Shown: positions 1 to 64,000 of the stretch, piece after piece
How the letters are laid out: every line of letters begins with the position of its first letter
Position numbering within the stretch: the stretch's first letter is position 1
NCBI RefSeq assembly: GCF_900182795.1
Contig: NZ_FXTX01000006.1
Location: 1-64,000 of the forward strand
DNA: 64,000 nt
From: Venenivibrio stagnispumantis
Lineage (GTDB): Bacteria; Aquificota; Aquificia; Aquificales; Hydrogenothermaceae
Direction: 5' to 3'
Translations under genes and position numbers: made by a program
Notes under the pieces: generated by a model
Database searches by the model: none
What the model was told of the DNA's origin: nothing
What the model saw: the letters and a program-made list of their open reading frames with translations, nothing else

Positions 1-67
1 GTTTCTTTAACAGCTCTTTTAATTCTTCCGTATTCTCTTTTATTAACTCTCTTTTTACTCTCTTCAT
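1..67 (-). CDS. N-terminus of an unidentified protein, cut by the window edge
   Basis: An ATG on the minus strand at 67 opens a frame reading MKRVKRELIKENTEELKELL that runs off the left end. The visible 22 residues are charged and helical and do not identify a family. There is no Shine-Dalgarno. A TATAAT lies only 8 bases upstream of the ATG on the same strand, which would suggest a nearly leaderless message. It diverges from element L1. It could be a real gene start or chance coding. Confidence 0.35.
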   Translation of the reverse strand, partial: MKRVKRELIKENTEELKELLKK

Positions 68-139
68 ATTAATTATTATACATCAGTTTTGGTATAATAA
101 TTGAAATTATAGTTAAATAAAGTTGTTAATAGATATATC

Positions 140-168
140 TTGATAAATAGTCTAAAATATATTATATT
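140..168 (+). promoter_or_regulatory. Sigma70-type promoter of element L1
   Basis: TTGATA at 140-145, a 17-base spacer and TATATT at 163-168. The 21 bases just upstream (121-141) match all but one base of the equivalent site before atpB (minus strand, 38254-38274). The same spacing and a similar promoter occur there, which supports a real, shared promoter. Confidence 0.65.
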
Positions 169-174
169 TATGAT

Positions 175-380
175 GGACAAATTGAATAAGAAAAATCTCT
201 AAGAGAAGTTCTCTTAGAGAGATAACAACACGCACATCAAAAAAGCAAATCCTTCAAATATCTGTGAAAGGGTATTTGGAGAGATATAAAGGGTGTAATA
301 GTGCTCCCTGTGAATTACTGAGAAAAAATCCTTATTATAGGGATTATCTTGGTAATTCCAAACCCCTGATGTGTGTGGAA
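175..380 (+). ncRNA. Structured RNA candidate, element L1 (6S-like outline)
   Basis: Downstream of the promoter at 140-168 the sequence begins with a 12-bp perfect inverted repeat (196-207 with 209-220, one-base spacer). A long closing stem follows, between about 229-239 and 367-378 (CACGCACATCA with TGATGTGTGTG). Inside are a small hairpin (CAAATA/TATTTG, about 254-290) and a long apical hairpin (GAATTAC about 312-318 with GTAATTC 352-358, loop around TATTATA). A closing stem, large internal bubble and apical stem of this size recall 6S RNA, but no family signature is certain. No long ORF is present. A shortened relative, L2, lies at 38069-38285. A weak terminator-like AAAAGG/CCTTTT pair with eight T residues lies at 392-421. 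What the RNA does is unknown. Confidence 0.5.
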
Positions 381-402
381 TAAATGTCTATAAAAGGGGG
401 AA

Positions 403-943
403 CTATGCATAAATCCTTTTTTTTGTTAAAAGAGTTTATCAAAATCTAAAAGATAGCAATCTCAAAGTTTGCTCAGTTATAAGTTTTCCACTTGGGTCTG
501 ATAGATTGGATATAAAAGTTTTACAATCTATAAAAGCAATAGAAGATGGAGCAACTGAGCTTGATATAGTTTGGAATATATCAGCTTTTAAATCTAAGGA
601 TTATAAATATATCCAAACAGAATTATCCGAGGTAAAGAAAAATACTGAAGGTGTAATCCATAAAGTAATAATAGAAACTGCTTATTTATCGCAGGAAGAA
701 AAGATATTAGCTATTAATCTTTTAAAAGATTTAGGTATAGAATTTTTAAAAACAAGTTCAGGATATGCACCGGAAGGAGCAAAAGTAGAGGATATTAAAC
801 TTTTTAAATCTTTGGCTGACAATAAGATAAAAATAAAAGCTTCCGGTGGCATCAAAGATTATGAAACAGCCTTAAAAATGATACAAGCCGGAGCAGATAG
901 GCTTGGCACAAGTGCAGGAATACAGATTGTAACCGGTAAATAA
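403..943 (+). pseudogene. deoC: Deoxyribose-phosphate aldolase, 5'-truncated
   Basis: DeoC cleaves 2-deoxyribose 5-phosphate to glyceraldehyde 3-phosphate and acetaldehyde. The C-terminal two thirds are well kept: the Schiff-base lysine in FLKTSSG, the second lysine in IKASGG, and the aspartate in ELDIV. Homology starts upstream of the TTG at 506: codons from 413 read FFVKRVYQNL then KVCSVISFPLGSDR in the same frame. The preceding residues CINP lie in another frame (406-417), joined across a run of eight T residues at 417-424, so one extra T breaks the frame. The first roughly 40 residues of the family (the start through the DHTLL motif) are missing, replaced by element L1. A short product from the TTG at 506 would be 145 residues against about 215-225 for the family, so it is probably inactive. 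Confidence 0.75.
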
Positions 944-944
944 A

Positions 945-1829
945 TCATACAACATTCAGTCGTATTAAAATATCCCCTTTATTTCCGCTACTATCTATAT
1001 ATCCTTCTCCTTTTACCCTTAAAATCGTATTTTTTTCTATATTTTCCGGTATCTTAACAAAGATAGTTTCATCTTTTAAATTTTTTATTGATAAATGAGA
1101 TATACTTTTTAAATCTTGATTTTTAATCTTAATATCTAAATATAAATCATTTCCAACTTTTTGGTAAATATCTTCTTTAAATTTTATTTTTAGATATAAA
1201 TCCCCATCTTTTCCACCATATAATCCTTGATTTCCGGCTCCTTTCATTAAAATTGTTGTGTTTTCATCTATACCTTTATCTATTTTAATTAATTTTTCAG
1301 TTTTTTCATATTTATATCCTAAGCCTTTACAATCTTTACAAGGATTTTTAATTATAAATCCTCTTCCAAAACAACTTAAACAAGGTAGAATATTCCTTTT
1401 CCCAGTTCCACCACATTTTTCACATTTTTCTATTTTGCTATCTTTTGTTATACCTGTGCCATTACATATATGGCATATAACTTTTGTTTTATATTCTATT
1501 TTTCTAATTGTTCCGTTGTATCCTTCTTTTAAAGAGATGTATAAAATCTTTTTTATATCTGTTCCGTTTTGAGGTTTAGCGGTAAAGCCGAGAAATTCTG
1601 CTAATTTTTCTTGGAATATTGAAAATAAACCTTTTTTTATCTCTTTATCATAAATTGCTCTTTTTTGAGGGTCTATAAGGGTTGTGTATGCTTGATTTAA
1701 AAGTTTAAAAATTTCTTCATTTTCTTTATTTAAATCAGGATGGTATTTTTTTACTTTTTCCCTGAATGCTTTTTTTATTTGCTCAGGAGTAGCATCTTTT
1801 GCTACCCCGAGTAATTTATAAAAATCCAT
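945..1829 (-). CDS. dnaJ: Chaperone protein DnaJ
   Basis: Hsp40 co-chaperone that delivers clients to DnaK and stimulates its ATPase. The 294 residues hold an N-terminal J domain with the HPD motif (about residues 30-32), four CxxCxGxG zinc-binding repeats (CHICNGTG, CEKCGGTG, CLSCFGRG, CKDCKGLG, about 120-170) and a C-terminal substrate-binding domain. The Gly/Phe-rich linker usual in DnaJ is nearly absent and the protein is shorter than the typical 370 residues. Its start lies one base after the grpE stop, so the two form an operon. DnaK is not in this window. Confidence 0.9.
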   Translation of the reverse strand: MDFYKLLGVAKDATPEQIKKAFREKVKKYHPDLNKENEEIFKLLNQAYTTLIDPQKRAIYDKEIKKGLFSIFQEKLAEFLGFTAKPQNGTDIKKILYISLKEGYNGTIRKIEYKTKVICHICNGTGITKDSKIEKCEKCGGTGKRNILPCLSCFGRGFIIKNPCKDCKGLGYKYEKTEKLIKIDKGIDENTTILMKGAGNQGLYGGKDGDLYLKIKFKEDIYQKVGNDLYLDIKIKNQDLKSISHLSIKNLKDETIFVKIPENIEKNTILRVKGEGYIDSSGNKGDILIRLNVV

Positions 1830-1830
1830 T

Positions 1831-2445
1831 TTAAGTTATTTCTTCTTCTGCTACCGATATTGATACAGATACCCTTGCCGGTCTTATTACTTTTCCTTTG
1901 TATTTATAGCCTGATTGTAAAACTTTTACTATCTGATTTGGTTCATAATCTTTTGTAGCTATTGTTTCAAGAGCTTCATGTTCCTGAGGATTAAACTCTC
2001 CTGATGCTTCTATCTTTTCTATTCCATACTCTTTTAGATATGATATTAATTGATAATGTATCATCTGAATACCTTTTATTATATTATCAACATCCTGAGT
2101 ATTCTTGAAGCTTTCTAATGCTCTTTCAAAATTATCAATCAAATCAAGAAGTCCTTTTGCAAACTTTTCTATGGTTTCCTCTTTTATTGCTTCTTTTTCT
2201 TTAATTGTTTTTAGTTTAAAATCTTCAAAATCTTTTTGAAGCATCTGATATAATGAGCTTAATCTTTTTGCTGCTTCTTCCGTTTTTTCAAGTTTCTTTT
2301 TAATTTCTTCATTTTCTTTTTTCAAAGCTTCAATCTCTTCCAATGATATAGGCTCCCCTGTTTGTTCTGCTTTTTGCTCTTCTACTTTTTCTTCTTGGTT
2401 TTGTTCTTTAATTTCTAACTCTTGATTGTTTTTATTTTCTTCCAA
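1831..2445 (-). CDS. grpE: Nucleotide exchange factor GrpE
   Basis: GrpE releases ADP from DnaK. The 204 residues start with an acidic, low-complexity tail rich in Glu, Gln and Lys (1-40), then a long coiled coil (about 40-110) for dimerisation and a C-terminal beta domain with the family pattern [11 protein letters not shown] and [19 protein letters not shown] strong AGGAGG lies just upstream of the ATG. It is the first gene of the grpE-dnaJ operon. Confidence 0.93.
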
Positions 2446-2624
2446 TTTTTTAAACCTCCTTACTTATTTTTATTAATAAGATATGGTTAAAATATCAAAT
2501 TTCAATATTATATGATAAAAATCTCATTGCATTTTTAATGTATTAGGTATATATTTTTGTTTAAATTTTGAATATGATTTTTAAACTGCAGGTGGCAATT
2601 CCTTCTGAAAATAGCAATAGTATC

Positions 2625-2653
2625 TTGATTTTTTTATTAAAACTGCTTATATT
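2625..2653 (+). promoter_or_regulatory. Promoter of the structured RNA before thiC
   Basis: TTGATT at 2625-2630, a 17-base spacer and TATATT at 2648-2653, giving a start near 2660. The rest of 2446-2624 is AT-rich and should hold the grpE promoter on the other strand. I see no gene in it. Confidence 0.5.
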
Positions 2654-2659
2654 TGATAA

Positions 2660-4317
<1,658 letters not shown>

Positions 4318-4327
4318 AATTTTAAAA

Positions 4328-4347
4328 AAGGCAGGGAAACCTGCCTT
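4328..4347 (+). terminator. Hairpin after thiC, weak terminator
   Basis: AAGGCAGG and CCTGCCTT form a perfect 8-bp stem with a GAAA tetraloop, 10 bases after the thiC stop. The T tract after it is poor (CAATTT), so termination may be partial with read-through into the kinase gene. Confidence 0.6.
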
Positions 4348-4368
4348 CAATTTATAAAAAGGTAGAAG

Positions 4369-5322
4369 TTGGAAAAAGATATATTAGAAAGTATTACACA
4401 GCCGGTTTTTATCGTAAATCTTGAAAAAGAGATAATTTATCAAAATCAATCAGCCAAAAGCTACTTTGATAAAAAATCCTTACATCAATTTATAGAAAAA
4501 ATATTTTCTTTAAGGCATATAAAAGATGGTTTTTCAATTATTAATTATTTTTTGGAAATATCAGAGTTAAAATTTATAGTAGATATTTATCCTTATAAAG
4601 AAGAATATATAATCATTTTTGCAAAGGATATAACAAGGTATTTTGAACTTGAAGAAATATCAAGAAAAGAAGATATAATATTTGCATTATCAAAAATGAT
4701 TGCAGAGATTTTCCATGATATGAAAGGACCAATAAGTGGAATAAAGGCAGCAGCCCAATTTTTAAAAGAAAATCCGGAAGAATTATCATTAATAGATGAT
4801 ATTATAGAAGAAACAGATAGATTAACAAAAATGATAAATGAGATAACATTTATAAACAAAGATATAAATCTAAAAAAAGAGCCGACAAATATTCATAAAC
4901 TAATAGATAAAGTTATTAAATCATTTCAAAAAGAATATAAAGAAGTTATTTTTGAAAGATTGTATGACCCAAGTATTCCGGATATAAATATAGATAAAGA
5001 TTATCTTACAAGGGTATTTATAAATTTAATAAGAAATTCCATAGAAGCAATAAATGGAAAAGGAAAAATACAAATTCAAACCGGTATATCTTTTGATAAA
5101 ATCCTATCTCCAAAAGGAAATAAAATATATATAAGAATAAAAGACAGCGGAAAAGGTATTCCAAAAGAGTTGGAAGATAAAATATTTTTGCCGTTTATCA
5201 CAACAAAGAGCAGTGGAATGGGAATTGGTCTTGCTTCTGCATACAAAATTATAAAAAAACATGAAGGAATAATAAGATATATAAAAGATGCAACATTTGA
5301 GATATTATTACCAATTAAATAG
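4369..5322 (+). CDS. NtrB-type sensor histidine kinase
   Basis: Cytoplasmic two-component kinase of 317 residues, started at a TTG with AAAGG just upstream. It has an N-terminal PAS-like sensor (about 5-95), a HisKA dimerisation region with the phospho-acceptor His in IFHDMKGPISGIKAAAQFL (about 122-140, very like NtrB), and an HATPase domain with the N box (NLIRNSIEA), DSGKGIP and a G2 box (GMGIGLASA). There are no membrane segments, so the signal is internal. It is followed after 5 bases by its sigma54 response regulator. The target is not evident from the neighbours. Nitrogen control is the family default. Confidence 0.85.
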   Translation: MEKDILESITQPVFIVNLEKEIIYQNQSAKSYFDKKSLHQFIEKIFSLRHIKDGFSIINYFLEISELKFIVDIYPYKEEYIIIFAKDITRYFELEEISRKEDIIFALSKMIAEIFHDMKGPISGIKAAAQFLKENPEELSLIDDIIEETDRLTKMINEITFINKDINLKKEPTNIHKLIDKVIKSFQKEYKEVIFERLYDPSIPDINIDKDYLTRVFINLIRNSIEAINGKGKIQIQTGISFDKILSPKGNKIYIRIKDSGKGIPKELEDKIFLPFITTKSSGMGIGLASAYKIIKKHEGIIRYIKDATFEILLPIK

Positions 5323-5327
5323 GAGAG

Positions 5328-6692
5328 ATGATGAAAGGTTTAATTTTTGAAGATGAGAAAACAGTAAGAAACGTGCTTCGTAGAATATTACAAAAAGAAG
5401 GGATAAAAGCAGAAGATTTTGAATCCGGAAAAGATGCGATAGAAATTATAAAAAAAGAAAAACCGGATTTTATTTTCCTTGATATAGGATTAAAAGATAG
5501 TAATGGCTTAGATATATTAAAACAGATAACTATTTTAGAAGAAAGCCCTTATGTAATAATCATATCAGGACATACAGAATATAAATATCTGATAGAAGCT
5601 ATGAAACTTGGAGCTTATGATTATATTACAAAGCCATTTGATATAGAAAGAATAAAAAAAGTAATAGAAGAGCTAAAACAATGTGTAAAATCTAAAATAA
5701 TCTCATCTGTTCCGGAAGAAGAGATAATAGGTAAAAGTCCGGCAATGAAAGAAGTCTTTAAGATGGTAGGAAGAGCCGGTGCTACAAAAGAACCTGTATT
5801 GTTGATAGGTGAAACAGGAACAGGAAAAGAAGTTATAGCCAATCTTATTCATAAATACAGCAATAGAGCAGATAAACCGTTTATAGCTATAAATACAGCA
5901 GCAATACCATCGGGACTTATAGAGTCAGAACTATTTGGATATGAAAAAGGAGCATTTACCGGTGCAGATAAATCAAAAGAAGGAAAATTTTTACAAGCAA
6001 ATGGAGGGACATTATTTTTAGATGAAATAAGTGAGATGCCAATAGAAGCTCAAACTAAATTGCTAAGAGCTATTCAAGAAATGGAAATTACACCACTTGG
6101 TTCAAATAAAAAATATAAAATAGATGTAAGAATAATAGCAGCCACAAATAAAGATTTGGTTAAATTAGTGGCAGAAGGCAAATTTAGAGAAGATTTGTTT
6201 TATAGATTATCTGTTATTGAAATAAAGATACCGCCACTTAGAGAAAGAAAAGAAGATATACCGGATTTAATAGAGTTATTTACCCAAAAAGCATTAGCCC
6301 AATATAACTTAAAAAAAGGTGGTTTTACCCCTGAGTCTATCAGATACTTAATGGATTATCCTTTTCCTGGAAATGTAAGAGAATTAAAAAATATAGTTTT
6401 TAAATTAATAGCATTATACAGGGAAAGACCTATTACACCGGATTTATTACCGGCAAATTTAAAAGGAGAAGAAGAGCAGATAAACGACTGGAAAAGTCTT
6501 GTTGTATCAGAAATAAGAAAGATGTTAAACAAAAGAAGAAAAAATATTTATATAAAATTAGTAGAAGATTTAGAAGAAATAATTATAAGAGAAGTTTTAA
6601 AATATACAGAAGGGAATATTTCAGAAGCATCCAAATATTTAGGTATTCATAGAAACACCTTAAGTAAAAAAATAAAAGATTTTGGTTTATAA
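5328..6692 (+). CDS. NtrC-family sigma54-dependent response regulator
   Basis: A 454-residue activator: receiver domain (1-120, phospho-acceptor Asp in FIFLDIGL), AAA+ domain (about 135-365) with Walker A GETGTGKE, the sigma54-contact loop GAFTGA and Walker B GTLFLDEIS, and a C-terminal Fis-type helix-turn-helix (NISEASKYLGIHRNTLSKKI). It forms an operon with the kinase at 4369-5322 and is the likely receiver of its phosphate. It turns on sigma54 promoters. None is obvious in this window. Confidence 0.92.
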   Translation: MMKGLIFEDEKTVRNVLRRILQKEGIKAEDFESGKDAIEIIKKEKPDFIFLDIGLKDSNGLDILKQITILEESPYVIIISGHTEYKYLIEAMKLGAYDYITKPFDIERIKKVIEELKQCVKSKIISSVPEEEIIGKSPAMKEVFKMVGRAGATKEPVLLIGETGTGKEVIANLIHKYSNRADKPFIAINTAAIPSGLIESELFGYEKGAFTGADKSKEGKFLQANGGTLFLDEISEMPIEAQTKLLRAIQEMEITPLGSNKKYKIDVRIIAATNKDLVKLVAEGKFREDLFYRLSVIEIKIPPLRERKEDIPDLIELFTQKALAQYNLKKGGFTPESIRYLMDYPFPGNVRELKNIVFKLIALYRERPITPDLLPANLKGEEEQINDWKSLVVSEIRKMLNKRRKNIYIKLVEDLEEIIIREVLKYTEGNISEASKYLGIHRNTLSKKIKDFGL

Positions 6693-6839
6693 GGTACCCT
6701 TACAGATAGTAAATACTATCTTGCAGAGTACCCGATTTTGCCTACTACCTACTATTTGTAGTATTTCCACTACAAACTCGCAGGTTACTTTTATTATTTT
6801 TTTAAACTTTAATTTTGTCCCTTAGTGGCAGAGCCACTA
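6693..6839. repeat. Cluster of short inverted repeats
   Basis: Directly after the ntrC-type stop: GGTAC 6693-6697 with GTACC 6728-6732 enclosing GATAGTA/TACTATC (6705-6720), then overlapping CTAC/GTAG repeats around 6742-6775, and TAGTGGC/GCCACTA (6823-6839, 3-base loop). No T tract follows the first hairpin, so it is not a classic terminator. The rest, to 6938, is AT-rich and should hold the promoter of the next gene. Confidence 0.5.
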
Positions 6840-6938
6840 TCTAAATCTTTTAATAATTAATTCGCTTTCTGTTATAATATTACATAAATTTTTGTTATAA
6901 TTTACAATAGGTTTTATACAAAATTAAGGTATATATTT

Positions 6939-8180
6939 ATGAGAAAAATATTAATAATTGGTCTATCTACTTTTATTATAGGATGTGTAACACCACAAAC
7001 AACTCAAGAAGGCAAAGATGCTTCTTTCTATTATGATATAGGAATTTCTTATTTAAATGTTGGAAATAACTCTCAAGCAATTGCATCATTATTAAAAGCA
7101 ATAGAGTTAAATCCAAATAATCCGGAATATTATAATGCCCTTGGAATAGCATATTTTAATGTGGGAGAAAAAGAAAAAGCCAAAGAAGCGTATCTTAAAG
7201 GTTTAGCTTTAAACGAAAATGCTTCAGAAATAGCAGTTAATCTTGCAGTTTTATTAGCTTCCGAAAAAAATTATACAGAAGCAATAAAATATTTAGAAAA
7301 AGCTATCAATAATCCAAATTATTCAAATAAAGATAAAGCCTATTATAATTTAGCTCTTATATATAGAGAACTTGGAGATTATAATAAATTTGTTGAAAAT
7401 TTAGAGAAAGCGATAGCCTATAATAAATTATATCAAGATGCTTATATTGTCCTTGGGAATTTTTATCTCGAAGAATATGAAAAAACAGGATTATCAAAAG
7501 AAAACTCTTTTTGGAAAGCAAATGAGATATTTTTAAAAGCTTATATGCTTGGCTTAGATTCGCCGGATATAATCTTTGGACTTGGAAAAAGTTATTTCTT
7601 ACTAAATAAAAAAGAAAACGCAAAATATTATCTTGAAAAATTAATAAAAAAGACAGATGATAAAAATCCTTTAAAGTTAGAAGCTAAAAAATTGTTAGAA
7701 AAATTAGAAGCAGAATATGCCTCCGTAGATGAGGAACCGGTTATAACAAAAAAAATAGAGATAAAAGAAGATAAAATAATTCAAGAGAAAGAAGTTGTAA
7801 AAAATCCAGATATATTTATTGATAAAAAAGCTGAAGAAAAACCTATAGAATCTCAAGTATCTCAGCAAAATAATCCAAATCCGGAAACAGTTGTAAAACT
7901 TCAAAAAATAAAAGAAGAAAATCAAGATATACAAAAATCTTTAAAATACTTTTACATTCAGGTTGGTGCTTATAAATCTATAAAGATGACCGAAGATATA
8001 ATTAATAAATTAAAAAAATTAAATATACAGCCGGAAATTGAAGAAGGAGTATTAAATGGAGAAAAAATATATAGGGTTGTATTTGGAAAATTTGAAAGTT
8101 ACAAAGAAGCAAAAGAGTTTTTAGATAAAAATTTAACACCAAATAAAATAGAAGGAATAATCAAATTTAAAAAGGAGTAA
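6939..8180 (+). CDS. TPR lipoprotein with C-terminal SPOR domain
   Basis: Envelope protein of 413 residues. The N-terminus has a lipoprotein signal with lipobox IIGC (Cys about 16). Several TPR repeats follow (about 25-235, e.g. SIASLLKAIELNPNNPEYYNALG style), then a charged Lys/Glu linker, then a SPOR domain (about 340-410, FYIQVGAYKS and RVVFGKFESYKEA) that binds denuded glycan strands at division septa. It probably acts as a periplasmic scaffold linked to peptidoglycan or a secretion machine. The glycosyltransferase gene starts 1 base after its stop, so they are co-transcribed. Confidence 0.75.
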   Translation: MRKILIIGLSTFIIGCVTPQTTQEGKDASFYYDIGISYLNVGNNSQAIASLLKAIELNPNNPEYYNALGIAYFNVGEKEKAKEAYLKGLALNENASEIAVNLAVLLASEKNYTEAIKYLEKAINNPNYSNKDKAYYNLALIYRELGDYNKFVENLEKAIAYNKLYQDAYIVLGNFYLEEYEKTGLSKENSFWKANEIFLKAYMLGLDSPDIIFGLGKSYFLLNKKENAKYYLEKLIKKTDDKNPLKLEAKKLLEKLEAEYASVDEEPVITKKIEIKEDKIIQEKEVVKNPDIFIDKKAEEKPIESQVSQQNNPNPETVVKLQKIKEENQDIQKSLKYFYIQVGAYKSIKMTEDIINKLKKLNIQPEIEEGVLNGEKIYRVVFGKFESYKEAKEFLDKNLTPNKIEGIIKFKKE

Positions 8181-8181
8181 G

Positions 8182-9126
8182 ATGGATATATCAGTTGTGA
8201 TACCAATTTATAATGAAGAAGAAAATTTACCGATTTTATATGAAAAATTAAAAAATGTCCTTGATAGATTAAATAAAGAGTATGAGATTATATTTGTAAA
8301 TGATGGAAGTACAGATAACTCGTGGAATATAATTAAACAGCTTGCAGAAAAAGATAAACGGGTAATAGGTGTTAATTTTAGAAGAAATTTTGGACAAACT
8401 GCAGCTATGTCTGCCGGTTTTGAAACAGCAAAGGGAGATATTATTATCACAATGGATGGAGATTTACAAAATGACCCAGAGGATATACCAAAATTACTTG
8501 AAAAAATTGATGAAGGATATGATATTGTAAGTGGTTGGAGAAAAAATAGGAAAGATGCATTTTTAAGTAGAACATTACCTTCAAAAATAGCAAATGCTTT
8601 AATATCCAAAGTTACCGGTGTGCATCTTCATGATTATGGTTGTTCTCTAAAAGCTTACAAATCAGAAATAGCAAAAAATCTTGATTTTTATGGAGAGATG
8701 CACAGATTTTTACCGGCTTTATCAAAAGCAATCGGTGCAAAAATAACAGAAATTCCGGTTAATCATCATCCAAGAATTTATGGAAAATCAAAATATGGCA
8801 TATCAAGAACATTTAAAGTTATTCTTGATTTATTGCTTGTCAAATTTTTACTTGATTATAGAACAAAACCACTTAGGATTTTCGGTGGAATAGGATTTAT
8901 ACTTTCTTTAATTGGATTTTTTATTTTATCTTATCTTGTTTGTATAAAGCTATGTTTTGGACATTCCATAGGAAATAGGCCATTACTCACTTTTGGAGTT
9001 TTATTTTTCTTAACAGGTATTCAGCTTATATCTACCGGTATAGTAGCAGAACTTATCACAAGGACATATTACGAATCTCAAGGAAAAAGACCTTATATTA
9101 TAAAAGAGATTATTAATCGGGACTAA
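8182..9126 (+). CDS. Family 2 glycosyltransferase, polyprenyl-phosphate sugar synthase type
   Basis: The 314 residues resemble DPM1/GtrB/ArnC enzymes that move a sugar from a nucleotide donor to polyprenyl phosphate. The N-terminal GT-A domain has SVVIPIYNEEENL, the DGSTDNSW turn and the DxD-like MDGDLQNDPEDI. Two C-terminal membrane helices (about 232-255 and 267-290) anchor it. AAGGAG precedes the ATG. The flippase-like gene begins directly after it, which suggests glycolipid or envelope polymer work. Confidence 0.85.
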   Translation: MDISVVIPIYNEEENLPILYEKLKNVLDRLNKEYEIIFVNDGSTDNSWNIIKQLAEKDKRVIGVNFRRNFGQTAAMSAGFETAKGDIIITMDGDLQNDPEDIPKLLEKIDEGYDIVSGWRKNRKDAFLSRTLPSKIANALISKVTGVHLHDYGCSLKAYKSEIAKNLDFYGEMHRFLPALSKAIGAKITEIPVNHHPRIYGKSKYGISRTFKVILDLLLVKFLLDYRTKPLRIFGGIGFILSLIGFFILSYLVCIKLCFGHSIGNRPLLTFGVLFFLTGIQLISTGIVAELITRTYYESQGKRPYIIKEIINRD

Positions 9127-9984
9127 ATGGTAAAAGTTTTAAAATTTTTAATTTCTATAACAATTACCATACTTTTTTTATATTTTTTAAATAAATATGT
9201 TGGTTTTGAAAATATAAAAAGATTTTTCAACGATTTATCTATTTTTAATATTTCTATTGCATTTTTATTTTATCTTATAAGTTATATTATCCGTTCTTAT
9301 AGATGGAGTTTTACACTTGATATAAAAGATTTTAAAAAACTTTTTCATATTACTGCAATTAACACTTTTTTTAATATAATTCTTCCATTTAGAACCGGTG
9401 AGTTTTCATTTTTTTATATGCTGAAGAAAGAAAATATCCATATATCCGATATAACAATGAGTTTTATTACCACCAGAGCTTTTGATGGTATTGGGCTAAT
9501 TGCTATTTTGCTATTTTCTTATTTTTTATATATTGGTAATATTTTATTTGCTATTTTGTCATTAATCCTTTTGCCTTTTTCATTTTATATTTTTATTTTT
9601 ATACTTTCTTTTATAAAACATGAAAAAGTAAAAGAATTTAACAATAAACGATTTAATTTTTTAAATTTAGTAATTATTTACCTGCTTTCAATTTTAACAT
9701 TTTTATTTAAGTTTTTAGCATTTTATTTTGTTTTGCCGGAAAGTTTAAATATCAATATTATTCAATCTTTTATAGCATCTTCCGGTGGAGATTTAACAAC
9801 AGTATTACCAATACACGGAATTGCAGGTATTGGTAGTTATGAAACCGGATATGCCGGTATTTTGATAACTTTATTAAATATTGATAAAAATTTAGCCTTT
9901 ATAGCATCTTTATTTGCCCATATATTTATAATCTTATCTTCTTCTATAATAGCCTTTATTAGCTATTTATTAAAAAAGCTTTGA
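9127..9984 (+). CDS. UPF0104 / lysylphosphatidylglycerol synthase-type membrane protein
   Basis: A polytopic membrane protein of 285 residues with about seven to eight helices. It shows the family pattern of the MprF/AglD N-terminal flippase-like domain: SYIIRSYRW, ILPFRTGEF and HGIAGIGSYETGYAG. It follows the polyprenyl-phosphate glycosyltransferase with no gap, as often seen, so it may translocate or handle the lipid-linked sugar. It lacks the soluble aminoacyl-transferase domain of MprF. The 3' end overlaps the converging gene by 15 bases. Confidence 0.7.
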   Translation: MVKVLKFLISITITILFLYFLNKYVGFENIKRFFNDLSIFNISIAFLFYLISYIIRSYRWSFTLDIKDFKKLFHITAINTFFNIILPFRTGEFSFFYMLKKENIHISDITMSFITTRAFDGIGLIAILLFSYFLYIGNILFAILSLILLPFSFYIFIFILSFIKHEKVKEFNNKRFNFLNLVIIYLLSILTFLFKFLAFYFVLPESLNINIIQSFIASSGGDLTTVLPIHGIAGIGSYETGYAGILITLLNIDKNLAFIASLFAHIFIILSSSIIAFISYLLKKL

Positions 9985-11040
9985 AAATACCTGTTCTAAT
10001 TTTTCTCTTGCTATTTTTTCTGCTAACTCTTTTATATCTTTTTTTAGCTCTGTTTTTATAAATGTTTGTATCTCTTCTTCTAAACCATTTTTATATTTTT
10101 CTTTTAGCGATTCTTTAATTTCTGTTTTTAAAGCATTAAGTTCTGTATTCATATCATTAACAAAATCTATTTGAAGATGGTCAAGGATTTTTACCATTGA
10201 TTCATCATTTTTTATAAATTCGGAAATCTGCTCTTTTATTATAGCTTTTATATCTTCTTCTGTAAGGGATATAGAGATAAAATATGTTTTAGGTTTTGTT
10301 TCTTGTTTTTGCTCTGGTTTTTCCTGCTTTATAACTGTTTCTGTTGTAGTAGTATCTATTATAGGCTTTTGTTCTATAATTGGAGCAGTTTTAACTATTT
10401 CTTCTTTAACTTCTATAGGGGATTCTACTTGAGGAGTTATATCTTCTACTTTAGGTTGAGTTTTTTTATCTTCCTCTTCTAAAATTAATGAAGTTGGTTC
10501 TATCTCAACTTGGGAGATAAAATCACTTTCTATTTTTGGTTTATTTTCTGTAATTTCTCCAAAAAGTTCTTCTTCTAATGATGTTATTTGTTTTTTTGGT
10601 TCTTCAGAAATTAATTTTTCAGATATTTCCATATATTCAGATAAGAAATCGTCTTCTATAGCCGTTTGAGGTTCTGTTTTTATTTCTTGCTTTATTTTGG
10701 AATTTGCTATTTCATTAATAATTTTTCTTAACTCGTTATCATCTTCCTTTGTGAAAAATTTAAAGTTTTGAGGAAAACCTTCTATATTTATTGGATTTTC
10801 TTTTGAAATACCAACAAATAATGGAATAGTTTTAAATTCTTCTTTTTCGGCTAAAAATTTTAAATCCTCTTCGGCAAATATTCCAGATGATGCATCATAT
10901 ATAACGGCATCCGGTGTGAATAAATGAAATTCATTAAGCAATGATATACTATCAATATAATTTCTATAATCTGCATCTTTAATTAAATCTTGCAATTTAG
11001 ATAAAAAATCAGCATCATAAGAAATGATAGCAATTTTCAT
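9970..11040 (-). CDS. Receiver-like protein with charged linker and coiled coil
   Basis: Not a recognised family. Of 356 residues, about 1-112 have the pattern of a response-regulator receiver fold (MKIAIISYD start, Asp in DAVIYDASSG, TIPLFVG), but the acidic pair and the conserved lysine are not clear, so it may be a pseudo-receiver. Residues about 115-245 are low-complexity, rich in Glu, Lys, Pro and Thr. The last 110 are a strongly charged helical region, likely a coiled coil. The layout suggests a scaffold or polar regulator. It lies alone behind a terminator that separates it from leuC. Confidence 0.6.
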   Translation of the reverse strand: MKIAIISYDADFLSKLQDLIKDADYRNYIDSISLLNEFHLFTPDAVIYDASSGIFAEEDLKFLAEKEEFKTIPLFVGISKENPINIEGFPQNFKFFTKEDDNELRKIINEIANSKIKQEIKTEPQTAIEDDFLSEYMEISEKLISEEPKKQITSLEEELFGEITENKPKIESDFISQVEIEPTSLILEEEDKKTQPKVEDITPQVESPIEVKEEIVKTAPIIEQKPIIDTTTTETVIKQEKPEQKQETKPKTYFISISLTEEDIKAIIKEQISEFIKNDESMVKILDHLQIDFVNDMNTELNALKTEIKESLKEKYKNGLEEEIQTFIKTELKKDIKELAEKIAREKLEQVFSKLF

Positions 11041-11065
11041 TTTTTATAACCCCCATATTTAAATT

Positions 11066-11092
11066 AAAGCCGGCTTTTAAACCGGCTTTTTT
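11066..11092. terminator. Hairpin between leuC and the receiver-like gene
   Basis: AAAGCCGG (11066-11073) pairs perfectly with CCGGCTTT (11082-11089) across 8 bases, with T-rich sequence on both sides. It lies after the leuC stop and probably ends that transcript. Confidence 0.75.
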
Positions 11093-11118
11093 ATATTTCG
11101 GATATATTTTTATAAACT

Positions 11119-12414
11119 TTAGGGAATTAATGCAGTTTCTACTTCTTCATATTTAGCCACTTCATCCGGATGAGCTATTCTACCGAGGATAGCAGAAGCT
11201 GCAGCTACAGCAGGGCTTGAAAGATAAACCTGGCTCTTTGGATGTCCCATTCTTCCTACAAAATTTCTATTGGAAGTTGAGATACAAACTTCTCCTTCTG
11301 CTAATATTCCCATATGTCCTCCAAGGCAAGGGCCACAGGTTGATGTGCTTATTAAGCATCCGGCATCTGCCAATATCTCTAAGATTCCTTCATGCATTGC
11401 CTGTCTATAAATAGAATCGGATGCAGGTATTACTATACATCTTACTTCCGGATGGACTTTTTTACCTTTTAATATTGCTGCTGCTATTCTTAAATCAGAC
11501 AATCTTCCGTTTGTGCAAGAGCCTATAAATACTTGGTCTATATGGGTTCCTGCTACCTCAGAAACAGGTTTTACATTTGATGGTAAATTAGGACATGCAA
11601 CAACCGGTTCCATATTAGATGTATCAAATTCATACTCACAGCAATATTTTGCATCTTTATCTGATTTGTAAACTACCGGTGTTCTGCTACTTCTTTTTCT
11701 TACCCATTCAAGGGTTTTTTCATCGGCTTCAATTATTCCATTTTTTCCACCGGCTTCAATAGCCATATTAGCTATTGTTAATCTATTATCTATATCAAGA
11801 TGAGATATAGCTTCTCCTGTAAATTCCATAGCTCTGTATAATGCTCCATCTACTCCTATTTTGCCAATTACAGATAAAATTAAATCTTTTCCACCAACCC
11901 ACTTGGCAGGTTTTCCGTAAAATACAAATTTCATACTTTCAGGAACTTTAAGCCATGTTTCTCCTGTTGCAAATATATATGCTATATCGGTAGAACCTAC
12001 ACCGGTAGAAAAAGCTCCTATTCCACCATAAGTGCATGTATGGGAATCTGCTCCTATAACTAAATCTCCCGGAACTATAAATCCTTTTTCCGGTAAAAGT
12101 GTATGCATAACACCACTATCTGCACCTTCAAAATAATTTTTTATACCCATTTTTTTAGCAAAATCTCTGGATATTTTTATTTGTTGTGCAGATAAGATAT
12201 CTTTTGGTGGGAAAAAGTGATCCATAACAAGTGCTATTTTATTTGGGTCATGAACTTTATTTATTCCGTATTTTTCAAGCTGTTTTATTGCAAGAGGGGC
12301 TGTTATATCATTTGCTATTGCTAAATCTACTTTTACAGTTACAAGTTCTCCCGGTTCTACATAATCTCTGCCTGCATGAGCTGCTATAATCTTTTCAGTT
12401 ATTGTCATACCCAT
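11119..12414 (-). CDS. leuC: 3-isopropylmalate dehydratase large subunit
   Basis: Aconitase-family subunit isomerising 2- to 3-isopropylmalate in leucine synthesis. A protein of 431 residues from the ATG at 12414, chosen because GGAGG lies 8 bases upstream. The TTG at 12429 would place the start inside that site. Cluster cysteines are in GSCTNGR and STCGPCLGG. The sequence style ([27 protein letters not shown]) is that of the shorter archaeal-type LeuC/HacA group, so homoaconitase activity cannot be ruled out. The small subunit leuD is not adjacent. Confidence 0.88.
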
Positions 12415-12547
12415 TAAACTAACCTCCAAAAAAAATTAAAAATTCACATATTTATTATAAGCCAATAAAGGACATAAAACAAGGAAATGATGCTTTAATT
12501 GTGTTAAAATTTATTTTCTTAAAATTTCTAAAAACTGGAGGAATATT

Positions 12548-13771
12548 TTGCTACCGGTAGAAGAACAATTAAAATTAATAAAAAAAGGTGTAATAGATAT
12601 AATTTCGGAAGAAGAGTTAATAGAAAAATTAAAAGAGGAAAGACCACTTATTGTAAAGGCAGGGTTTGACCCTACTGCTCCAGATTTACATCTTGGACAT
12701 ACAGTTTTACTTCAAAAATTAAGAACATTTCAGCAACTTGGGCATATTGTTTATTTTATAATAGGTGATTTAACTGCAATGATAGGAGACCCTTCCGGAA
12801 GAGATACAACCAGACCACCTCTTACAAAAGAACAGGTTATACAAAATGCAAAAACATATAAAGAACAAGTTTTTAAAATATTAGACCCTGAAAAAACAGT
12901 TGTAGTATTTAATAGCGAATGGCTCGGCTCTATGACTGCTGAAGATTTAATAAAATTAACTGCAAAATACACAGTAGCAAGAATGCTTGAAAGAGAAGAT
13001 TTTAAAAAAAGATTTAAAGAAAATTTACCTATATCTATTCATGAATTTATATATCCATTATTGCAAGCTTATGATTCTGTAGCAATAAAAGCTGATATAG
13101 AGCTTGGTGGTTCAGACCAAAGATTTAATTTGCTTATTGGAAGGGATATTCAAAGGGAGTATGGCATAGAAAAGCCACAAATTGCAATTTTACTTCCTTT
13201 ATTGGTTGGGCTTGATGGTGTAAAAAAGATGAGTAAATCTTATGGAAATTATATAGGTATAACAGAAGAGCCAGAAATAATGTTTGGAAAGGTTATGTCT
13301 ATATCTGATGAGCTTATGTGGCAATACTGGGAGTTATTAACAGATTTAACCGTAGACCAGATACAAAAAATGAAAGAAGATGTAGAAAAAGGAATATTAC
13401 ATCCTATGGAAGTTAAAAAAGAGCTTGCAATGTATATAGTTGAAAGATTTCATTCAAAAGAAGAAGCAATAAAAGCAAAAGAAGAGTTTGAGAAAGTTTT
13501 TTCTAAAAAAGAGCTACCTTCTGATATTCCTGAACCAAAAATAACAGTAAATACAAAAGTTATACCTTTATTTGAGCTTTTATATGAGGCAAAACTTGTT
13601 GAAACCAAATCAGAAGCAAAGAGATTAATAAAACAAGGTGGAGTAAGATTAAACAATGAAAAGATAGATAATCCATTATTTGAAGTTGATTTAGATAAAG
13701 AATGGGTTATTCAAGTAGGAAAAAGAAAATTTGCTAAAATTAAGCCGGAGAATATTTTAATTAGCAATTAG
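12548..13771 (+). CDS. tyrS: Tyrosyl-tRNA synthetase
   Basis: Class I synthetase of 407 residues, starting at a TTG with GGAGG 7 bases upstream. It has the HIGH-type motif DLHLGHTV (about 45-52), the tyrosine-site block GGSDQRFN, the KMSKS loop (about 227-231) and a C-terminal S4 RNA-binding domain (about 338-400, [24 protein letters not shown]). It is transcribed alone. The 85 bases after it hold nothing I recognise. Confidence 0.95.
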
Positions 13772-13856
13772 AATTTTATCTTTTGAAGTATGGAAAAATT
13801 TTAGAAAATGCTAAATTAAAAGCTCAGGAGTTAAATTTGATTTTAGCAGTAAGTTT

Positions 13857-14804
13857 ATGAAAAAAATATTAATTATTCGGCTTTCTTCTCTTGGAGATGT
13901 TGTTTTAGCAAGTTCCGTGATAGAGCCTCTTTATAATGCCGGATTTGAGATTGATTTTTTAACTTTTAAGCCTTTTGATGAGTTATTTATAAAAGATTAC
14001 AGGGTTAATAAAGTTATCGCTGTCTCAAAAGAAAATTTAAAATCCATAAAAGATATATATAATTTTTCAAAAAATTTAAAATATGATTATATCTTGGATA
14101 TTCATTTTAATCTTCGTTCTGTTTTAATCTCATTATTTGCAAAAGGAAAAGTTTTAAGATACAACAAAGAAAGTATAAAAAGAAGGCTAAAAATATTAAA
14201 TCCGGATTTTAATGTAGTAAAAGCATATTTAAAGCCATTGGAAAGCCTTGGAATAAAAGGCGATTATAGACCTAAGATTATTCTTGAAAAAGAAGAGATT
14301 GAAAAATTAAAAAAAATATTACCTGAAAACTTTATAGCAGTAGGAGTAGGAGCAAGATATAAAAATAAAATCTATCCATATTTTAAAGAATTTATAAATC
14401 TTATCAAAGATGAAAATGTTGTTTTAGTAGGTTCAAAAGAAGATAAAGATTTATTTGAGATAAATCAAAAAAATGTTATAGATTTAAGAGGAAAGCTAAC
14501 AATAAGGGAAAGTTTGGCTGTAATATCTTTGGCAAAAGGTGTTGTAAGTAATGACTCTGCAATAGCTCATTTTGCAAGGGCTGTAAAGACACCGGTTTTG
14601 GTTATATATGGTGCAACCCATCCTTATTTTGGATTTGCTCCATTTAAAGAGGAAGGTGATTTTATATTTAAAGGTTTAGAATGCCAACCTTGCGATTTAC
14701 ACGGTAAAGGAAGTTGCAAAAGGGGAGATTTAGCTTGTCTTGATATTAAACCGGAATATATATTAGAACGATTTAATAATATGTTGAAAGAAAGATTATC
14801 CTAA
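13857..14804 (+). CDS. Family 9 glycosyltransferase, heptosyltransferase type
   Basis: A 315-residue member of the WaaC/WaaF/WaaQ family that adds heptose to the LPS core. Visible features are the start MKKILIIRLSSLGDVVLASS, the loop VVSNDSAIAHFARAVKTPVLVIYG that binds the donor, and the C-terminal PCDLHGKGSC cysteine segment. The ATG is chosen because homology starts exactly there, though its ribosome site is poor. The exact sugar position in the LPS cannot be read from the sequence. Confidence 0.85.
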   Translation: MKKILIIRLSSLGDVVLASSVIEPLYNAGFEIDFLTFKPFDELFIKDYRVNKVIAVSKENLKSIKDIYNFSKNLKYDYILDIHFNLRSVLISLFAKGKVLRYNKESIKRRLKILNPDFNVVKAYLKPLESLGIKGDYRPKIILEKEEIEKLKKILPENFIAVGVGARYKNKIYPYFKEFINLIKDENVVLVGSKEDKDLFEINQKNVIDLRGKLTIRESLAVISLAKGVVSNDSAIAHFARAVKTPVLVIYGATHPYFGFAPFKEEGDFIFKGLECQPCDLHGKGSCKRGDLACLDIKPEYILERFNNMLKERLS

Positions 14805-15383
14805 TGAATCTCTTTTATCAAAGGATTGCTTTAAATAATATATTTTTGCTGAGTTTTCTAAGGCAGAAGTATATTTTAATGCTTCATTTAGATTTTTTCC
14901 TACGGAAAAAGAGCCGTGATTTCTAACTATTGCTATATTATAACCTTTATTAAATACATCTGCCAAGCTTTTTGCAAGTTCTTCAGAAGCAGAAGGTTTA
15001 GATACATTTACAACTGCTACTTTTTTTAAGAAAAGTTCTCCTTCTATATCTATCGGTATAAATTCTTCAAGAAAATATCCTAAGGTGGTTGCATATATAG
15101 GATGTGCATGGAGTATTGCATTTATCTGTGGATTTTTTTTATAAATTTCTCTATGAACTATAAGCTCAATAGATGCTTCTTTATCTTTTTCTGTTTTTTC
15201 AAAAATTGGTAGTTCTACTAAATCTTCTTCTTTTAAAAATCCTGCCATTCTTCCGGTTTTAGTTATAATTAAATTATCATCTATTCTTACACTTATATTT
15301 CCACCATGGGAAGAAACAAGACCCATTTCATATAAAACTCTTCCATAAAATATAATATCTTTTATAAATTCCTGTTTATTCAT
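14796..15383 (-). CDS. Class II aldolase/adducin family protein
   Basis: A 195-residue zinc aldolase of the fuculose-phosphate aldolase / MtnB group. Zinc ligands are seen in AILHAHPIYAT (HxH) and RNHGSF, with the GNISVR phosphate-binding segment near residue 26. It is the last gene of the trxA-lpxA-lpxI operon and overlaps lpxI by 8 bases, and its 3' end overlaps the heptosyltransferase tail from the other side. The substrate is uncertain: a sugar phosphate or methylthioribulose phosphate. Confidence 0.75.
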   Translation of the reverse strand: MNKQEFIKDIIFYGRVLYEMGLVSSHGGNISVRIDDNLIITKTGRMAGFLKEEDLVELPIFEKTEKDKEASIELIVHREIYKKNPQINAILHAHPIYATTLGYFLEEFIPIDIEGELFLKKVAVVNVSKPSASEELAKSLADVFNKGYNIAIVRNHGSFSVGKNLNEALKYTSALENSAKIYYLKQSFDKRDSLG

Positions 15384-16176
15384 TAAGTTTCACCGAGACA
15401 ACCGATATTTTATATTTGTTTGCAGTTTCAATAAATTTTTCTTTGTTTAAAAGATAACATTTTCCGGCTTCTACTGCAAGGGCTTTTGCTTTTATTTTTT
15501 TCATACTTTCAAGGGTTTTTATACCGATAACCGGAACATCATATCTCATATCCTGATTTTTTCTTGCTGTTTTGCAAACAACACAGTTTTCTCCTGCAAG
15601 TTCTCCTGCTCTTAATATACATTGGTCTGTTCCTTCTATTCCTTCTACTGCAATTATATTTCCTTCTTTTACGACAACCGTTTGTCCTATATCAAGATTA
15701 GCTATCTCTTTTGCTATTTTTATTCCAAATTGTATATCTTTTTTTATTTCTTCTGTAATTCCATTATCAATTATAAAATTTTCTTCTATTAATAAATCTT
15801 TTAGATAAGGAGTAGGGTCTATAAATTCAAATCCTTCTTTTTCAAGTTCTTTTATGATGCCGGTTAATATTGTTTTTGCTCTTTTATCTTTTAATTTAGA
15901 TAAAAAATCTTTTGCCCTTTTGTCAAATTTATGAAAATTTAAGATTATAGATTTATGTTCTATTTTTCCAAGCATTACTAATTTTTTTATATTGTTTTCT
16001 TTTAAAGAGTTAATCAGATATTGAGCTTGTCCGAAAGGTAGCCAGATAGTTTTACCATATTTTTCAATATCTTTATCTGCAGAGGATTTTATGGCAAATA
16101 TAGTTACATCGTTGCAGTTTTTAGCAAAGGTAATCGGTAATTCGCCGGAGCCTGCAATTAAACCGATTTTTGACAT
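15376..16176 (-). CDS. lpxI: UDP-2,3-diacylglucosamine pyrophosphatase LpxI
   Basis: Hydrolyses UDP-2,3-diacylglucosamine to lipid X, the fourth step of lipid A synthesis, in place of LpxH. The 266 residues show the DUF1009 features: KIGLIAGSGELPITFAKNC at the N-terminus, VVKEGNIIAVEGIEGTD and the C-terminal DMRYDVPVIGIKTLE. It sits 5 bases after lpxA, as expected for this pathway. Confidence 0.9.
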   Translation of the reverse strand: MSKIGLIAGSGELPITFAKNCNDVTIFAIKSSADKDIEKYGKTIWLPFGQAQYLINSLKENNIKKLVMLGKIEHKSIILNFHKFDKRAKDFLSKLKDKRAKTILTGIIKELEKEGFEFIDPTPYLKDLLIEENFIIDNGITEEIKKDIQFGIKIAKEIANLDIGQTVVVKEGNIIAVEGIEGTDQCILRAGELAGENCVVCKTARKNQDMRYDVPVIGIKTLESMKKIKAKALAVEAGKCYLLNKEKFIETANKYKISVVSVKLNE

Positions 16177-16181
16177 AATTT

Positions 16182-17003
16182 TTAAATCTCTTCGTCGGTT
16201 TGTATTAACTTCCTTTTGGAAGCTTCCGGAGCTATTCCTCTTTTTGTAGTTTTTACAAAATTAATTAAATTTTCAACTTCCGGTGTTTTTGGTAATTTTT
16301 CTTCAACCTGTTTTATTCCTTCTTCAATTGTAGGAGAAACTCTAAATAATAATCTGTATGCTTCTTTTATTATATTTATCTGCTCTCTTGTAAAACCTCT
16401 TCTTTTTAAACCAACAAGATTTAATCCATATAAAAGAACATGATTTTTAGATGCTCTTGTATAAGGTGGAACATCTTTATCAACGGCAGAAGCACCACCT
16501 ACCATTGCATAATCTCCTATCCTGCAAAATTGATGGATAGGGGTAAGACCACCAATAAAAACATAATTTCCAACTTTTACATGTCCTGCAAGGGTTACAC
16601 AATTTGCCAAGATAGTATCGTGACCAACTTTACAATCATGGGCTATATGAACATAAGCCATTAGATAACTGTTATCTCCTATTCTTGTGATACCATCATC
16701 AAAATTTGTGCCTCTATGGATTGTGCAATATTCCCTCAAAACTACATTATTTCCTATTTCTACAAAACTTTTTTCACCTTTAAATCCAAGATGTTGAGGT
16801 ATATTACCGATAACACATCCTTCATATATCTGGCAGTTATTTCCTATTTTTGTAAAATTTTTTATTTTCACATTAGAAGAAATAACTGTATTATCTCCGA
16901 TTTCTACTTCATCCTCAATAATAGAAAAAGGGCCAATTTCTACATTGACCCCTATTTTTGCTTTTTTACTTACAATTGCTGTCGGATGTATATTTACTGA
17001 CAT
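16182..17003 (-). CDS. lpxA: UDP-N-acetylglucosamine acyltransferase LpxA
   Basis: First enzyme of lipid A synthesis, adding a 3-hydroxyacyl chain to UDP-GlcNAc. The 273 residues show the left-handed beta-helix hexapeptide repeats (about 1-190), the catalytic His in MAYVHIAHDCKVGH and the helical C-terminal domain. The length is about ten residues over the E. coli enzyme. It lies between trxA and lpxI in one operon. Confidence 0.95.
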   Translation of the reverse strand: MSVNIHPTAIVSKKAKIGVNVEIGPFSIIEDEVEIGDNTVISSNVKIKNFTKIGNNCQIYEGCVIGNIPQHLGFKGEKSFVEIGNNVVLREYCTIHRGTNFDDGITRIGDNSYLMAYVHIAHDCKVGHDTILANCVTLAGHVKVGNYVFIGGLTPIHQFCRIGDYAMVGGASAVDKDVPPYTRASKNHVLLYGLNLVGLKRRGFTREQINIIKEAYRLLFRVSPTIEEGIKQVEEKLPKTPEVENLINFVKTTKRGIAPEASKRKLIQTDEEI

Positions 17004-17010
17004 TAAAAAC

Positions 17011-17328
17011 CTATACCAATAAGCTTTTTAAAACTTCCTTAGGTTGCACACCTACTCTTGTATCCACTACTTTTCCGTTTTTGAATACCATAACTGTTGG
17101 AATAGCTCTTATTCCGTATTTAATAGCAATGTTAGGGTTTTCATCTGTGTTTAATTTTGCTACTTTTGCTTTTCCTTCAAGCTCTACTGCCAATTCATCT
17201 ATTATTGGAGCTAATAATCTACAAGGACCACACCATGGAGCCCAAAAATCTACCAATACTGGAATATCAGAATTCAAAACTTCCTGTTCCCAGTTAGCTT
17301 CGTTAACTACAACAACTTTTCCGGCCAT
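17011..17328 (-). CDS. trxA: Thioredoxin
   Basis: A 105-residue disulfide reductant with the WCGPC active site (about residues 30-34), the cis-proline segment RAIPTVMVF and the GVQPKEVL C-terminus. Its start is 3 bases after the stop of the ArsR-type regulator, so it is co-transcribed with it. A thioredoxin behind a two-cysteine ArsR protein suggests redox or sulfur-linked control. Confidence 0.95.
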
Positions 17329-17331
17329 TTT

Positions 17332-17637
17332 TTAATCCTCCTTTACCAAAGTTTTATAAATTTCTAACACTTTTTTATCCTTAATATAATAACATACAAT
17401 TGAACCTTCTCGCTTATATCCGAGTATTCCTCTATTTCTTAAGACTGATAAATGTTGTGATACATTAGGTTGAGGTAAATCAAGGGCTTCCCATATATGC
17501 TTTACACATTTTTTACCACTTGCCAAAAAACCAATAATTTTAAGTCTACTTGGATGTGCTAATGCTTTTAAAAGTTCTGCACTGTCTTCAAGGAATTCTT
17601 CATCCTGCCATTTTTCATTTTCCAACAATTCTTCCAT
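17332..17637 (-). CDS. ArsR-family transcriptional regulator
   Basis: A 101-residue winged-helix repressor: ALAHPSRLKIIGFL, recognition helix LPQPNVSQHLSVLRNRGIL and the beta wing. It lacks the CVC metal site of ArsR. Instead Cys44 (GKKCVKHI) and Cys82 (IVCYY) are the only cysteines, which could form a redox or persulfide switch as in BigR/SqrR-type members. It heads the operon with trxA, lpxA, lpxI and the aldolase. A palindrome overlapping its own promoter (17699-17715) suits autoregulation. Confidence 0.85.
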   Translation of the reverse strand: MEELLENEKWQDEEFLEDSAELLKALAHPSRLKIIGFLASGKKCVKHIWEALDLPQPNVSQHLSVLRNRGILGYKREGSIVCYYIKDKKVLEIYKTLVKED

Positions 17638-17675
17638 GATTATTACCTCAATAAATATTAGATTATTAGAATAAT

Positions 17676-17704
17676 ATTATAGATATAAATTTATATTTTT
17701 TCAA
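17676..17704 (-). promoter_or_regulatory. Promoter of the arsR-trxA-lpxA operon
   Basis: On the minus strand TTGAAA (17704-17699), a 17-base spacer and a perfect TATAAT (17681-17676). The start would lie about 30 bases before the ATG at 17637, which has GAGG 8 bases upstream. Confidence 0.8.
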
Positions 17705-17715
17705 TATTATTGAAA
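17699..17715. promoter_or_regulatory. Palindromic operator candidate over the -35 box
   Basis: TTTCAATA-T-TATTGAAA, an 8-1-8 perfect palindrome whose right half in the transcribed sense contains the -35 hexamer. Size and AT-rich character suit an ArsR-family site. Confidence 0.6.
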
Positions 17716-17737
17716 CTATAATGGAAAATAGAAATCC

Positions 17738-17754
17738 CCTGCCTCTTTGGCAGG
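17738..17754 (-). terminator. Terminator after the HdrB-like gene
   Basis: CCTGCC and GGCAGG form a perfect 6-bp stem with a 5-base loop, followed in the minus direction by GGATTTCTATTTT. It separates the frdB/hdrB pair from the arsR operon. Confidence 0.7.
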
Positions 17755-17769
17755 AGAAAAGAAATTTAT

Positions 17770-18645
17770 TTATGCTACTTTTTCTATTATTTCTTTTGTA
17801 GAGATTACATGTTTATGAAGGCCGAGTTCTTTTGGTTTTAATCCGATTGCAAGACCTATTAATTGAGGTAGATGTAATATTGGCATTCCTATATTTACTC
17901 CTATTTTTTCCTCTGCTTCCGGTTGCATAGCATCAAGTTGAGTATGACAGAGAGGACAAGGTGTAACCATAAAATCTGCTTTTTCTTCTTTGGCTGCTTG
18001 GGTATCCATCGCAGTTAATTTTAATGTAACTTTTTCTTCTGCTGACCAGAAAGAATGAAAACCGCAACATGCAAGTCTTGCTTGATGGTCTACCGGAGTT
18101 CCTCCGATAGCTTCAATTAACATCTCTATGGATTTAGGATTATCAGGGTCTTCATATCCTATTAAATATGGTGGTCTAATAATATGGCAGCCATAAAATG
18201 GAGCTATTTTAAACTCTTTTAAAGGTCTTACTACCATACTTTTTATTTTTTCTATTCCTACTGCATCTATCAACTCCCATAAGAAATGGGTAACTTCTAT
18301 GGTTCCTTTATATTCTAAGCCTGCTTCTTTTAAAACTTCATTTACTTGATTTTTTAATTCTTCATCATTATCAAGTTTAAATTTGGCTTCTCTTAGCATT
18401 AATGTGCAAGTATTACATATTGTAAGCATATCTAAGCCAAGTTCTTCTGCCAAAGCAAGATTTCTTGCATTTATAACAAGGGATAAAAATTCATCTTTTT
18501 CTTGAACTGCTCCGGCTCCACAGCAAGTAGCTGCTTCAAGTTCTATTAATTCCATACCGAGCTTTTCTGCAACTAATTTTGTTGAATCATAAAGTTCCGG
18601 AGCTACTCCTTTTGCAGAACATCCTGTATAAAATGCATATTTCAT
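17770..18645 (-). CDS. HdrB-like CCG-domain subunit, fumarate reductase / heterodisulfide reductase type
   Basis: The 291 residues carry two CCG cysteine-rich domains: ATCCGAGAVQEKDE with CNTC (about 40-85) and the second around GCHIIRPP, LACCGFHSFWS and CPLCHTQLD (about 150-240). These domains bind unusual [4Fe-4S] clusters in HdrB, SdhE and the C-terminus of methanogen TfrB. The gene overlaps the frdB stop by 4 bases, so the pair acts together. The sequence argues for a thiol- or quinone-linked fumarate reductase/succinate dehydrogenase, fitting reductive TCA metabolism in this group. The flavoprotein subunit is not here. Confidence 0.8.
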   Translation of the reverse strand: MKYAFYTGCSAKGVAPELYDSTKLVAEKLGMELIELEAATCCGAGAVQEKDEFLSLVINARNLALAEELGLDMLTICNTCTLMLREAKFKLDNDEELKNQVNEVLKEAGLEYKGTIEVTHFLWELIDAVGIEKIKSMVVRPLKEFKIAPFYGCHIIRPPYLIGYEDPDNPKSIEMLIEAIGGTPVDHQARLACCGFHSFWSAEEKVTLKLTAMDTQAAKEEKADFMVTPCPLCHTQLDAMQPEAEEKIGVNIGMPILHLPQLIGLAIGLKPKELGLHKHVISTKEIIEKVA

Positions 18646-19691
18646 GACTGATTTCCTCCTTGTTGTTTAGCTTTTCTTTTAGATTCATAAACTAATCCAA
18701 ATATTTGAGGTATTTTTATTTTTACATCTTTTTTCTTTCTTTGAGCTACTTCATATATAGTTTTTACTTCATCTAATCTTTTTATTTTATGACCTCCAAA
18801 GAAATCAGCTATATTAACTTTTCCTTTAAAGAACATTCTTATTCCAAATGGTGCTCTTTTTAATGCTCCGAGTATTCCTTCTTGTCTCATTGGTAAAAGC
18901 ATCTCATTTAATAATCCTCTATTTACTATATCCTGTTCAAATATTGTTGCGTGTATTTCTCCCGGTGTTTTATAACCTTCTTCTGCTGCAATTATTCTTG
19001 TTCTGATGATATTTTCATAAGGTTGAACTTCCTTAGGACATCTTGTGGTGCATTCCATACATCTTACACACCATTCAAGATTATAATCTTTCAATACTTC
19101 TTCAAGTCTTTCTTTTTTAGCTCCATCTCTTGAATCTGCAATAAATCTATATGCTTTTGATATTACCATAGGCCCAAGGAAATCTTTATTTGCTTTTAAT
19201 GCATTACAATCTGACATACAGCTATTACATAATATACAATCTGATGCAAAATCTATTTTATTATGCTCATATTCTGATTGTCTGTATTCTTTGCCATCTG
19301 GTGGTGGTGGTTCTTTTGGAATAAACCAAGGTTTAATTCTTTTCATTTTATCTATAACCCAGTCCATATCGTATATAAGGTCTTTAAGAGGTTTGATATT
19401 TCCAACCGGTTCAACAACAATTGTATCTGTTTGATATTTTTCAAGAAGATGTGTAATTTGAACTTTGCAAGCCAATGCTGCATGTCCGTTTACCCTTACT
19501 GCACATGAGCCACAGATTGCTGCCCTACAGTTGTATCTGAAAGATATTGTAGGGTCTTGCTCTTCCTTTGCTTTAAATAAAGCTGCAAGAAGTGTCATAC
19601 CTTTTTCTACCGGTAATTTGTAAGTTTTGTAATATGGCTGGCTGTCTTTTGTAGGGTCATACCTGAAAACTTTTAAATTGAAAAATTCCAT
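18642..19691 (-). CDS. Fumarate reductase/succinate dehydrogenase iron-sulfur subunit
   Basis: The 349 residues have an N-terminal [2Fe-2S] plant-type domain (CRAAICGSCAVRVNGHAALAC, about 54-74) and two CxxCxxC-type C-terminal clusters (CILCNSCMSDC and CVRCMECTTRCP, about 152-240), with an extra C-terminal tail of about 100 residues. With the HdrB-like partner it matches the two halves of methanogen TfrB as separate genes. GAGAGGTGGG precedes the ATG. A smaller paralogue lies at 59636-60352. Confidence 0.88.
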   Translation of the reverse strand: MEFFNLKVFRYDPTKDSQPYYKTYKLPVEKGMTLLAALFKAKEEQDPTISFRYNCRAAICGSCAVRVNGHAALACKVQITHLLEKYQTDTIVVEPVGNIKPLKDLIYDMDWVIDKMKRIKPWFIPKEPPPPDGKEYRQSEYEHNKIDFASDCILCNSCMSDCNALKANKDFLGPMVISKAYRFIADSRDGAKKERLEEVLKDYNLEWCVRCMECTTRCPKEVQPYENIIRTRIIAAEEGYKTPGEIHATIFEQDIVNRGLLNEMLLPMRQEGILGALKRAPFGIRMFFKGKVNIADFFGGHKIKRLDEVKTIYEVAQRKKKDVKIKIPQIFGLVYESKRKAKQQGGNQS

Positions 19692-19835
19692 CTTTACCCA
19701 CCTCTCTAAAAATTCATTACAATATATTTAATCATATTTTTTATAAAAATCAAACATTGTTTTATATCAATTTAACATAAAAAATTTTCATTTGTTGTAT
19801 AATAAAATTTAAATATACCAAAAAGGAGTTGGAAG

Positions 19836-21176
19836 ATGGAAGCAAAGATTTATGCAGAAAGTTTGGCAAAAAAGGCAAAATCTACCGTTAGAAAATTAAG
19901 TTCATTAAAAACAGATATAAAAAATAAAGTTCTTTTAAAAACAGCAGAGCTACTTATAGCTTATAAAGATAAGATAATAGAAGAAAATAAAAAAGATTTG
20001 GCAGATGCAGAGAAAAAGGGTTATTCAAAAGCATTACTTGATAGATTAGCCCTTGATGATAAAAGAATAAATCAGATGGTGCAGGTATTAAAAGATGTAG
20101 AATCATTACCTGACCCTGTTGGAGAAATTATATCAATGTGGACAAGACCAAACGGTTTAAAAGTTGGACAGATGAGAGTTCCACTTGGAGTTATCCTTAT
20201 AATATATGAAGCAAGACCAAATGTAACAATAGAGGCAGCTTCCTTATGCATTAAATCATCAAATGCAGTAATTTTAAAAGGTGGTAGCGAAACAATTAAT
20301 TCTAACAGAATATTAGTTGATATTATAAAAGAAGCTTCAAGAGAATGCGGATTTCCGGAAGATGCAGTTATGTTTGTTGATTCTACAGATAAAGAAGTAG
20401 TTACGGAGCTTTTAAAATTGGATAATCTTATAGATGTTGTTATACCAAGAGGTGGAGAAAATTTAATAAGAGCAGTAGCAGAAAATTCAAGAATACCGGT
20501 TATAAAACATTATAAAGGTGTATGTAATCTTTATATTGATGATGAAGCAGATATGGAAAAAGCATTAAATATTGCATATAATGCAAAAGTTCAAAGACCT
20601 TCTGTTTGCAATGCTATAGAAAATCTTGTAGTTCATAAAGATATTGCTAAGGAATTTTTACCGAAAATAGGATACTATTATAAAAAAGCCGGTGTAGAAA
20701 TGAGATGCGATGAAATAAGCTATCAGATATTAAAAGACCATCCATTAACAAATGATGCAAAAATTATACCGGCAAAAGAAGAAGATTATTATGAAGAGTT
20801 TTTAGATTTAATCATTGCAATAAAAGTTGTAAATAATATAGATGAAGCCATAGAGTTTATAGAAAAGTATGGTTCTCACCATTCAGATGCAATAGTTACC
20901 GAAAACTATACAAAAGGTATGAAATTTATAAATGAAGTAGACAGTGCAGCAGTTTATATAAATGCTTCAACAAGATTTACAGATGGAAATGAGTTTGGTC
21001 TCGGTGCAGAAATGGGAATATCAACAGATAAAATCCATGCAAGAGGCCCAATGGGATTAAAAGAGCTAACCATTCCTAAATTTATAGTATTTGGAAATGG
21101 ACAACTAAGAGAAAATGTAGGAATACCAAAAGAAGAAGAAGAGATAAATATAGATACCGAGGCTTGTAAATTATGA
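19836..21176 (+). CDS. proA: Gamma-glutamyl phosphate reductase
   Basis: NADPH-dependent enzyme of proline synthesis, 446 residues, about 25 longer than many homologues because of an acidic C-terminal tail (KEEEEINIDTEACKL). The catalytic cysteine lies in QRPSVCNAIENLVVH, and the glycine-rich cofactor region is VILKGGSETINSN. AAAAAGGAG lies 9 bases before the ATG. It overlaps panB by 4 bases and heads a run of six plus-strand genes. proB is not in the window. Confidence 0.95.
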   Translation: MEAKIYAESLAKKAKSTVRKLSSLKTDIKNKVLLKTAELLIAYKDKIIEENKKDLADAEKKGYSKALLDRLALDDKRINQMVQVLKDVESLPDPVGEIISMWTRPNGLKVGQMRVPLGVILIIYEARPNVTIEAASLCIKSSNAVILKGGSETINSNRILVDIIKEASRECGFPEDAVMFVDSTDKEVVTELLKLDNLIDVVIPRGGENLIRAVAENSRIPVIKHYKGVCNLYIDDEADMEKALNIAYNAKVQRPSVCNAIENLVVHKDIAKEFLPKIGYYYKKAGVEMRCDEISYQILKDHPLTNDAKIIPAKEEDYYEEFLDLIIAIKVVNNIDEAIEFIEKYGSHHSDAIVTENYTKGMKFINEVDSAAVYINASTRFTDGNEFGLGAEMGISTDKIHARGPMGLKELTIPKFIVFGNGQLRENVGIPKEEEEINIDTEACKL

Positions 21177-21964
21177 AATCTATCTTAGAGTTTTATAAAG
21201 CAAAGAAAGAAAATAGGAAAATATCCGTAATATCTACTTATGATTATTGGTCAGCAAAATTATGTGAAGAAGCCGGAATAGATGCAATCTTAGTTGGTGA
21301 TTCTCTTGGTATGGTTATTCAGGGTAAAGATACAACCATTCCGGTAACCTTAGATGAAATGATTTATCATACCAAGGCAGTAAGAAGGGGAGCACCAAAC
21401 ACATTCATAATAGTAGATATGCCATTTTTAAGTTATCATATCTCTGTAGAAGATACCATAAAAAATGCAGGAAAAATAATTAAAGAAACCGGAGCAAATG
21501 CAGTTAAACTTGAAGGCGGGGAAGCTATTGCAGATATTGTTTATAAACTGACATCTCTTGGTATTCCGGTTATGGGACATCTTGGACTTACACCACAATT
21601 TATAAACATACTTGGTGGATATAAAGTTCAGGGAAAAACAGAAGAATCTGCAGAAAAGATAAAAAAAGAAGCAAAGATATTAGAAGAAGCCGGAGTTTTC
21701 TCTATTGTTTTAGAAGCAGTTCCTTCAAAATTAGCAAAAGAAATAACAGATATGTTATCAATACCAACCATAGGAATAGGAGCCGGAAAAGATACAGACG
21801 GACAGGTTCTTGTTTTTCATGATTTAATAGGCATCTTTGAAAAAACACCTAAATTTGTAAAAAGATACTTAGAAGCCGGAAATTTAATAAAAAATGCTTT
21901 AAAACAGTTTGATAAAGAAGTAAAAGAAAAGCACTTTCCATCAGGAGAACATAGTTATCTATGA
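21173..21964 (+). CDS. panB: 3-methyl-2-oxobutanoate hydroxymethyltransferase
   Basis: First enzyme of pantothenate synthesis, 263 residues. The barrel has the metal-binding VGDSLGMVIQG (Asp about 43), VDMPFLSYH and the conserved AVKLEGG and MGHLGLTPQ blocks. It overlaps both neighbours by 4 bases (proA before, tsaC after), a sign of translational coupling. Confidence 0.95.
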   Translation: MKSILEFYKAKKENRKISVISTYDYWSAKLCEEAGIDAILVGDSLGMVIQGKDTTIPVTLDEMIYHTKAVRRGAPNTFIIVDMPFLSYHISVEDTIKNAGKIIKETGANAVKLEGGEAIADIVYKLTSLGIPVMGHLGLTPQFINILGGYKVQGKTEESAEKIKKEAKILEEAGVFSIVLEAVPSKLAKEITDMLSIPTIGIGAGKDTDGQVLVFHDLIGIFEKTPKFVKRYLEAGNLIKNALKQFDKEVKEKHFPSGEHSYL

Positions 21965-22566
21965 AAATATCCAATATATTAGAAGATGCAACAGATATAC
22001 TAAAAAAAGGTGGCATTGCAGTAATAAAAACAGACACATTATACGGCATTATAGCAGATGCAACAAATAAAGAAGCCGTAGAAAGAATATATCAAATTAA
22101 AAAAAGAGAGAAAGATAAGCCTTTTATAATACTTATTCCAGATATTTCTTTTATAAAACAATTTGGAATAAATATATCGGAAAAAGAAAAAGAGATATTA
22201 AATGAAAAAGGAATAACGGTAAAAATTGATTTACCAAAAGAAAAGTTAAAAGACCTAAAATATCTTCATAGAGGTAAAAATTCTTTAGCTTTTAGAATAC
22301 CGGATAAAGAAGATTTGATAGAGTTTTTATATAAACTGGAAAAACCAGTAGTTGCACCAAGTGCCAATATATCAGGAGAAGAGCCGGCAACAACCATAGA
22401 AGAAGCAATAAAAAGCCTCGGAGAGAATATAGATATTTATATAGACCAAGGAAAATCTAATACATTGCCATCAACTATTGTAAAAGTAAAACAAAATGGT
22501 AAAATAGAAATATTAAGACAAGGAAATAAAGAGATTAAATTAAATGAAAATAAAAGAAAGCTATGA
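21961..22566 (+). CDS. tsaC: Threonylcarbamoyl-AMP synthase, Sua5/YrdC/TsaC family
   Basis: Makes threonylcarbamoyl-AMP for t6A37 in tRNA. The 201 residues are a single YrdC domain (GGIAVIKTDTLYGIIAD, KKREKDKPFIILIP, APSANISGEEP) without the C-terminal Sua5 domain. It lies in a coupled run between panB and the potassium channel gene. Its 3' end overlaps trkH by 23 bases. Confidence 0.88.
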   Translation: MKISNILEDATDILKKGGIAVIKTDTLYGIIADATNKEAVERIYQIKKREKDKPFIILIPDISFIKQFGINISEKEKEILNEKGITVKIDLPKEKLKDLKYLHRGKNSLAFRIPDKEDLIEFLYKLEKPVVAPSANISGEEPATTIEEAIKSLGENIDIYIDQGKSNTLPSTIVKVKQNGKIEILRQGNKEIKLNENKRKL

Positions 22567-23911
22567 AAGGATAAAAAATAATTTTCAACTTTCACCGGTT
22601 CAGATTGTTTTAATATCATATATTGCCCTTATTCTAATAGGTAGCATTTTATTAAAATTACCAATTTCTACAACTAAGGATATATCATTTTTAGATGCTT
22701 TATTTACTGCAACATCTGCCACTACCGTAACAGGATTAATTGTTTTAGATACACCAAAAGATTTTACATTTTTTGGGCAAATTATTATTTTATTACTTAT
22801 CCAAATTGGTGGTCTTGGATATATGACGATGACAACATTTTTCTTATTAATGCTTAGAAAAAAAGCTTCTATAAAAGAAAGAATGATATTAGCAGAATCG
22901 TTAAATTATCCGGGAATTGCTGGAGTGGTAAGATTTTTAAAAAGAGTTTTTTCAATTGTAATTATTATTGAAATAATAGGAGCTTTTGCACTACTGATAG
23001 ATTTTATAAAAGAATATCCTTTAGAAAAGGCTGTTTATCTTAGTATTTTTCATTCTATATCTGCATTTAATAATGCCGGATTTTCTTTATTTTCTGATAA
23101 TCTTATGAAATATAAATCAGATATTTATCTAAATTTTGTAATAGCTATCTTAATTATAGTTGGTGGTATTGGATTTTATGTTATAACAGAATTAATTCTT
23201 TATTTTAAAAAAGAGATAACAAGAATAAGCACCCATACAAAAATTGTAATATATTTTTCATTATTCTTAATAGTATGGGGTGCTATTAGTATATTAATAT
23301 CGGAATTTAATCATTATAAAGGTTTATGGAGTTATAATTGGTCTGACAGAATTATTATATCGTTATTTACCAGTGTATCTTCAAGAACTGCAGGGTTTAA
23401 CACAATAGATTTTTCAATATTATCAGAATCAACTTTATTTATAATTATTATTTTGATGTTTATAGGAGCTTCACCGGGTGGAACTGGAGGTGGAGTAAAG
23501 ACCATAACAGTATCTGTAGTTGGCTTAGCTATCTTAAATTATCTAAAAGGTAAAAAAGATGTAAATGTATTCAAAAGAAGAATAAATCCAAATATTATTT
23601 ATAAAGCTATGGTTATTCTTGCTTTGGCATTTTTATATAACACGTTAATAACATTAACAATAGTTAGAGTTGAAGAAAAACCTTTTATTGCTTCTTTATT
23701 TGAGGTTGTTTCTGCTTTTTCAACAGTTGGTCTATCTGTAGGTTTGCCAAATGGATTAAGTTTAAGTGCAGATTTTTCACCTTTTGGAAAGATATTAATA
23801 ATTTTAACAATGATAGTAGGTAGAGTAGGAATACTTGGATTTGCATTAGCATTATCAGGAAAACAAAAAGAAAGTTATATCAAATATCCGGAAGCGAGGA
23901 TAGTGTTATGA
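22544..23911 (+). CDS. TrkH/KtrB-type potassium channel subunit
   Basis: A 455-residue membrane protein with four M1-P-M2 repeats. Selectivity-filter-like segments are TSATTVTGL, SAFNNAGFSL, SSRTAGFNT and SAFSTVGLSVG. It should work with the TrkA/KtrA protein encoded 4 bases upstream of its stop. The size and single regulatory gene fit a Ktr-like rather than E. coli Trk system. Confidence 0.9.
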   Translation: MKIKESYERIKNNFQLSPVQIVLISYIALILIGSILLKLPISTTKDISFLDALFTATSATTVTGLIVLDTPKDFTFFGQIIILLLIQIGGLGYMTMTTFFLLMLRKKASIKERMILAESLNYPGIAGVVRFLKRVFSIVIIIEIIGAFALLIDFIKEYPLEKAVYLSIFHSISAFNNAGFSLFSDNLMKYKSDIYLNFVIAILIIVGGIGFYVITELILYFKKEITRISTHTKIVIYFSLFLIVWGAISILISEFNHYKGLWSYNWSDRIIISLFTSVSSRTAGFNTIDFSILSESTLFIIIILMFIGASPGGTGGGVKTITVSVVGLAILNYLKGKKDVNVFKRRINPNIIYKAMVILALAFLYNTLITLTIVRVEEKPFIASLFEVVSAFSTVGLSVGLPNGLSLSADFSPFGKILIILTMIVGRVGILGFALALSGKQKESYIKYPEARIVL

Positions 23912-24558
23912 AAGAAAAAAGAATATTTGCGGTAATAGGTTTAGGTAAATTTGGTTTTCATGTGGCAAAAACTTTGGCAGAAAGGGGAATGGAAGTTATA
24001 GCCATAGATAAGGATGAAGATAGGGTTAAAGAGGTTTCAGAATTTGTAACTCAAACTTATATTCTTGATGCTACAGATGAAAAAGCTTTAAGAGAATCTG
24101 GTATAAAAGCAGTAGATGTTGCAGTTGTTAGTGTAGGTGAAAATTTGGAAGCAAATCTAATGATAGTGATGTTGTTAAATGAGCTTGGAATAAAAGAAAT
24201 AGTAGCAAAAGCTATTAATCCTCTTCATGGAAAAATGTTAGAAAAACTAAATGTATCAAGAGTTATATATCCTGAAATGGAAACAGCTATAAGAGTAGCA
24301 AATTCATTGATAGCAAAGGAAATAATTGAAGAAATTTATTTAACAGAAAATTACAGCATATTTGAAATAAAAGTTCCCCAATTTATGGTAGGTAAAACTT
24401 TAGCAGAGCTGGATTTAAGGAAAAAATATGATATTAATGTTTTGGGAGTTAAACGAGAAAACAGTGTTATTATAAATCCGGCTGGTGAATTTATGCTTCA
24501 AGATGGAGATATTTTAATAGTTTTAGGCAATATTAATAATGTTATGGATTTATTGTAA
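23908..24558 (+). CDS. TrkA/KtrA-type potassium channel regulator
   Basis: A 216-residue cytoplasmic gating ring subunit: an RCK_N Rossmann domain (FAVIGLGKFGFHVAKTLAERG, Asp in IDKDEDR) binding nucleotide and an RCK_C domain (about 140-216). The single pair of domains is the KtrA form. E. coli TrkA has two. The start overlaps the channel gene by 4 bases and kup starts 2 bases after its stop. Confidence 0.92.
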   Translation: MKEKRIFAVIGLGKFGFHVAKTLAERGMEVIAIDKDEDRVKEVSEFVTQTYILDATDEKALRESGIKAVDVAVVSVGENLEANLMIVMLLNELGIKEIVAKAINPLHGKMLEKLNVSRVIYPEMETAIRVANSLIAKEIIEEIYLTENYSIFEIKVPQFMVGKTLAELDLRKKYDINVLGVKRENSVIINPAGEFMLQDGDILIVLGNINNVMDLL

Positions 24559-24560
24559 AA

Positions 24561-26354
24561 ATGGATAAGGTAATAAAAGCTTTAGGAGCAGTTTTTGGAG
24601 ATATAGGAACAAGCCCAATCTATACATTTACCGTTTTATCATTATTTGTTAAGCCTACGAAGGAAAACATATTTGGCATTGTTTCATTAATATGTTGGAC
24701 TTTAGTTATTATAGTTACTATTCAATATGTTTTTCTTGCTATGAATTTAAGTAAAAGAGGGGAAGGCGGAATTATAGTTTTAAAAGAAATAGTAACTTCT
24801 TTGATTAAATCTTCAAGAATTTTAATATTTATAACTTTTTTATCATATGTAGGATTTTCTTTAATGCTTGGAGATAGCGTTATCACTCCGGCTATTTCTA
24901 TTTTATCTGCAGTAGAAGGATTACCTTTAATCTCTATTTTTTCCGGATTAGAAAGAATAGATTTAGTAGCTATTGCTATAATAATAACAACGGCTTTATT
25001 CTTTTTCCAAAAGTATGGAATAGAAAAAGTAGGACAATATTTTGGATATATAATGATTTTATGGTTTTTTGTACTTTTTATATCAGGTTTACAAGGTTTA
25101 TCTTTTTATCCGGAAATAATTGCATCAATAAATCCTGAATATGCTATAAACTTTATTTTAAATAATGGTTTTGCTTCTTTCCTTATTCTTTCTGATATTA
25201 TATTGGCAGCAACCGGTGGGGAAGCTTTATACGCTGATATGGGACATCTTGGTAGAGAGCCGATAGTAAAAGCTTGGAATTTTGTTTTTATTGCATTGTT
25301 GTTCAATTATTTAGGACAAGGAGCTTTCTTTATTTCACATTCTAATTCTAAAAATATATATTTTGATTTAATGAATACAGATTTTGGTATTTTTTATTCA
25401 GCCATTTTGATATTAACTATATTAGCCACAATTATAGCATCCCAAGCAACAATAAGTGCTTCTTTTTCTTTAATTTATCAGGGAATTATTACTGGAATTT
25501 TGCCAATGCTAAGAATTGTTCATACCTCTACAGAGCTAAAACCACAAATCTATATACCATCAGTTAATTGGCTTTTATTTATAACTATTTTAGTTGTATT
25601 AATAATCTTTCAATCTTCAGAAAATTTAGCTGCTGCTTATGGTTTTGCAGTATCCGGAACAATGACAATAACAGGTATTCTTTTGACAGTTATATATTTT
25701 ATGAAAAAATCTTATTTATATCTATTATTATCTATTTTTGTTTTTTGTGTAGATTTATCATTTTTTATTGCTAATTTTTCTAAAATAGAACATGGAGCAT
25801 ATATTACAATTATTATTGCTTGTTTTATTTTAGCTTTAATATTAATTTACAATTATGGAAAATATAGATTATCAAAGGCACTAAATTTAGTTGATATAAA
25901 TGAATATATTAAAGAATTTAAAGAGTTATACCAAAAATCTTCAAAAGTAGAAGGTTCTGCCATCTTCTTTGTTAAAGATATTCATAAAATTCCTCCTTAT
26001 ATAATAAATACTACATTAAAACAAAATATTATTTATCAAAAAAATATATTTTTATCCATAGGAAGTTTGGAGCAACCTTTTGGAAAGATAATATATAATT
26101 ACGGCGTTATTACAGATGGATTAGAAGCTATATCAATTAAAGTTGGATATATGGAAATATTAAAATTAGAAAAATTGTTAAGGGAAATTGGAATTAATGA
26201 AAAGGTTATATTTTTTGGAATAGAAGATATATTCTCAAATAATCCGTTGGGGAAAATATTTGCATTTATTAAAAGAAATACACCTTCCTTTGTACAATTT
26301 TATAATTTACCTATCCATAAAACCCATGGAGTTTTAACAAGAATAAAAATTTGA
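24561..26354 (+). CDS. kup: KUP-family potassium uptake permease
   Basis: A 597-residue K+/H+ symporter with about twelve membrane helices (1-430) and a soluble C-terminal part. The family start ALGAVFGDIGTSPIYTF, LSYVGFSLMLGDSVITPAIS and GGEALYADMGHLG are clear. It follows the Ktr-like pair directly, so two unrelated K+ importers share one transcript. The C-terminal domain ends FYNLPIHKTHGVLTRIKI as in bacterial Kup. Confidence 0.92.
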   Translation: MDKVIKALGAVFGDIGTSPIYTFTVLSLFVKPTKENIFGIVSLICWTLVIIVTIQYVFLAMNLSKRGEGGIIVLKEIVTSLIKSSRILIFITFLSYVGFSLMLGDSVITPAISILSAVEGLPLISIFSGLERIDLVAIAIIITTALFFFQKYGIEKVGQYFGYIMILWFFVLFISGLQGLSFYPEIIASINPEYAINFILNNGFASFLILSDIILAATGGEALYADMGHLGREPIVKAWNFVFIALLFNYLGQGAFFISHSNSKNIYFDLMNTDFGIFYSAILILTILATIIASQATISASFSLIYQGIITGILPMLRIVHTSTELKPQIYIPSVNWLLFITILVVLIIFQSSENLAAAYGFAVSGTMTITGILLTVIYFMKKSYLYLLLSIFVFCVDLSFFIANFSKIEHGAYITIIIACFILALILIYNYGKYRLSKALNLVDINEYIKEFKELYQKSSKVEGSAIFFVKDIHKIPPYIINTTLKQNIIYQKNIFLSIGSLEQPFGKIIYNYGVITDGLEAISIKVGYMEILKLEKLLREIGINEKVIFFGIEDIFSNNPLGKIFAFIKRNTPSFVQFYNLPIHKTHGVLTRIKI

Positions 26355-26414
26355 AATAACAAACCTCTGATATATAATATTTTCTCTTAAAAAAATTCAT
26401 TTAGAAGGTAGGAG

Positions 26415-27527
26415 ATGAAGTTAAATATTGGTATTGTAGGGCTTCCGAATGTAGGAAAATCAACTATTTTTAATGCTTTAACAGAAACGGCGAAAGCCGG
26501 TGTTGCAAACTATCCGTTTTGCACAATAGACCCAAATGTAGGAATTGTAAATGTTCCTGATGAAAGATTATACAAAATAGCAGAGCTTGAAAAAAGTAAA
26601 AATATAGTGCCTGCAACCATTGAGTTTGTAGATATTGCAGGATTGGTAAAAGGAGCAAGTAAAGGAGAAGGTCTTGGAAATCAATTTTTATCAAATATAA
26701 GACAAGTATCTGCCATAGCCCATGTAGTAAGATGTTTTGATGACCCTGATATTGTCCATGTTGAAGGTTCTGTTAATCCGGTAAGAGATGCAGAAATAAT
26801 TGAAACAGAACTAATTCTTGCAGATTTACAATCCTTAGAAAAAAGATATGAAAAAACTGCAAAAGCAGCAAAAACCGGCAATAAAGAAGCAAAAGCAGAA
26901 CTGGAAATATTAGAAAAAGCAAAAGCAATACTTGAAGATTTACAACCGCTAAGACTTCATCTTGATAAATTTGAGGAAGAACAGATAGATTGGCTTAAAA
27001 AAACATTATATCCACTTACAATAAAGCCGATAATGTATATTGCAAATATTCCGGAAGAAGATTTACCAAATGGAGAAAACAATATTTATCTTAAACAATT
27101 AAAAGAGAAAGCAGAAAAAGAAGGAGCACCCCTTGTAATTTTATGCGGTAAAGTGGAACAAGAATTAATAGAATTACCAAAAGAAGAAAGAAAAGAGTTT
27201 TTATTGGCTCTTGGTTTGGAAGAACCGGGATTAAATAAAATGATAAAAACAGGATATAAACTTCTTGGATTAATTACATACTTTACAGCAGGAGAAAAAG
27301 AAGCAAGAGCTTGGACAATAAAAGAAGGAACAAAAGCACCACAAGCAGCCGGAGAAATCCATTCTGATATAGAAAGAGGTTTTATAGCAGCAGAAGTTAT
27401 TAATTATGAAGATTATATAAAAATAGGTTCAATGCAAAAAGCAAAGGAACTTGGTCAACTTAGAATAGAAGGAAAAGATTATATAGTAAAAGATGGAGAT
27501 ATAATCTATTTTAGATTTAATGTATAG
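26415..27527 (+). CDS. ychF: YchF/OLA1 ribosome-binding GTPase
   Basis: Obg-related ATPase/GTPase of 370 residues. The G1 motif is [10 protein letters not shown]3 [20 protein letters not shown] and the C-terminal TGS domain (about 285-370). The G4 motif is replaced by YIANIPEED, in line with ATP preference in this family. AGGTAGGAG precedes the ATG by 3 bases. Confidence 0.93.
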
Positions 27528-27591
27528 CAGATAAATTTTTAAGGATTATATTTAATAGTTATAATTTTTAATAAAAGGAGCTTATAAAATA

Positions 27592-27861
27592 ATGAATCCT
27601 ACGCAGCTTACCGTTGTTTTAGAAGGTGTAGATGTTAGGGATAGCTCACAAGAGGAATTAGCAAGCGAAATATTTAAAAAAGAGTTATCAAAAAAAGATT
27701 ATATGCCAACAGATAACTTTGTTTCTCTAAGAGATAAAAAGATGAGTAATATAAGGGCAAAAAGAATATCTACCCAAGAAGATGTAGAAATATATGCCTA
27801 TACTACCGTAAAAGAGGAAGATGGTAAAATAAAAACAATAGTTTCTATGAAGATTGTTTAA
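27592..27861 (+). CDS. Small conserved-looking protein of unknown function
   Basis: Not recognised. An 89-residue soluble protein between ychF and mutS with a good AAAAGGAG 9 bases before the ATG. The N-terminus is beta-type (TQLTVVLEGVDVRD), the middle is highly charged (SEIFKKELSKKDYMPTDNF), the end is beta-type again (EIYAYTTVKEEDGKIKTIVSMKIV). There are no cysteines or membrane segments. mutS starts within 15 bases, so it is co-transcribed. Its codon pattern matches its neighbours and it is likely a real gene. Confidence 0.6.
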   Translation: MNPTQLTVVLEGVDVRDSSQEELASEIFKKELSKKDYMPTDNFVSLRDKKMSNIRAKRISTQEDVEIYAYTTVKEEDGKIKTIVSMKIV

Positions 27862-27875
27862 TAGGAGTGTCAAAT

Positions 27876-30440
27876 TTGGATAACAATATTACTCCTATGA
27901 TAGCCCAATATCACAGTATCAAAAAAGATTATCAAGATGCACTTTTACTTTTTAGACTTGGAGATTTTTATGAGCTTTTTTATGAAGATGCAATAATAGG
28001 GTCAAGGGAATTAAATATAGTATTAACCAAAAAGAAGGTATCAAAAGATAAAGATATTCCTATGTGTGGTATTCCATATCATTCTGCAGATAGCTATATA
28101 TCAAGGCTTGTGATGAAAGGTTATAAAGTAGCTATCTGCGAACAGCTTGAACCGGCTACACCCGGTAAAGTAGTAAAAAGAGAAGTTATAAGAGTTTTAA
28201 CACCGGGAACATATTTTGATAATGACAAAATAAAATCCGGTTTATCTGCTATCTTAGAAAAAGGAAATAAATATGCAGTATCTTATCTTGATTTATCAAC
28301 AGGCGAGTTTTTGGCAGCAGTTTTAGAAAAAGATGAGATTTTATCTTTTATATCCAAATTTCAGCCAAAAGAGATATTAACATTAAAAAATAGTGATTTA
28401 TCTCTTGTTGAAGAGTATTTTAAAAATATCTTTATAACTAAATTAGATGAAGAATTTTTTGATGAAAAAGCTTTAAAAGAGCTTTTGGAATTTTTTAATA
28501 TAACCCATTTTTACTCTCTTGGATTTAGTAATGAGGAAATATCTGCATTGTATTCTGCCGCTGCAGTTTTGAAATATGCAAGAATTTCACAAAAATCATT
28601 TTTACCATTTATAAAACTACTTAAACCTTACAAAGAAGATATTTATATGAGATTAGATTATTCTGCCCAAAAACATCTTGAAATAATAAATGCAAATGAT
28701 GGTAGTATCTCCCTTTATCAGGTTATAAATAGAGCTTTAACCGGAATGGGAAAAAGAAAATTAAAATTTTTACTTTTACATCCATTAAAAAATATAAAAC
28801 AAATAAAAGAAAGACAAGAAGCAGTAGAAGAGTTAATAAATAACCACAAACTTAGAACCCAAATAAGAGAATATCTTGAAAATATATATGATATAGAAAG
28901 ATTAATATCAAGAATATCTTCAAACACATTAACACCAAAAGATATGGTGGCTTTAAGGGAATCTTTAAAAATAGCTTTAAAGATGAAAGATTTATCAAAA
29001 GATATAAACTCATTTCTTTTAAAAGATTTATTTAATCAAATAGAAGATTTAGGCTATTTAGTAGAAAAACTTGATAAATATTTAGAAGATAATCCACCAA
29101 TACATCTAAAAGAAGGTGGTTTAATAAAATATGGTGTAGATGAAAGAGTTGATGAATTAAAAGATTTAAAAGAAAAAGCAGTTGAATGGATAAGAAATTA
29201 TCAGGAAAAATTAAGAAATGAAACAGGTATCCAAAGTTTAAAAATAGGTTTTAATAAGGTTATGGGATATTATATAGAAATAACAAAACCTAATTTAAAA
29301 TTTGTGCCGGATTATTTTAAAAGAAGACAGACATTATCAAATGCTGAAAGATTTATAACAGATGAGCTTCAATCTTTTGAAGAAAAAGTTTTATCTGCCG
29401 ATGAAAAGATAAAAGCCCTTGAATATGAGATATTTTCTTCATTAAGAGAAGAAGTATCTTCTTTGGCAAGACAGATAGCTAAAACAGCAGAAAGTATTTC
29501 TATGATAGATGCTTTAGTTTCCTTAGCCCAGATAGCCGTTGAAAAATTCTGGACAAAACCGGAAATATCAGAAGATTATAAGATAGATATTAAAGAAGGT
29601 TATCATCCGGTAATAAAAAATTTTTATGAAGATTTTGTTCCTAACTCTCTTTATATGGATAAAGATAGTTTCTTTCATATTATTACCGGACCGAATATGG
29701 CAGGAAAAAGCACATTTATAAGACAATCTGCAATTATTATTATCTTGGCACAGATTGGCTCTTTTGTTCCGGCAGAAAAAGCAGAAATAGGAATAGTAGA
29801 TGCAATATTTACCAGAATAGGCTCAGGAGATGCCCTTGCAAAAGGTTTATCAACATTTATGGTAGAAATGCTTGAAATGGCTAATATACTAAATAATGCC
29901 ACAGAAAAAAGTTTCATAGTGCTTGATGAAGTAGGAAGAGGAACAAGCACTTATGATGGCTTATCAATAGCAATGGCAATATCAGATTATATTGTCAATA
30001 ATATAAAGGCAAAAACTTTATTTGCTACCCATTATCACGAACTTACACAGATGGAATATACCCATAAAGGTGTAAAAAATTTTCACATGGCTGTCAAAGA
30101 AGAAGATAATCACAAAATAACATTTTTATATAAAGTTATGGAAGGATTTAGTAGTAAAAGTTATGGAATTCATGTTGCAAAACTTGCCGGAATAAAAGAT
30201 GAAATAATCAAAAAAGCTTATGAATATCTTTATAAATTTGAAACAAAAAAAGAAGATAATGATATTCTTAAAGAAGATTTAAATAATTTAAAACAAGAAA
30301 TCATAAAATATGAAATGGAGCAGGATTTTTCAGAAATAATAAATGAGATATTAGATTTAGATTTAGCAACCACAACACCACTTCAAGCATTAATGATTTT
30401 AAACGATTTAAAAAACAGGTTGAAGATATATAAACGCTAA
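27876..30440 (+). CDS. mutS: DNA mismatch repair protein MutS
   Basis: Recognises mismatches and recruits MutL. A TTG at 27876 is preferred because AGGAG lies 8 bases upstream. The earlier GTG at 27867 overlaps that site. The product has 854 residues. The mismatch-reading FYELF is near the N-terminus (residue about 33), the connector, lever and clamp domains follow, and the ABC ATPase has GPNMAGKST (about 605-613), VLDEVGRGTSTYDG and ATHYHEL. The short C-terminal dimerisation region is present. No mutL is nearby. Confidence 0.95.
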   Translation: MDNNITPMIAQYHSIKKDYQDALLLFRLGDFYELFYEDAIIGSRELNIVLTKKKVSKDKDIPMCGIPYHSADSYISRLVMKGYKVAICEQLEPATPGKVVKREVIRVLTPGTYFDNDKIKSGLSAILEKGNKYAVSYLDLSTGEFLAAVLEKDEILSFISKFQPKEILTLKNSDLSLVEEYFKNIFITKLDEEFFDEKALKELLEFFNITHFYSLGFSNEEISALYSAAAVLKYARISQKSFLPFIKLLKPYKEDIYMRLDYSAQKHLEIINANDGSISLYQVINRALTGMGKRKLKFLLLHPLKNIKQIKERQEAVEELINNHKLRTQIREYLENIYDIERLISRISSNTLTPKDMVALRESLKIALKMKDLSKDINSFLLKDLFNQIEDLGYLVEKLDKYLEDNPPIHLKEGGLIKYGVDERVDELKDLKEKAVEWIRNYQEKLRNETGIQSLKIGFNKVMGYYIEITKPNLKFVPDYFKRRQTLSNAERFITDELQSFEEKVLSADEKIKALEYEIFSSLREEVSSLARQIAKTAESISMIDALVSLAQIAVEKFWTKPEISEDYKIDIKEGYHPVIKNFYEDFVPNSLYMDKDSFFHIITGPNMAGKSTFIRQSAIIIILAQIGSFVPAEKAEIGIVDAIFTRIGSGDALAKGLSTFMVEMLEMANILNNATEKSFIVLDEVGRGTSTYDGLSIAMAISDYIVNNIKAKTLFATHYHELTQMEYTHKGVKNFHMAVKEEDNHKITFLYKVMEGFSSKSYGIHVAKLAGIKDEIIKKAYEYLYKFETKKEDNDILKEDLNNLKQEIIKYEMEQDFSEIINEILDLDLATTTPLQALMILNDLKNRLKIYKR

Positions 30441-30454
30441 TTTGGGAATTCGCA

Positions 30455-30697
30455 TTAAACTAAATTTTTATATTGAATTAACACTCTAGAGATATAAAAA
30501 CCTATTAAAAAAGCAATTATCCCAATTTTAAATAAATAAGCAACAAAAATAGAAATAACTGCAAAAACAAGAAACCTTTCAAAAAATTTTAGTTTATTTT
30601 TTCTTTTTAGAATAGCTTTTTTTACACTGTTATAAAGGTGAAGAAAATAAAATACCCCTGTAATAAACCCTAAGAAAAACAAAAATACAAAAGTCAT
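30455..30697 (-). CDS. atpR: AtpR-like N-ATPase accessory membrane subunit
   Basis: An 80-residue membrane protein with three helices: a glycine-rich first helix (FLGFITGVFYFLHLYN), then a KRKNK loop, a second helix beginning FERFLVF and a third with GFYISRVL. The lone arginines near or within helices 2 and 3 match the AtpR family, whose arginines are proposed to face the c-ring during assembly or Na+ specificity. It overlaps the antiporter stop by 4 bases and is the last gene of the ATPase operon. Elsewhere AtpR directly follows AtpQ. Here the antiporter separates them. The family call rests on pattern only. Confidence 0.6.
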   Translation of the reverse strand: MTFVFLFFLGFITGVFYFLHLYNSVKKAILKRKNKLKFFERFLVFAVISIFVAYLFKIGIIAFLIGFYISRVLIQYKNLV

Positions 30698-31923
30698 ACT
30701 TTTTTGGTGATTTCTTCTGCTTTTTTTAATGCAAATTCAGAAAATATAGGACCTAATATTTCATGTATAACTGTTGCACCTATTACAACATTAACTAATA
30801 TGAGACCAAAATCTTTAAACTCCGGATTTTGATAAGCAAGAAGTGAAAGACCTACAACTATACCACCCTGAGGGAAAAGGGAAAAAGCAAGATATTTTTT
30901 TATTTTTTCTGGAGCATTGGATATATGACCTCCTAAATATACACCTATAAACTTGCCGGTAAATCTTGCCAGAATGTAAATAACAACCCCAAGAGCATAT
31001 TCAAACAGAATTTTTATATCTAAGAATGCTGCTCCAACAACAAAAAATAATGTAAAAATAAAATCTTCTATATAATTTTCAAGAGGAGCTTTAAATCTTT
31101 CGTTTTCTTTATCAACATTAACAAGGGTTATTCCTGTAGTCATAGTAGAAAGAAGCTCATCTACCCCGATAGCATGGGCAATTGAAAATGTTATAAAAAG
31201 AATACCAATTGTAACTGTAACAACTTCTTTTCTTTCTTCTGCAAATTTTCCTAAAAAATGCATTAGATATCCCATTACAATTCCAAGTAAAACTGCCCCA
31301 AAAATCTGGAAACCTATCTGGTACCCAATATCAAGGATATTTATAGAACTTCCTTTTATTACGGTAAGTGCAATAGAAAAACCTATTACAAAATTTATAA
31401 TACCTGTTGCATCGTCTAAAGCAGCAACACCTAAGACGGTAGTTGTTAATGTGCCTTTTGCTTTAAACTCATGGATAACTTCTAAAGTAGCTGTTGGGTC
31501 TGTAGGAGAGGCTAAAGAACCAAATAAAAATGCCATTGCTATAAGGGTAGATGTTGTATAATCTCCGGTAAACATAAGATAGAGAAACATAATTAAGGTG
31601 ACAAATAAAAATGCTATTTCAGCTTCTCCTAAAGTTACAATTGTTATAACTTTCCCCAGTGATTTAACATTTTTCCAGGAAAGACTGGCTCCTATTAAGA
31701 ATGTAATTATAGATAAACTTGCATGTGTGATAACATCAGCTCTTTGGAGAAATTCTTTATCTATTATCCCAAGCAATGAAGGACTCATTATTATTCCGGC
31801 TAAAATATAACCGCTAACTCTTGGAAATTTAAATAAATTGGCAATATTTCCAAAAAGATAACCGATGATAAGAATTAGACCTATTTCAAATAAAGCTCCA
31901 CCTTCTTTTATTATGTTTTCCAT
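30694..31923 (-). CDS. Monovalent cation/proton antiporter inside the ATPase operon
   Basis: A 409-residue CPA-type exchanger with about 12-13 helices (PF00999 pattern). The ion site is SPTDPTATLEV with GVAALDDATGI: the Asp-Asp pair is typical of CPA2, often electrogenic, Na+(K+)/H+ antiporters such as NapA and GerN. There is no C-terminal RCK/TrkA-N domain. It starts 11 bases after the AtpQ-like gene and overlaps the AtpR-like gene by 4 bases, so it is translationally coupled to ATPase subunits. A role returning Na+ or H+ across the membrane in step with the ATPase is inferred. Confidence 0.85.
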   Translation of the reverse strand: MENIIKEGGALFEIGLILIIGYLFGNIANLFKFPRVSGYILAGIIMSPSLLGIIDKEFLQRADVITHASLSIITFLIGASLSWKNVKSLGKVITIVTLGEAEIAFLFVTLIMFLYLMFTGDYTTSTLIAMAFLFGSLASPTDPTATLEVIHEFKAKGTLTTTVLGVAALDDATGIINFVIGFSIALTVIKGSSINILDIGYQIGFQIFGAVLLGIVMGYLMHFLGKFAEERKEVVTVTIGILFITFSIAHAIGVDELLSTMTTGITLVNVDKENERFKAPLENYIEDFIFTLFFVVGAAFLDIKILFEYALGVVIYILARFTGKFIGVYLGGHISNAPEKIKKYLAFSLFPQGGIVVGLSLLAYQNPEFKDFGLILVNVVIGATVIHEILGPIFSEFALKKAEEITKKV

Positions 31924-31934
31924 TCTATAATCCC

Positions 31935-32201
31935 TTATTTAATTTCTTTTTTATAAAAAATCTGATAAATATTGTAAATTCCAATCATAATTCCAATTAA
32001 TATCCCTGTTATAGTCCATGATACTGTCCCTTCCCCTTTATATTTTCCATCTATCCACCAACCTATATATGCACCGACAACAACAGGTAAAATAAAGATT
32101 ATGCTTATACTTCCAATATAAGAAATCACAAAAAATATTCCTTTTTTCTCCCTTTTTTCAGCTTCTTCTATTTTTTTTCTAATTTCTTTGTAAAAATCCA
32201 T
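31935..32201 (-). CDS. atpQ: AtpQ/AtpI-like accessory membrane subunit
   Basis: An 88-residue protein with a charged N-terminal helix (KEIRKKIEEAEKREKK) and two membrane helices (about 23-48 and 60-83). This is the AtpI/AtpZ-type layout, called AtpQ in N-ATPase operons, proposed to help c-ring assembly or Mg2+ supply. It follows the epsilon gene with 1 base between, as atpQ follows atpC in canonical N-ATPase operons. Confidence 0.75.
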   Translation of the reverse strand: MDFYKEIRKKIEEAEKREKKGIFFVISYIGSISIIFILPVVVGAYIGWWIDGKYKGEGTVSWTITGILIGIMIGIYNIYQIFYKKEIK

Positions 32202-32202
32202 A

Positions 32203-34782
<2,580 letters not shown>

Positions 34783-34786
<4 letters not shown>

Positions 34787-36267
34787 AATTTTCCCACAAA
34801 TTCTTTTATTTTCTCTTTTATTTCTTTTGTTAAAACCTTTGAAGTTTTTATATCTGCTAAAATATAAGGATTTTTTTCTTTCACAGCTTTTAGAATAAAA
34901 TCTGCTCTGTCATTTACCTGCTCTTGGGGAATATTATCAAAGTATCCTTCATTTAAAAGGAAGAATATAACTATCATCTCTTCAACCTGATAAGGTTTTT
35001 GTTTTGGCTGTTTTAAAAGCTCTCTTAATCTTTTACCCCTTTTTATTATCTGTGCTGTTTCTCCAAATACTTTAACCCCGAGTTTTGTAAATATCTCAAC
35101 TTCAAGAAACTGTGTGTAGTACAACCTTAAAAATCTTGCAACCTCTTTTAATGCAGGTATCTGAGTTTTTCCTCCAATCCTTGAAACTGATATTCCAACA
35201 TCAACTGCAGGTCTTTGATTTATATTAAAAAGGTTTGTATCCAGATAAATCTGACCATCTGTAATTGATATAACATTTGTTGGGATATAGGAGGAAATTC
35301 TGCCGGCCTGAGTTTCAACTATTGGAAGAGCAGTAATTGAACCGCCATCTTTTATTTTGCAAGCCCTTTCAAGAAGTCTTGAGTGAATATAAAATATATC
35401 ACCGGGAAATGCTTCTCTTCCAGGTGGTCTTTTTAAAAGAAGTGATAAAGACTGGTAGGCAAAAGCATGTTTTGTTAAATCATCATAAATAATAAGAACG
35501 TCTTTGCCTTTATCTAGAAAATATTCTGCAATTGCCGTTGCTGAATAAGGAGCTAAAAATTGAAGTCCAAGGGGCTGGTCTGAAGATGCTGATACTATAA
35601 CTGTATAATCAAGCCCACCGTATTTTTTTAATGTAGAGTAAACATCAAGTATATTTTGTTTTCTCTGTCCTATTGCTGTATATACACATATTACATTTTT
35701 ATCTTTTTGATTTAAAATTGTATCAACAGCTATAGAGGTTTTCCCTACTCCTGGGTCTCCGAGGATAAGCTCCCTCTGTCCTTTTCCAATTGGAAACATA
35801 GTATCTATAACTTTTATACCTGTGTAAAGCTGTTCTTTAACAAAATCTCTATCAAATATTGCCGGTGCATCCCTTTCAACCGGATAATATGTGTGGGTTT
35901 TTATTTTTGGTTTTTCATCAAGGGGTTTTCCAAGGGGGTCTATTATTCTGCCTAAAAGTTCATCTGAAACACCTACAGACATTATATGCCCTGTTCTGTA
36001 TACAGGAGTGTTTATATTTACAGTTTTATTTTCAAGGATTATAGCCCTTACATATTTATCTGAAATATCAATGACTATTCCGTTTACATCATTTTCAAAC
36101 TTTAGAACCTCATAAAACATTGCATTTGGAAGTCCTCTAACAGAAGCTATGCCCTCTTCTATAGATTCAACAACCCCCTGTTCTTTTATTATTGGCTTTA
36201 TCTCAAATTCTTTTACAGCCTCTTTTAAACCTTTTTTTAAGTTTTCTATCTCTTCTTGTATTTTCAA
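34783..36267 (-). CDS. atpA: F-type ATPase alpha subunit, N-ATPase-like
   Basis: Non-catalytic hexamer subunit, 494 residues. The P-loop reads LILGDPGVGKTS (about 168-179) where typical alpha subunits have GDRQTGKT, so the residues before GKT differ. Other alpha blocks are present: GRIIDPLGKPLDE, YDDLTKHAFAYQSLSLLLKRPPGREAFPGDIFYIHSRLLERA and VGISVSRIGGKTQ. It overlaps the b-delta gene by 4 bases. Confidence 0.93.
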
Positions 36268-37016
36268 ACTTCTATCCTCTTTCTAAGTAATGTCTCAAAG
36301 GCTAACAGCTGTCCTTTAAGTGAAACATCAATTAATTTTGAGGCAATATGCAGTTTAACCCCTGTAACAAGGTCTTTTTTCTCTGTTTGATTGATTTCTA
36401 CTTCAACTCCTAAGGTTTCTTTAATGGCATTTTTTATATTTGAAATATCCTCATCCTCAAGAGGATATGCAGTTTCCACATAAACAACAGAGTGTTCTTT
36501 TAACTCCTGTGCAAGGTTGTCCCTCTCTTCAGGGTTTATATTTTTTATTCCTTCAACTGCAAGGTCTAAAAGTTTTTTATGTAAATGTTTATCTGTAAAG
36601 CTGTAAAGTATTTTTGATACCAGTTCAAGGGATGTTTTAATTGTTTCTTCTTTTATCTCTGTAAGGACTTCTTTTTTATGGGTTTCAAGGGATTCTAAAA
36701 ACTTTTCTCTTTCTGCATCAAGCTCTTTCCTCATATTCTCATACATTTTTTCCCTTTCTTTTTCTATTTCTTGGGTAATTTCAGCAAGTTTTGATTTTTT
36801 AGTTTCCTCTATTTCTTTTAGAAGTTCCTCATACTCTTTTTGAAGTCTTTGATATCTGCTTTCTGCTTCTTCTGCTTTTCTTATACTTTCATCTATATAA
36901 TCTTTTCTCTTTTTTAAAACTGAGATGATTGGGTTATAAAGTATTTTTTTTAAAATCCACATGAGTACAAAAAAGTTTATTATTTCAAAAAGATAGGTAA
37001 GAATATCTATTTTCAT
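36264..37016 (-). CDS. atpF: F-type ATPase b subunit with delta-like C-terminal domain
   Basis: A 250-residue peripheral stalk subunit. One N-terminal membrane helix (about 8-30), a long charged coiled coil (about 35-140) and a C-terminal domain (about 150-250) resembling AtpH: LGVEVEINQTEKKDLVTGVKLHIASKLIDVSLKGQL is the usual delta end. Ordinary b subunits have about 160 residues. No separate atpH is in the operon, so this fusion supplies both parts, as in N-ATPases. It starts 7 bases after the c gene. Confidence 0.85.
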   Translation of the reverse strand: MKIDILTYLFEIINFFVLMWILKKILYNPIISVLKKRKDYIDESIRKAEEAESRYQRLQKEYEELLKEIEETKKSKLAEITQEIEKEREKMYENMRKELDAEREKFLESLETHKKEVLTEIKEETIKTSLELVSKILYSFTDKHLHKKLLDLAVEGIKNINPEERDNLAQELKEHSVVYVETAYPLEDEDISNIKNAIKETLGVEVEINQTEKKDLVTGVKLHIASKLIDVSLKGQLLAFETLLRKRIEV

Positions 37017-37023
37017 TTATCAC

Positions 37024-37290
37024 CTATTTTGTAAAAAGATGTATAAATGGATTTGCAAATAAGATAATTAAAGCTATAACAAGAGAGTAAATCGCAACAG
37101 ACTCAACAACTGCAGCACCTATGAAAAACAATCTTATTATTGTGTTAGCCTGTTCAGGCTGTCTTGCAACAGATTCTATTGCTTTTGTTAATGCTTCACC
37201 TTCTCCCTTTGAAGGCATCATTCCACCTATTGCTACTGTAAATCCTGCTGTAAAAATTGAAACTGCTACTACAATTGTAAGTGCGTCCAT
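37024..37290 (-). CDS. atpE: F-type ATPase c subunit with a glutamate in each helix
   Basis: An 88-residue hairpin. The outer helix carries the essential Glu63 within VVESVAIYSLVIALIILFANPF, closely matching the Na+-type Ilyobacter c subunit (AESTGIYSLVIAL), with Ser64 and Tyr68 kept and the Thr replaced by Val65. The inner helix has Glu30 (KGEGEAL) where Ilyobacter has Gln32. Two carboxylates per subunit is a feature of N-ATPase c-rings. The ESVARQPE loop is intact. It follows subunit a by 14 bases. Confidence 0.92.
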   Translation of the reverse strand: MDALTIVVAVSIFTAGFTVAIGGMMPSKGEGEALTKAIESVARQPEQANTIIRLFFIGAAVVESVAIYSLVIALIILFANPFIHLFTK

Positions 37291-37304
37291 TTAAAACCCT
37301 CCTT

Positions 37305-38057
37305 TTATAGGTCATACCAGTTTTCTTTTAAATATAATAACTTTTTGTGTAACTCTTCAACCTTTAAACCTGCAACAATATATGCAAGTGTCAGTACGCC
37401 AAATAAGTAAGTCTGTATTAAATCACCAACTATGTTAAAAAGCATCATAGGAACTGGAACTAAAATTCCTGTAAGTAAAACAAGTATTGCTATTATTAAA
37501 TCCCATCCAAGCATATTACCAAAGAGTCTGAAGGTAAGGGATATAATTCTTCCAATTTCTCCTATTATATTTAAAGGAAACAGGATAAAAATAGGCTCAA
37601 AAAATCTTTTTAAATATGAAAATCCATGAAATTTTATTCCGTAATAAAAAACAGAAAAAAATGTTATTGTTGAAAGTCCTACAACAGCTGAAAGATTTCC
37701 TGTAGGTGTATGAGAACCCGGAACCATACCCATAAGATTTGAAAAAGCAACAAATATCCACATTGTTGCTATAAGATTAAAAAATGGAGATACAGGCATA
37801 TTAGAAAAGTCTCTGATTTGCCTTGCCATAGCAACAATAACAGTTTCTATAAGAACCTGCCTTATTGATGGATTTTTTATTTTTAGATTTCTTGTGAAGA
37901 AAAGAGATAAGATAATAACCACTGCCATTGCAATCCATGTAGTAACAACAACATCTGTAAGAACAAGATGAATTTTTAGATTTCCAATCTGAACATAACC
38001 AAAATCAACAAGCTCTTTTGTGAAAACTTTTTCCACGCCCATAATTCCCCAAAACAT
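37305..38057 (-). CDS. atpB: F-type ATPase a subunit
   Basis: Ion-channel stator subunit, 250 residues, about six helices. The essential arginine is in SLTFRLFGNMLGW (about residue 172), with helix-5 glutamates in NIIGEIGRI. The ATG at 38057 has a seven-G run 10 bases upstream. An in-frame ATG at 38042 is an alternative with GGGG only 4 bases away. It is the first gene of the operon, immediately after element L2, whose promoter at 38227-38255 could drive the operon. Confidence 0.9.
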   Translation of the reverse strand: MFWGIMGVEKVFTKELVDFGYVQIGNLKIHLVLTDVVVTTWIAMAVVIILSLFFTRNLKIKNPSIRQVLIETVIVAMARQIRDFSNMPVSPFFNLIATMWIFVAFSNLMGMVPGSHTPTGNLSAVVGLSTITFFSVFYYGIKFHGFSYLKRFFEPIFILFPLNIIGEIGRIISLTFRLFGNMLGWDLIIAILVLLTGILVPVPMMLFNIVGDLIQTYLFGVLTLAYIVAGLKVEELHKKLLYLKENWYDL

Positions 38058-38068
38058 AGAAAACTATC

Positions 38069-38220
38069 CCCCCCACCCATCTTTGGTTTGGAATTACTGA
38101 TGTAACCCCTATAATATGGAGTGATTAAGTTTCCAAGAGAACTTCTCCTGAAGATATTCCTTGCTTTATTATTACCAAAGTGTCTATATTTATATGCTTC
38201 TATTATTTTCTCATTCATAA
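38069..38220 (-). ncRNA. Element L2, shortened relative of L1, leader of the ATPase operon
   Basis: On the minus strand it has the same order of parts as L1 at 121-380: a promoter, a block equal in 23 of 28 bases to 188-215 (here 38162-38135), then the 3' block where 38120-38085 matches about 30 of 36 bases of 329-364, including GTAATTCCAAACC. About 100 bases between the two blocks of L1 are missing. CTTTGGT (about 38176-38182) can pair with ACCAAAG (38080-38086), so L2 also has a closing stem at the same place as L1 but made of different bases. A chance frame runs through it. L1 and L2 are clearly related; whether L2 is an active RNA, a leader or a relic is open. Confidence 0.5.
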
Positions 38221-38226
38221 TATATA

Positions 38227-38255
38227 AATATAAAGCTTTTTAGAGTATTTGTAAA
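38227..38255 (-). promoter_or_regulatory. Promoter of L2 and probably of the ATPase operon
   Basis: Minus strand: TTTACA (38255-38250), 17 bases, TATATT (38232-38227). The upstream 38274-38254 matches 20 of 21 bases of 121-141. The remaining bases to 38329 should hold the divergent pyk promoter. I see no clear one. Confidence 0.6.
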
Positions 38256-38329
38256 GATATATTTATTAACAACTACAATCTCTTAACTAATATGATAAAA
38301 TTTGATAAAAATTAAGAGGTGGGACAAAT

Positions 38330-39757
38330 ATGAAAAAAACAAAAATAGTTGCAACACTTGGACCGGCAACAGCATCTGAAGATATGATAGAAAAGCTTAT
38401 AAATGAAGGTGTTGATGTATTTAGATTTAATTTTTCTCATGGAGAACACAAAATCCATAAAGAGAATTTACAAAAAGTTAGAAATGTGAGTGAAAAATTA
38501 AATAAACATGTAGCTATTTTACAAGACCTATCCGGACCTAAGATTAGAATAGGAGAAGTTAAAGAGCCTTTTAATGTTTCTTACGGAGAGACCATAAAAA
38601 TAGTTAAAGAAGAAGTTATAGGAACAAAGGAAAAGATTACCATAAACCATCCGGAGATTTTAGATAAATTAAAAAAAGGAGATATGCTATATATAGCCGA
38701 TGGTCTTATTAGACTTGAAGTTATAGATGTAGATAATGAGGGTGTAACAGCAAAAGTATTGGTTGGAGGTGTTATATCTTCAAGAAAAGGAGTAAATTTT
38801 CCAAAAGTTAAACTTGATATATCATCATTAACAGAAAAAGACATAAAAGATATAGAGTTTGGCATCAAAGAAGGCATTGATATAATTGCACTTTCATTTG
38901 TAAAAACTCCTGAAGACATTTTAAAAGCAAAAGAAATAATCAAATCTTACGGTGGAGACCAACCTTTATTTGCAAAAATAGAAAAACATGAAGCAGTTGA
39001 GAACATTGAAGGGATAATAGATGTTTCTGACGGAATAATAGTTGCAAGGGGAGACCTCGGGGTTGAAATTGAGATGGAAAAGGTTCCTGTTATTCAGAAA
39101 ATGATTATAAAAAAATGTAATGAAGCAGGAAAACCTGTAATAACAGCAACCCAGATGCTTACCTCTATGCTAAACTCTCCAAGACCTACAAGAGCAGAAG
39201 TATCAGATATAGCAAATGCTGTTTTAGATGGAACTGATGCTGTAATGCTTTCAGATGAAACAGCAGTAGGAAAATATCCTGTCGAAGCTGTTCAAGTTAT
39301 GAAAAAAACAATAATAGAAACAGAAAACATTTACAATTTCCACAGAGAGTATGAATCTATAAAGGATAAAACCCAATCGATAGCATATTCAGCAACAAAA
39401 CTTTCACAAAGACTGTCAGCAAAGGCAATAGTTGCATTTACAAAATCCGGAAGAACAGTAATAAATGTTTCCAAATTTAGACCTAAAGCTCCAATACTTG
39501 CAATAACTTACGATATTAAAACCTTTAGAAGGCTTAACATAGTCTGGGGTGTAAAACCTTATATGATAATTGATAAAGGTAAAAATTCTGAAGAGCTTTT
39601 GTGTCATTTTGTAAATAAAGCATACAAAGAAGATTTCAAGCCTGATGATGTTGTTATAACTCTTGTTGGATTTGTTGGAGGAGTTACAGGCTCAACAAGT
39701 ATAATAAGAGTTTTAGATAGAGAAGATATTAATTATATGTTAAAAGAGGAATGTTAA
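38330..39757 (+). CDS. pyk: Pyruvate kinase
   Basis: Converts PEP and ADP to pyruvate and ATP. The 475 residues start TKIVATLGPATASEDMIEKL and carry the Mg2+/PEP site MIKKCNEAGKPVITATQML and the catalytic segment FAKIEKHEAVENIEGIID. The C-terminal effector domain (about 355-475) is present. AAGAGGTGGG lies before the ATG. A short AAGGG/CCCTT hairpin with TTCTTTT after the stop is a weak terminator. Confidence 0.95.
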   Translation: MKKTKIVATLGPATASEDMIEKLINEGVDVFRFNFSHGEHKIHKENLQKVRNVSEKLNKHVAILQDLSGPKIRIGEVKEPFNVSYGETIKIVKEEVIGTKEKITINHPEILDKLKKGDMLYIADGLIRLEVIDVDNEGVTAKVLVGGVISSRKGVNFPKVKLDISSLTEKDIKDIEFGIKEGIDIIALSFVKTPEDILKAKEIIKSYGGDQPLFAKIEKHEAVENIEGIIDVSDGIIVARGDLGVEIEMEKVPVIQKMIIKKCNEAGKPVITATQMLTSMLNSPRPTRAEVSDIANAVLDGTDAVMLSDETAVGKYPVEAVQVMKKTIIETENIYNFHREYESIKDKTQSIAYSATKLSQRLSAKAIVAFTKSGRTVINVSKFRPKAPILAITYDIKTFRRLNIVWGVKPYMIIDKGKNSEELLCHFVNKAYKEDFKPDDVVITLVGFVGGVTGSTSIIRVLDREDINYMLKEEC

Positions 39758-39779
39758 GGGACATAAAGCCCCTTCTTTT

Positions 39780-39889
39780 ATATATTTAAAAGTTCATAAG
39801 CTTCAAGTATCTCAAGAGCAGATTCGTGAAGTGAAGTTTTTTCCAATGAATCCTGCTAATCTTGCAACGGCAATTTCTTTCTCTGTCAT
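39780..39889 (-). pseudogene. Remnant of a small gene with a frameshift
   Basis: From an ATG at 39889 the minus strand reads MTEKEIAVARLAGFIGK, then meets a run of A residues after which the same frame soon stops. Removing one A continues TSLHESALEILEAYELLNI and a stop. The joined peptide of about 36 residues is not recognised. Like the partial gene at 1-67 it has no Shine-Dalgarno and has TTTTGGTATAAT upstream on the opposite strand. The rest of 39890-40032 is AT-rich without a gene. Confidence 0.35.
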
Positions 39890-40032
39890 TAATATTATTA
39901 ACATTATTTTATATTGGTTTTGGTATAATTTAATGTAAGACAAGGATAGTTGCATTGTTAATTTTGGTTTTCTACTTATATTAGATTTAGGTAATATTTT
40001 TTCATTTTTAAAGATATTTTGTTTTGTGACAT

Positions 40033-41610
40033 TTATTCCCTTAATATCTTGTATATCAAAATAAATAAAATAAAAAATCCAAAATACAGGGTGAAATTGG
40101 ATAGAGAATGTTGATTTGAGATATTAAATAATGCTGAAGATATAAAAAATCCGGCAGTAATTATAGCCAATGATAATTTATTTATCTGAGATATAAATAA
40201 ATCTCTTATCTCTTCATGATCTTTGAATAAAATCTGAAATGTAATTCTTTCTCTTCTTAATATTTTTAGTATTTCATCAATTTTAAAAGAAAGATTATAA
40301 TAAAAACTGATAATATCTTTTATCTCATTTAATTTTTCTTTTGCATAATCTGTAAGAGATTTTTGTAAAAATTGGGTTAATCTTTCGGTTGGATTAAAGT
40401 TTTCATCAAGAACTCTTATAACTCCATCTAATCCTATTGCTGCTTTCCCAAGATATGCTAAATCGGTAGGAAGTTTTAAATGGTTTTCTCTTACAAGCTC
40501 AATAATTTCAAGCACCATTTCTTTTAAATTTATATTTGCTAATGTTTTGTTGTGATATTTATCTATAAAGATACTTACCTGATATTCAAGATTGTCTATA
40601 TCTGTTTTTGGAGTTATCATCTTCATTCCTTCATAAAAATTCATAGCAAGGGTTGTGTCTAAATTAACAACTGCAAATATATGTTCATATAATAATCTTT
40701 TTTTTGCTCCGGTTAATTTACCAATCATACCAAAATCTAATATACCTACTCTGCCATCTTTTAAAACCAATAGATTTCCCGGATGTGGGTCAGCATGATA
40801 TACACCTATATCAAAAACCATTTTGTAATATGCATCTGTTATTATTTCTGCCAATCTTTTTTTATCAAATTTATCATCTAAATCAGATATTTTTTTACCT
40901 TCTAAAAATTCCATTACAAGAACATTTTTTGTGGATATTTCTTTATAACATTTTGGTATTTTTATATTTTGATTATCTTTAAATACTTTTCTGAAAAATT
41001 CTATATTCTGTGCTTCTATTTCAAAATCTGCTTCTCTTAATGTTGTATATTTATATTGATAAATAACACCTTTTATATCAAGCTCTTTTATTGTTTTCGA
41101 ATGCTTTTCTAAAAAAGAGATTATACTTAAAAATAAGTCTGCATCTAAGGAGATTAGCTCTTCTAAATTAGGTCTTTTTACTTTTATGGCTACTTTTTCA
41201 CCGGATTTTAATATTCCTATATGAACCTGAGATATTGATGCAGAAGCTAAGGGTGTTTCTTCTATATGGGAAAATATATCTTCTAATTTTTTAGGTGCAT
41301 ATTCTTTTTCTAATATCTGTTTTATAATTTGAAAATCTATCTGTGAAGCTTTATCTTGAAGTTTTATAAGCTCTCTTATAATTGATTGTGGGACTATATC
41401 TGGTCTGATACTTAATATCTGTCCGAGTTTAATAAATGAAGGTCCAAGATATTCAAGGGTTTCTCTTATTTTCTGAGGTTTTAAATCTTCCTCTGTTTCT
41501 AATCCAAATAAAGCTTTAAAATATTCATAAATATTAAATATACCAAGAGAAGATAAAGCTAAAGTTATCTCTTTAAATCTATTTGCAAGTTTTAACTTTC
41601 TTTTTAGCAT
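40033..41610 (-). CDS. ubiB: UbiB/ABC1/ADCK-family atypical kinase
   Basis: A 525-residue protein-kinase-like ATPase needed for quinone synthesis or lipid handling. The KxGQ motif appears as FIKLGQILSIRPD (about 55-67), the ATP lysine in VAIKVKRPN, and the catalytic YHADPHPGNLLVLKDGRVGILDFGMIG. Two C-terminal membrane helices (about 473-520) anchor it. It shares its boundary base with lepA and follows it in the operon. Confidence 0.88.
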   Translation of the reverse strand: MLKRKLKLANRFKEITLALSSLGIFNIYEYFKALFGLETEEDLKPQKIRETLEYLGPSFIKLGQILSIRPDIVPQSIIRELIKLQDKASQIDFQIIKQILEKEYAPKKLEDIFSHIEETPLASASISQVHIGILKSGEKVAIKVKRPNLEELISLDADLFLSIISFLEKHSKTIKELDIKGVIYQYKYTTLREADFEIEAQNIEFFRKVFKDNQNIKIPKCYKEISTKNVLVMEFLEGKKISDLDDKFDKKRLAEIITDAYYKMVFDIGVYHADPHPGNLLVLKDGRVGILDFGMIGKLTGAKKRLLYEHIFAVVNLDTTLAMNFYEGMKMITPKTDIDNLEYQVSIFIDKYHNKTLANINLKEMVLEIIELVRENHLKLPTDLAYLGKAAIGLDGVIRVLDENFNPTERLTQFLQKSLTDYAKEKLNEIKDIISFYYNLSFKIDEILKILRRERITFQILFKDHEEIRDLFISQINKLSLAIITAGFFISSALFNISNQHSLSNFTLYFGFFILFILIYKILRE

Positions 41611-43412
41611 TAATCAGCCTTTAATATGCTCAAAAATGCTTCTTGTGGAAGCTCTACTTTACCAAACTGCTTCATTCTCTTTTTTCCTTCTTTTTGCTTT
41701 TCAAGGAGTTTTTTCTTTCTTGTTATATCTCCACCATAACATTTTGCCAATACATCTCTTCTGAGTGCAGGAACTTTTGAAGATGCTATAACCTTAGAGC
41801 CGATTGCTGCCTGTATTTTCACTTCAAATAATTGTCTTGGTATTACTTCTTTCATTTTATCAACAATATTTCTGCCTATTCTATAAGCTTTATCTTTGTG
41901 GACTATAAATGATAGAGCATCTACCGGCTCATCATTGATTAATATATCCATTTTTACCAAATCGCCTTCTTTATATCCTACGAATTCGTAATCAAAAGAT
42001 GCATATCCTCTTGTGGCTGTTTTTAATTTATCATGAAAATCAAATAAGACCTCTCCCATCGGTATCTCATATCTGAGTAAAACTGTTTTTTGGTCTAAAT
42101 ATTCAAAACTTTTTTGAATGCCTCTTTTTTCTTGAACAAGTTGCATTATTGCACCGACATATTCCGAAGGTGTTATTATACTTGCTTCTATATACGGTTC
42201 TAATATTTTATCTATTTTTGTAGGGTCAGGAAGCTCTGATGGATTTCTTATCTCTATTTCTTCTCCTTTTTTGGTAATAACTTTATAGATAACATTAGGA
42301 GCTGTTGTTATAAGCTCTACACCATATTCTCTTTCTAATCTTTCCTGAACTATTTCAAGATGTAGTAATCCTAAGAATCCACATCTAAAACCAAGTCCAA
42401 GTGCCGGTGAAGATTCTACTTCATAAGTGATTGCTGCATCGTTTATGCTGTATTTTTCAAGGGCATCTCTCAAATCTTCAAAGGTTGTGTTTCCTGTTGG
42501 ATATAAACCTGCATATACCATTGGCTTTGCCGGTCTAAATCCTTCAATAGGCTCATCTGCCGGTTTTTTTGCATCTGTTATAGTATCTCCAACCCTAATA
42601 TCCCTCACATCTTTTATAGCAGCTGCTATATATCCAACATCTCCGGCTCTTAATTCTTCAAGTTTTTCCATCTTTGGAGTTTGGGCTCCAACTTCTGTCA
42701 CTTCAAACTCTTTTCCTGTTGAAAATAACTTTATTCTTGTTCCTACGGAAACCTTTCCATCTATTACTCTTACGAAAGCAACTGCACCTCTATATGGGTC
42801 ATAATAAGAATCAAATATTAATGCTTTTAAGGGTTTGTCTTCATCTCCTTTTGGTGGTGGTATTCTTTCAACTATTGCATCTAATATCTCTTTTATTCCT
42901 ATACCGGCTTTTCCGGAAGCAAGAATGGCTCCTTCCGGGTCAAGTCCAAGAACATCTGCTATCTGTCTTTTTATTCTTTCTACATCTGCAGAAGGTAAAT
43001 CTACTTTATTTATAACCGGTATTATTTCAAGATTTAGATTGAGGGCTTGCCAGAATGTAGCTATTGTTTGGGCTTCTATGCCTTGGGTTGCATCTATTAA
43101 AAGCAAGGCTCCCTCGCATGCAGCGAGAGACCTTGAAACTTCATATCCAAAATCTACGTGTCCCGGTGTATCTATAAGATGTAATATATAATCTTTATAT
43201 TTTAATCTAACTGCTTGAAGTTTTATAGTAATTCCTCTCTCCCTTTCTATATCAAGGGTATCAAGGAGTTGTTCTTTCATTTCTCTTTTTTCTATTGCAC
43301 CGGTGAACTCTATCAATCTATCAGCCAATGTTGATTTCCCATGGTCAACATGGGCTATTATAGAGAAATTTCTTATATATTTAAGCCTTTCATTTTTATT
43401 GGTGTAATCCAA
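41610..43412 (-). CDS. lepA: Elongation factor 4 (LepA)
   Basis: Translational GTPase of 600 residues. G1 is [10 protein letters not shown]2 region RERGITIK, G3 DTPGHVDF, G4 NKVDLP. Domains II, III and V follow and the C-terminal LepA-specific domain (about 480-600) ends with the basic [19 protein letters not shown] stretch. It overlaps ppsA by 17 bases and lies directly before ubiB. Confidence 0.95.
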
Positions 43413-45831
43413 GTTTCTCCTCTATTTCATATATTGCTTTTGTTGTTTTTAATACAGAGTCAGGGTTTATAGATATTGTATCTATACCTTGTTCTACTAA
43501 AAATTGTGCAAATTCAGGGAAGTCTGAAGGACCCTGTCCGCATATTCCTATCTTTCTTCCTTTTTCTTTTGCTACTTTTATAACATGGGATATTAATCTT
43601 TTTACTGCTTCATTTCTTTCATCATAAAGATGAGCAACAAGTGAAGAATCTCTATCCAATCCAAGAGTTAACTGGGTTAAGTCATTAGAACCTATTGAAA
43701 ATCCATCAAATATTTCTGCAAATTGGTCTGCAAGCATTACGTTAGACGGAAGCTCACACATAACATATACTTGTAATCCATTTTCTCCTTTTTTCAAGCC
43801 ATACTCTTCCATTACTTGAAGAACTTTTTTACCTTCTTCCGGTGTTCTACAGAATGGAACCATAACTATAACATTTTTTAATCCCATTTTATTTCTTACT
43901 CTAAGTATAGCTTTACATTCAAGACCAAAGGCTTCTTTAAATTGTGGTGAGTAATATCTTGATGCTCCTCTCCATCCAAGCATTGGGTTTTCTTCTTCCG
44001 GCTCAAAATATCTTCCACCTATTAAGTTTGCATATTCATTAGATTTAAAATCAGAAAATCTAACAATAACCGGTTTTGGATAGAATGCAGCACCTATTTT
44101 TGCTATACCATAAGAAAGTTTTTTAATATAATACTCTTCTTTATTTTCATATCCAAATGTTATATCTTCTATTTTTTCTGCAAGTGCAGGGTCTTTTTGT
44201 TTAATTTCATCAAATTTTATCAATGCAAGAGGGTGAATACCTATATAGTTATTTATAATAAATTCTTCCCTTGCAAGACCAACCCCTGCATTCGGTAAGA
44301 ATGAAAAATCAAAAGCACCTTCCGGAGATGCTACGTTCATCATAATAGGTGTTTTTGTTTTCGGAAGAGTATTTATATCAGTTTCTTCTACTACAAACTC
44401 TATTTTCCCATCATAAACATAACCAACATCACCTTCTGCACAGGAAACCGTTACTTCCTGTCCATTTTCTAATACTTCTGTAGCATTGCCTGTTCCTACA
44501 ACTGCAGGAACCCCAAGTTCTCTTGCAACTATTGCTGCATGGCATGTTCTACCACCTTTATTTGTTACTATTGCAGCTGCTTTTTTCATTATAGGCTCCC
44601 AATCAGGGTCAGTCATATCAGTAACAAGCACTTCTCCAGCTTGGAAATTCTTAGCATCTTTAAGGTCATGTAATATTCTTACCTTTCCAAAAGCAACTTT
44701 ATCCCCTACTGCTATACCTTCTACTATTCTTTTTTTCTCTCTTATTTCATAAGGTTCAACTATTTTATATGTTACTATTTTAGAGTGGTCTTTTCTTGAA
44801 TGGATAGTTTCTGGACGGGCTTGAACGATAAATAACTCATTTAGCTCTCCATCTTTTGCCCATTCTACATCCATTGGTGTCCATTTTCCGTATTTATTAG
44901 AGTAGTATTCTTCTATTGCCATTACCCATCTTGCAAGTTGTAAAACTTCTGGGTCTGTTAAAGCAAATTTAGCTTGGTCTTCTTTTGATACAGCAATTAT
45001 TTTCGTTCTTTCATCAGGAGATGTTCCATAAACCATTTTATGGATTTTTTTGCCAAGTTTTTTCTCTATTATAGATTCATATCCTTCTTTCAAAGTTGGT
45101 TTAAATACCAAGAATTCATCAGGTGTAACTGCCCCTTGGACAACCATCTCTCCAAGTCCATAAGCTGCATTTATAAGAACCACATCCTTAAATCCGCTGT
45201 CTGTATCAATAGAAAATGCCACACCGGCAGAGCCTAAATCAGACCTAACCATCTTTTGAACACCAACAGCAAGCCCTATCTTAAAATGGTCAAATTTGAA
45301 TGCTTCCCTATAAGATATTGCCCTATCTGTAAATAAAGAAGCAAAACATCTTTTGATAGCATTTAATAATGTTTCATCTCCTTTTATATTAAGATACGTA
45401 TCTTGCTGTCCTGCAAAAGATGCATGAGGTAAATCTTCGGCAGTTGCAGAAGACCTTACTGCAACATCAACCCTATATTGATTATACATTTTACTAAGTT
45501 CTTCATAAGCTTTGATTATAGCTTCTTTTAAATCTTCAGGGAATTTTCCGCTTTTAATTAGCTCTCTAACCTGTAATCCTCTTTTAGATAAATCCTCAAT
45601 ATTGTTAGGGTCAAGTCCTGACAAAATCTCTCTTATTTTTTCTTCAAAATTGTTGTGTCTTATAAAGTAATAATAACTTTCAGAAGTTACAACAAATCCC
45701 ATAGGAACTTTTATTCCTTTGGAAGACAACCCCTTTATCATTTCACCAAGGGAAGCATTCTTACCACCTACTAATCCTATGTCTTCCATTCCTACTTCAC
45801 TGAGCCACACAATTAATTTGTCAGTAGCCAT
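43396..45831 (-). CDS. ppsA: Phosphoenolpyruvate synthase
   Basis: Makes PEP from pyruvate with ATP to AMP, the gluconeogenic direction expected in an autotroph. The 811 residues have the N-terminal ATP-grasp domain ([33 protein letters not shown]), the central phosphohistidine domain ([20 protein letters not shown], His about 425) and the C-terminal TIM barrel ([30 protein letters not shown]). AAGGAGG lies before the ATG and glyS ends 13 bases upstream, so it is in the glyQ-glyS operon. Confidence 0.95.
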
Positions 45832-45844
45832 TTTTAAATCCTCC

Positions 45845-47890
45845 TTAAAAATTTATTTTTGTAAAATCAGCTATTTTCTTAAATAAATTATTTATCTCAT
45901 TTAATAAAGCTAATCTATTTATTTTTATTTGCTGATTATCTACCATCACCATTACATTATCAAAAAATCTATCTATATAAGGTTTTAACTTTAGTAAAGA
46001 TAATAATGCTTCTTGATATTCTTTATTCTCTACTTTTTTATTAAATTTATCTTTTATCTCAACCATCTTTTGATAAAGCTCTTTTTCTTCTTTTTGAGAA
46101 AGCAAATCTTCTTTTAAAACACCTTCAAAATCCTGAGGTATTATTCTTCCAACTCTTTTAAATACGGTTATTATATCTTCAAAATCTTCCCTCTTTTTAA
46201 GTTCAGAAATTGCCTCTATTTTTAACTTTGCTCTGTATAGATTATACTCTTTTGTTGAAAGGACTGCATTTATTATATCTTTATCATATTTATATAATCC
46301 TTCAAATCTGTTTGTTATAAACTCTAAAAGTTGCTCTATGACTTCTTGATTATCTGTTAATTTTTCAAGTAACTCTTTTAAATCTATATCAAGCTCTTTT
46401 TCTACAAGCAATCGGACAACACCTATTGCATTTCTTCTTAAACCAAATGGGTCTGATGCTCCTTTTGGTATTTCTCCTATGCTGAAAAATGAAATTAAGG
46501 TATCTATTTTATCTGCAAGGGCAAGTATTGTGCCAATTTTTGTTGTTGGGAGCTGGTCTTCTGCTGTTTTTGGAAGATAATGCTCATATATTGCATCTGC
46601 TACTTCCTGCTCTTCCCCTTGTTTTAATGCATAATATCTTCCCATTATGCCTTGTAGTTCATCAAATTCTTTTACCATTTCTGTAACTAAATCAACTTTG
46701 GATAATTTATTAGCCCTTTCAAGCTTTTGTAAATTTACATCTTTTAAATAGTTTGCAATTATTAATGCTATTTTTTTATTTCTTTCTACTTTATCTTTGA
46801 TTGAGCCAAGTTTTTCATGGAATTGGATACCTGATAGCTTTTCATAAAGCTCATCAAGATTTTTCTTTAAATCTTCTTTATAGAAGAATAATGCATCTTC
46901 AAGTCTTGCTTTTAAAACTTTTTCATATCCATTTTTAATAACTTCTTTCTCTTTTACTGAATTATTTGAAAAGGCTAAAAATTTAGGTATTAATTTATCA
47001 TTTTGTATAAAGTTAAAATATCTTTGATGGTGTTTGCAAACAGTTATTATTACTTCCTTTGGAAGTGTAAGATACTCCGGATTAAAATCACCTACAATGG
47101 CTACCGGATATTCTGTTAAATCTGTTACTTCATCTATCAAATCTTGGTCTAAGATAGCTTCTGCATTTAAAACTTTTCCAAAAGCAGATAATGTTTTTTC
47201 TATTGCTTCTCTTCTTTCTTTTCTATTTGCTATAATAAATCCAAGTTTTGTAATTTCTTCATAAGATAATGCATCTTTTAACTCTTTTTTTTCTCCTCTT
47301 CCTACCGTATTTGTCATAAATCTATGAAGATATGTGTATCTATCGGCTTTTACTCCTGCTATCTCAAAATCTATAACTTTATCATCAAGAAGGGAAACTA
47401 TCCATCTTATAGGTCTTGGAAATCTAAATCCGGAACTTTCCCATCTCATTGTTTTCATTGGTGGTAAATTTTCAAAAAACTCTTTTAAAACTTCTTTTAT
47501 TCTTTCTTTTAAATCTTCCCCTTCTTTGATGACTGTAGCTCCTAAATACTCGCCTTTTTCTGTTGTAATAACTTTTAAATTTTCAAGGGGAATATTATTT
47601 TTTTCTGCAAAAGATATAGCTGCCTTTGTAAATTTGCCTTCATTATCAAAAGAAACTTTTGCCGGTGGCCCTATAATTATTATCTCCTCCTGCTCTTTTT
47701 TATCTTTTAGATTTTTTAGTAAAATTGATAGTCTTCTTGGTGTAGAGAAGATAGATATATTTTCAGGAGTTTGATATAAAAAGAAATCTTTTAATTTTTC
47801 CTCAAAAAAATTTTGTGAATATTCAAGTAATATATTTATAGCTTTTGGAGGTAATTCTTCTGTTCCTATCTCAAACAAATAATTTGCCAT
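45845..47890 (-). CDS. glyS: Glycyl-tRNA synthetase beta subunit
   Basis: The 681-residue beta chain of the bacterial alpha2beta2 GlyRS. The N-terminal LFEIGTEELPPKA, MRWESSGFRFPRPIRWI and the HD-like TDLTEYPVAIVGDF and C-terminal anticodon-binding region (about 570-681) are all present. It begins at the base where the glyQ stop ends, so both are made together. It is followed by ppsA. Confidence 0.95.
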   Translation of the reverse strand: MANYLFEIGTEELPPKAINILLEYSQNFFEEKLKDFFLYQTPENISIFSTPRRLSILLKNLKDKKEQEEIIIIGPPAKVSFDNEGKFTKAAISFAEKNNIPLENLKVITTEKGEYLGATVIKEGEDLKERIKEVLKEFFENLPPMKTMRWESSGFRFPRPIRWIVSLLDDKVIDFEIAGVKADRYTYLHRFMTNTVGRGEKKELKDALSYEEITKLGFIIANRKERREAIEKTLSAFGKVLNAEAILDQDLIDEVTDLTEYPVAIVGDFNPEYLTLPKEVIITVCKHHQRYFNFIQNDKLIPKFLAFSNNSVKEKEVIKNGYEKVLKARLEDALFFYKEDLKKNLDELYEKLSGIQFHEKLGSIKDKVERNKKIALIIANYLKDVNLQKLERANKLSKVDLVTEMVKEFDELQGIMGRYYALKQGEEQEVADAIYEHYLPKTAEDQLPTTKIGTILALADKIDTLISFFSIGEIPKGASDPFGLRRNAIGVVRLLVEKELDIDLKELLEKLTDNQEVIEQLLEFITNRFEGLYKYDKDIINAVLSTKEYNLYRAKLKIEAISELKKREDFEDIITVFKRVGRIIPQDFEGVLKEDLLSQKEEKELYQKMVEIKDKFNKKVENKEYQEALLSLLKLKPYIDRFFDNVMVMVDNQQIKINRLALLNEINNLFKKIADFTKINF

Positions 47891-48765
47891 TAGGTTTTCT
47901 CCTTAATAAGTGGATATCCAAGCTCTTCTCTATGGGATAAGAATGCTTTTGCACATTCTCTTGCAAGATTTCTAACCCTTGCTATATATCTTGCCCTTTC
48001 ATTTACAGATATTGCTCCTCTTGCATCAAGTAAATTAAATAAATGGGAACATTTTAAAGCATAATCATAAGCCGGTATAGGAAGATTTTTTTCTATAAGT
48101 TTATAACCCTGTTCTTCATTCATATCAAATGATTTTTTTAGAAAATCTATATCTACAACCTCAAAGTTATGAATAGACCATTGTCTTTCTGCTTCTTTAT
48201 ATATATCTCCGTAAGTTAAACCTTCTGCCCAAACTATATCATATACAGAATCAACACCTTGCAAATATGTGGCTATTCTTTCAAGACCATAAGTTATCTC
48301 AACACTTATGGAAGGTAAATCTAAGCCTCCTGCTTGTTGAAAATATGTAAATTGGGTTATTTCCATTCCATCAAGCCAAACTTCCCATCCAAGTCCCCAA
48401 GCTCCAAGTGTAGGACTTTCCCAATCATCTTCCACAAATCTAATATCATGCTTAGTTAAATCTATTCCGAGAGCTTCAAGGCTTTGTAGATATAACTCCT
48501 GAGGATTTTCCGGTGTAGGTTTTAAAATTACTTGAAATTGATAATAATGTTGAAGTCTGTTAGGATTTTCTCCATATCTTCCATCTTTTGGTCTTCTTGA
48601 TGGTTCTACATAACAAACATTCCAGGGCTCAGGGCCCAAAACCCTTAAAAATGTAGCAGGATTCATTGTCCCTGCACCAACTTCTATATCGTATGGTTGC
48701 CACAAAATACAACCTTTTTCAGTCCAGTATTTTTGCAAAGATATTATAATATCTTGAAAAGTCAT
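47890..48765 (-). CDS. glyQ: Glycyl-tRNA synthetase alpha subunit
   Basis: Class II catalytic subunit of 291 residues. The ATG at 48765 is used because GGAG lies 6 bases before it. An earlier ATG at 48777 would overlap that site. It has [32 protein letters not shown] at the start, the motif-2-like [18 protein letters not shown] and [10 protein letters not shown]. It is the first gene of the glyQ-glyS-ppsA-lepA-ubiB run. Confidence 0.96.
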
Positions 48766-48855
48766 ATAAAGCTCCATTTGTTTAAAACTTTTAAAAATAT
48801 TTTAACACAGAATATGATATAATTTCTATCTAAATTTTCCGGAGGTGTGCAAAAA

Positions 48856-50085
48856 TTGGCAAAAATTAAAGCTTTAAAATGTAAAGAATGTGGTGCAACT
48901 TATCCGGTTGAACCTATTCATGTATGTGAATACTGCTTTGGACCTCTTGAAATAGATTATGATTATGAATATATAAAATCCATAATATCAAAAGAAAAGA
49001 TAGAAAAAGGGCCAAAAAGCCTTTGGAGATATATAGATTTACTACCGGTAGAAAATCCAACGGTAGGCTTATCGGCTGGTTTTACACCTTTAATAAAAGC
49101 AGAAAATCTTGGAAAGGAACTTGGTATAAAAAATTTATATATAAAAGATGATTCTGTAAATCACCCTACTTTATCATTTAAAGATAGGGTTGTATCGGTA
49201 GCATTATCAAAAGCAAAAGAGTTTGGATTTGATACGGCAGCCTGTGCTTCTACCGGAAATCTTGCAAACTCAGTAGCAGCCCATGCGGCTTCTGCTGGTA
49301 TGAAATGCTTCGTTTTTATTCCTTCAAATCTTGAAACAAATAAAATTATAGGTAGCTTAGTTTTTAATCCTACCGTTGTTGCAGTAGATGGAAATTATGA
49401 TGATGTTAATAGATTATCCTCAGAAATTGCAAATGAGTTTGGATGGGCTTTTGTTAATATAAATGTAAGACCTTTTTATGCAGAAGGTTCTAAAACTCTT
49501 GCTTTTGAAGTTGCAGAACAACTTGGATGGAAAATTCCGGATGCAGTAGTAGCACCTCTTGCCTCAGGCTCTTTATATACAAAAATATGGAAAGGATTTA
49601 ATGAATTTATAAATCTTGGATTAGTAGAAGGAAAGCCACCGAGAATGTATGGAGCCCAAGCCTCAGGATGCAGTCCTATATATAAGGCATTTAAAGAAGG
49701 AAGAGATTTTATAAAACCGGAAAAACCGGATACAATAGCAAAATCAATAGCAATCGGTAATCCAGCAGATGGGCCTTATGCAGTTAAAACAGCAAAAGAA
49801 AGCAATGGAGATATAGAAATAGCTACAAATGAAGAAATAATAGAAGGTATAAAATTACTTGCAAGAACAGAAGGAATATTTACAGAAACTGCCGGTGGAA
49901 CAACAATTGCTGTATTGAAAAAATTTGCGGAAAAAGGCGTATTCAAAGAAGATGAAGTTGTGGTTGCATACATTACCGGAAATGGATATAAAACAATGGA
50001 AGTATTAGAAGGAAAATTAAATAAACCGATACATATAAAACCATCTTTAATAGAATTTAAAGAAAAAGTTATAAAAGGAGGCTAA
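48856..50085 (+). CDS. thrC: Threonine synthase
   Basis: PLP enzyme turning O-phosphohomoserine to threonine, 409 residues from a TTG at 48856, with GGAGG 10 bases before. The GTG at 48847 would abut that site. A zinc-ribbon-like N-terminus (CKECGATYPVEPIHVCEYC) is followed by the PLP lysine in SFKDRVV (about 110) and ASTGNLANSVAAHAA. Next come a sulfur-carrier gene and a NIL-domain gene. That pairing suggests a side role, with O-phosphohomoserine or a related acceptor taking sulfur. Confidence 0.92.
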   Translation: MAKIKALKCKECGATYPVEPIHVCEYCFGPLEIDYDYEYIKSIISKEKIEKGPKSLWRYIDLLPVENPTVGLSAGFTPLIKAENLGKELGIKNLYIKDDSVNHPTLSFKDRVVSVALSKAKEFGFDTAACASTGNLANSVAAHAASAGMKCFVFIPSNLETNKIIGSLVFNPTVVAVDGNYDDVNRLSSEIANEFGWAFVNINVRPFYAEGSKTLAFEVAEQLGWKIPDAVVAPLASGSLYTKIWKGFNEFINLGLVEGKPPRMYGAQASGCSPIYKAFKEGRDFIKPEKPDTIAKSIAIGNPADGPYAVKTAKESNGDIEIATNEEIIEGIKLLARTEGIFTETAGGTTIAVLKKFAEKGVFKEDEVVVAYITGNGYKTMEVLEGKLNKPIHIKPSLIEFKEKVIKGG

Positions 50086-50087
50086 GC

Positions 50088-50366
50088 ATGGTAACAGTTA
50101 GAATACCAACAGCATTAAGAAGAATTACCCAAGGGCAAGGAGAAGTAAAAATAGAAGCAAACACAATAGGAGAATTAATAGAAAATTTAGAAAAAGAATT
50201 TCCTGGAATAAAAGATAGACTCGTTGATGAAAATGGAGAAATAAGAAAATTTGTAAATTTCTTTGTAAATGATGAAGATATAAGATTTTTACAAGGAAAA
50301 GATACTCCATTAAAAGATGGAGATGTTGTTGCTATAATTCCGGCAATAGCAGGTGGGGTTAGATAA
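50088..50366 (+). CDS. ThiS/MoaD-like sulfur carrier with C-terminal extension
   Basis: A 92-residue beta-grasp protein of the MoaD/ThiS family (VTVRIPTALRRITQG, VNFFVNDEDIRFL, PLKDGDVVAIIPAIAGGVR). The carrier diglycine is followed by Val-Arg, so a protease would need to trim two residues before the glycine can be adenylated. JAMM proteases do this for CysO- and HcyS-type carriers. It starts 2 bases after thrC and its stop overlaps the NIL gene start. This suggests sulfide assimilation into homocysteine or cysteine rather than thiamine or molybdopterin. Confidence 0.8.
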   Translation: MVTVRIPTALRRITQGQGEVKIEANTIGELIENLEKEFPGIKDRLVDENGEIRKFVNFFVNDEDIRFLQGKDTPLKDGDVVAIIPAIAGGVR

Positions 50367-50608
50367 TGAGCTCAATGAAGCTTAAACTTATATATCCGGA
50401 AGAAAAAATAAAGGAGCCAATCCTCAGTAAATTATGTAAAAGTTTTGATGTAGATATAAATATAAGAAAAGCTAATGTTCAGGAAAAAATAGGCTGGCTT
50501 GAACTTGAAATAATCGGAAAAGAAGAAGAGATAGAAAAAGCTATAAACTGGCTTACTCAACAAGGTGTGGAAGTATCACCGGTAGAAGGTCAGGTATTTA
50601 CAGAATAA
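50366..50608 (+). CDS. NIL-domain protein
   Basis: An 80-residue stand-alone NIL domain, the ferredoxin-fold domain otherwise seen at the C-terminus of methionine ABC ATPases (KLIYPEEKIKEPILSKLCKSFDVDINIRKANVQEKIGWLELEI). It has one cysteine and no iron-sulfur motif. NIL proteins co-occur with threonine synthase and ThiS-like carriers and with methanogen homocysteine synthesis, so it likely binds sulfur or an amino acid in this pathway. Its exact role is inferred. Confidence 0.75.
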   Translation: MSSMKLKLIYPEEKIKEPILSKLCKSFDVDINIRKANVQEKIGWLELEIIGKEEEIEKAINWLTQQGVEVSPVEGQVFTE

Positions 50609-50613
50609 AAATC

Positions 50614-50636
50614 GGCTCTCTTTGGGAGCCTTTTTT
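50614..50636 (+). terminator. Terminator overlapping the folK ribosome-binding region
   Basis: GGCTC 50614-50618 with GAGCC 50626-50630, then six T residues. The right arm GGGAG is also the only Shine-Dalgarno-like sequence before folK, whose ATG is at 50640. Confidence 0.7.
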
Positions 50637-50639
50637 AAA

Positions 50640-51122
50640 ATGAAAAAAATCAAGATATTTTTGGGACTTGGCTCTAATGTCGGAAATAAAATTAATAATA
50701 TTCAAAAAGCCATAATCCTTTTATCGGAAAAAATACAAGATATTCAAGTCGCAAAGTTTTATGAATCAAAAGCGGTAGGATATGAAAATCAGGAAAATTT
50801 TATAAATACAGCAATAAAAGGATACACCGATTTAGATATTAAATCTCTTTTTGAATTTACAAAAGATGTAGAAAAAAAAGTTGGAAGGATTTTTAGATTT
50901 AAATGGGGACCACGGGAAATAGATATAGATATATTGTTTTACGATAACCTAATATATAAAGATAGCAATATAGAAATTCCACATCCAAGAATTGTAGAAA
51001 GAGATTTTGTGTTAAAACCTTTATTGGATTTAGAACCGGATTTTATCCATCCTGTTTTAAAAAAGAGTATAAAACAACTATATGATGAATTAAAAGATAA
51101 AAGTATTATAAAAGAGATATAA
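50640..51122 (+). CDS. folK: HPPK, 6-hydroxymethyl-dihydropterin pyrophosphokinase
   Basis: Folate enzyme of 160 residues. The ATG at 50640 starts MKKIKIFLGLGSN, matching the family. An upstream GTG/TTG-type start would lie inside the terminator. Conserved parts: GLGSNVGNKINN, RFKWGPREIDIDILFYDN and PHPRIVERDFVL. No other folate gene is near. Its start sits 3 bases after the T run of the terminator above, so it may have its own promoter or rely on read-through. Confidence 0.9.
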   Translation: MKKIKIFLGLGSNVGNKINNIQKAIILLSEKIQDIQVAKFYESKAVGYENQENFINTAIKGYTDLDIKSLFEFTKDVEKKVGRIFRFKWGPREIDIDILFYDNLIYKDSNIEIPHPRIVERDFVLKPLLDLEPDFIHPVLKKSIKQLYDELKDKSIIKEI

Positions 51123-51124
51123 AG

Positions 51125-51197
51125 TGGCCAAGGGCGGAATCGAACCGCCGACACTGCGGTTTTCAGCCGCATGCTCTACCAACTGAGCTACCTGGCC
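51125..51197 (-). tRNA. tRNA-Phe (anticodon GAA)
   Basis: The reverse strand reads GGCCAGGTAGCTCAGTTGG at the 5' end, an anticodon stem loop CTGAAAACC (anticodon GAA) and a T arm GGCGGTTCGATTCCGCC. The acceptor stem GGCCAGG pairs with CTTGGCC with one G-U pair. Discriminator A, 73 nt. CCA is not encoded. It lies between folK and the PpiD-like gene, antisense to both. Confidence 0.97.
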
Positions 51198-51295
51198 AAC
51201 ACAGATAAATATTATACACCCAATTTAATAAAAATGCAAATAAAATTGTTTAATGATAAAATAGTTATAACAAAACACTGAAATAAGGAGCTTTA

Positions 51296-52663
51296 ATGTT
51301 TGACAAAATAGCAGGTTCTAAATGGAAAAATATAGTGCTTTATATTACAGTATTTGCATTTGTAGGAACCGGTCTTATTGCTATTCTTTTATATAAATTT
51401 AGTGGTCAGATAAACGGAGTTGCAGAGGTTAATGGCGAAGAAATCTCAATCCAAGAATTTAATTATAACTATCAAAATGTAGTATCAATGTATGAGCAAC
51501 AAAAAATAGATATATCTTCTTTAAAAAATGAGATAAAAAAACAGGTTTTAGATAATCTTATAGATAAAGAGTTATTATATCAAGAAGCAAAAAAAGAAGG
51601 TATATTAGCCACAAAAGAAGAAGTTAAGCAAGAAATTTTATCAATACCGGCTTTTCAACAAAATGGTAAATTTAGCAAAGATTTATATCTATCTACATTA
51701 TCTTCTCTTGGAATAGCTCCGGAATTTTTTGAAAAATTATTACAAAAAGATTTATCGGTTCAGCATTTACTTGCAATACTTCAATCTTCTGTATATATAT
51801 CAGATGAAGAAGTTGAAACATTTACCAAAAAACAGCTTACAAAAATATCAGCAGATATAAAAATCATTAAACCGCAGATAACAGTTTCAGATGAAGAAAT
51901 AAAAAATTATTACCAAAACCACCAAAAAGATTTTTCTTTAGAAACCGGTAAAAAGATAAAAATATATAAAATAGTAGCAAAAGACCAACAAAAAGCAGAA
52001 GAAAAAGCAAAAGAAATATTTTTAACTTTAAAATCAGATAAAGAGCCTGTATTAAACAAAGATGTTGAAAAGGTTTTTGACGGCACAATCTATAAAGAAG
52101 AACAGTTATCTAATTTACCGGAAGATGTTAAAAAAGATGTTTTATCTTTATCAAAAGATAAGAATATATCCTTTACAAAATCTACTGACGGATTTTATAT
52201 ATCAAAATATTATGGTGAAGAGATAAAAGCTATACCTTTTGAAACCGTGAAAGAACAGATAGCCCAAAAATTAAAATTAGAAAAACAACCAAAAGCATTA
52301 GAAGAGCTTTATAAAGAGATTTCAAAAAATAATGATTTATCAAAATATAATCCAATATCAGAAAGCTTTAACGGAACCCTGCAGGAACTGATAGCTAAAT
52401 ATGGTATAAAATCAGATGATGTAAACCCAATATATAAATTAAAAGAAGGAGAAATATCAAAACCATTAAAAACTGATGAAAATATTCTTCAAATAAAGAT
52501 AAATACAAAACAGGAACCAACAAAAGAAGAAACAGAAAATATGAAAAAAGGAATGTTATCCATAATGAAAGCAGAAAAATTTAATAATATTTTACAGATG
52601 TATTTAGATAAATTAAAAGAAAAATCAAAAATAAAAATAAATAAAAGATTGTTGGAAGAATGA
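51296..52663 (+). CDS. PpiD/SurA-type periplasmic chaperone
   Basis: The 455-residue protein has one N-terminal membrane anchor (about 13-35), a SurA-N-like chaperone domain (about 40-160, VNGEEISIQEFNYNYQ, QVLDNLIDKELLYQEAKKEGI) and a C-terminal region with charged linkers. This is the PpiD layout: membrane-anchored and facing the periplasm. A parvulin active site is not obvious, so isomerase activity is doubtful. AAGGAG precedes the ATG. The stop overlaps the next gene by 4 bases, and it begins a run ending in ftsI. Confidence 0.75.
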   Translation: MFDKIAGSKWKNIVLYITVFAFVGTGLIAILLYKFSGQINGVAEVNGEEISIQEFNYNYQNVVSMYEQQKIDISSLKNEIKKQVLDNLIDKELLYQEAKKEGILATKEEVKQEILSIPAFQQNGKFSKDLYLSTLSSLGIAPEFFEKLLQKDLSVQHLLAILQSSVYISDEEVETFTKKQLTKISADIKIIKPQITVSDEEIKNYYQNHQKDFSLETGKKIKIYKIVAKDQQKAEEKAKEIFLTLKSDKEPVLNKDVEKVFDGTIYKEEQLSNLPEDVKKDVLSLSKDKNISFTKSTDGFYISKYYGEEIKAIPFETVKEQIAQKLKLEKQPKALEELYKEISKNNDLSKYNPISESFNGTLQELIAKYGIKSDDVNPIYKLKEGEISKPLKTDENILQIKINTKQEPTKEETENMKKGMLSIMKAEKFNNILQMYLDKLKEKSKIKINKRLLEE

Positions 52664-53112
52664 ATAAAACACCTTATGCTTTGGAATTTTTATGGCATCA
52701 AATAGATTTCGCTATCTCAAATATAAAAAAACCAAAATATAAATTATTACTTAAAAACATACTGACGGAAGATATAAAAAATCTTCTTGAAAAGAAAAAA
52801 GATAAAACAGGAAGAAATTATGAAGGTGGAGTATTAGAAAGAACAGCTTCTTTATCTTCATTGGCAATATGTATGTATGATAACTATCCGGTTATAGATA
52901 TAGATTTATTACTAACTTCAATAATATTATCCGGTGTTTGCCAACTTTACTATAAAAAAGATTGTTTTAATCTTTTAAAAGATTATCCGGAAATAATACA
53001 ATTTTTATTTAAAAAACAAAGAACTAAGCCATCTGTGGAAATATTTATATATGATAATTTAATCAAACTTGATAGGGAAATATTTATCAGAACAAGGCAG
53101 AAAAAGAGTTGA
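52660..53112 (+). CDS. Degenerate HD-domain-like protein of unknown function
   Basis: A 150-residue protein that fits the HD-phosphohydrolase pattern G-G-L-L-E-H-T...L-L-x-x-A-x-L-L-H-D-I-G-K but has GGVLERTASLSSLAICMYDNYP and DIDLLLTSIILSGVCQLY. The first metal His is Arg and the His-Asp pair is Ser-Gly, so it cannot bind the usual metal. It overlaps the PpiD-like gene and rsmH by 4 bases each. It may be a regulatory or structural derivative. Function unknown. The relationship rests on my reading of the pattern. Confidence 0.5.
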   Translation: MNKTPYALEFLWHQIDFAISNIKKPKYKLLLKNILTEDIKNLLEKKKDKTGRNYEGGVLERTASLSSLAICMYDNYPVIDIDLLLTSIILSGVCQLYYKKDCFNLLKDYPEIIQFLFKKQRTKPSVEIFIYDNLIKLDREIFIRTRQKKS

Positions 53113-53990
53113 TAGAGCATTATCCTATATTGCATAAAGAGATATTAGAATTTGCTAAAACCGTAGAAGGTAAAATATTTGTAGATGCAACTGTTGGTGG
53201 AGGTGGACATTCTTATCTTTTCCTAAAAAATTTTCCGGATAAATTTTTAATAGGAATAGATAGAGATGATTTTGCCATTGAAAAGGCAAAAGAAAGATTA
53301 AAAGAATTTGAAGGAAGATATATTCTGATTAAAGAAAGTTTCAAAAATTTAGATAAAGTATTAAAATCCCAAAATATAGATAAAGCTTCCTTATTTTTAT
53401 TTGATTTAGGAGTTTCAACTTTTCAGCTAAAAATGGAAAGGGGGTTTTCATTTCAAAGGGAAGAATTTCTTGATATGAGAATGGATAAATCTCAGGAACT
53501 TACTGCTTATGATGTAGTTAATTATTATACAGAGCAACAGCTTTATAAAATAATAAAAGATTATGGAGAAGAAAAGTTTGCCAAATGTATATCTAAAAAA
53601 ATAGCTTGGCAAAGAAAAATCAAAAAAATAGAAACAACAAAAGAGCTTGCAGATTTGATAGTAAGTTGCTATCCTCCAAAGTTAAGGTATGGAAGAATTC
53701 ATCCAGCAACAAAAACATTTCAAGCTATTAGAATAGTTGTAAATGATGAGTTATCACAAATAGAAGAAGGTATAAAAAAAGCTATTCAGCTAATTGAAAA
53801 AAATGGTCTAATTATGGTAATATCTTTTCATTCTTTGGAAGATAGAATTGTGAAAAATTTATTTAAAAGTTATAAAGAACTAAAGAAAATAGAAATTTTG
53901 ACGAAAAAACCTATAACTCCAACAGAAGAGGAGATAAAAGAAAATCCCCCTTCAAGGAGTGCTAAATTAAGAATAGCGAGGGAAATATAA
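53109..53990 (+). CDS. rsmH: 16S rRNA m4C1402 methyltransferase RsmH
   Basis: MraW, 293 residues: SAM-binding VDATVGGGGHSYLFL, the catalytic region LFDLGVSTFQLKMERGFSFQ, and the C-terminal VISFHSLEDRIVKNLF and PPSRSAKLRIAREI. The start TTG overlaps the preceding gene by 4 bases. It heads the usual mraW-ftsL-ftsI order of the division cluster, although mraZ is absent. Confidence 0.95.
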   Translation: MIEHYPILHKEILEFAKTVEGKIFVDATVGGGGHSYLFLKNFPDKFLIGIDRDDFAIEKAKERLKEFEGRYILIKESFKNLDKVLKSQNIDKASLFLFDLGVSTFQLKMERGFSFQREEFLDMRMDKSQELTAYDVVNYYTEQQLYKIIKDYGEEKFAKCISKKIAWQRKIKKIETTKELADLIVSCYPPKLRYGRIHPATKTFQAIRIVVNDELSQIEEGIKKAIQLIEKNGLIMVISFHSLEDRIVKNLFKSYKELKKIEILTKKPITPTEEEIKENPPSRSAKLRIAREI

Positions 53991-54289
53991 TGTATATGAT
54001 ATTAGAAGAAATTAGGGAAGCAAAAGGGATTGGTAAATATATAAAGCATATAATTATATTATTTTTTTTACTGACAGGATTAGTTACTTATAGTTATATA
54101 AACTCTACCATAGACCACAAAATAATGCAGTTGCAACAACAAAAAAGTGAGCTTGTAGCAGAAAATTTTAGATTAAAACAGGATATTGCTGCTTTATCAT
54201 CTCCCAAAAGAGTATCAGATATAGCAAGAAATAAACTTCAGATGAAAAATGTTTCTTATTCACAAGTTAAATTTATAGAAAAGCAGTGA
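53990..54289 (+). CDS. ftsL: FtsL-like cell division protein
   Basis: A 99-residue bitopic protein with one helix (about 23-43, IIILFFLLTGLVTYSYI) and a periplasmic coiled coil (QLQQQKSELVAENFRLKQDIAAL) ending in ARNKLQMKN. It lies between rsmH and ftsI with 1- and 4-base overlaps, as ftsL does in other bacteria. The identity is from layout and position, since FtsL sequences are poorly conserved. Confidence 0.75.
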   Translation: MYMILEEIREAKGIGKYIKHIIILFFLLTGLVTYSYINSTIDHKIMQLQQQKSELVAENFRLKQDIAALSSPKRVSDIARNKLQMKNVSYSQVKFIEKQ

Positions 54290-56007
54290 ATAACAAAAAA
54301 GCATACCTTTTTGCATTTTTTATAACATTTGGATTTTTAGCTGTAATAGGAAGGATAATCCAATTTCAAGTAATACAAAAAGATGAGCTTTATCAATATA
54401 TTCAAAAGCAGTATTTTTCCGAAGAAAATATCTTACTTCCAAGAGGGACTATATTTGACTCAAAAGGTAAATTTGTTGCCATTAGTATTCCTACAATTAC
54501 CGTTTTTGTTATTCCTAAGTATATAAAAGATAAAGATACTGTTGCAAGGGAGTTAGCAAGGATTATAAAAATTCCGGAAGAAAATATAAGAGATGTTTTA
54601 TACCACAGAAAAAATTATACGATTTTAGCAACAAATTTAGATAAATCAATAAAGCCACAGCTTTTGAAACTTCGGTCAGATTTAAAAGAATGGAATATAG
54701 GTATATTGGAAAATTATAAGAGATTTTATCCGTATAATGAGATTGCTGGTTCTACAATAGGCTTTACCAGTAAAAAGACCGGTATAGGTTTAGAAGGTTT
54801 AGAATATTTGCTTAATGATAAACTCGGTGGTGGAAATGTTAAATTATCATTTTTAAAAGATGCTACCGGAAATCCTATAACAATTGAAAATTTAAATATA
54901 ACTAAAAATAATTTAAATGCTGTTTTAACAATTGATATTAATCTTCAGTATATGGCAGAAGAAGCTTTAAAACAACTGATAGAAGAAAGAAATCCAAAAG
55001 AAGCAGCAGTTTTAATAATGAATCCATATACAGGTGATATTGTAGCAGTTGCAACTTATCCAAATTATAACCCGAATAATTATGAAAAATATGATAATCA
55101 TAAAAATATAGTTTTCCAAAATAGTTATGAAATAGGCTCACTTACAAAACCTTTTATACTTGCAGAAGCAATAGATGAAGGAAAGGTAAATTTAAATGAA
55201 ATTATAGATTGCCAAAATGGAGCAATAGAAATAGATGGAGTAAAAATAAAAGACCATAAGAAATTTGGATTGTTAACACCTATTCAGATAATTCAACATT
55301 CCTCAAATGTAGGAACAATAAAAATAGCTTTAAGATTAGAACCTATAAAAATTTATGAAAAATTAAAATCCCTTGGTTTTGGTAAATCTACAAATACTTT
55401 TCCTGGAGAAACCTCAGGTAAATTAAAAATAGATTTAAGACCGGTAAATATAGCTTACACATCTATAGGCCAGTCGTGGACTGCTTCAATTATTCAGGTT
55501 GCAGTAGCATACTCTGCAATAGCCAATGGTGGTTATAGGGTAAAACCAAGATTAGTAAAAGGTTTTACTGATGATGCCGGTAATTATGTAGAGATAAATA
55601 ATCCAAAAACAGAAGAAAAAGTTTTATCTGATAAAAGTGTAAAAATATTAAAAGAGATACTTCCTCTTGTTGTAGAAGAGGGAACTGCAAGAAGTGGAAA
55701 ATCTTCTTTCTTTACAATTGGTGGTAAAACCGGAACAGCACAAAAGTATGACCCTGCTATAAAAGCATTATCTAATGAAAAATATTACACATGGTTTGCA
55801 GGATTTTTCCCTATCTCTAATCCCAAATTTGTTATTATAGTTTTTGCAAATGAACCTAAAAAAGTTTTTGAATGGGAACATATAGGTGGTGGTAGTGTAT
55901 CTTCTACAGTTATGAAAAATTTAATTGATAGAGTAATGTATTATTATAAAGAAAAACCGGATAAACCTACTTATCAAAATATTTCTTTATCTGCTGAGCA
56001 ACATTAA
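54286..56007 (+). CDS. ftsI: Septal peptidoglycan transpeptidase FtsI (PBP3)
   Basis: Class B PBP of 573 residues. An N-terminal anchor (about 7-27), a dimerisation domain, and a transpeptidase domain with the active serine in IGSLTKPF (SxxK, about 286), SSN and KTGTAQK (about 482). No PASTA domains follow. It is the last gene of the division cluster and converges on uvrC with 41 bases of overlap. Confidence 0.9.
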   Translation: MNNKKAYLFAFFITFGFLAVIGRIIQFQVIQKDELYQYIQKQYFSEENILLPRGTIFDSKGKFVAISIPTITVFVIPKYIKDKDTVARELARIIKIPEENIRDVLYHRKNYTILATNLDKSIKPQLLKLRSDLKEWNIGILENYKRFYPYNEIAGSTIGFTSKKTGIGLEGLEYLLNDKLGGGNVKLSFLKDATGNPITIENLNITKNNLNAVLTIDINLQYMAEEALKQLIEERNPKEAAVLIMNPYTGDIVAVATYPNYNPNNYEKYDNHKNIVFQNSYEIGSLTKPFILAEAIDEGKVNLNEIIDCQNGAIEIDGVKIKDHKKFGLLTPIQIIQHSSNVGTIKIALRLEPIKIYEKLKSLGFGKSTNTFPGETSGKLKIDLRPVNIAYTSIGQSWTASIIQVAVAYSAIANGGYRVKPRLVKGFTDDAGNYVEINNPKTEEKVLSDKSVKILKEILPLVVEEGTARSGKSSFFTIGGKTGTAQKYDPAIKALSNEKYYTWFAGFFPISNPKFVIIVFANEPKKVFEWEHIGGGSVSSTVMKNLIDRVMYYYKEKPDKPTYQNISLSAEQH

Positions 56008-57688
56008 AAGGTATTCCAAGTTTTAAAAGTTCATCTTCATCTGCTTTAAGAATATTATCAATCGTTTTATAGGTTCTGTATAAAACTTCTTTTCTTTTTT
56101 TTCCTATCCCTTTTATTTCATCAAGAACAGATTTTAAGCCTTCTTTTTCTCTTAACTTTCTATTATAACTTAAAGCAAATCTGTGAGCTTCATCTCTTAG
56201 TTTTGTAAATAACATTAAAAGTGGCTGGTAATCAAAAAGCTTTATAGATTTACCATCTTCTGTATATAATATCTCTTCTTTCTTGGCAATTGAAAATATC
56301 CTTAGAAAATCTAAATTTAGCTCTTTTTTTACTTTTATTCCTATTGAAAGTTGTCCTAATCCACCATCTATTAAGACTAACTTCGGTGGGTTTTCCATCT
56401 GTTTGTATTTGCTAAATCTTCTTCTTAAAACTTCTTCCAATGAAGCATAATCATCTATTCCTTCAACTGTTTTTATTTTAAATCTTCTATACTCTTTTTT
56501 ATCCATTTTTCCATCTTTCCATACTACACAGGAGCCTACCGTAAATTGTCCGGCTAAAGTAGATATATCAAAACATTCTATTCTTTCCGGTAAATCAAAA
56601 TTAAACACTTTTTTAAATATATCTTTTAGATTGTCTGTTGTTATATTTAGATTTCTTTTTAGAAATTCTTCTATCTGTTTATCAATCTGTGTAGATATTG
56701 ATATATTTTTGGAACTTTTTCTTGAAAGCCACTGCTTTAAAAATAATATTCCTTCAAAATCTTTATTTATAATAATATTTTCCGGTATAAAATTACCTTT
56801 ATTGTAATAATCTGAAATTACAGATATTTCAAAATCTTCATCTAAGAAATACGTGGTAATTTCAAGCTCTTCTTTGCCTACTATTTTATGTCCTCTGATT
56901 ATAACTAATATAACTGATTTTCCGGTGAAATAAAAAATATCAGCTTCTTTTATATCAAATCCTACGATTTCCTGTTTTTTCACAACATTTTCAATTGCTT
57001 TTATCTGGTCTCTTATAATTGCTGCTTTTTCAAACATCATTTTTTTTGTGTAATCTTCTAATCTCTCGTATAAATCAAATATGGCTGTTTTTACATTACC
57101 GGATAAAAAATTTTTTGCAGTTTTAACATCTGATTTATACTCATTTTTGCTTATTTTAAAGGCACAGGGTCCAGAACATAATCCAAGATGATAATCAAAA
57201 CATAAAGTTGGTTTAGTTGGCATATTTTCACAGGTTCTTAATTTAAATAATTTATGGATAAGCTCTTTCATTGCTTTTGCATTTCTCATTGATAAAAATG
57301 GGCCAAAATATTCTCCTTCAATTTCTCCGTATTTTCTACTTATTTTTACAGTAGGATATTCTTCATTTGTGATAACAAGCATAGGGTAACCACTTCCGGA
57401 TTTTAGCCTTACATTATATTTAGGTTTATACTGTTTTATAAGTTCATTTTCAAGAATAAATGCTTCATATTCTGAGCTTGTTATTATCCAATCTATAAAG
57501 CTACTTTCAGAAAAAATTCTTTCTTCTTTAATATCTAATTTTATCTGATTTAAATGATTTTTTAATCTATTTTTTATATTTACTGCTTTTCCTATATATA
57601 TTGGATTTTTGTTTTTATCTTTAAATAGATAAACTCCGCTTTCTTCCGGTGCATTTTCTATAATTTTAAATAATTTCTCTTTATCCAT
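55967..57688 (-). CDS. uvrC: UvrABC excinuclease subunit C
   Basis: Makes the 3' and 5' cuts of nucleotide excision repair. The ATG at 57688 gives 573 residues starting MDKEKLFKIIENAP. The longer frame runs into the upstream gene. N-terminal GIY-YIG domain (GVYLFKDKNKNPIYIGKAV), UVR motif (about 200-235), endonuclease V-like domain (RIECFDISTLAG, VVWKDGKMDKKEYRRF) and a C-terminal helix-hairpin-helix (KGIGKKRKEVLYRTY). Its start overlaps the upstream stop. Confidence 0.93.
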   Translation of the reverse strand: MDKEKLFKIIENAPEESGVYLFKDKNKNPIYIGKAVNIKNRLKNHLNQIKLDIKEERIFSESSFIDWIITSSEYEAFILENELIKQYKPKYNVRLKSGSGYPMLVITNEEYPTVKISRKYGEIEGEYFGPFLSMRNAKAMKELIHKLFKLRTCENMPTKPTLCFDYHLGLCSGPCAFKISKNEYKSDVKTAKNFLSGNVKTAIFDLYERLEDYTKKMMFEKAAIIRDQIKAIENVVKKQEIVGFDIKEADIFYFTGKSVILVIIRGHKIVGKEELEITTYFLDEDFEISVISDYYNKGNFIPENIIINKDFEGILFLKQWLSRKSSKNISISTQIDKQIEEFLKRNLNITTDNLKDIFKKVFNFDLPERIECFDISTLAGQFTVGSCVVWKDGKMDKKEYRRFKIKTVEGIDDYASLEEVLRRRFSKYKQMENPPKLVLIDGGLGQLSIGIKVKKELNLDFLRIFSIAKKEEILYTEDGKSIKLFDYQPLLMLFTKLRDEAHRFALSYNRKLREKEGLKSVLDEIKGIGKKRKEVLYRTYKTIDNILKADEDELLKLGIPFNVAQQIKKYFDK

Positions 57689-58137
57689 TATTTCGTTGCT
57701 CTTCCAACTAAACTCCATATTTCTTGGTCTATATTATGGAGAATATACTCAGGAGCTTCTACTTCTATTATATATTTGCCATCTATCTGTAATATATTTC
57801 CATTTTCATCTTTTTGAAACTCTACTTTTGCCATTAGATGATTATTTTTGTAAAACTCATGTTTATCTTCTGCTACAATATGCTTATCTGCCCTGAGCAT
57901 ATTCATCTGTTTTAGTATTACATCATTTATAGCTGCTCTATTTGGTATAGAATACACTCTTTTGCTTATCTGTTCATTATAATATCTATCATTTAACCAT
58001 GTTGTTATACTAAAAATTATTATTGTTATAGTTATCATAAAAAATGCCAAAGCATATTTAATTCCTATAAAGAAATAGGAAAATATGGTTAAAATTATTA
58101 AAAATCCAATTATTCCAAAGGCTACTTTTTTAAGCAT
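57688..58137 (-). CDS. Membrane protein of unknown function
   Basis: Not recognised. The 149 residues start with two membrane helices (about 3-45) and continue into a soluble domain containing NRAAINDVILKQMNMLRADKHIVAEDKHEFYKNNHLMAKVEF. It lies between lolA and uvrC with short gaps and is co-transcribed. The soluble part has no cysteines and no known motif. It may be an envelope-linked accessory of LolA, but only the neighbourhood suggests this. Confidence 0.6.
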   Translation of the reverse strand: MLKKVAFGIIGFLIILTIFSYFFIGIKYALAFFMITITIIIFSITTWLNDRYYNEQISKRVYSIPNRAAINDVILKQMNMLRADKHIVAEDKHEFYKNNHLMAKVEFQKDENGNILQIDGKYIIEVEAPEYILHNIDQEIWSLVGRATK

Positions 58138-58146
58138 TGCTTCTCC

Positions 58147-58752
58147 TTAATAATTAACGATATTTACATCTTTTGGAATATCAATTTTTAGATTTAAATC
58201 TTTATTTAGATAATTAAATTTAGAAAATTCTATAACAACTTTATTATCTTCATTATCTAAGGCTTCTACTGTTTTTAGTTTCATATCTTCTTTTGAAAAG
58301 ATAAAAGTTAATAACTTTATATCTCTGTTATTTTTTGGAACTGCCTGAATTTTATAATGATTGTTTTCAGATATTTCTTTTTTTATATTCAAAATATCTT
58401 TTAGATTTTTATTGCCAATCATTATTTCAAATATATCTACTATAATTAAATCATCATTTTTTTTGGATATAACTGCCTGTTTTTCTGAAGGTGTATATAC
58501 TATAAATTTTTTACTATCTACATAAATTTGCTGATATAAAGGCTCTTTGTATATTATTTTTATTTTATCCGGTTTTGTTATATATATTTCACCTTTAAAT
58601 ATTTCAGGTTGATTAAATCCGGATATATAACTTTTCTGGACAAACTCTCCTTGTATAGATTTATTGCTTTTTATGATTTTATCTAAATCATCTATTACAG
58701 AGGCAAAAACAAAAAAAGGAAAAAGTATAAAAAAGATAATCTTTTTCATCAA
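58147..58752 (-). CDS. lolA: Outer-membrane lipoprotein carrier LolA-like
   Basis: A 201-residue periplasmic carrier with a signal peptide (MMKKIIFFILFPFFVFA) and the LolA pattern (IQGEFVQKSYISG, GEIYITKPDKIKIIYKEPLYQQIYVDSKKFIVYTPSEKQAV). It would ferry lipoproteins to the outer membrane; several lipoproteins are encoded in the window. Its start overlaps the thioredoxin-TPR stop by 4 bases. Confidence 0.78.
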   Translation of the reverse strand: MMKKIIFFILFPFFVFASVIDDLDKIIKSNKSIQGEFVQKSYISGFNQPEIFKGEIYITKPDKIKIIYKEPLYQQIYVDSKKFIVYTPSEKQAVISKKNDDLIIVDIFEIMIGNKNLKDILNIKKEISENNHYKIQAVPKNNRDIKLLTFIFSKEDMKLKTVEALDNEDNKVVIEFSKFNYLNKDLNLKIDIPKDVNIVNY

Positions 58753-59573
58753 TATAGCACCATTGATAATTTTTTTCTGTATTCTTTTGTTAATGGATGG
58801 CTTTCTCCAAGAAGATTAAATATTGATATCATTGCTTTTCTTGCTCCATCATCTTTATATTTTCTATCCTTTTTCACAATTTCCAAGAATAATTTTAATG
58901 CTTCTTCATAATTTTCTTCTAAAACAAAACAAGAAGCTTGACTAAATAACATATCTAAATCTGATTTTATATCTTGGTTATAGCATTCTTTTTTAAACGT
59001 AATTAATTCTTTTATTGCCTGTGCTTGTGAGAAATGTTCTCTTTCATACTCTTTTATTTTGGAAAGTAGGTTTTCTGCTTCTTGTAGTTTGTTTTGCTTT
59101 ATTAAAAATTTTGCGGTTTCAAGGATTACTTTTCTGTTTTCCGGATATTTTTCAAGAAGATAGTTATAAATCTTTTCTGCCGACACAATATCGCCATTTA
59201 ATAAATGCATTTTTGCTTCTTCTAAAAGTTTATCTGCTTCTGATTTTATATATTTTTCAATAATTGCTCTTACTCTTGTTTCCGGCAATGCACCTACAAA
59301 TCCATCAACAACCTCACCATCTTTAATTATTTTTACATCCGGTATGCCGTGAACTCCATATTCCTGAGCTATATCCGGATTTTCATCTGTATTTACCTTA
59401 GCAAGTATGAAACCATACTCTTTTGCAAGTTTTTCAAGTATTGGCTTTAATGTTCTACATGGGCCACACCAAGGTGCCCAAAAATCTACAACCACAATAT
59501 TATCATAAGAAGCTTCTATAATCTCTCCAAAATTCTCAGAAGTTACATCTTTTATATTTTCTGCCAATTTCAA
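58749..59573 (-). CDS. Thioredoxin fused to TPR repeats (CnoX/YbbN-like)
   Basis: A 274-residue cytoplasmic protein with a thioredoxin domain (1-105, active site WCGPC) and TPR-like repeats (about 115-265), the CnoX/YbbN layout, a chaperone-linked protein that protects substrates under oxidation. E. coli CnoX has a SXXC-type site, while here both cysteines are kept, so it may be redox active. AAGGAGG precedes the ATG. It is in an operon with lolA, the unknown membrane gene and uvrC. Confidence 0.85.
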   Translation of the reverse strand: MKLAENIKDVTSENFGEIIEASYDNIVVVDFWAPWCGPCRTLKPILEKLAKEYGFILAKVNTDENPDIAQEYGVHGIPDVKIIKDGEVVDGFVGALPETRVRAIIEKYIKSEADKLLEEAKMHLLNGDIVSAEKIYNYLLEKYPENRKVILETAKFLIKQNKLQEAENLLSKIKEYEREHFSQAQAIKELITFKKECYNQDIKSDLDMLFSQASCFVLEENYEEALKLFLEIVKKDRKYKDDGARKAMISIFNLLGESHPLTKEYRKKLSMVLY

Positions 59574-59635
59574 TACCTCCTTTTTATATTTTTTATAATT
59601 ATTATTATATTCTTATTTAAAAAATTTTCATCTTT

Positions 59636-60352
59636 TTAAAACCCAAATCCAAAGCCAAATCCTTGATTTTGTTGCTGTATATAACCTTTTTGTTTTCCGT
59701 AAAACTCTATCTGTAATATATCTGTCTCTACCGGAATATTTTTAGGACAGGATAAACTACAATATTTACAATGGATACAGCTTGTTATATGATTTTCATT
59801 TGCTATTATAACTCTTTCATCTTGAAGCTTATCATTTTTATCTTTCCAAAATCTAAATATTTTTACAAAATTAATAGGTGAAAACTCTTTATCTGTATTT
59901 ACTGCCGGACAGACATTATAACAGATACCACATAATATACAATCTGTTTCTTTGTCATAAATTTCTAAATCCTTAGGATAAACCGGTTCAAACTGCTCTT
60001 TTGGTTCAAACCAAGGTTTTGCTTTCTTTAATTTATCTATATAAAATATACTTTGTTCAACTACCAAATCTTTTATAACAGGCAAATTAGAAACCGGCTC
60101 AATAAAAATTGTATTATCTTTTGCCATATCTTTTGCTTTTGTTTTACAGGCTAATATATGTGTATCGTTTACTTTTACTGCACAGGTTCCACATATTGAG
60201 GCTCTGCACTGAGCCCTATAACTTAATGATGGCTCAAAATAATTTTTAATCTTTTCAAGCACCTCTAAAATAGTTGTTCTTTCTTCTATATCTATATCAA
60301 ATGTATCTATTCTTTCAGTATTACCATCAAATCTTTTTATCTTAACTATCAT
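59636..60352 (-). CDS. Short fumarate reductase/succinate dehydrogenase iron-sulfur subunit with Gly-Phe tail
   Basis: A 238-residue paralogue of the protein at 18642-19691. It has the [2Fe-2S] site YRAQCRASICGTCAVKVN (about 43-60) and the [4Fe-4S]/[3Fe-4S] sites CILCGICYNVC and CIHCKYCSLSC. It ends after CPKNIPVETD with an unusual Gln-rich and Gly-Phe repeat tail (QQQNQGFGFGFGF) instead of the long C-terminus of the other copy. No flavin subunit or HdrB gene is next to it. It probably serves a second fumarate reductase or succinate dehydrogenase. Confidence 0.85.
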   Translation of the reverse strand: MIVKIKRFDGNTERIDTFDIDIEERTTILEVLEKIKNYFEPSLSYRAQCRASICGTCAVKVNDTHILACKTKAKDMAKDNTIFIEPVSNLPVIKDLVVEQSIFYIDKLKKAKPWFEPKEQFEPVYPKDLEIYDKETDCILCGICYNVCPAVNTDKEFSPINFVKIFRFWKDKNDKLQDERVIIANENHITSCIHCKYCSLSCPKNIPVETDILQIEFYGKQKGYIQQQNQGFGFGFGF

Positions 60353-60442
60353 TTTTACACCTCTTTTAAAAATTTTAACAATTTTATTTTAAATCATTAA
60401 CAAAAGATAAAACAATGATTTAGATTTTATTAAATGAACTGA

Positions 60443-60847
60443 AAATTTAAATATATAAATTATAATTTTTTACAACAAATTAATTTTACAAAACTTTTAA
60501 AATTATGGGTATTCAATACAATAGATGAAATTCCACCATTTAAAACAAGATTGGCTTTAAAATATGATGATGGCTCTATGTATGGTTTAGTAGAAACTAT
60601 CTATTCTGCAAAACAAACAAAAGTTGATACAGATTTAAAAGAACAGGAAACAGGCTCTTGGGTAGTGTTTAATGTAAAAGCCGGATATACCTATCAAAAA
60701 AGATTATTTATTGGTGGTGGAGTAGACAATCTATTTGACAAAATGTATTACTCATACCTCTCTTATCTAAGGAACCCATTTAGAACAGGAACAAAAGTAC
60801 CTGAACCGGGAAGATTTATATATCTAAATGCTTCATATAGTTTTTAG
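60443..60847 (+). pseudogene. C-terminal remnant of a TonB-dependent outer-membrane receptor
   Basis: After an in-frame stop at 60440-60442 the frame reads on through QINFTKLLKLWVF and EIPPFKTRLALKYDDGSMYG to the end YIYLNASYSF-like terminus (residues WVVFNVKAGYTYQKRLFIGGGVDNLFDKMYYSYL and a final aromatic Phe), typical of the last beta strands of a TonB-dependent receptor. Only about 130 of the usual 600-800 residues remain, with no start, so it is a 5'-deleted pseudogene. Confidence 0.75.
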
Positions 60848-60874
60848 ACTGCTGCTGCTAAGTTTACTGCCTCC

Positions 60875-60900
60875 AAGCCCTCTTTATGAGGGCTTTTTTT
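60875..60900 (+). terminator. Terminator after the receptor remnant
   Basis: AAGCCCTC (60875-60882) and GAGGGCTT (60888-60895) form a perfect 8-bp stem around a 5-base loop, followed by a T run. It marks the end of the former receptor transcript. Confidence 0.9.
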
Positions 60901-60916
60901 ATGTTAAAATAAATCT

Positions 60917-61378
60917 ATGAAAAATTTAAGACCAACTTCATCAAAAGTTTTACAGGCTTTGTTTAATATCTTATATTCTGTAAAAGATAAATCCTTCCTT
61001 GATTTATTTGCCGGAACCGGAGAAATAGGAATAACTGCTTTAAAAAAAGGAGCAAAAGATGTTGTGTTTGTTGAAATTGAAAAAAAGAGAGCAGAAGATA
61101 TAAAAAGAAAATTAAAAAAATTTTCCATTCAAGGCGAAGTCCATAATTTAGATGCAATAAAATTTTTAAGAAATATAGACAAAAAATTTGATATTATATT
61201 TGCAGACCCACCTTATGATTATAAATTTTATGATAAATTAATAGAAGAAGCTATGAAAAAATTAAATAAAGATGGTATTTTTATTTTAGAGCATAGAGTA
61301 GATAAAGATTTTGAAAATTATTTTGATAAAAGGATTTATGGAGATACTGTATTAACATTTTGGAGAAAAGAGGAATGA
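60917..61378 (+). CDS. rsmD: 16S rRNA m2G966 methyltransferase RsmD
   Basis: A 153-residue SAM methyltransferase with FLDLFAGTGEIGITALKKGA (motif I), the amidating NPPY-type motif as FADPPYDYKF and a short N-terminus (LRPTSSKVLQALFNIL) that lacks the first part of E. coli RsmD. Its stop overlaps coaD by 3 bases (ATGA), as the two are often paired. Confidence 0.88.
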   Translation: MKNLRPTSSKVLQALFNILYSVKDKSFLDLFAGTGEIGITALKKGAKDVVFVEIEKKRAEDIKRKLKKFSIQGEVHNLDAIKFLRNIDKKFDIIFADPPYDYKFYDKLIEEAMKKLNKDGIFILEHRVDKDFENYFDKRIYGDTVLTFWRKEE

Positions 61379-61869
61379 GCAAAATATGTGTATATCCCGG
61401 AACATTTGACCCGGTTCATCTTGGACATATTGATATAGTCAGAAGAGCTTTAAATATATTTGAAACAGTTGTTGTAGCCATTGCTGAAAATCCAAAGAAA
61501 AAACCTCTATTTTCTATAAAAGAAAGGGTAGATTTATTCCAAAATGCAGTAAAAGAGTTTGATGGTAGAGTAATAGTAGAAAGTTTTGAAGGACTTCTTG
61601 TTGATTTTATGAAAAAATATAACACAAAAATATGTGTAAGAGGAGTAAGATTATTTACAGATTTTGAGTATGAATTACAAATAGCAATGACAAATTATAA
61701 ACTTGATAAAGTAGAAACATTTTTTATGATGCCATCACAAGATTTAATACATATAAGTTCTACTATTGTAAAAGATATTGCATTTCATTTTGGCTCATTA
61801 GATGGTCTTGTTACAGAATATACTGCAGAAGCTCTTAGAAAAAAAGTTAGAGAGGTTTTAAAAAAGTGA
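61375..61869 (+). CDS. coaD: Phosphopantetheine adenylyltransferase
   Basis: CoA enzyme of 164 residues. The ATG at 61375 gives MSKICVYPGTFDPVHLGH, with AGAGGA just upstream. The earlier frame start at 61360 is longer than the family. The HxGH motif is HLGH, and the second is ISSTIVKDIA. It is coupled to rsmD and to the lipoprotein gene after it. Confidence 0.95.
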   Translation: MSKICVYPGTFDPVHLGHIDIVRRALNIFETVVVAIAENPKKKPLFSIKERVDLFQNAVKEFDGRVIVESFEGLLVDFMKKYNTKICVRGVRLFTDFEYELQIAMTNYKLDKVETFFMMPSQDLIHISSTIVKDIAFHFGSLDGLVTEYTAEALRKKVREVLKK

Positions 61870-62336
61870 AGTTATTTCTTATTATTTTAATATTTATAAT
61901 TTCAAGTTGTACCGGTTATAAAACAGCCAATTTAAATGAAAAACATATCTATTGTATAAAAGAAGTAAATATAAATATTCCGGAGCCAACATTAAAAGAT
62001 ACTGCAACAAAATATATTTCTGATGCAGTTATAGAATCAAATAATATCCTTGAATGTTCCGAAAAAACAGATAGATATATAAATATTAATATAAATAGCC
62101 TTAATATATATTCTGTTGGTTATTCTCCTTCCCAAAGAGCAAATATTTATAATGCTTATATATCTTTATCTTTTATATTAACAGACAAATCAGGAAATAA
62201 TATTCTTAATAAAGAGATAAAAGAAATTACCGAATATACAGGCACAGGCTTATTATCAGAAAGAGAGAGAAGATATGCGATAGAAGAGATATTTAAATTA
62301 ATAAAAATTAGAGTAATATCTCTTTTGAGGATGTAG
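61866..62336 (+). CDS. Small lipoprotein, LptE-like
   Basis: A 156-residue lipoprotein with a signal and lipobox SSC (residues about 13-15, MKLFLIILIFIISSC), then a mixed fold with IYNAYISLSFILTDKSGN and a basic C-terminus (LSERERRYAIEEIFKLIKIRVISLLRM). The size, lipobox and C-terminal helix recall LptE, the LptD plug of LPS export. The GTG start overlaps coaD. LPS genes elsewhere in the window fit. Confidence 0.55.
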   Translation: MKLFLIILIFIISSCTGYKTANLNEKHIYCIKEVNINIPEPTLKDTATKYISDAVIESNNILECSEKTDRYINININSLNIYSVGYSPSQRANIYNAYISLSFILTDKSGNNILNKEIKEITEYTGTGLLSERERRYAIEEIFKLIKIRVISLLRM

Positions 62337-62339
62337 ATT

Positions 62340-63425
62340 GTGTTAAATGATATAGAAAAAGCAAAACAATTTTATATAGCAGAAAGGAATGATTATTTTT
62401 TATATAAAAAAATTGCTGAACATACAAAAGATAAAAATCTCAAAGAAAAGATAGAATATATATCCAAAATGGAAGAAAAACATTCTAATTTTTGGAAATA
62501 TTATATAGAATCAAGAGGAGAATCAGTTCCACAGGAAAAAATAAATAAATTTAAACTAAATCTTATTATTTTTTTACAAAAATTTATCCATCCTTTATTA
62601 TTAATATCTATTTTAGAAGCTGGAGAATCAAATTCTGTAAAGGGATATTATCAATTTTTACAAAATGCGAATTTAAACGAATATGAAAAAACATCTTTAA
62701 AAAACATAATTTCAGATGAGTTAGAACATGAAGATTTTTTCAGGTTAAAATTAGAAGATTTTGGAATGGAAAATATAAGAGATTTTATTCTTGGGATGAA
62801 TGATGGATTGGTTGAGATACTTGGTGTTGTGGCCGGTTTTTCAGGTGTATATATAAATAATCCTCAGATAGTAGGAATAAGCGGATTGATAGTTGGAATT
62901 GCCGGTGCATTATCTATGGGAATAGGAGCTTATATTTCTGTAAAATCTCAAAAAGAGGTAAATATAGCAAATTTAGAAAAAAATAAAATCTTATTTGATA
63001 TTAATCCGGAAAAAGCCCTAACTGAATTTGAAAAAAAATTAAAAGAATCAAATGTTCCGGAAGATATTGCAAAAAATGTAATAAATGATTTAAAAAGTAA
63101 AAATATAAATTTATCTAATTTATTTATTGAAGAAATAAAAGAAAATGAAATAAAATCAGGTTTATTTACAGGATTTGCTTATTTAGTTGGTGTAATTTTT
63201 CCGGTTATCCCATTTTTTATTGTTAATAACTCTATTGTAGGATTTGGTTTATCTTTAATATTTACAATTATTGTTTTATCAATAGTAGGAACATTTACAG
63301 CTATATTTTCAAATATATCTATCAAGAAGAAAATTATAGAAATGATAACAGCAGTTTTTGTAGCCGGTTCTTTATCTTTTGGATTTGGTAAATTAATGCA
63401 GGCTTTATTTGGCATAGAGGTATGA
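62340..63425 (+). CDS. Ferritin-like domain fused to a VIT/CCC1 iron-transporter domain
   Basis: A 361-residue protein. N-terminal rubrerythrin-like helices with paired ligands Glu15, Glu45-x-x-His48, Glu93 or Glu96 and Glu127-x-x-His130 (about 1-150) bind a di-iron site. Residues about 150-360 form a CCC1/VIT1-type transporter (FILGMNDGLVEILGVVAGFSGVYI, GISGLIVGIAGALSMGIGAYIS). This is the MbfA-type layout, an iron exporter that limits iron under peroxide. The GTG has GAGG 9 bases before it. It is coupled to bioW by an ATGA overlap. Confidence 0.82.
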   Translation: MLNDIEKAKQFYIAERNDYFLYKKIAEHTKDKNLKEKIEYISKMEEKHSNFWKYYIESRGESVPQEKINKFKLNLIIFLQKFIHPLLLISILEAGESNSVKGYYQFLQNANLNEYEKTSLKNIISDELEHEDFFRLKLEDFGMENIRDFILGMNDGLVEILGVVAGFSGVYINNPQIVGISGLIVGIAGALSMGIGAYISVKSQKEVNIANLEKNKILFDINPEKALTEFEKKLKESNVPEDIAKNVINDLKSKNINLSNLFIEEIKENEIKSGLFTGFAYLVGVIFPVIPFFIVNNSIVGFGLSLIFTIIVLSIVGTFTAIFSNISIKKKIIEMITAVFVAGSLSFGFGKLMQALFGIEV

Positions 63426-64000
63426 GCTACTTTAGTATAAAAATGAGAGCATCTCTTGAAAATAAGCATATTTCCGGTGCAGAAAGGGTTGTAAAAAAAG
63501 AAAAAATTCAAGATGTTCTAAAAGATATATATGAAAAAATAAGCCATAAACAATTTGATAATATAAATATAAAAATAGAGTTAATAAAAGATATTTTTTT
63601 CATAGATAAACCTCTTGAGATTAAGGATTATAAATTTGACTCTCCAATAGAAGCTAATAATTTTGCAATAGAGATATTATCAAAAGAAACAGGTATTAAA
63701 AAAGAATGTATCGAAAAATTAATAAATCTTATCCATACCGGTGCATCGGAAAACAAGGATAATATGCGGGGAGCTATGATTGTTAATCAAAATTGTGAAA
63801 GATTAGAAAAAGATAGAAATAGAGGAGTAAGGACAACAAATGTAGATTTTTCAGATAGAGAAAAATTTAAAGAGTTTCTTTATAAAAAAGGTTATACAGA
63901 AAGAACCTTAGATGCTTTGGCTATAGCAACAAAAAATCTAAACTATCCTGATATATTAGCAGAATATTGTATATCAGATGAACCGGATTATATAACCGGA
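63422..64000 (+). CDS. bioW: 6-carboxyhexanoate-CoA ligase (pimeloyl-CoA synthetase), start only
   Basis: The last frame runs off the window. It starts with an ATG at 63422 that overlaps the preceding stop. It reads MSYFSIKMRASLENKHISGAE, and later NMRGAMIVNQNC, NRGVRTTNVDF and SDEPDYITG, which match the BioW family, the pimelate-activating enzyme of biotin synthesis. About 193 residues of an expected 250 are in view. Nothing of the rest of the biotin operon is visible. Confidence 0.9.
   Translation, partial: MSYFSIKMRASLENKHISGAERVVKKEKIQDVLKDIYEKISHKQFDNINIKIELIKDIFFIDKPLEIKDYKFDSPIEANNFAIEILSKETGIKKECIEKLINLIHTGASENKDNMRGAMIVNQNCERLEKDRNRGVRTTNVDFSDREKFKEFLYKKGYTERTLDALAIATKNLNYPDILAEYCISDEPDYITG

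Follow-up and report, generated by a model that had tools for sequence, protein, structure and literature searches.

A variant N-type ATPase operon with an antiporter gene beside atpR in Venenivibrio stagnispumantis

Gene order and junctions of the operon

The window, a stretch of 64,000 nucleotides of Venenivibrio stagnispumantis DNA, carries an N-type ATPase operon of ten genes on the minus strand (38057-30455). All ten open reading frames are present and intact, and their families were matched by Pfam. In the direction of reading they encode a, c, fused b-delta, alpha, gamma, beta, epsilon, an AtpQ-type protein, an antiporter and AtpR, the order proposed in an earlier reading made from the letters alone (the sequence-only reading). 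The features are:

38058..38329, minus strand: intergenic region up to the divergent pyruvate kinase gene, likely site of the operon promoter
37305..38057, minus strand: subunit a (atpB); PF00119, 128 bits; N-type models outscore F-type models; RLFGN arginine motif kept
37024..37290, minus strand: subunit c (atpE), two-glutamate rotor subunit; PF00137; GEG ... ESVAIY
36264..37016, minus strand: fused b-delta (N-type atpF); PF00430 and PF00213 in one protein; TIGR03321, 145 bits
34783..36267, minus strand: alpha (atpA), TTG start; PF00006 and PF00306; outside the F-type clade
33956..34786, minus strand: gamma (atpG); PF00231, 191 bits
32592..33959, minus strand: beta (atpD); PF00006, 234 bits; outside the F-type clade
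32203..32595, minus strand: epsilon (atpC); PF02823, 45 bits; alternate epsilon model TIGR03166, 57 bits versus 44 for TIGR01216
31935..32201, minus strand: AtpQ-type small membrane protein (AtpZ/ATPase_gene1); PF09527, 52.5 bits, cut-off 26.6
30694..31923, minus strand: Na+/H+ exchanger-family (CPA superfamily) antiporter, 409 aa; PF00999, 117 bits, cut-off 26.2
30455..30697, minus strand: AtpR, 80 residues, 4-nt overlap with the antiporter; PF12966, 44.1 bits, cut-off 26

MGVEKVF opens the protein in most relatives, which makes 38042 the probable start of the a gene in place of 38057. Reading of the junctions confirmed overlaps of 4 nt at b-delta/alpha, alpha/gamma, gamma/beta, beta/epsilon and antiporter/R. 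The remaining genes are separated by 14 nt (a-c), 7 nt (c-b), 1 nt (epsilon-Q) and 11 nt (Q-antiporter). A consensus scan placed candidate promoter hexamers at 38255-38227, such sites being no commoner than in shuffled sequences, and no minus-strand terminator-like site was found between the operon genes; the promoter and terminator scans were both uninformative. The overlaps, the short gaps (14 nt or less) and the lack of an internal terminator-like site are consistent with a single mRNA from a to R, and the antiporter is probably made from the same transcript as the ATPase subunits.

The published order of N-ATPase operons is IB-IE-I-R-0A-0C-0B-IA-IG (PMC4154653). The order in the window follows the same circle, as had been claimed, and is thus a rotation of the published one into which an antiporter has been inserted, between Q and R. 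The linear order beta-epsilon-Q-R-a-c-b-alpha-gamma that is used to recognize N-ATPases is absent from the window and only its circular form is present. Gene order is a customary marker, while the class rests on which subunits are present and on their sequences; we therefore retained the N-type filing, as a variant.

Identity of the rotary ATPase

Classical N-ATPase operons, atpDCQRBEFAG in Picosynechococcus PCC 7002 (pAQ7) and B. pseudomallei, share with the window operon the subunits beta, epsilon, Q, R, a, two-glutamate c, fused b-delta, alpha and gamma, and likewise are additional to a housekeeping ATPase. They differ from it in that the order in the window is rotated and an antiporter adjoins R, and the window alpha and beta are only 43-52% identical to the classical N-type proteins. 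The expected second, scattered F-ATPase set was located in the genome, with b'-b-delta-alpha-gamma-beta on one contig (C4) and a and c on another (C2). In the trees, operon alpha and beta form a clade of their own (100/100) outside the F-type clade (100/100), so that a placement with the housekeeping F-ATPase, which would have spoken against the earlier reading, was not seen. They stand on a deep branch whose link to the classical N-type is weak.

The assignment of Q and R, previously made by pattern, was borne out by the Pfam searches, since both proteins score above the family cut-offs. AtpR stays below the cut-off of the narrower NCBI model TIGR03165 (17.9 versus 55.5 bits). Of the two conserved arginines facing the c subunit that mark an N-ATPase AtpR, the one in the last helix is conserved (GF...SR/AR), and the alignment sets the second roughly one turn ahead of its place in classical AtpR. 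Weak AtpR-family matches (20-31 bits) in other Aquificota were rejected as N-ATPases, the neighbourhoods examined holding a prepilin peptidase-like gene instead. No separate delta gene was found inside the operon, and the b subunit has the long extension at its C-terminus that marks N-ATPases.

Subunit c scored 97 bits with the alternate-type model and 63 with the F-type model, and its glutamates lie in helix 1 (GEG) and helix 2 (ES). When compared with the Na+ site of the F. nucleatum ring (Glu32, Val63, Glu65, Ser66, Tyr70 and Thr67), the alignment showed that E32, V63, E65, S66 and Y70 are retained and that Thr67 is replaced by Val. The fused b-delta, Q, R, the two-glutamate c and the presence beside a housekeeping enzyme support the N-type identity. 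The best reading of these sequence data is a second, N-type rotary ATPase in a version specific to its Aquificota clade, with an antiporter paired with AtpR.

The antiporter and its pairing with AtpR

The antiporter had been called a CPA2-type cation/H+ antiporter. Its membership in the PF00999 family stood, whereas CPA2 could not be assigned with confidence in view of its PTDP motif and of NHE/NhaP proteins as the nearest solved sequences. Its AlphaFold2 model (pLDDT 88) has NapA, PaNhaP and MjNhaP1 as best folds, with which it shares the NhaA-type fold (TM-scores about 0.75) at approximately 20% identity, and thus resembles both CPA1 and CPA2 structures. CPA2 proteins lack the combination of Glu at position 5 with Arg at position 8, and electrogenic members have Asp6, Asp7 and Lys8. 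The window antiporter has no Glu5 and has Asp-Asp at positions 6-7, with Arg320 and Lys324 as the candidates for position 8. Unlike the motifs of these three proteins, its motif mixes CPA1 and CPA2 features, since it has the Asp-Asp on TM5 of NapA and the PTDP on TM4 of NhaP-I/NHE. From the PTDP motif of the Na+-selective NhaP-I/NHE proteins, the antiporter is predicted to be Na+-selective.

An N-ATPase was found in 7 of 136 Aquificota genomes, and in all seven the orthologous antiporter lies directly upstream of AtpR, with the 4-nt overlap in six. The insertion beside AtpR reported for the window is therefore a clade-wide trait, and a one-off insertion in this genome is ruled out by the relatives (G002, G004, G020, G036, G075, G078; alpha 70-80% identical) that share it. 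In three relatives the complete order could be read as antiporter-R-a-c-bdelta-alpha-gamma-beta-epsilon-Q, of which the window operon is the other rotation. Where the order is readable the pair comes first in the relatives, whereas it comes last in the window; it has stayed together despite operon rearrangement. These orders would arise most simply if the operon was duplicated in tandem and complementary parts were then lost. Within the same family the antiporter is 72-74% identical to that of the window, which puts its conservation on a level with that of several subunits of the ATPase, namely a (77-78%), gamma (63-70%) and b-delta (57-60%). Six Aquificaceae genomes carry the orthologue on its own, so it can work without the N-ATPase. 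Among the antiporter's relatives outside the Aquificota (Bacteroidota, Planctomycetota and others) no N-ATPase operon was found in the flanks examined.

Searches of plasmids with the window antiporter gave weak matches only. An antiporter in the operon was found in 1 of 16 plasmid-borne N-ATPases examined, the remaining 15 having none. The exception is plasmid pMB02 of Acaryochloris sp. 'Moss Beach' (L135), where an exchanger-family antiporter lies between Q and R and overlaps R by 4 nt, as in the window. The pMB02 operon has the classical gene order, in contrast to the rotated window operon, and its antiporter belongs to another, NapA-like lineage with 23% identity to the window protein over half the length. 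In a quick tree with long branches the Acaryochloris and Aquificota antiporters fell on opposite sides of a 100% branch. A common origin of the two as an operon gene is unsupported by this identity and branching, and the slot between Q and R apparently was filled twice by antiporters of different lineages. In the pMB02 record the alpha gene lies in three frames. A literature search outside the founding N-ATPase paper found no earlier description of an antiporter-bearing N-ATPase operon.

Possible roles of the ATPase and the antiporter

With modest confidence we favour a variant N-type operon whose incorporated antiporter serves Na+/H+ homeostasis. The N-ATPase would work in the membrane alongside the housekeeping F-ATPase, most likely pumping ions at the expense of ATP, with Na+ as the favoured ion, and the antiporter would exchange Na+ for H+ across that membrane. 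Such a pair could expel Na+ by means of either ATP or the proton gradient and could interconvert Na+ and H+ gradients, serving salt and pH homeostasis. The five retained Na+-site residues of subunit c and the antiporter's PTDP count for Na+; the Thr67 to Val exchange, and the B. pseudomallei two-glutamate ring, which bound H+ and not Na+ (PMC5376962), count against a Na+ pump. The stand-alone antiporters of the Aquificaceae and the plasmid N-ATPases without one count against this reading as a whole. The seven genomes and the apparently independent Acaryochloris case suggest functional coupling, although two Na+-exporting proteins may be merely co-regulated.

The foremost alternative, which we regard as unlikely, is that the N-ATPase exports H+ with ATP and the antiporter spends this H+ to expel Na+, comparable to the vacuolar proton pump with NHX. 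The H+ binding in B. pseudomallei and the non-polar replacement of Thr67 here as well would fit, but the Na+-ligating Ser66, which is Thr in B. pseudomallei, is kept in the window. Placed next, and also unlikely, is a passenger antiporter, an ion-homeostasis gene kept in the operon for convenient regulation without functional coupling. It would account for the stand-alone orthologues and for most N-ATPase operons elsewhere lacking the gene, but retention in all seven Aquificota genomes through rearrangement and an unrelated antiporter in the same slot in Acaryochloris argue against it. We are very slightly more doubtful of Na+-driven ATP synthesis, in which a respiratory H+ gradient would be turned by the antiporter into a Na+ gradient and returning Na+ would drive the N-ATPase as ATP synthase. 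The direct Na+ ligands of subunit c and the predicted selectivity of the antiporter agree with it; the genome, however, already holds an F-type ATP synthase, and N-ATPases are treated as ATP-driven pumps (PMC7784846, PMC5376962).

More speculatively, and improbable in our view, AtpR might physically link the antiporter to the N-ATPase, joining ATP hydrolysis and Na+/H+ exchange in one membrane unit. Recruitment of antiporters of two unrelated lineages to this interface would explain why both lie directly before AtpR. Least credible by far is that an ordinary F-ATPase operon was mistaken for an N-type one. On F-type models alpha, beta and gamma do about as well or better, and no subunit reaches the strict N-type cut-offs of NCBI, but the trees, the clearly N-type Fo subunits with fused b-delta, Q and R, and the housekeeping set elsewhere contradict it.

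The operon illustrates cleanly how the genes of a rotary ATPase can occur in several circular permutations. It also bears on what N-ATPases do in the cell, which ion they carry and what AtpR is for. From the conserved and apparently twice-recruited antiporter beside AtpR comes a hypothesis open to testing, in which the N-ATPase acts in concert with Na+/H+ exchange and AtpR sits close to the link. Retention of the pair in every related genome found with an N-ATPase suggests that these ion machines cooperate in salt and pH balance.

The N-type ATPase operon

The order of genes proposed in the sequence-only reading was recovered, with all ten genes intact:

38057-30455, minus strand: N-ATPase operon with a, c, b-delta, alpha, gamma, beta, epsilon, Q, antiporter and R

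All ten assignments exceeded their Pfam cut-offs in profile searches, including the small proteins AtpR (44.1 bits, cut-off 26) and the AtpQ-type membrane protein (52.5 bits, cut-off 26.6), previously named by pattern. Adjacent genes overlap by 4 nt at five junctions and lie 1-14 nt apart at the others, an arrangement fitting a single operon. The neighbors are pyruvate kinase (divergent) on one side and mutS (convergent) on the other. An 80-aa ORF (37976-38218, minus strand), which begins just past a candidate promoter and runs into the first part of the a gene, is probably spurious but might be a leader. A K+ transport cluster of TrkH-, TrkA- and Kup-like ORFs, assigned by eye, lies on the other strand some 4 kb away from the operon (22544-26354).

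N-type models outscored F-type models for subunits a (155 vs 87 bits), b-delta (145 vs 62), c (97 vs 63) and, as a lean, epsilon (57 vs 44). Alpha and gamma scored nearly equally with both, beta preferred the F-type model, and all scored subunits fell below the strict NCBI N-type cut-offs. In the alpha and beta trees the Aquificota N-type sequences form their own clade (support 100/100) outside an F-type clade (100/100) which includes the housekeeping alpha and beta of the same genome; the branch linking the Aquificota clade to the classical N-type is weakly placed. This genome does contain a second, scattered atp set, with b'-b-delta-alpha-gamma-beta on one contig (C4) and a plus c on another (C2), the latter c subunit having one carboxylate. 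Because of the Fo model scores, the trees and this second set, we regard the enzyme as a deep-branching N-type ATPase additional to the housekeeping one.

Conservation of the antiporter-AtpR pair

Among 136 Aquificota genomes searched, seven encode AtpR in an N-ATPase setting; N-type alpha was located in six, and the seventh (G078) is interrupted by a contig end. The antiporter next to AtpR, read in the window with its 4-base overlap, has its counterpart in the relatives: counting the window's own genome, it lies directly upstream of AtpR in 7/7, overlapping it by 4 nt in six and separated by 1 nt in G078. The full order in G002, G004 and G020 is antiporter-R-a-c-bdelta-alpha-gamma-beta-epsilon-Q, which G036, G075 and G078 follow as far as their contigs extend; only in the window does the pair end the operon. 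The circular permutation claimed earlier for the window extends to the relatives: both orders are rotations of the classical beta-epsilon-Q-R-a-c-b-alpha-gamma circle (PMC4154653). Tandem operon duplication with subsequent complementary loss may have produced them.

The antiporter also has stand-alone orthologues in six genomes of Aquificaceae, among them G075, which carries an operon copy as well. Operon and stand-alone copies intermix in the tree, so either the antiporter has joined or been left by the operon at least twice, or the tree lacks precision. Besides the operon antiporter and a stand-alone paralogue, the G075 MAG (L151, L156, L110) holds a second antiporter-R-a fragment, which could mean that the operon is present twice or that the bin is mixed. 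More remote antiporter relatives, from Bacteroidota and further phyla, had no N-ATPase operon in the flanks examined. Two antiporter relatives lie near each other on single contigs of Chloroflexota, Delongbacteria and Phycisphaerales MAGs (L098, L101, L102), perhaps as paired transporters.

Aquificota also encode AtpR-family small membrane proteins (20-31 bits) that have no ATPase genes around them and sit close to a prepilin peptidase-like gene:

L074 3627-3938 (43641-43865 on contig C10 of the window's genome): stand-alone AtpR-family match
L012, L013 and L014: further stand-alone AtpR-family matches

A Kef-like antiporter directly precedes such a gene in G018, G023 and probably G029.

No antiporter of any kind is present in 15 of the 16 plasmid N-ATPase operons whose layout was read (two, lacking annotation, by gene spacing). 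The order on pMB02 of Acaryochloris sp. 'Moss Beach' is beta-epsilon-Q-antiporter-R-a-c-b-alpha-gamma, with the same Q-R slot and 4-nt overlap as in the window, but its antiporter is NapA-like, separated from the Aquificota one by a 100% branch. Direct BLAST gave 23% identity across half the length. The two look like independent recruitments into one slot; with about ten slots possible, this coincidence is suggestive and, taken alone, not strong. Some plasmid operons look damaged: alpha lies in three frames in Acaryochloris (L135 10016-11421) and is seemingly split in Croceicoccus pCME4A9II (L182 12048-14371), and Methylophaga (L181 9001-9774) gave a beta match only, with no annotated neighbors.

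Antiporter class, rotor ion and proposed function

Evidence on the label 'CPA2-type' was mixed. The AlphaFold2 model (pLDDT 88) best matched NapA (CPA2) and PaNhaP and MjNhaP1 (CPA1), with TM-scores of about 0.75. The best NCBI model is CPA2, at a score far under its cut-off, and among solved structures NHE6, NhaP and SOS1 are closest in sequence. Read against the published CPA motif (PMC6181914), position 5 lacks Glu, positions 6-7 are Asp-Asp, and TM4 carries PTDP, a feature shared with Na+-selective NhaP-I/NHE. Candidates for position 8 are the invariant Arg320 or Lys324; Lys predicts electrogenic exchange, whereas Arg with Asp-Asp occurs in electroneutral NHA. On this evidence CPA2 is a candidate label, and exchange may be electrogenic or electroneutral.

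For the rotor, Na+ is favored over H+. The aligned c subunit keeps E32, V63, E65, S66 and Y70. In the F. nucleatum ring these comprise the residues that ligate Na+ directly plus a locking tyrosine; Thr67, which holds bound water there (PMC3692424), is Val here. The B. pseudomallei ring, likewise with a pair of glutamates but with Glu-Thr-Met at the site, bound H+ (PMC5376962).

N-ATPases were already known in Aquificota, according to PMC9927469, citing the 2010 N-ATPase paper. An antiporter inside such an operon was not described in the searchable literature. Priority is not certain, because that literature left out the 2010 and Aphanothece papers and the Acaryochloris operon is mapped in a figure of PMC8949462.

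The same antiporter-R pair survived rearrangement of the operon, which speaks against the antiporter being only a passenger. Ion, direction, stoichiometry and physical contact of the pump and antiporter system are putative; the likeliest reading is joint production of an ATP-driven ion pump with a Na+/H+ antiporter, which would serve Na+ and pH homeostasis.
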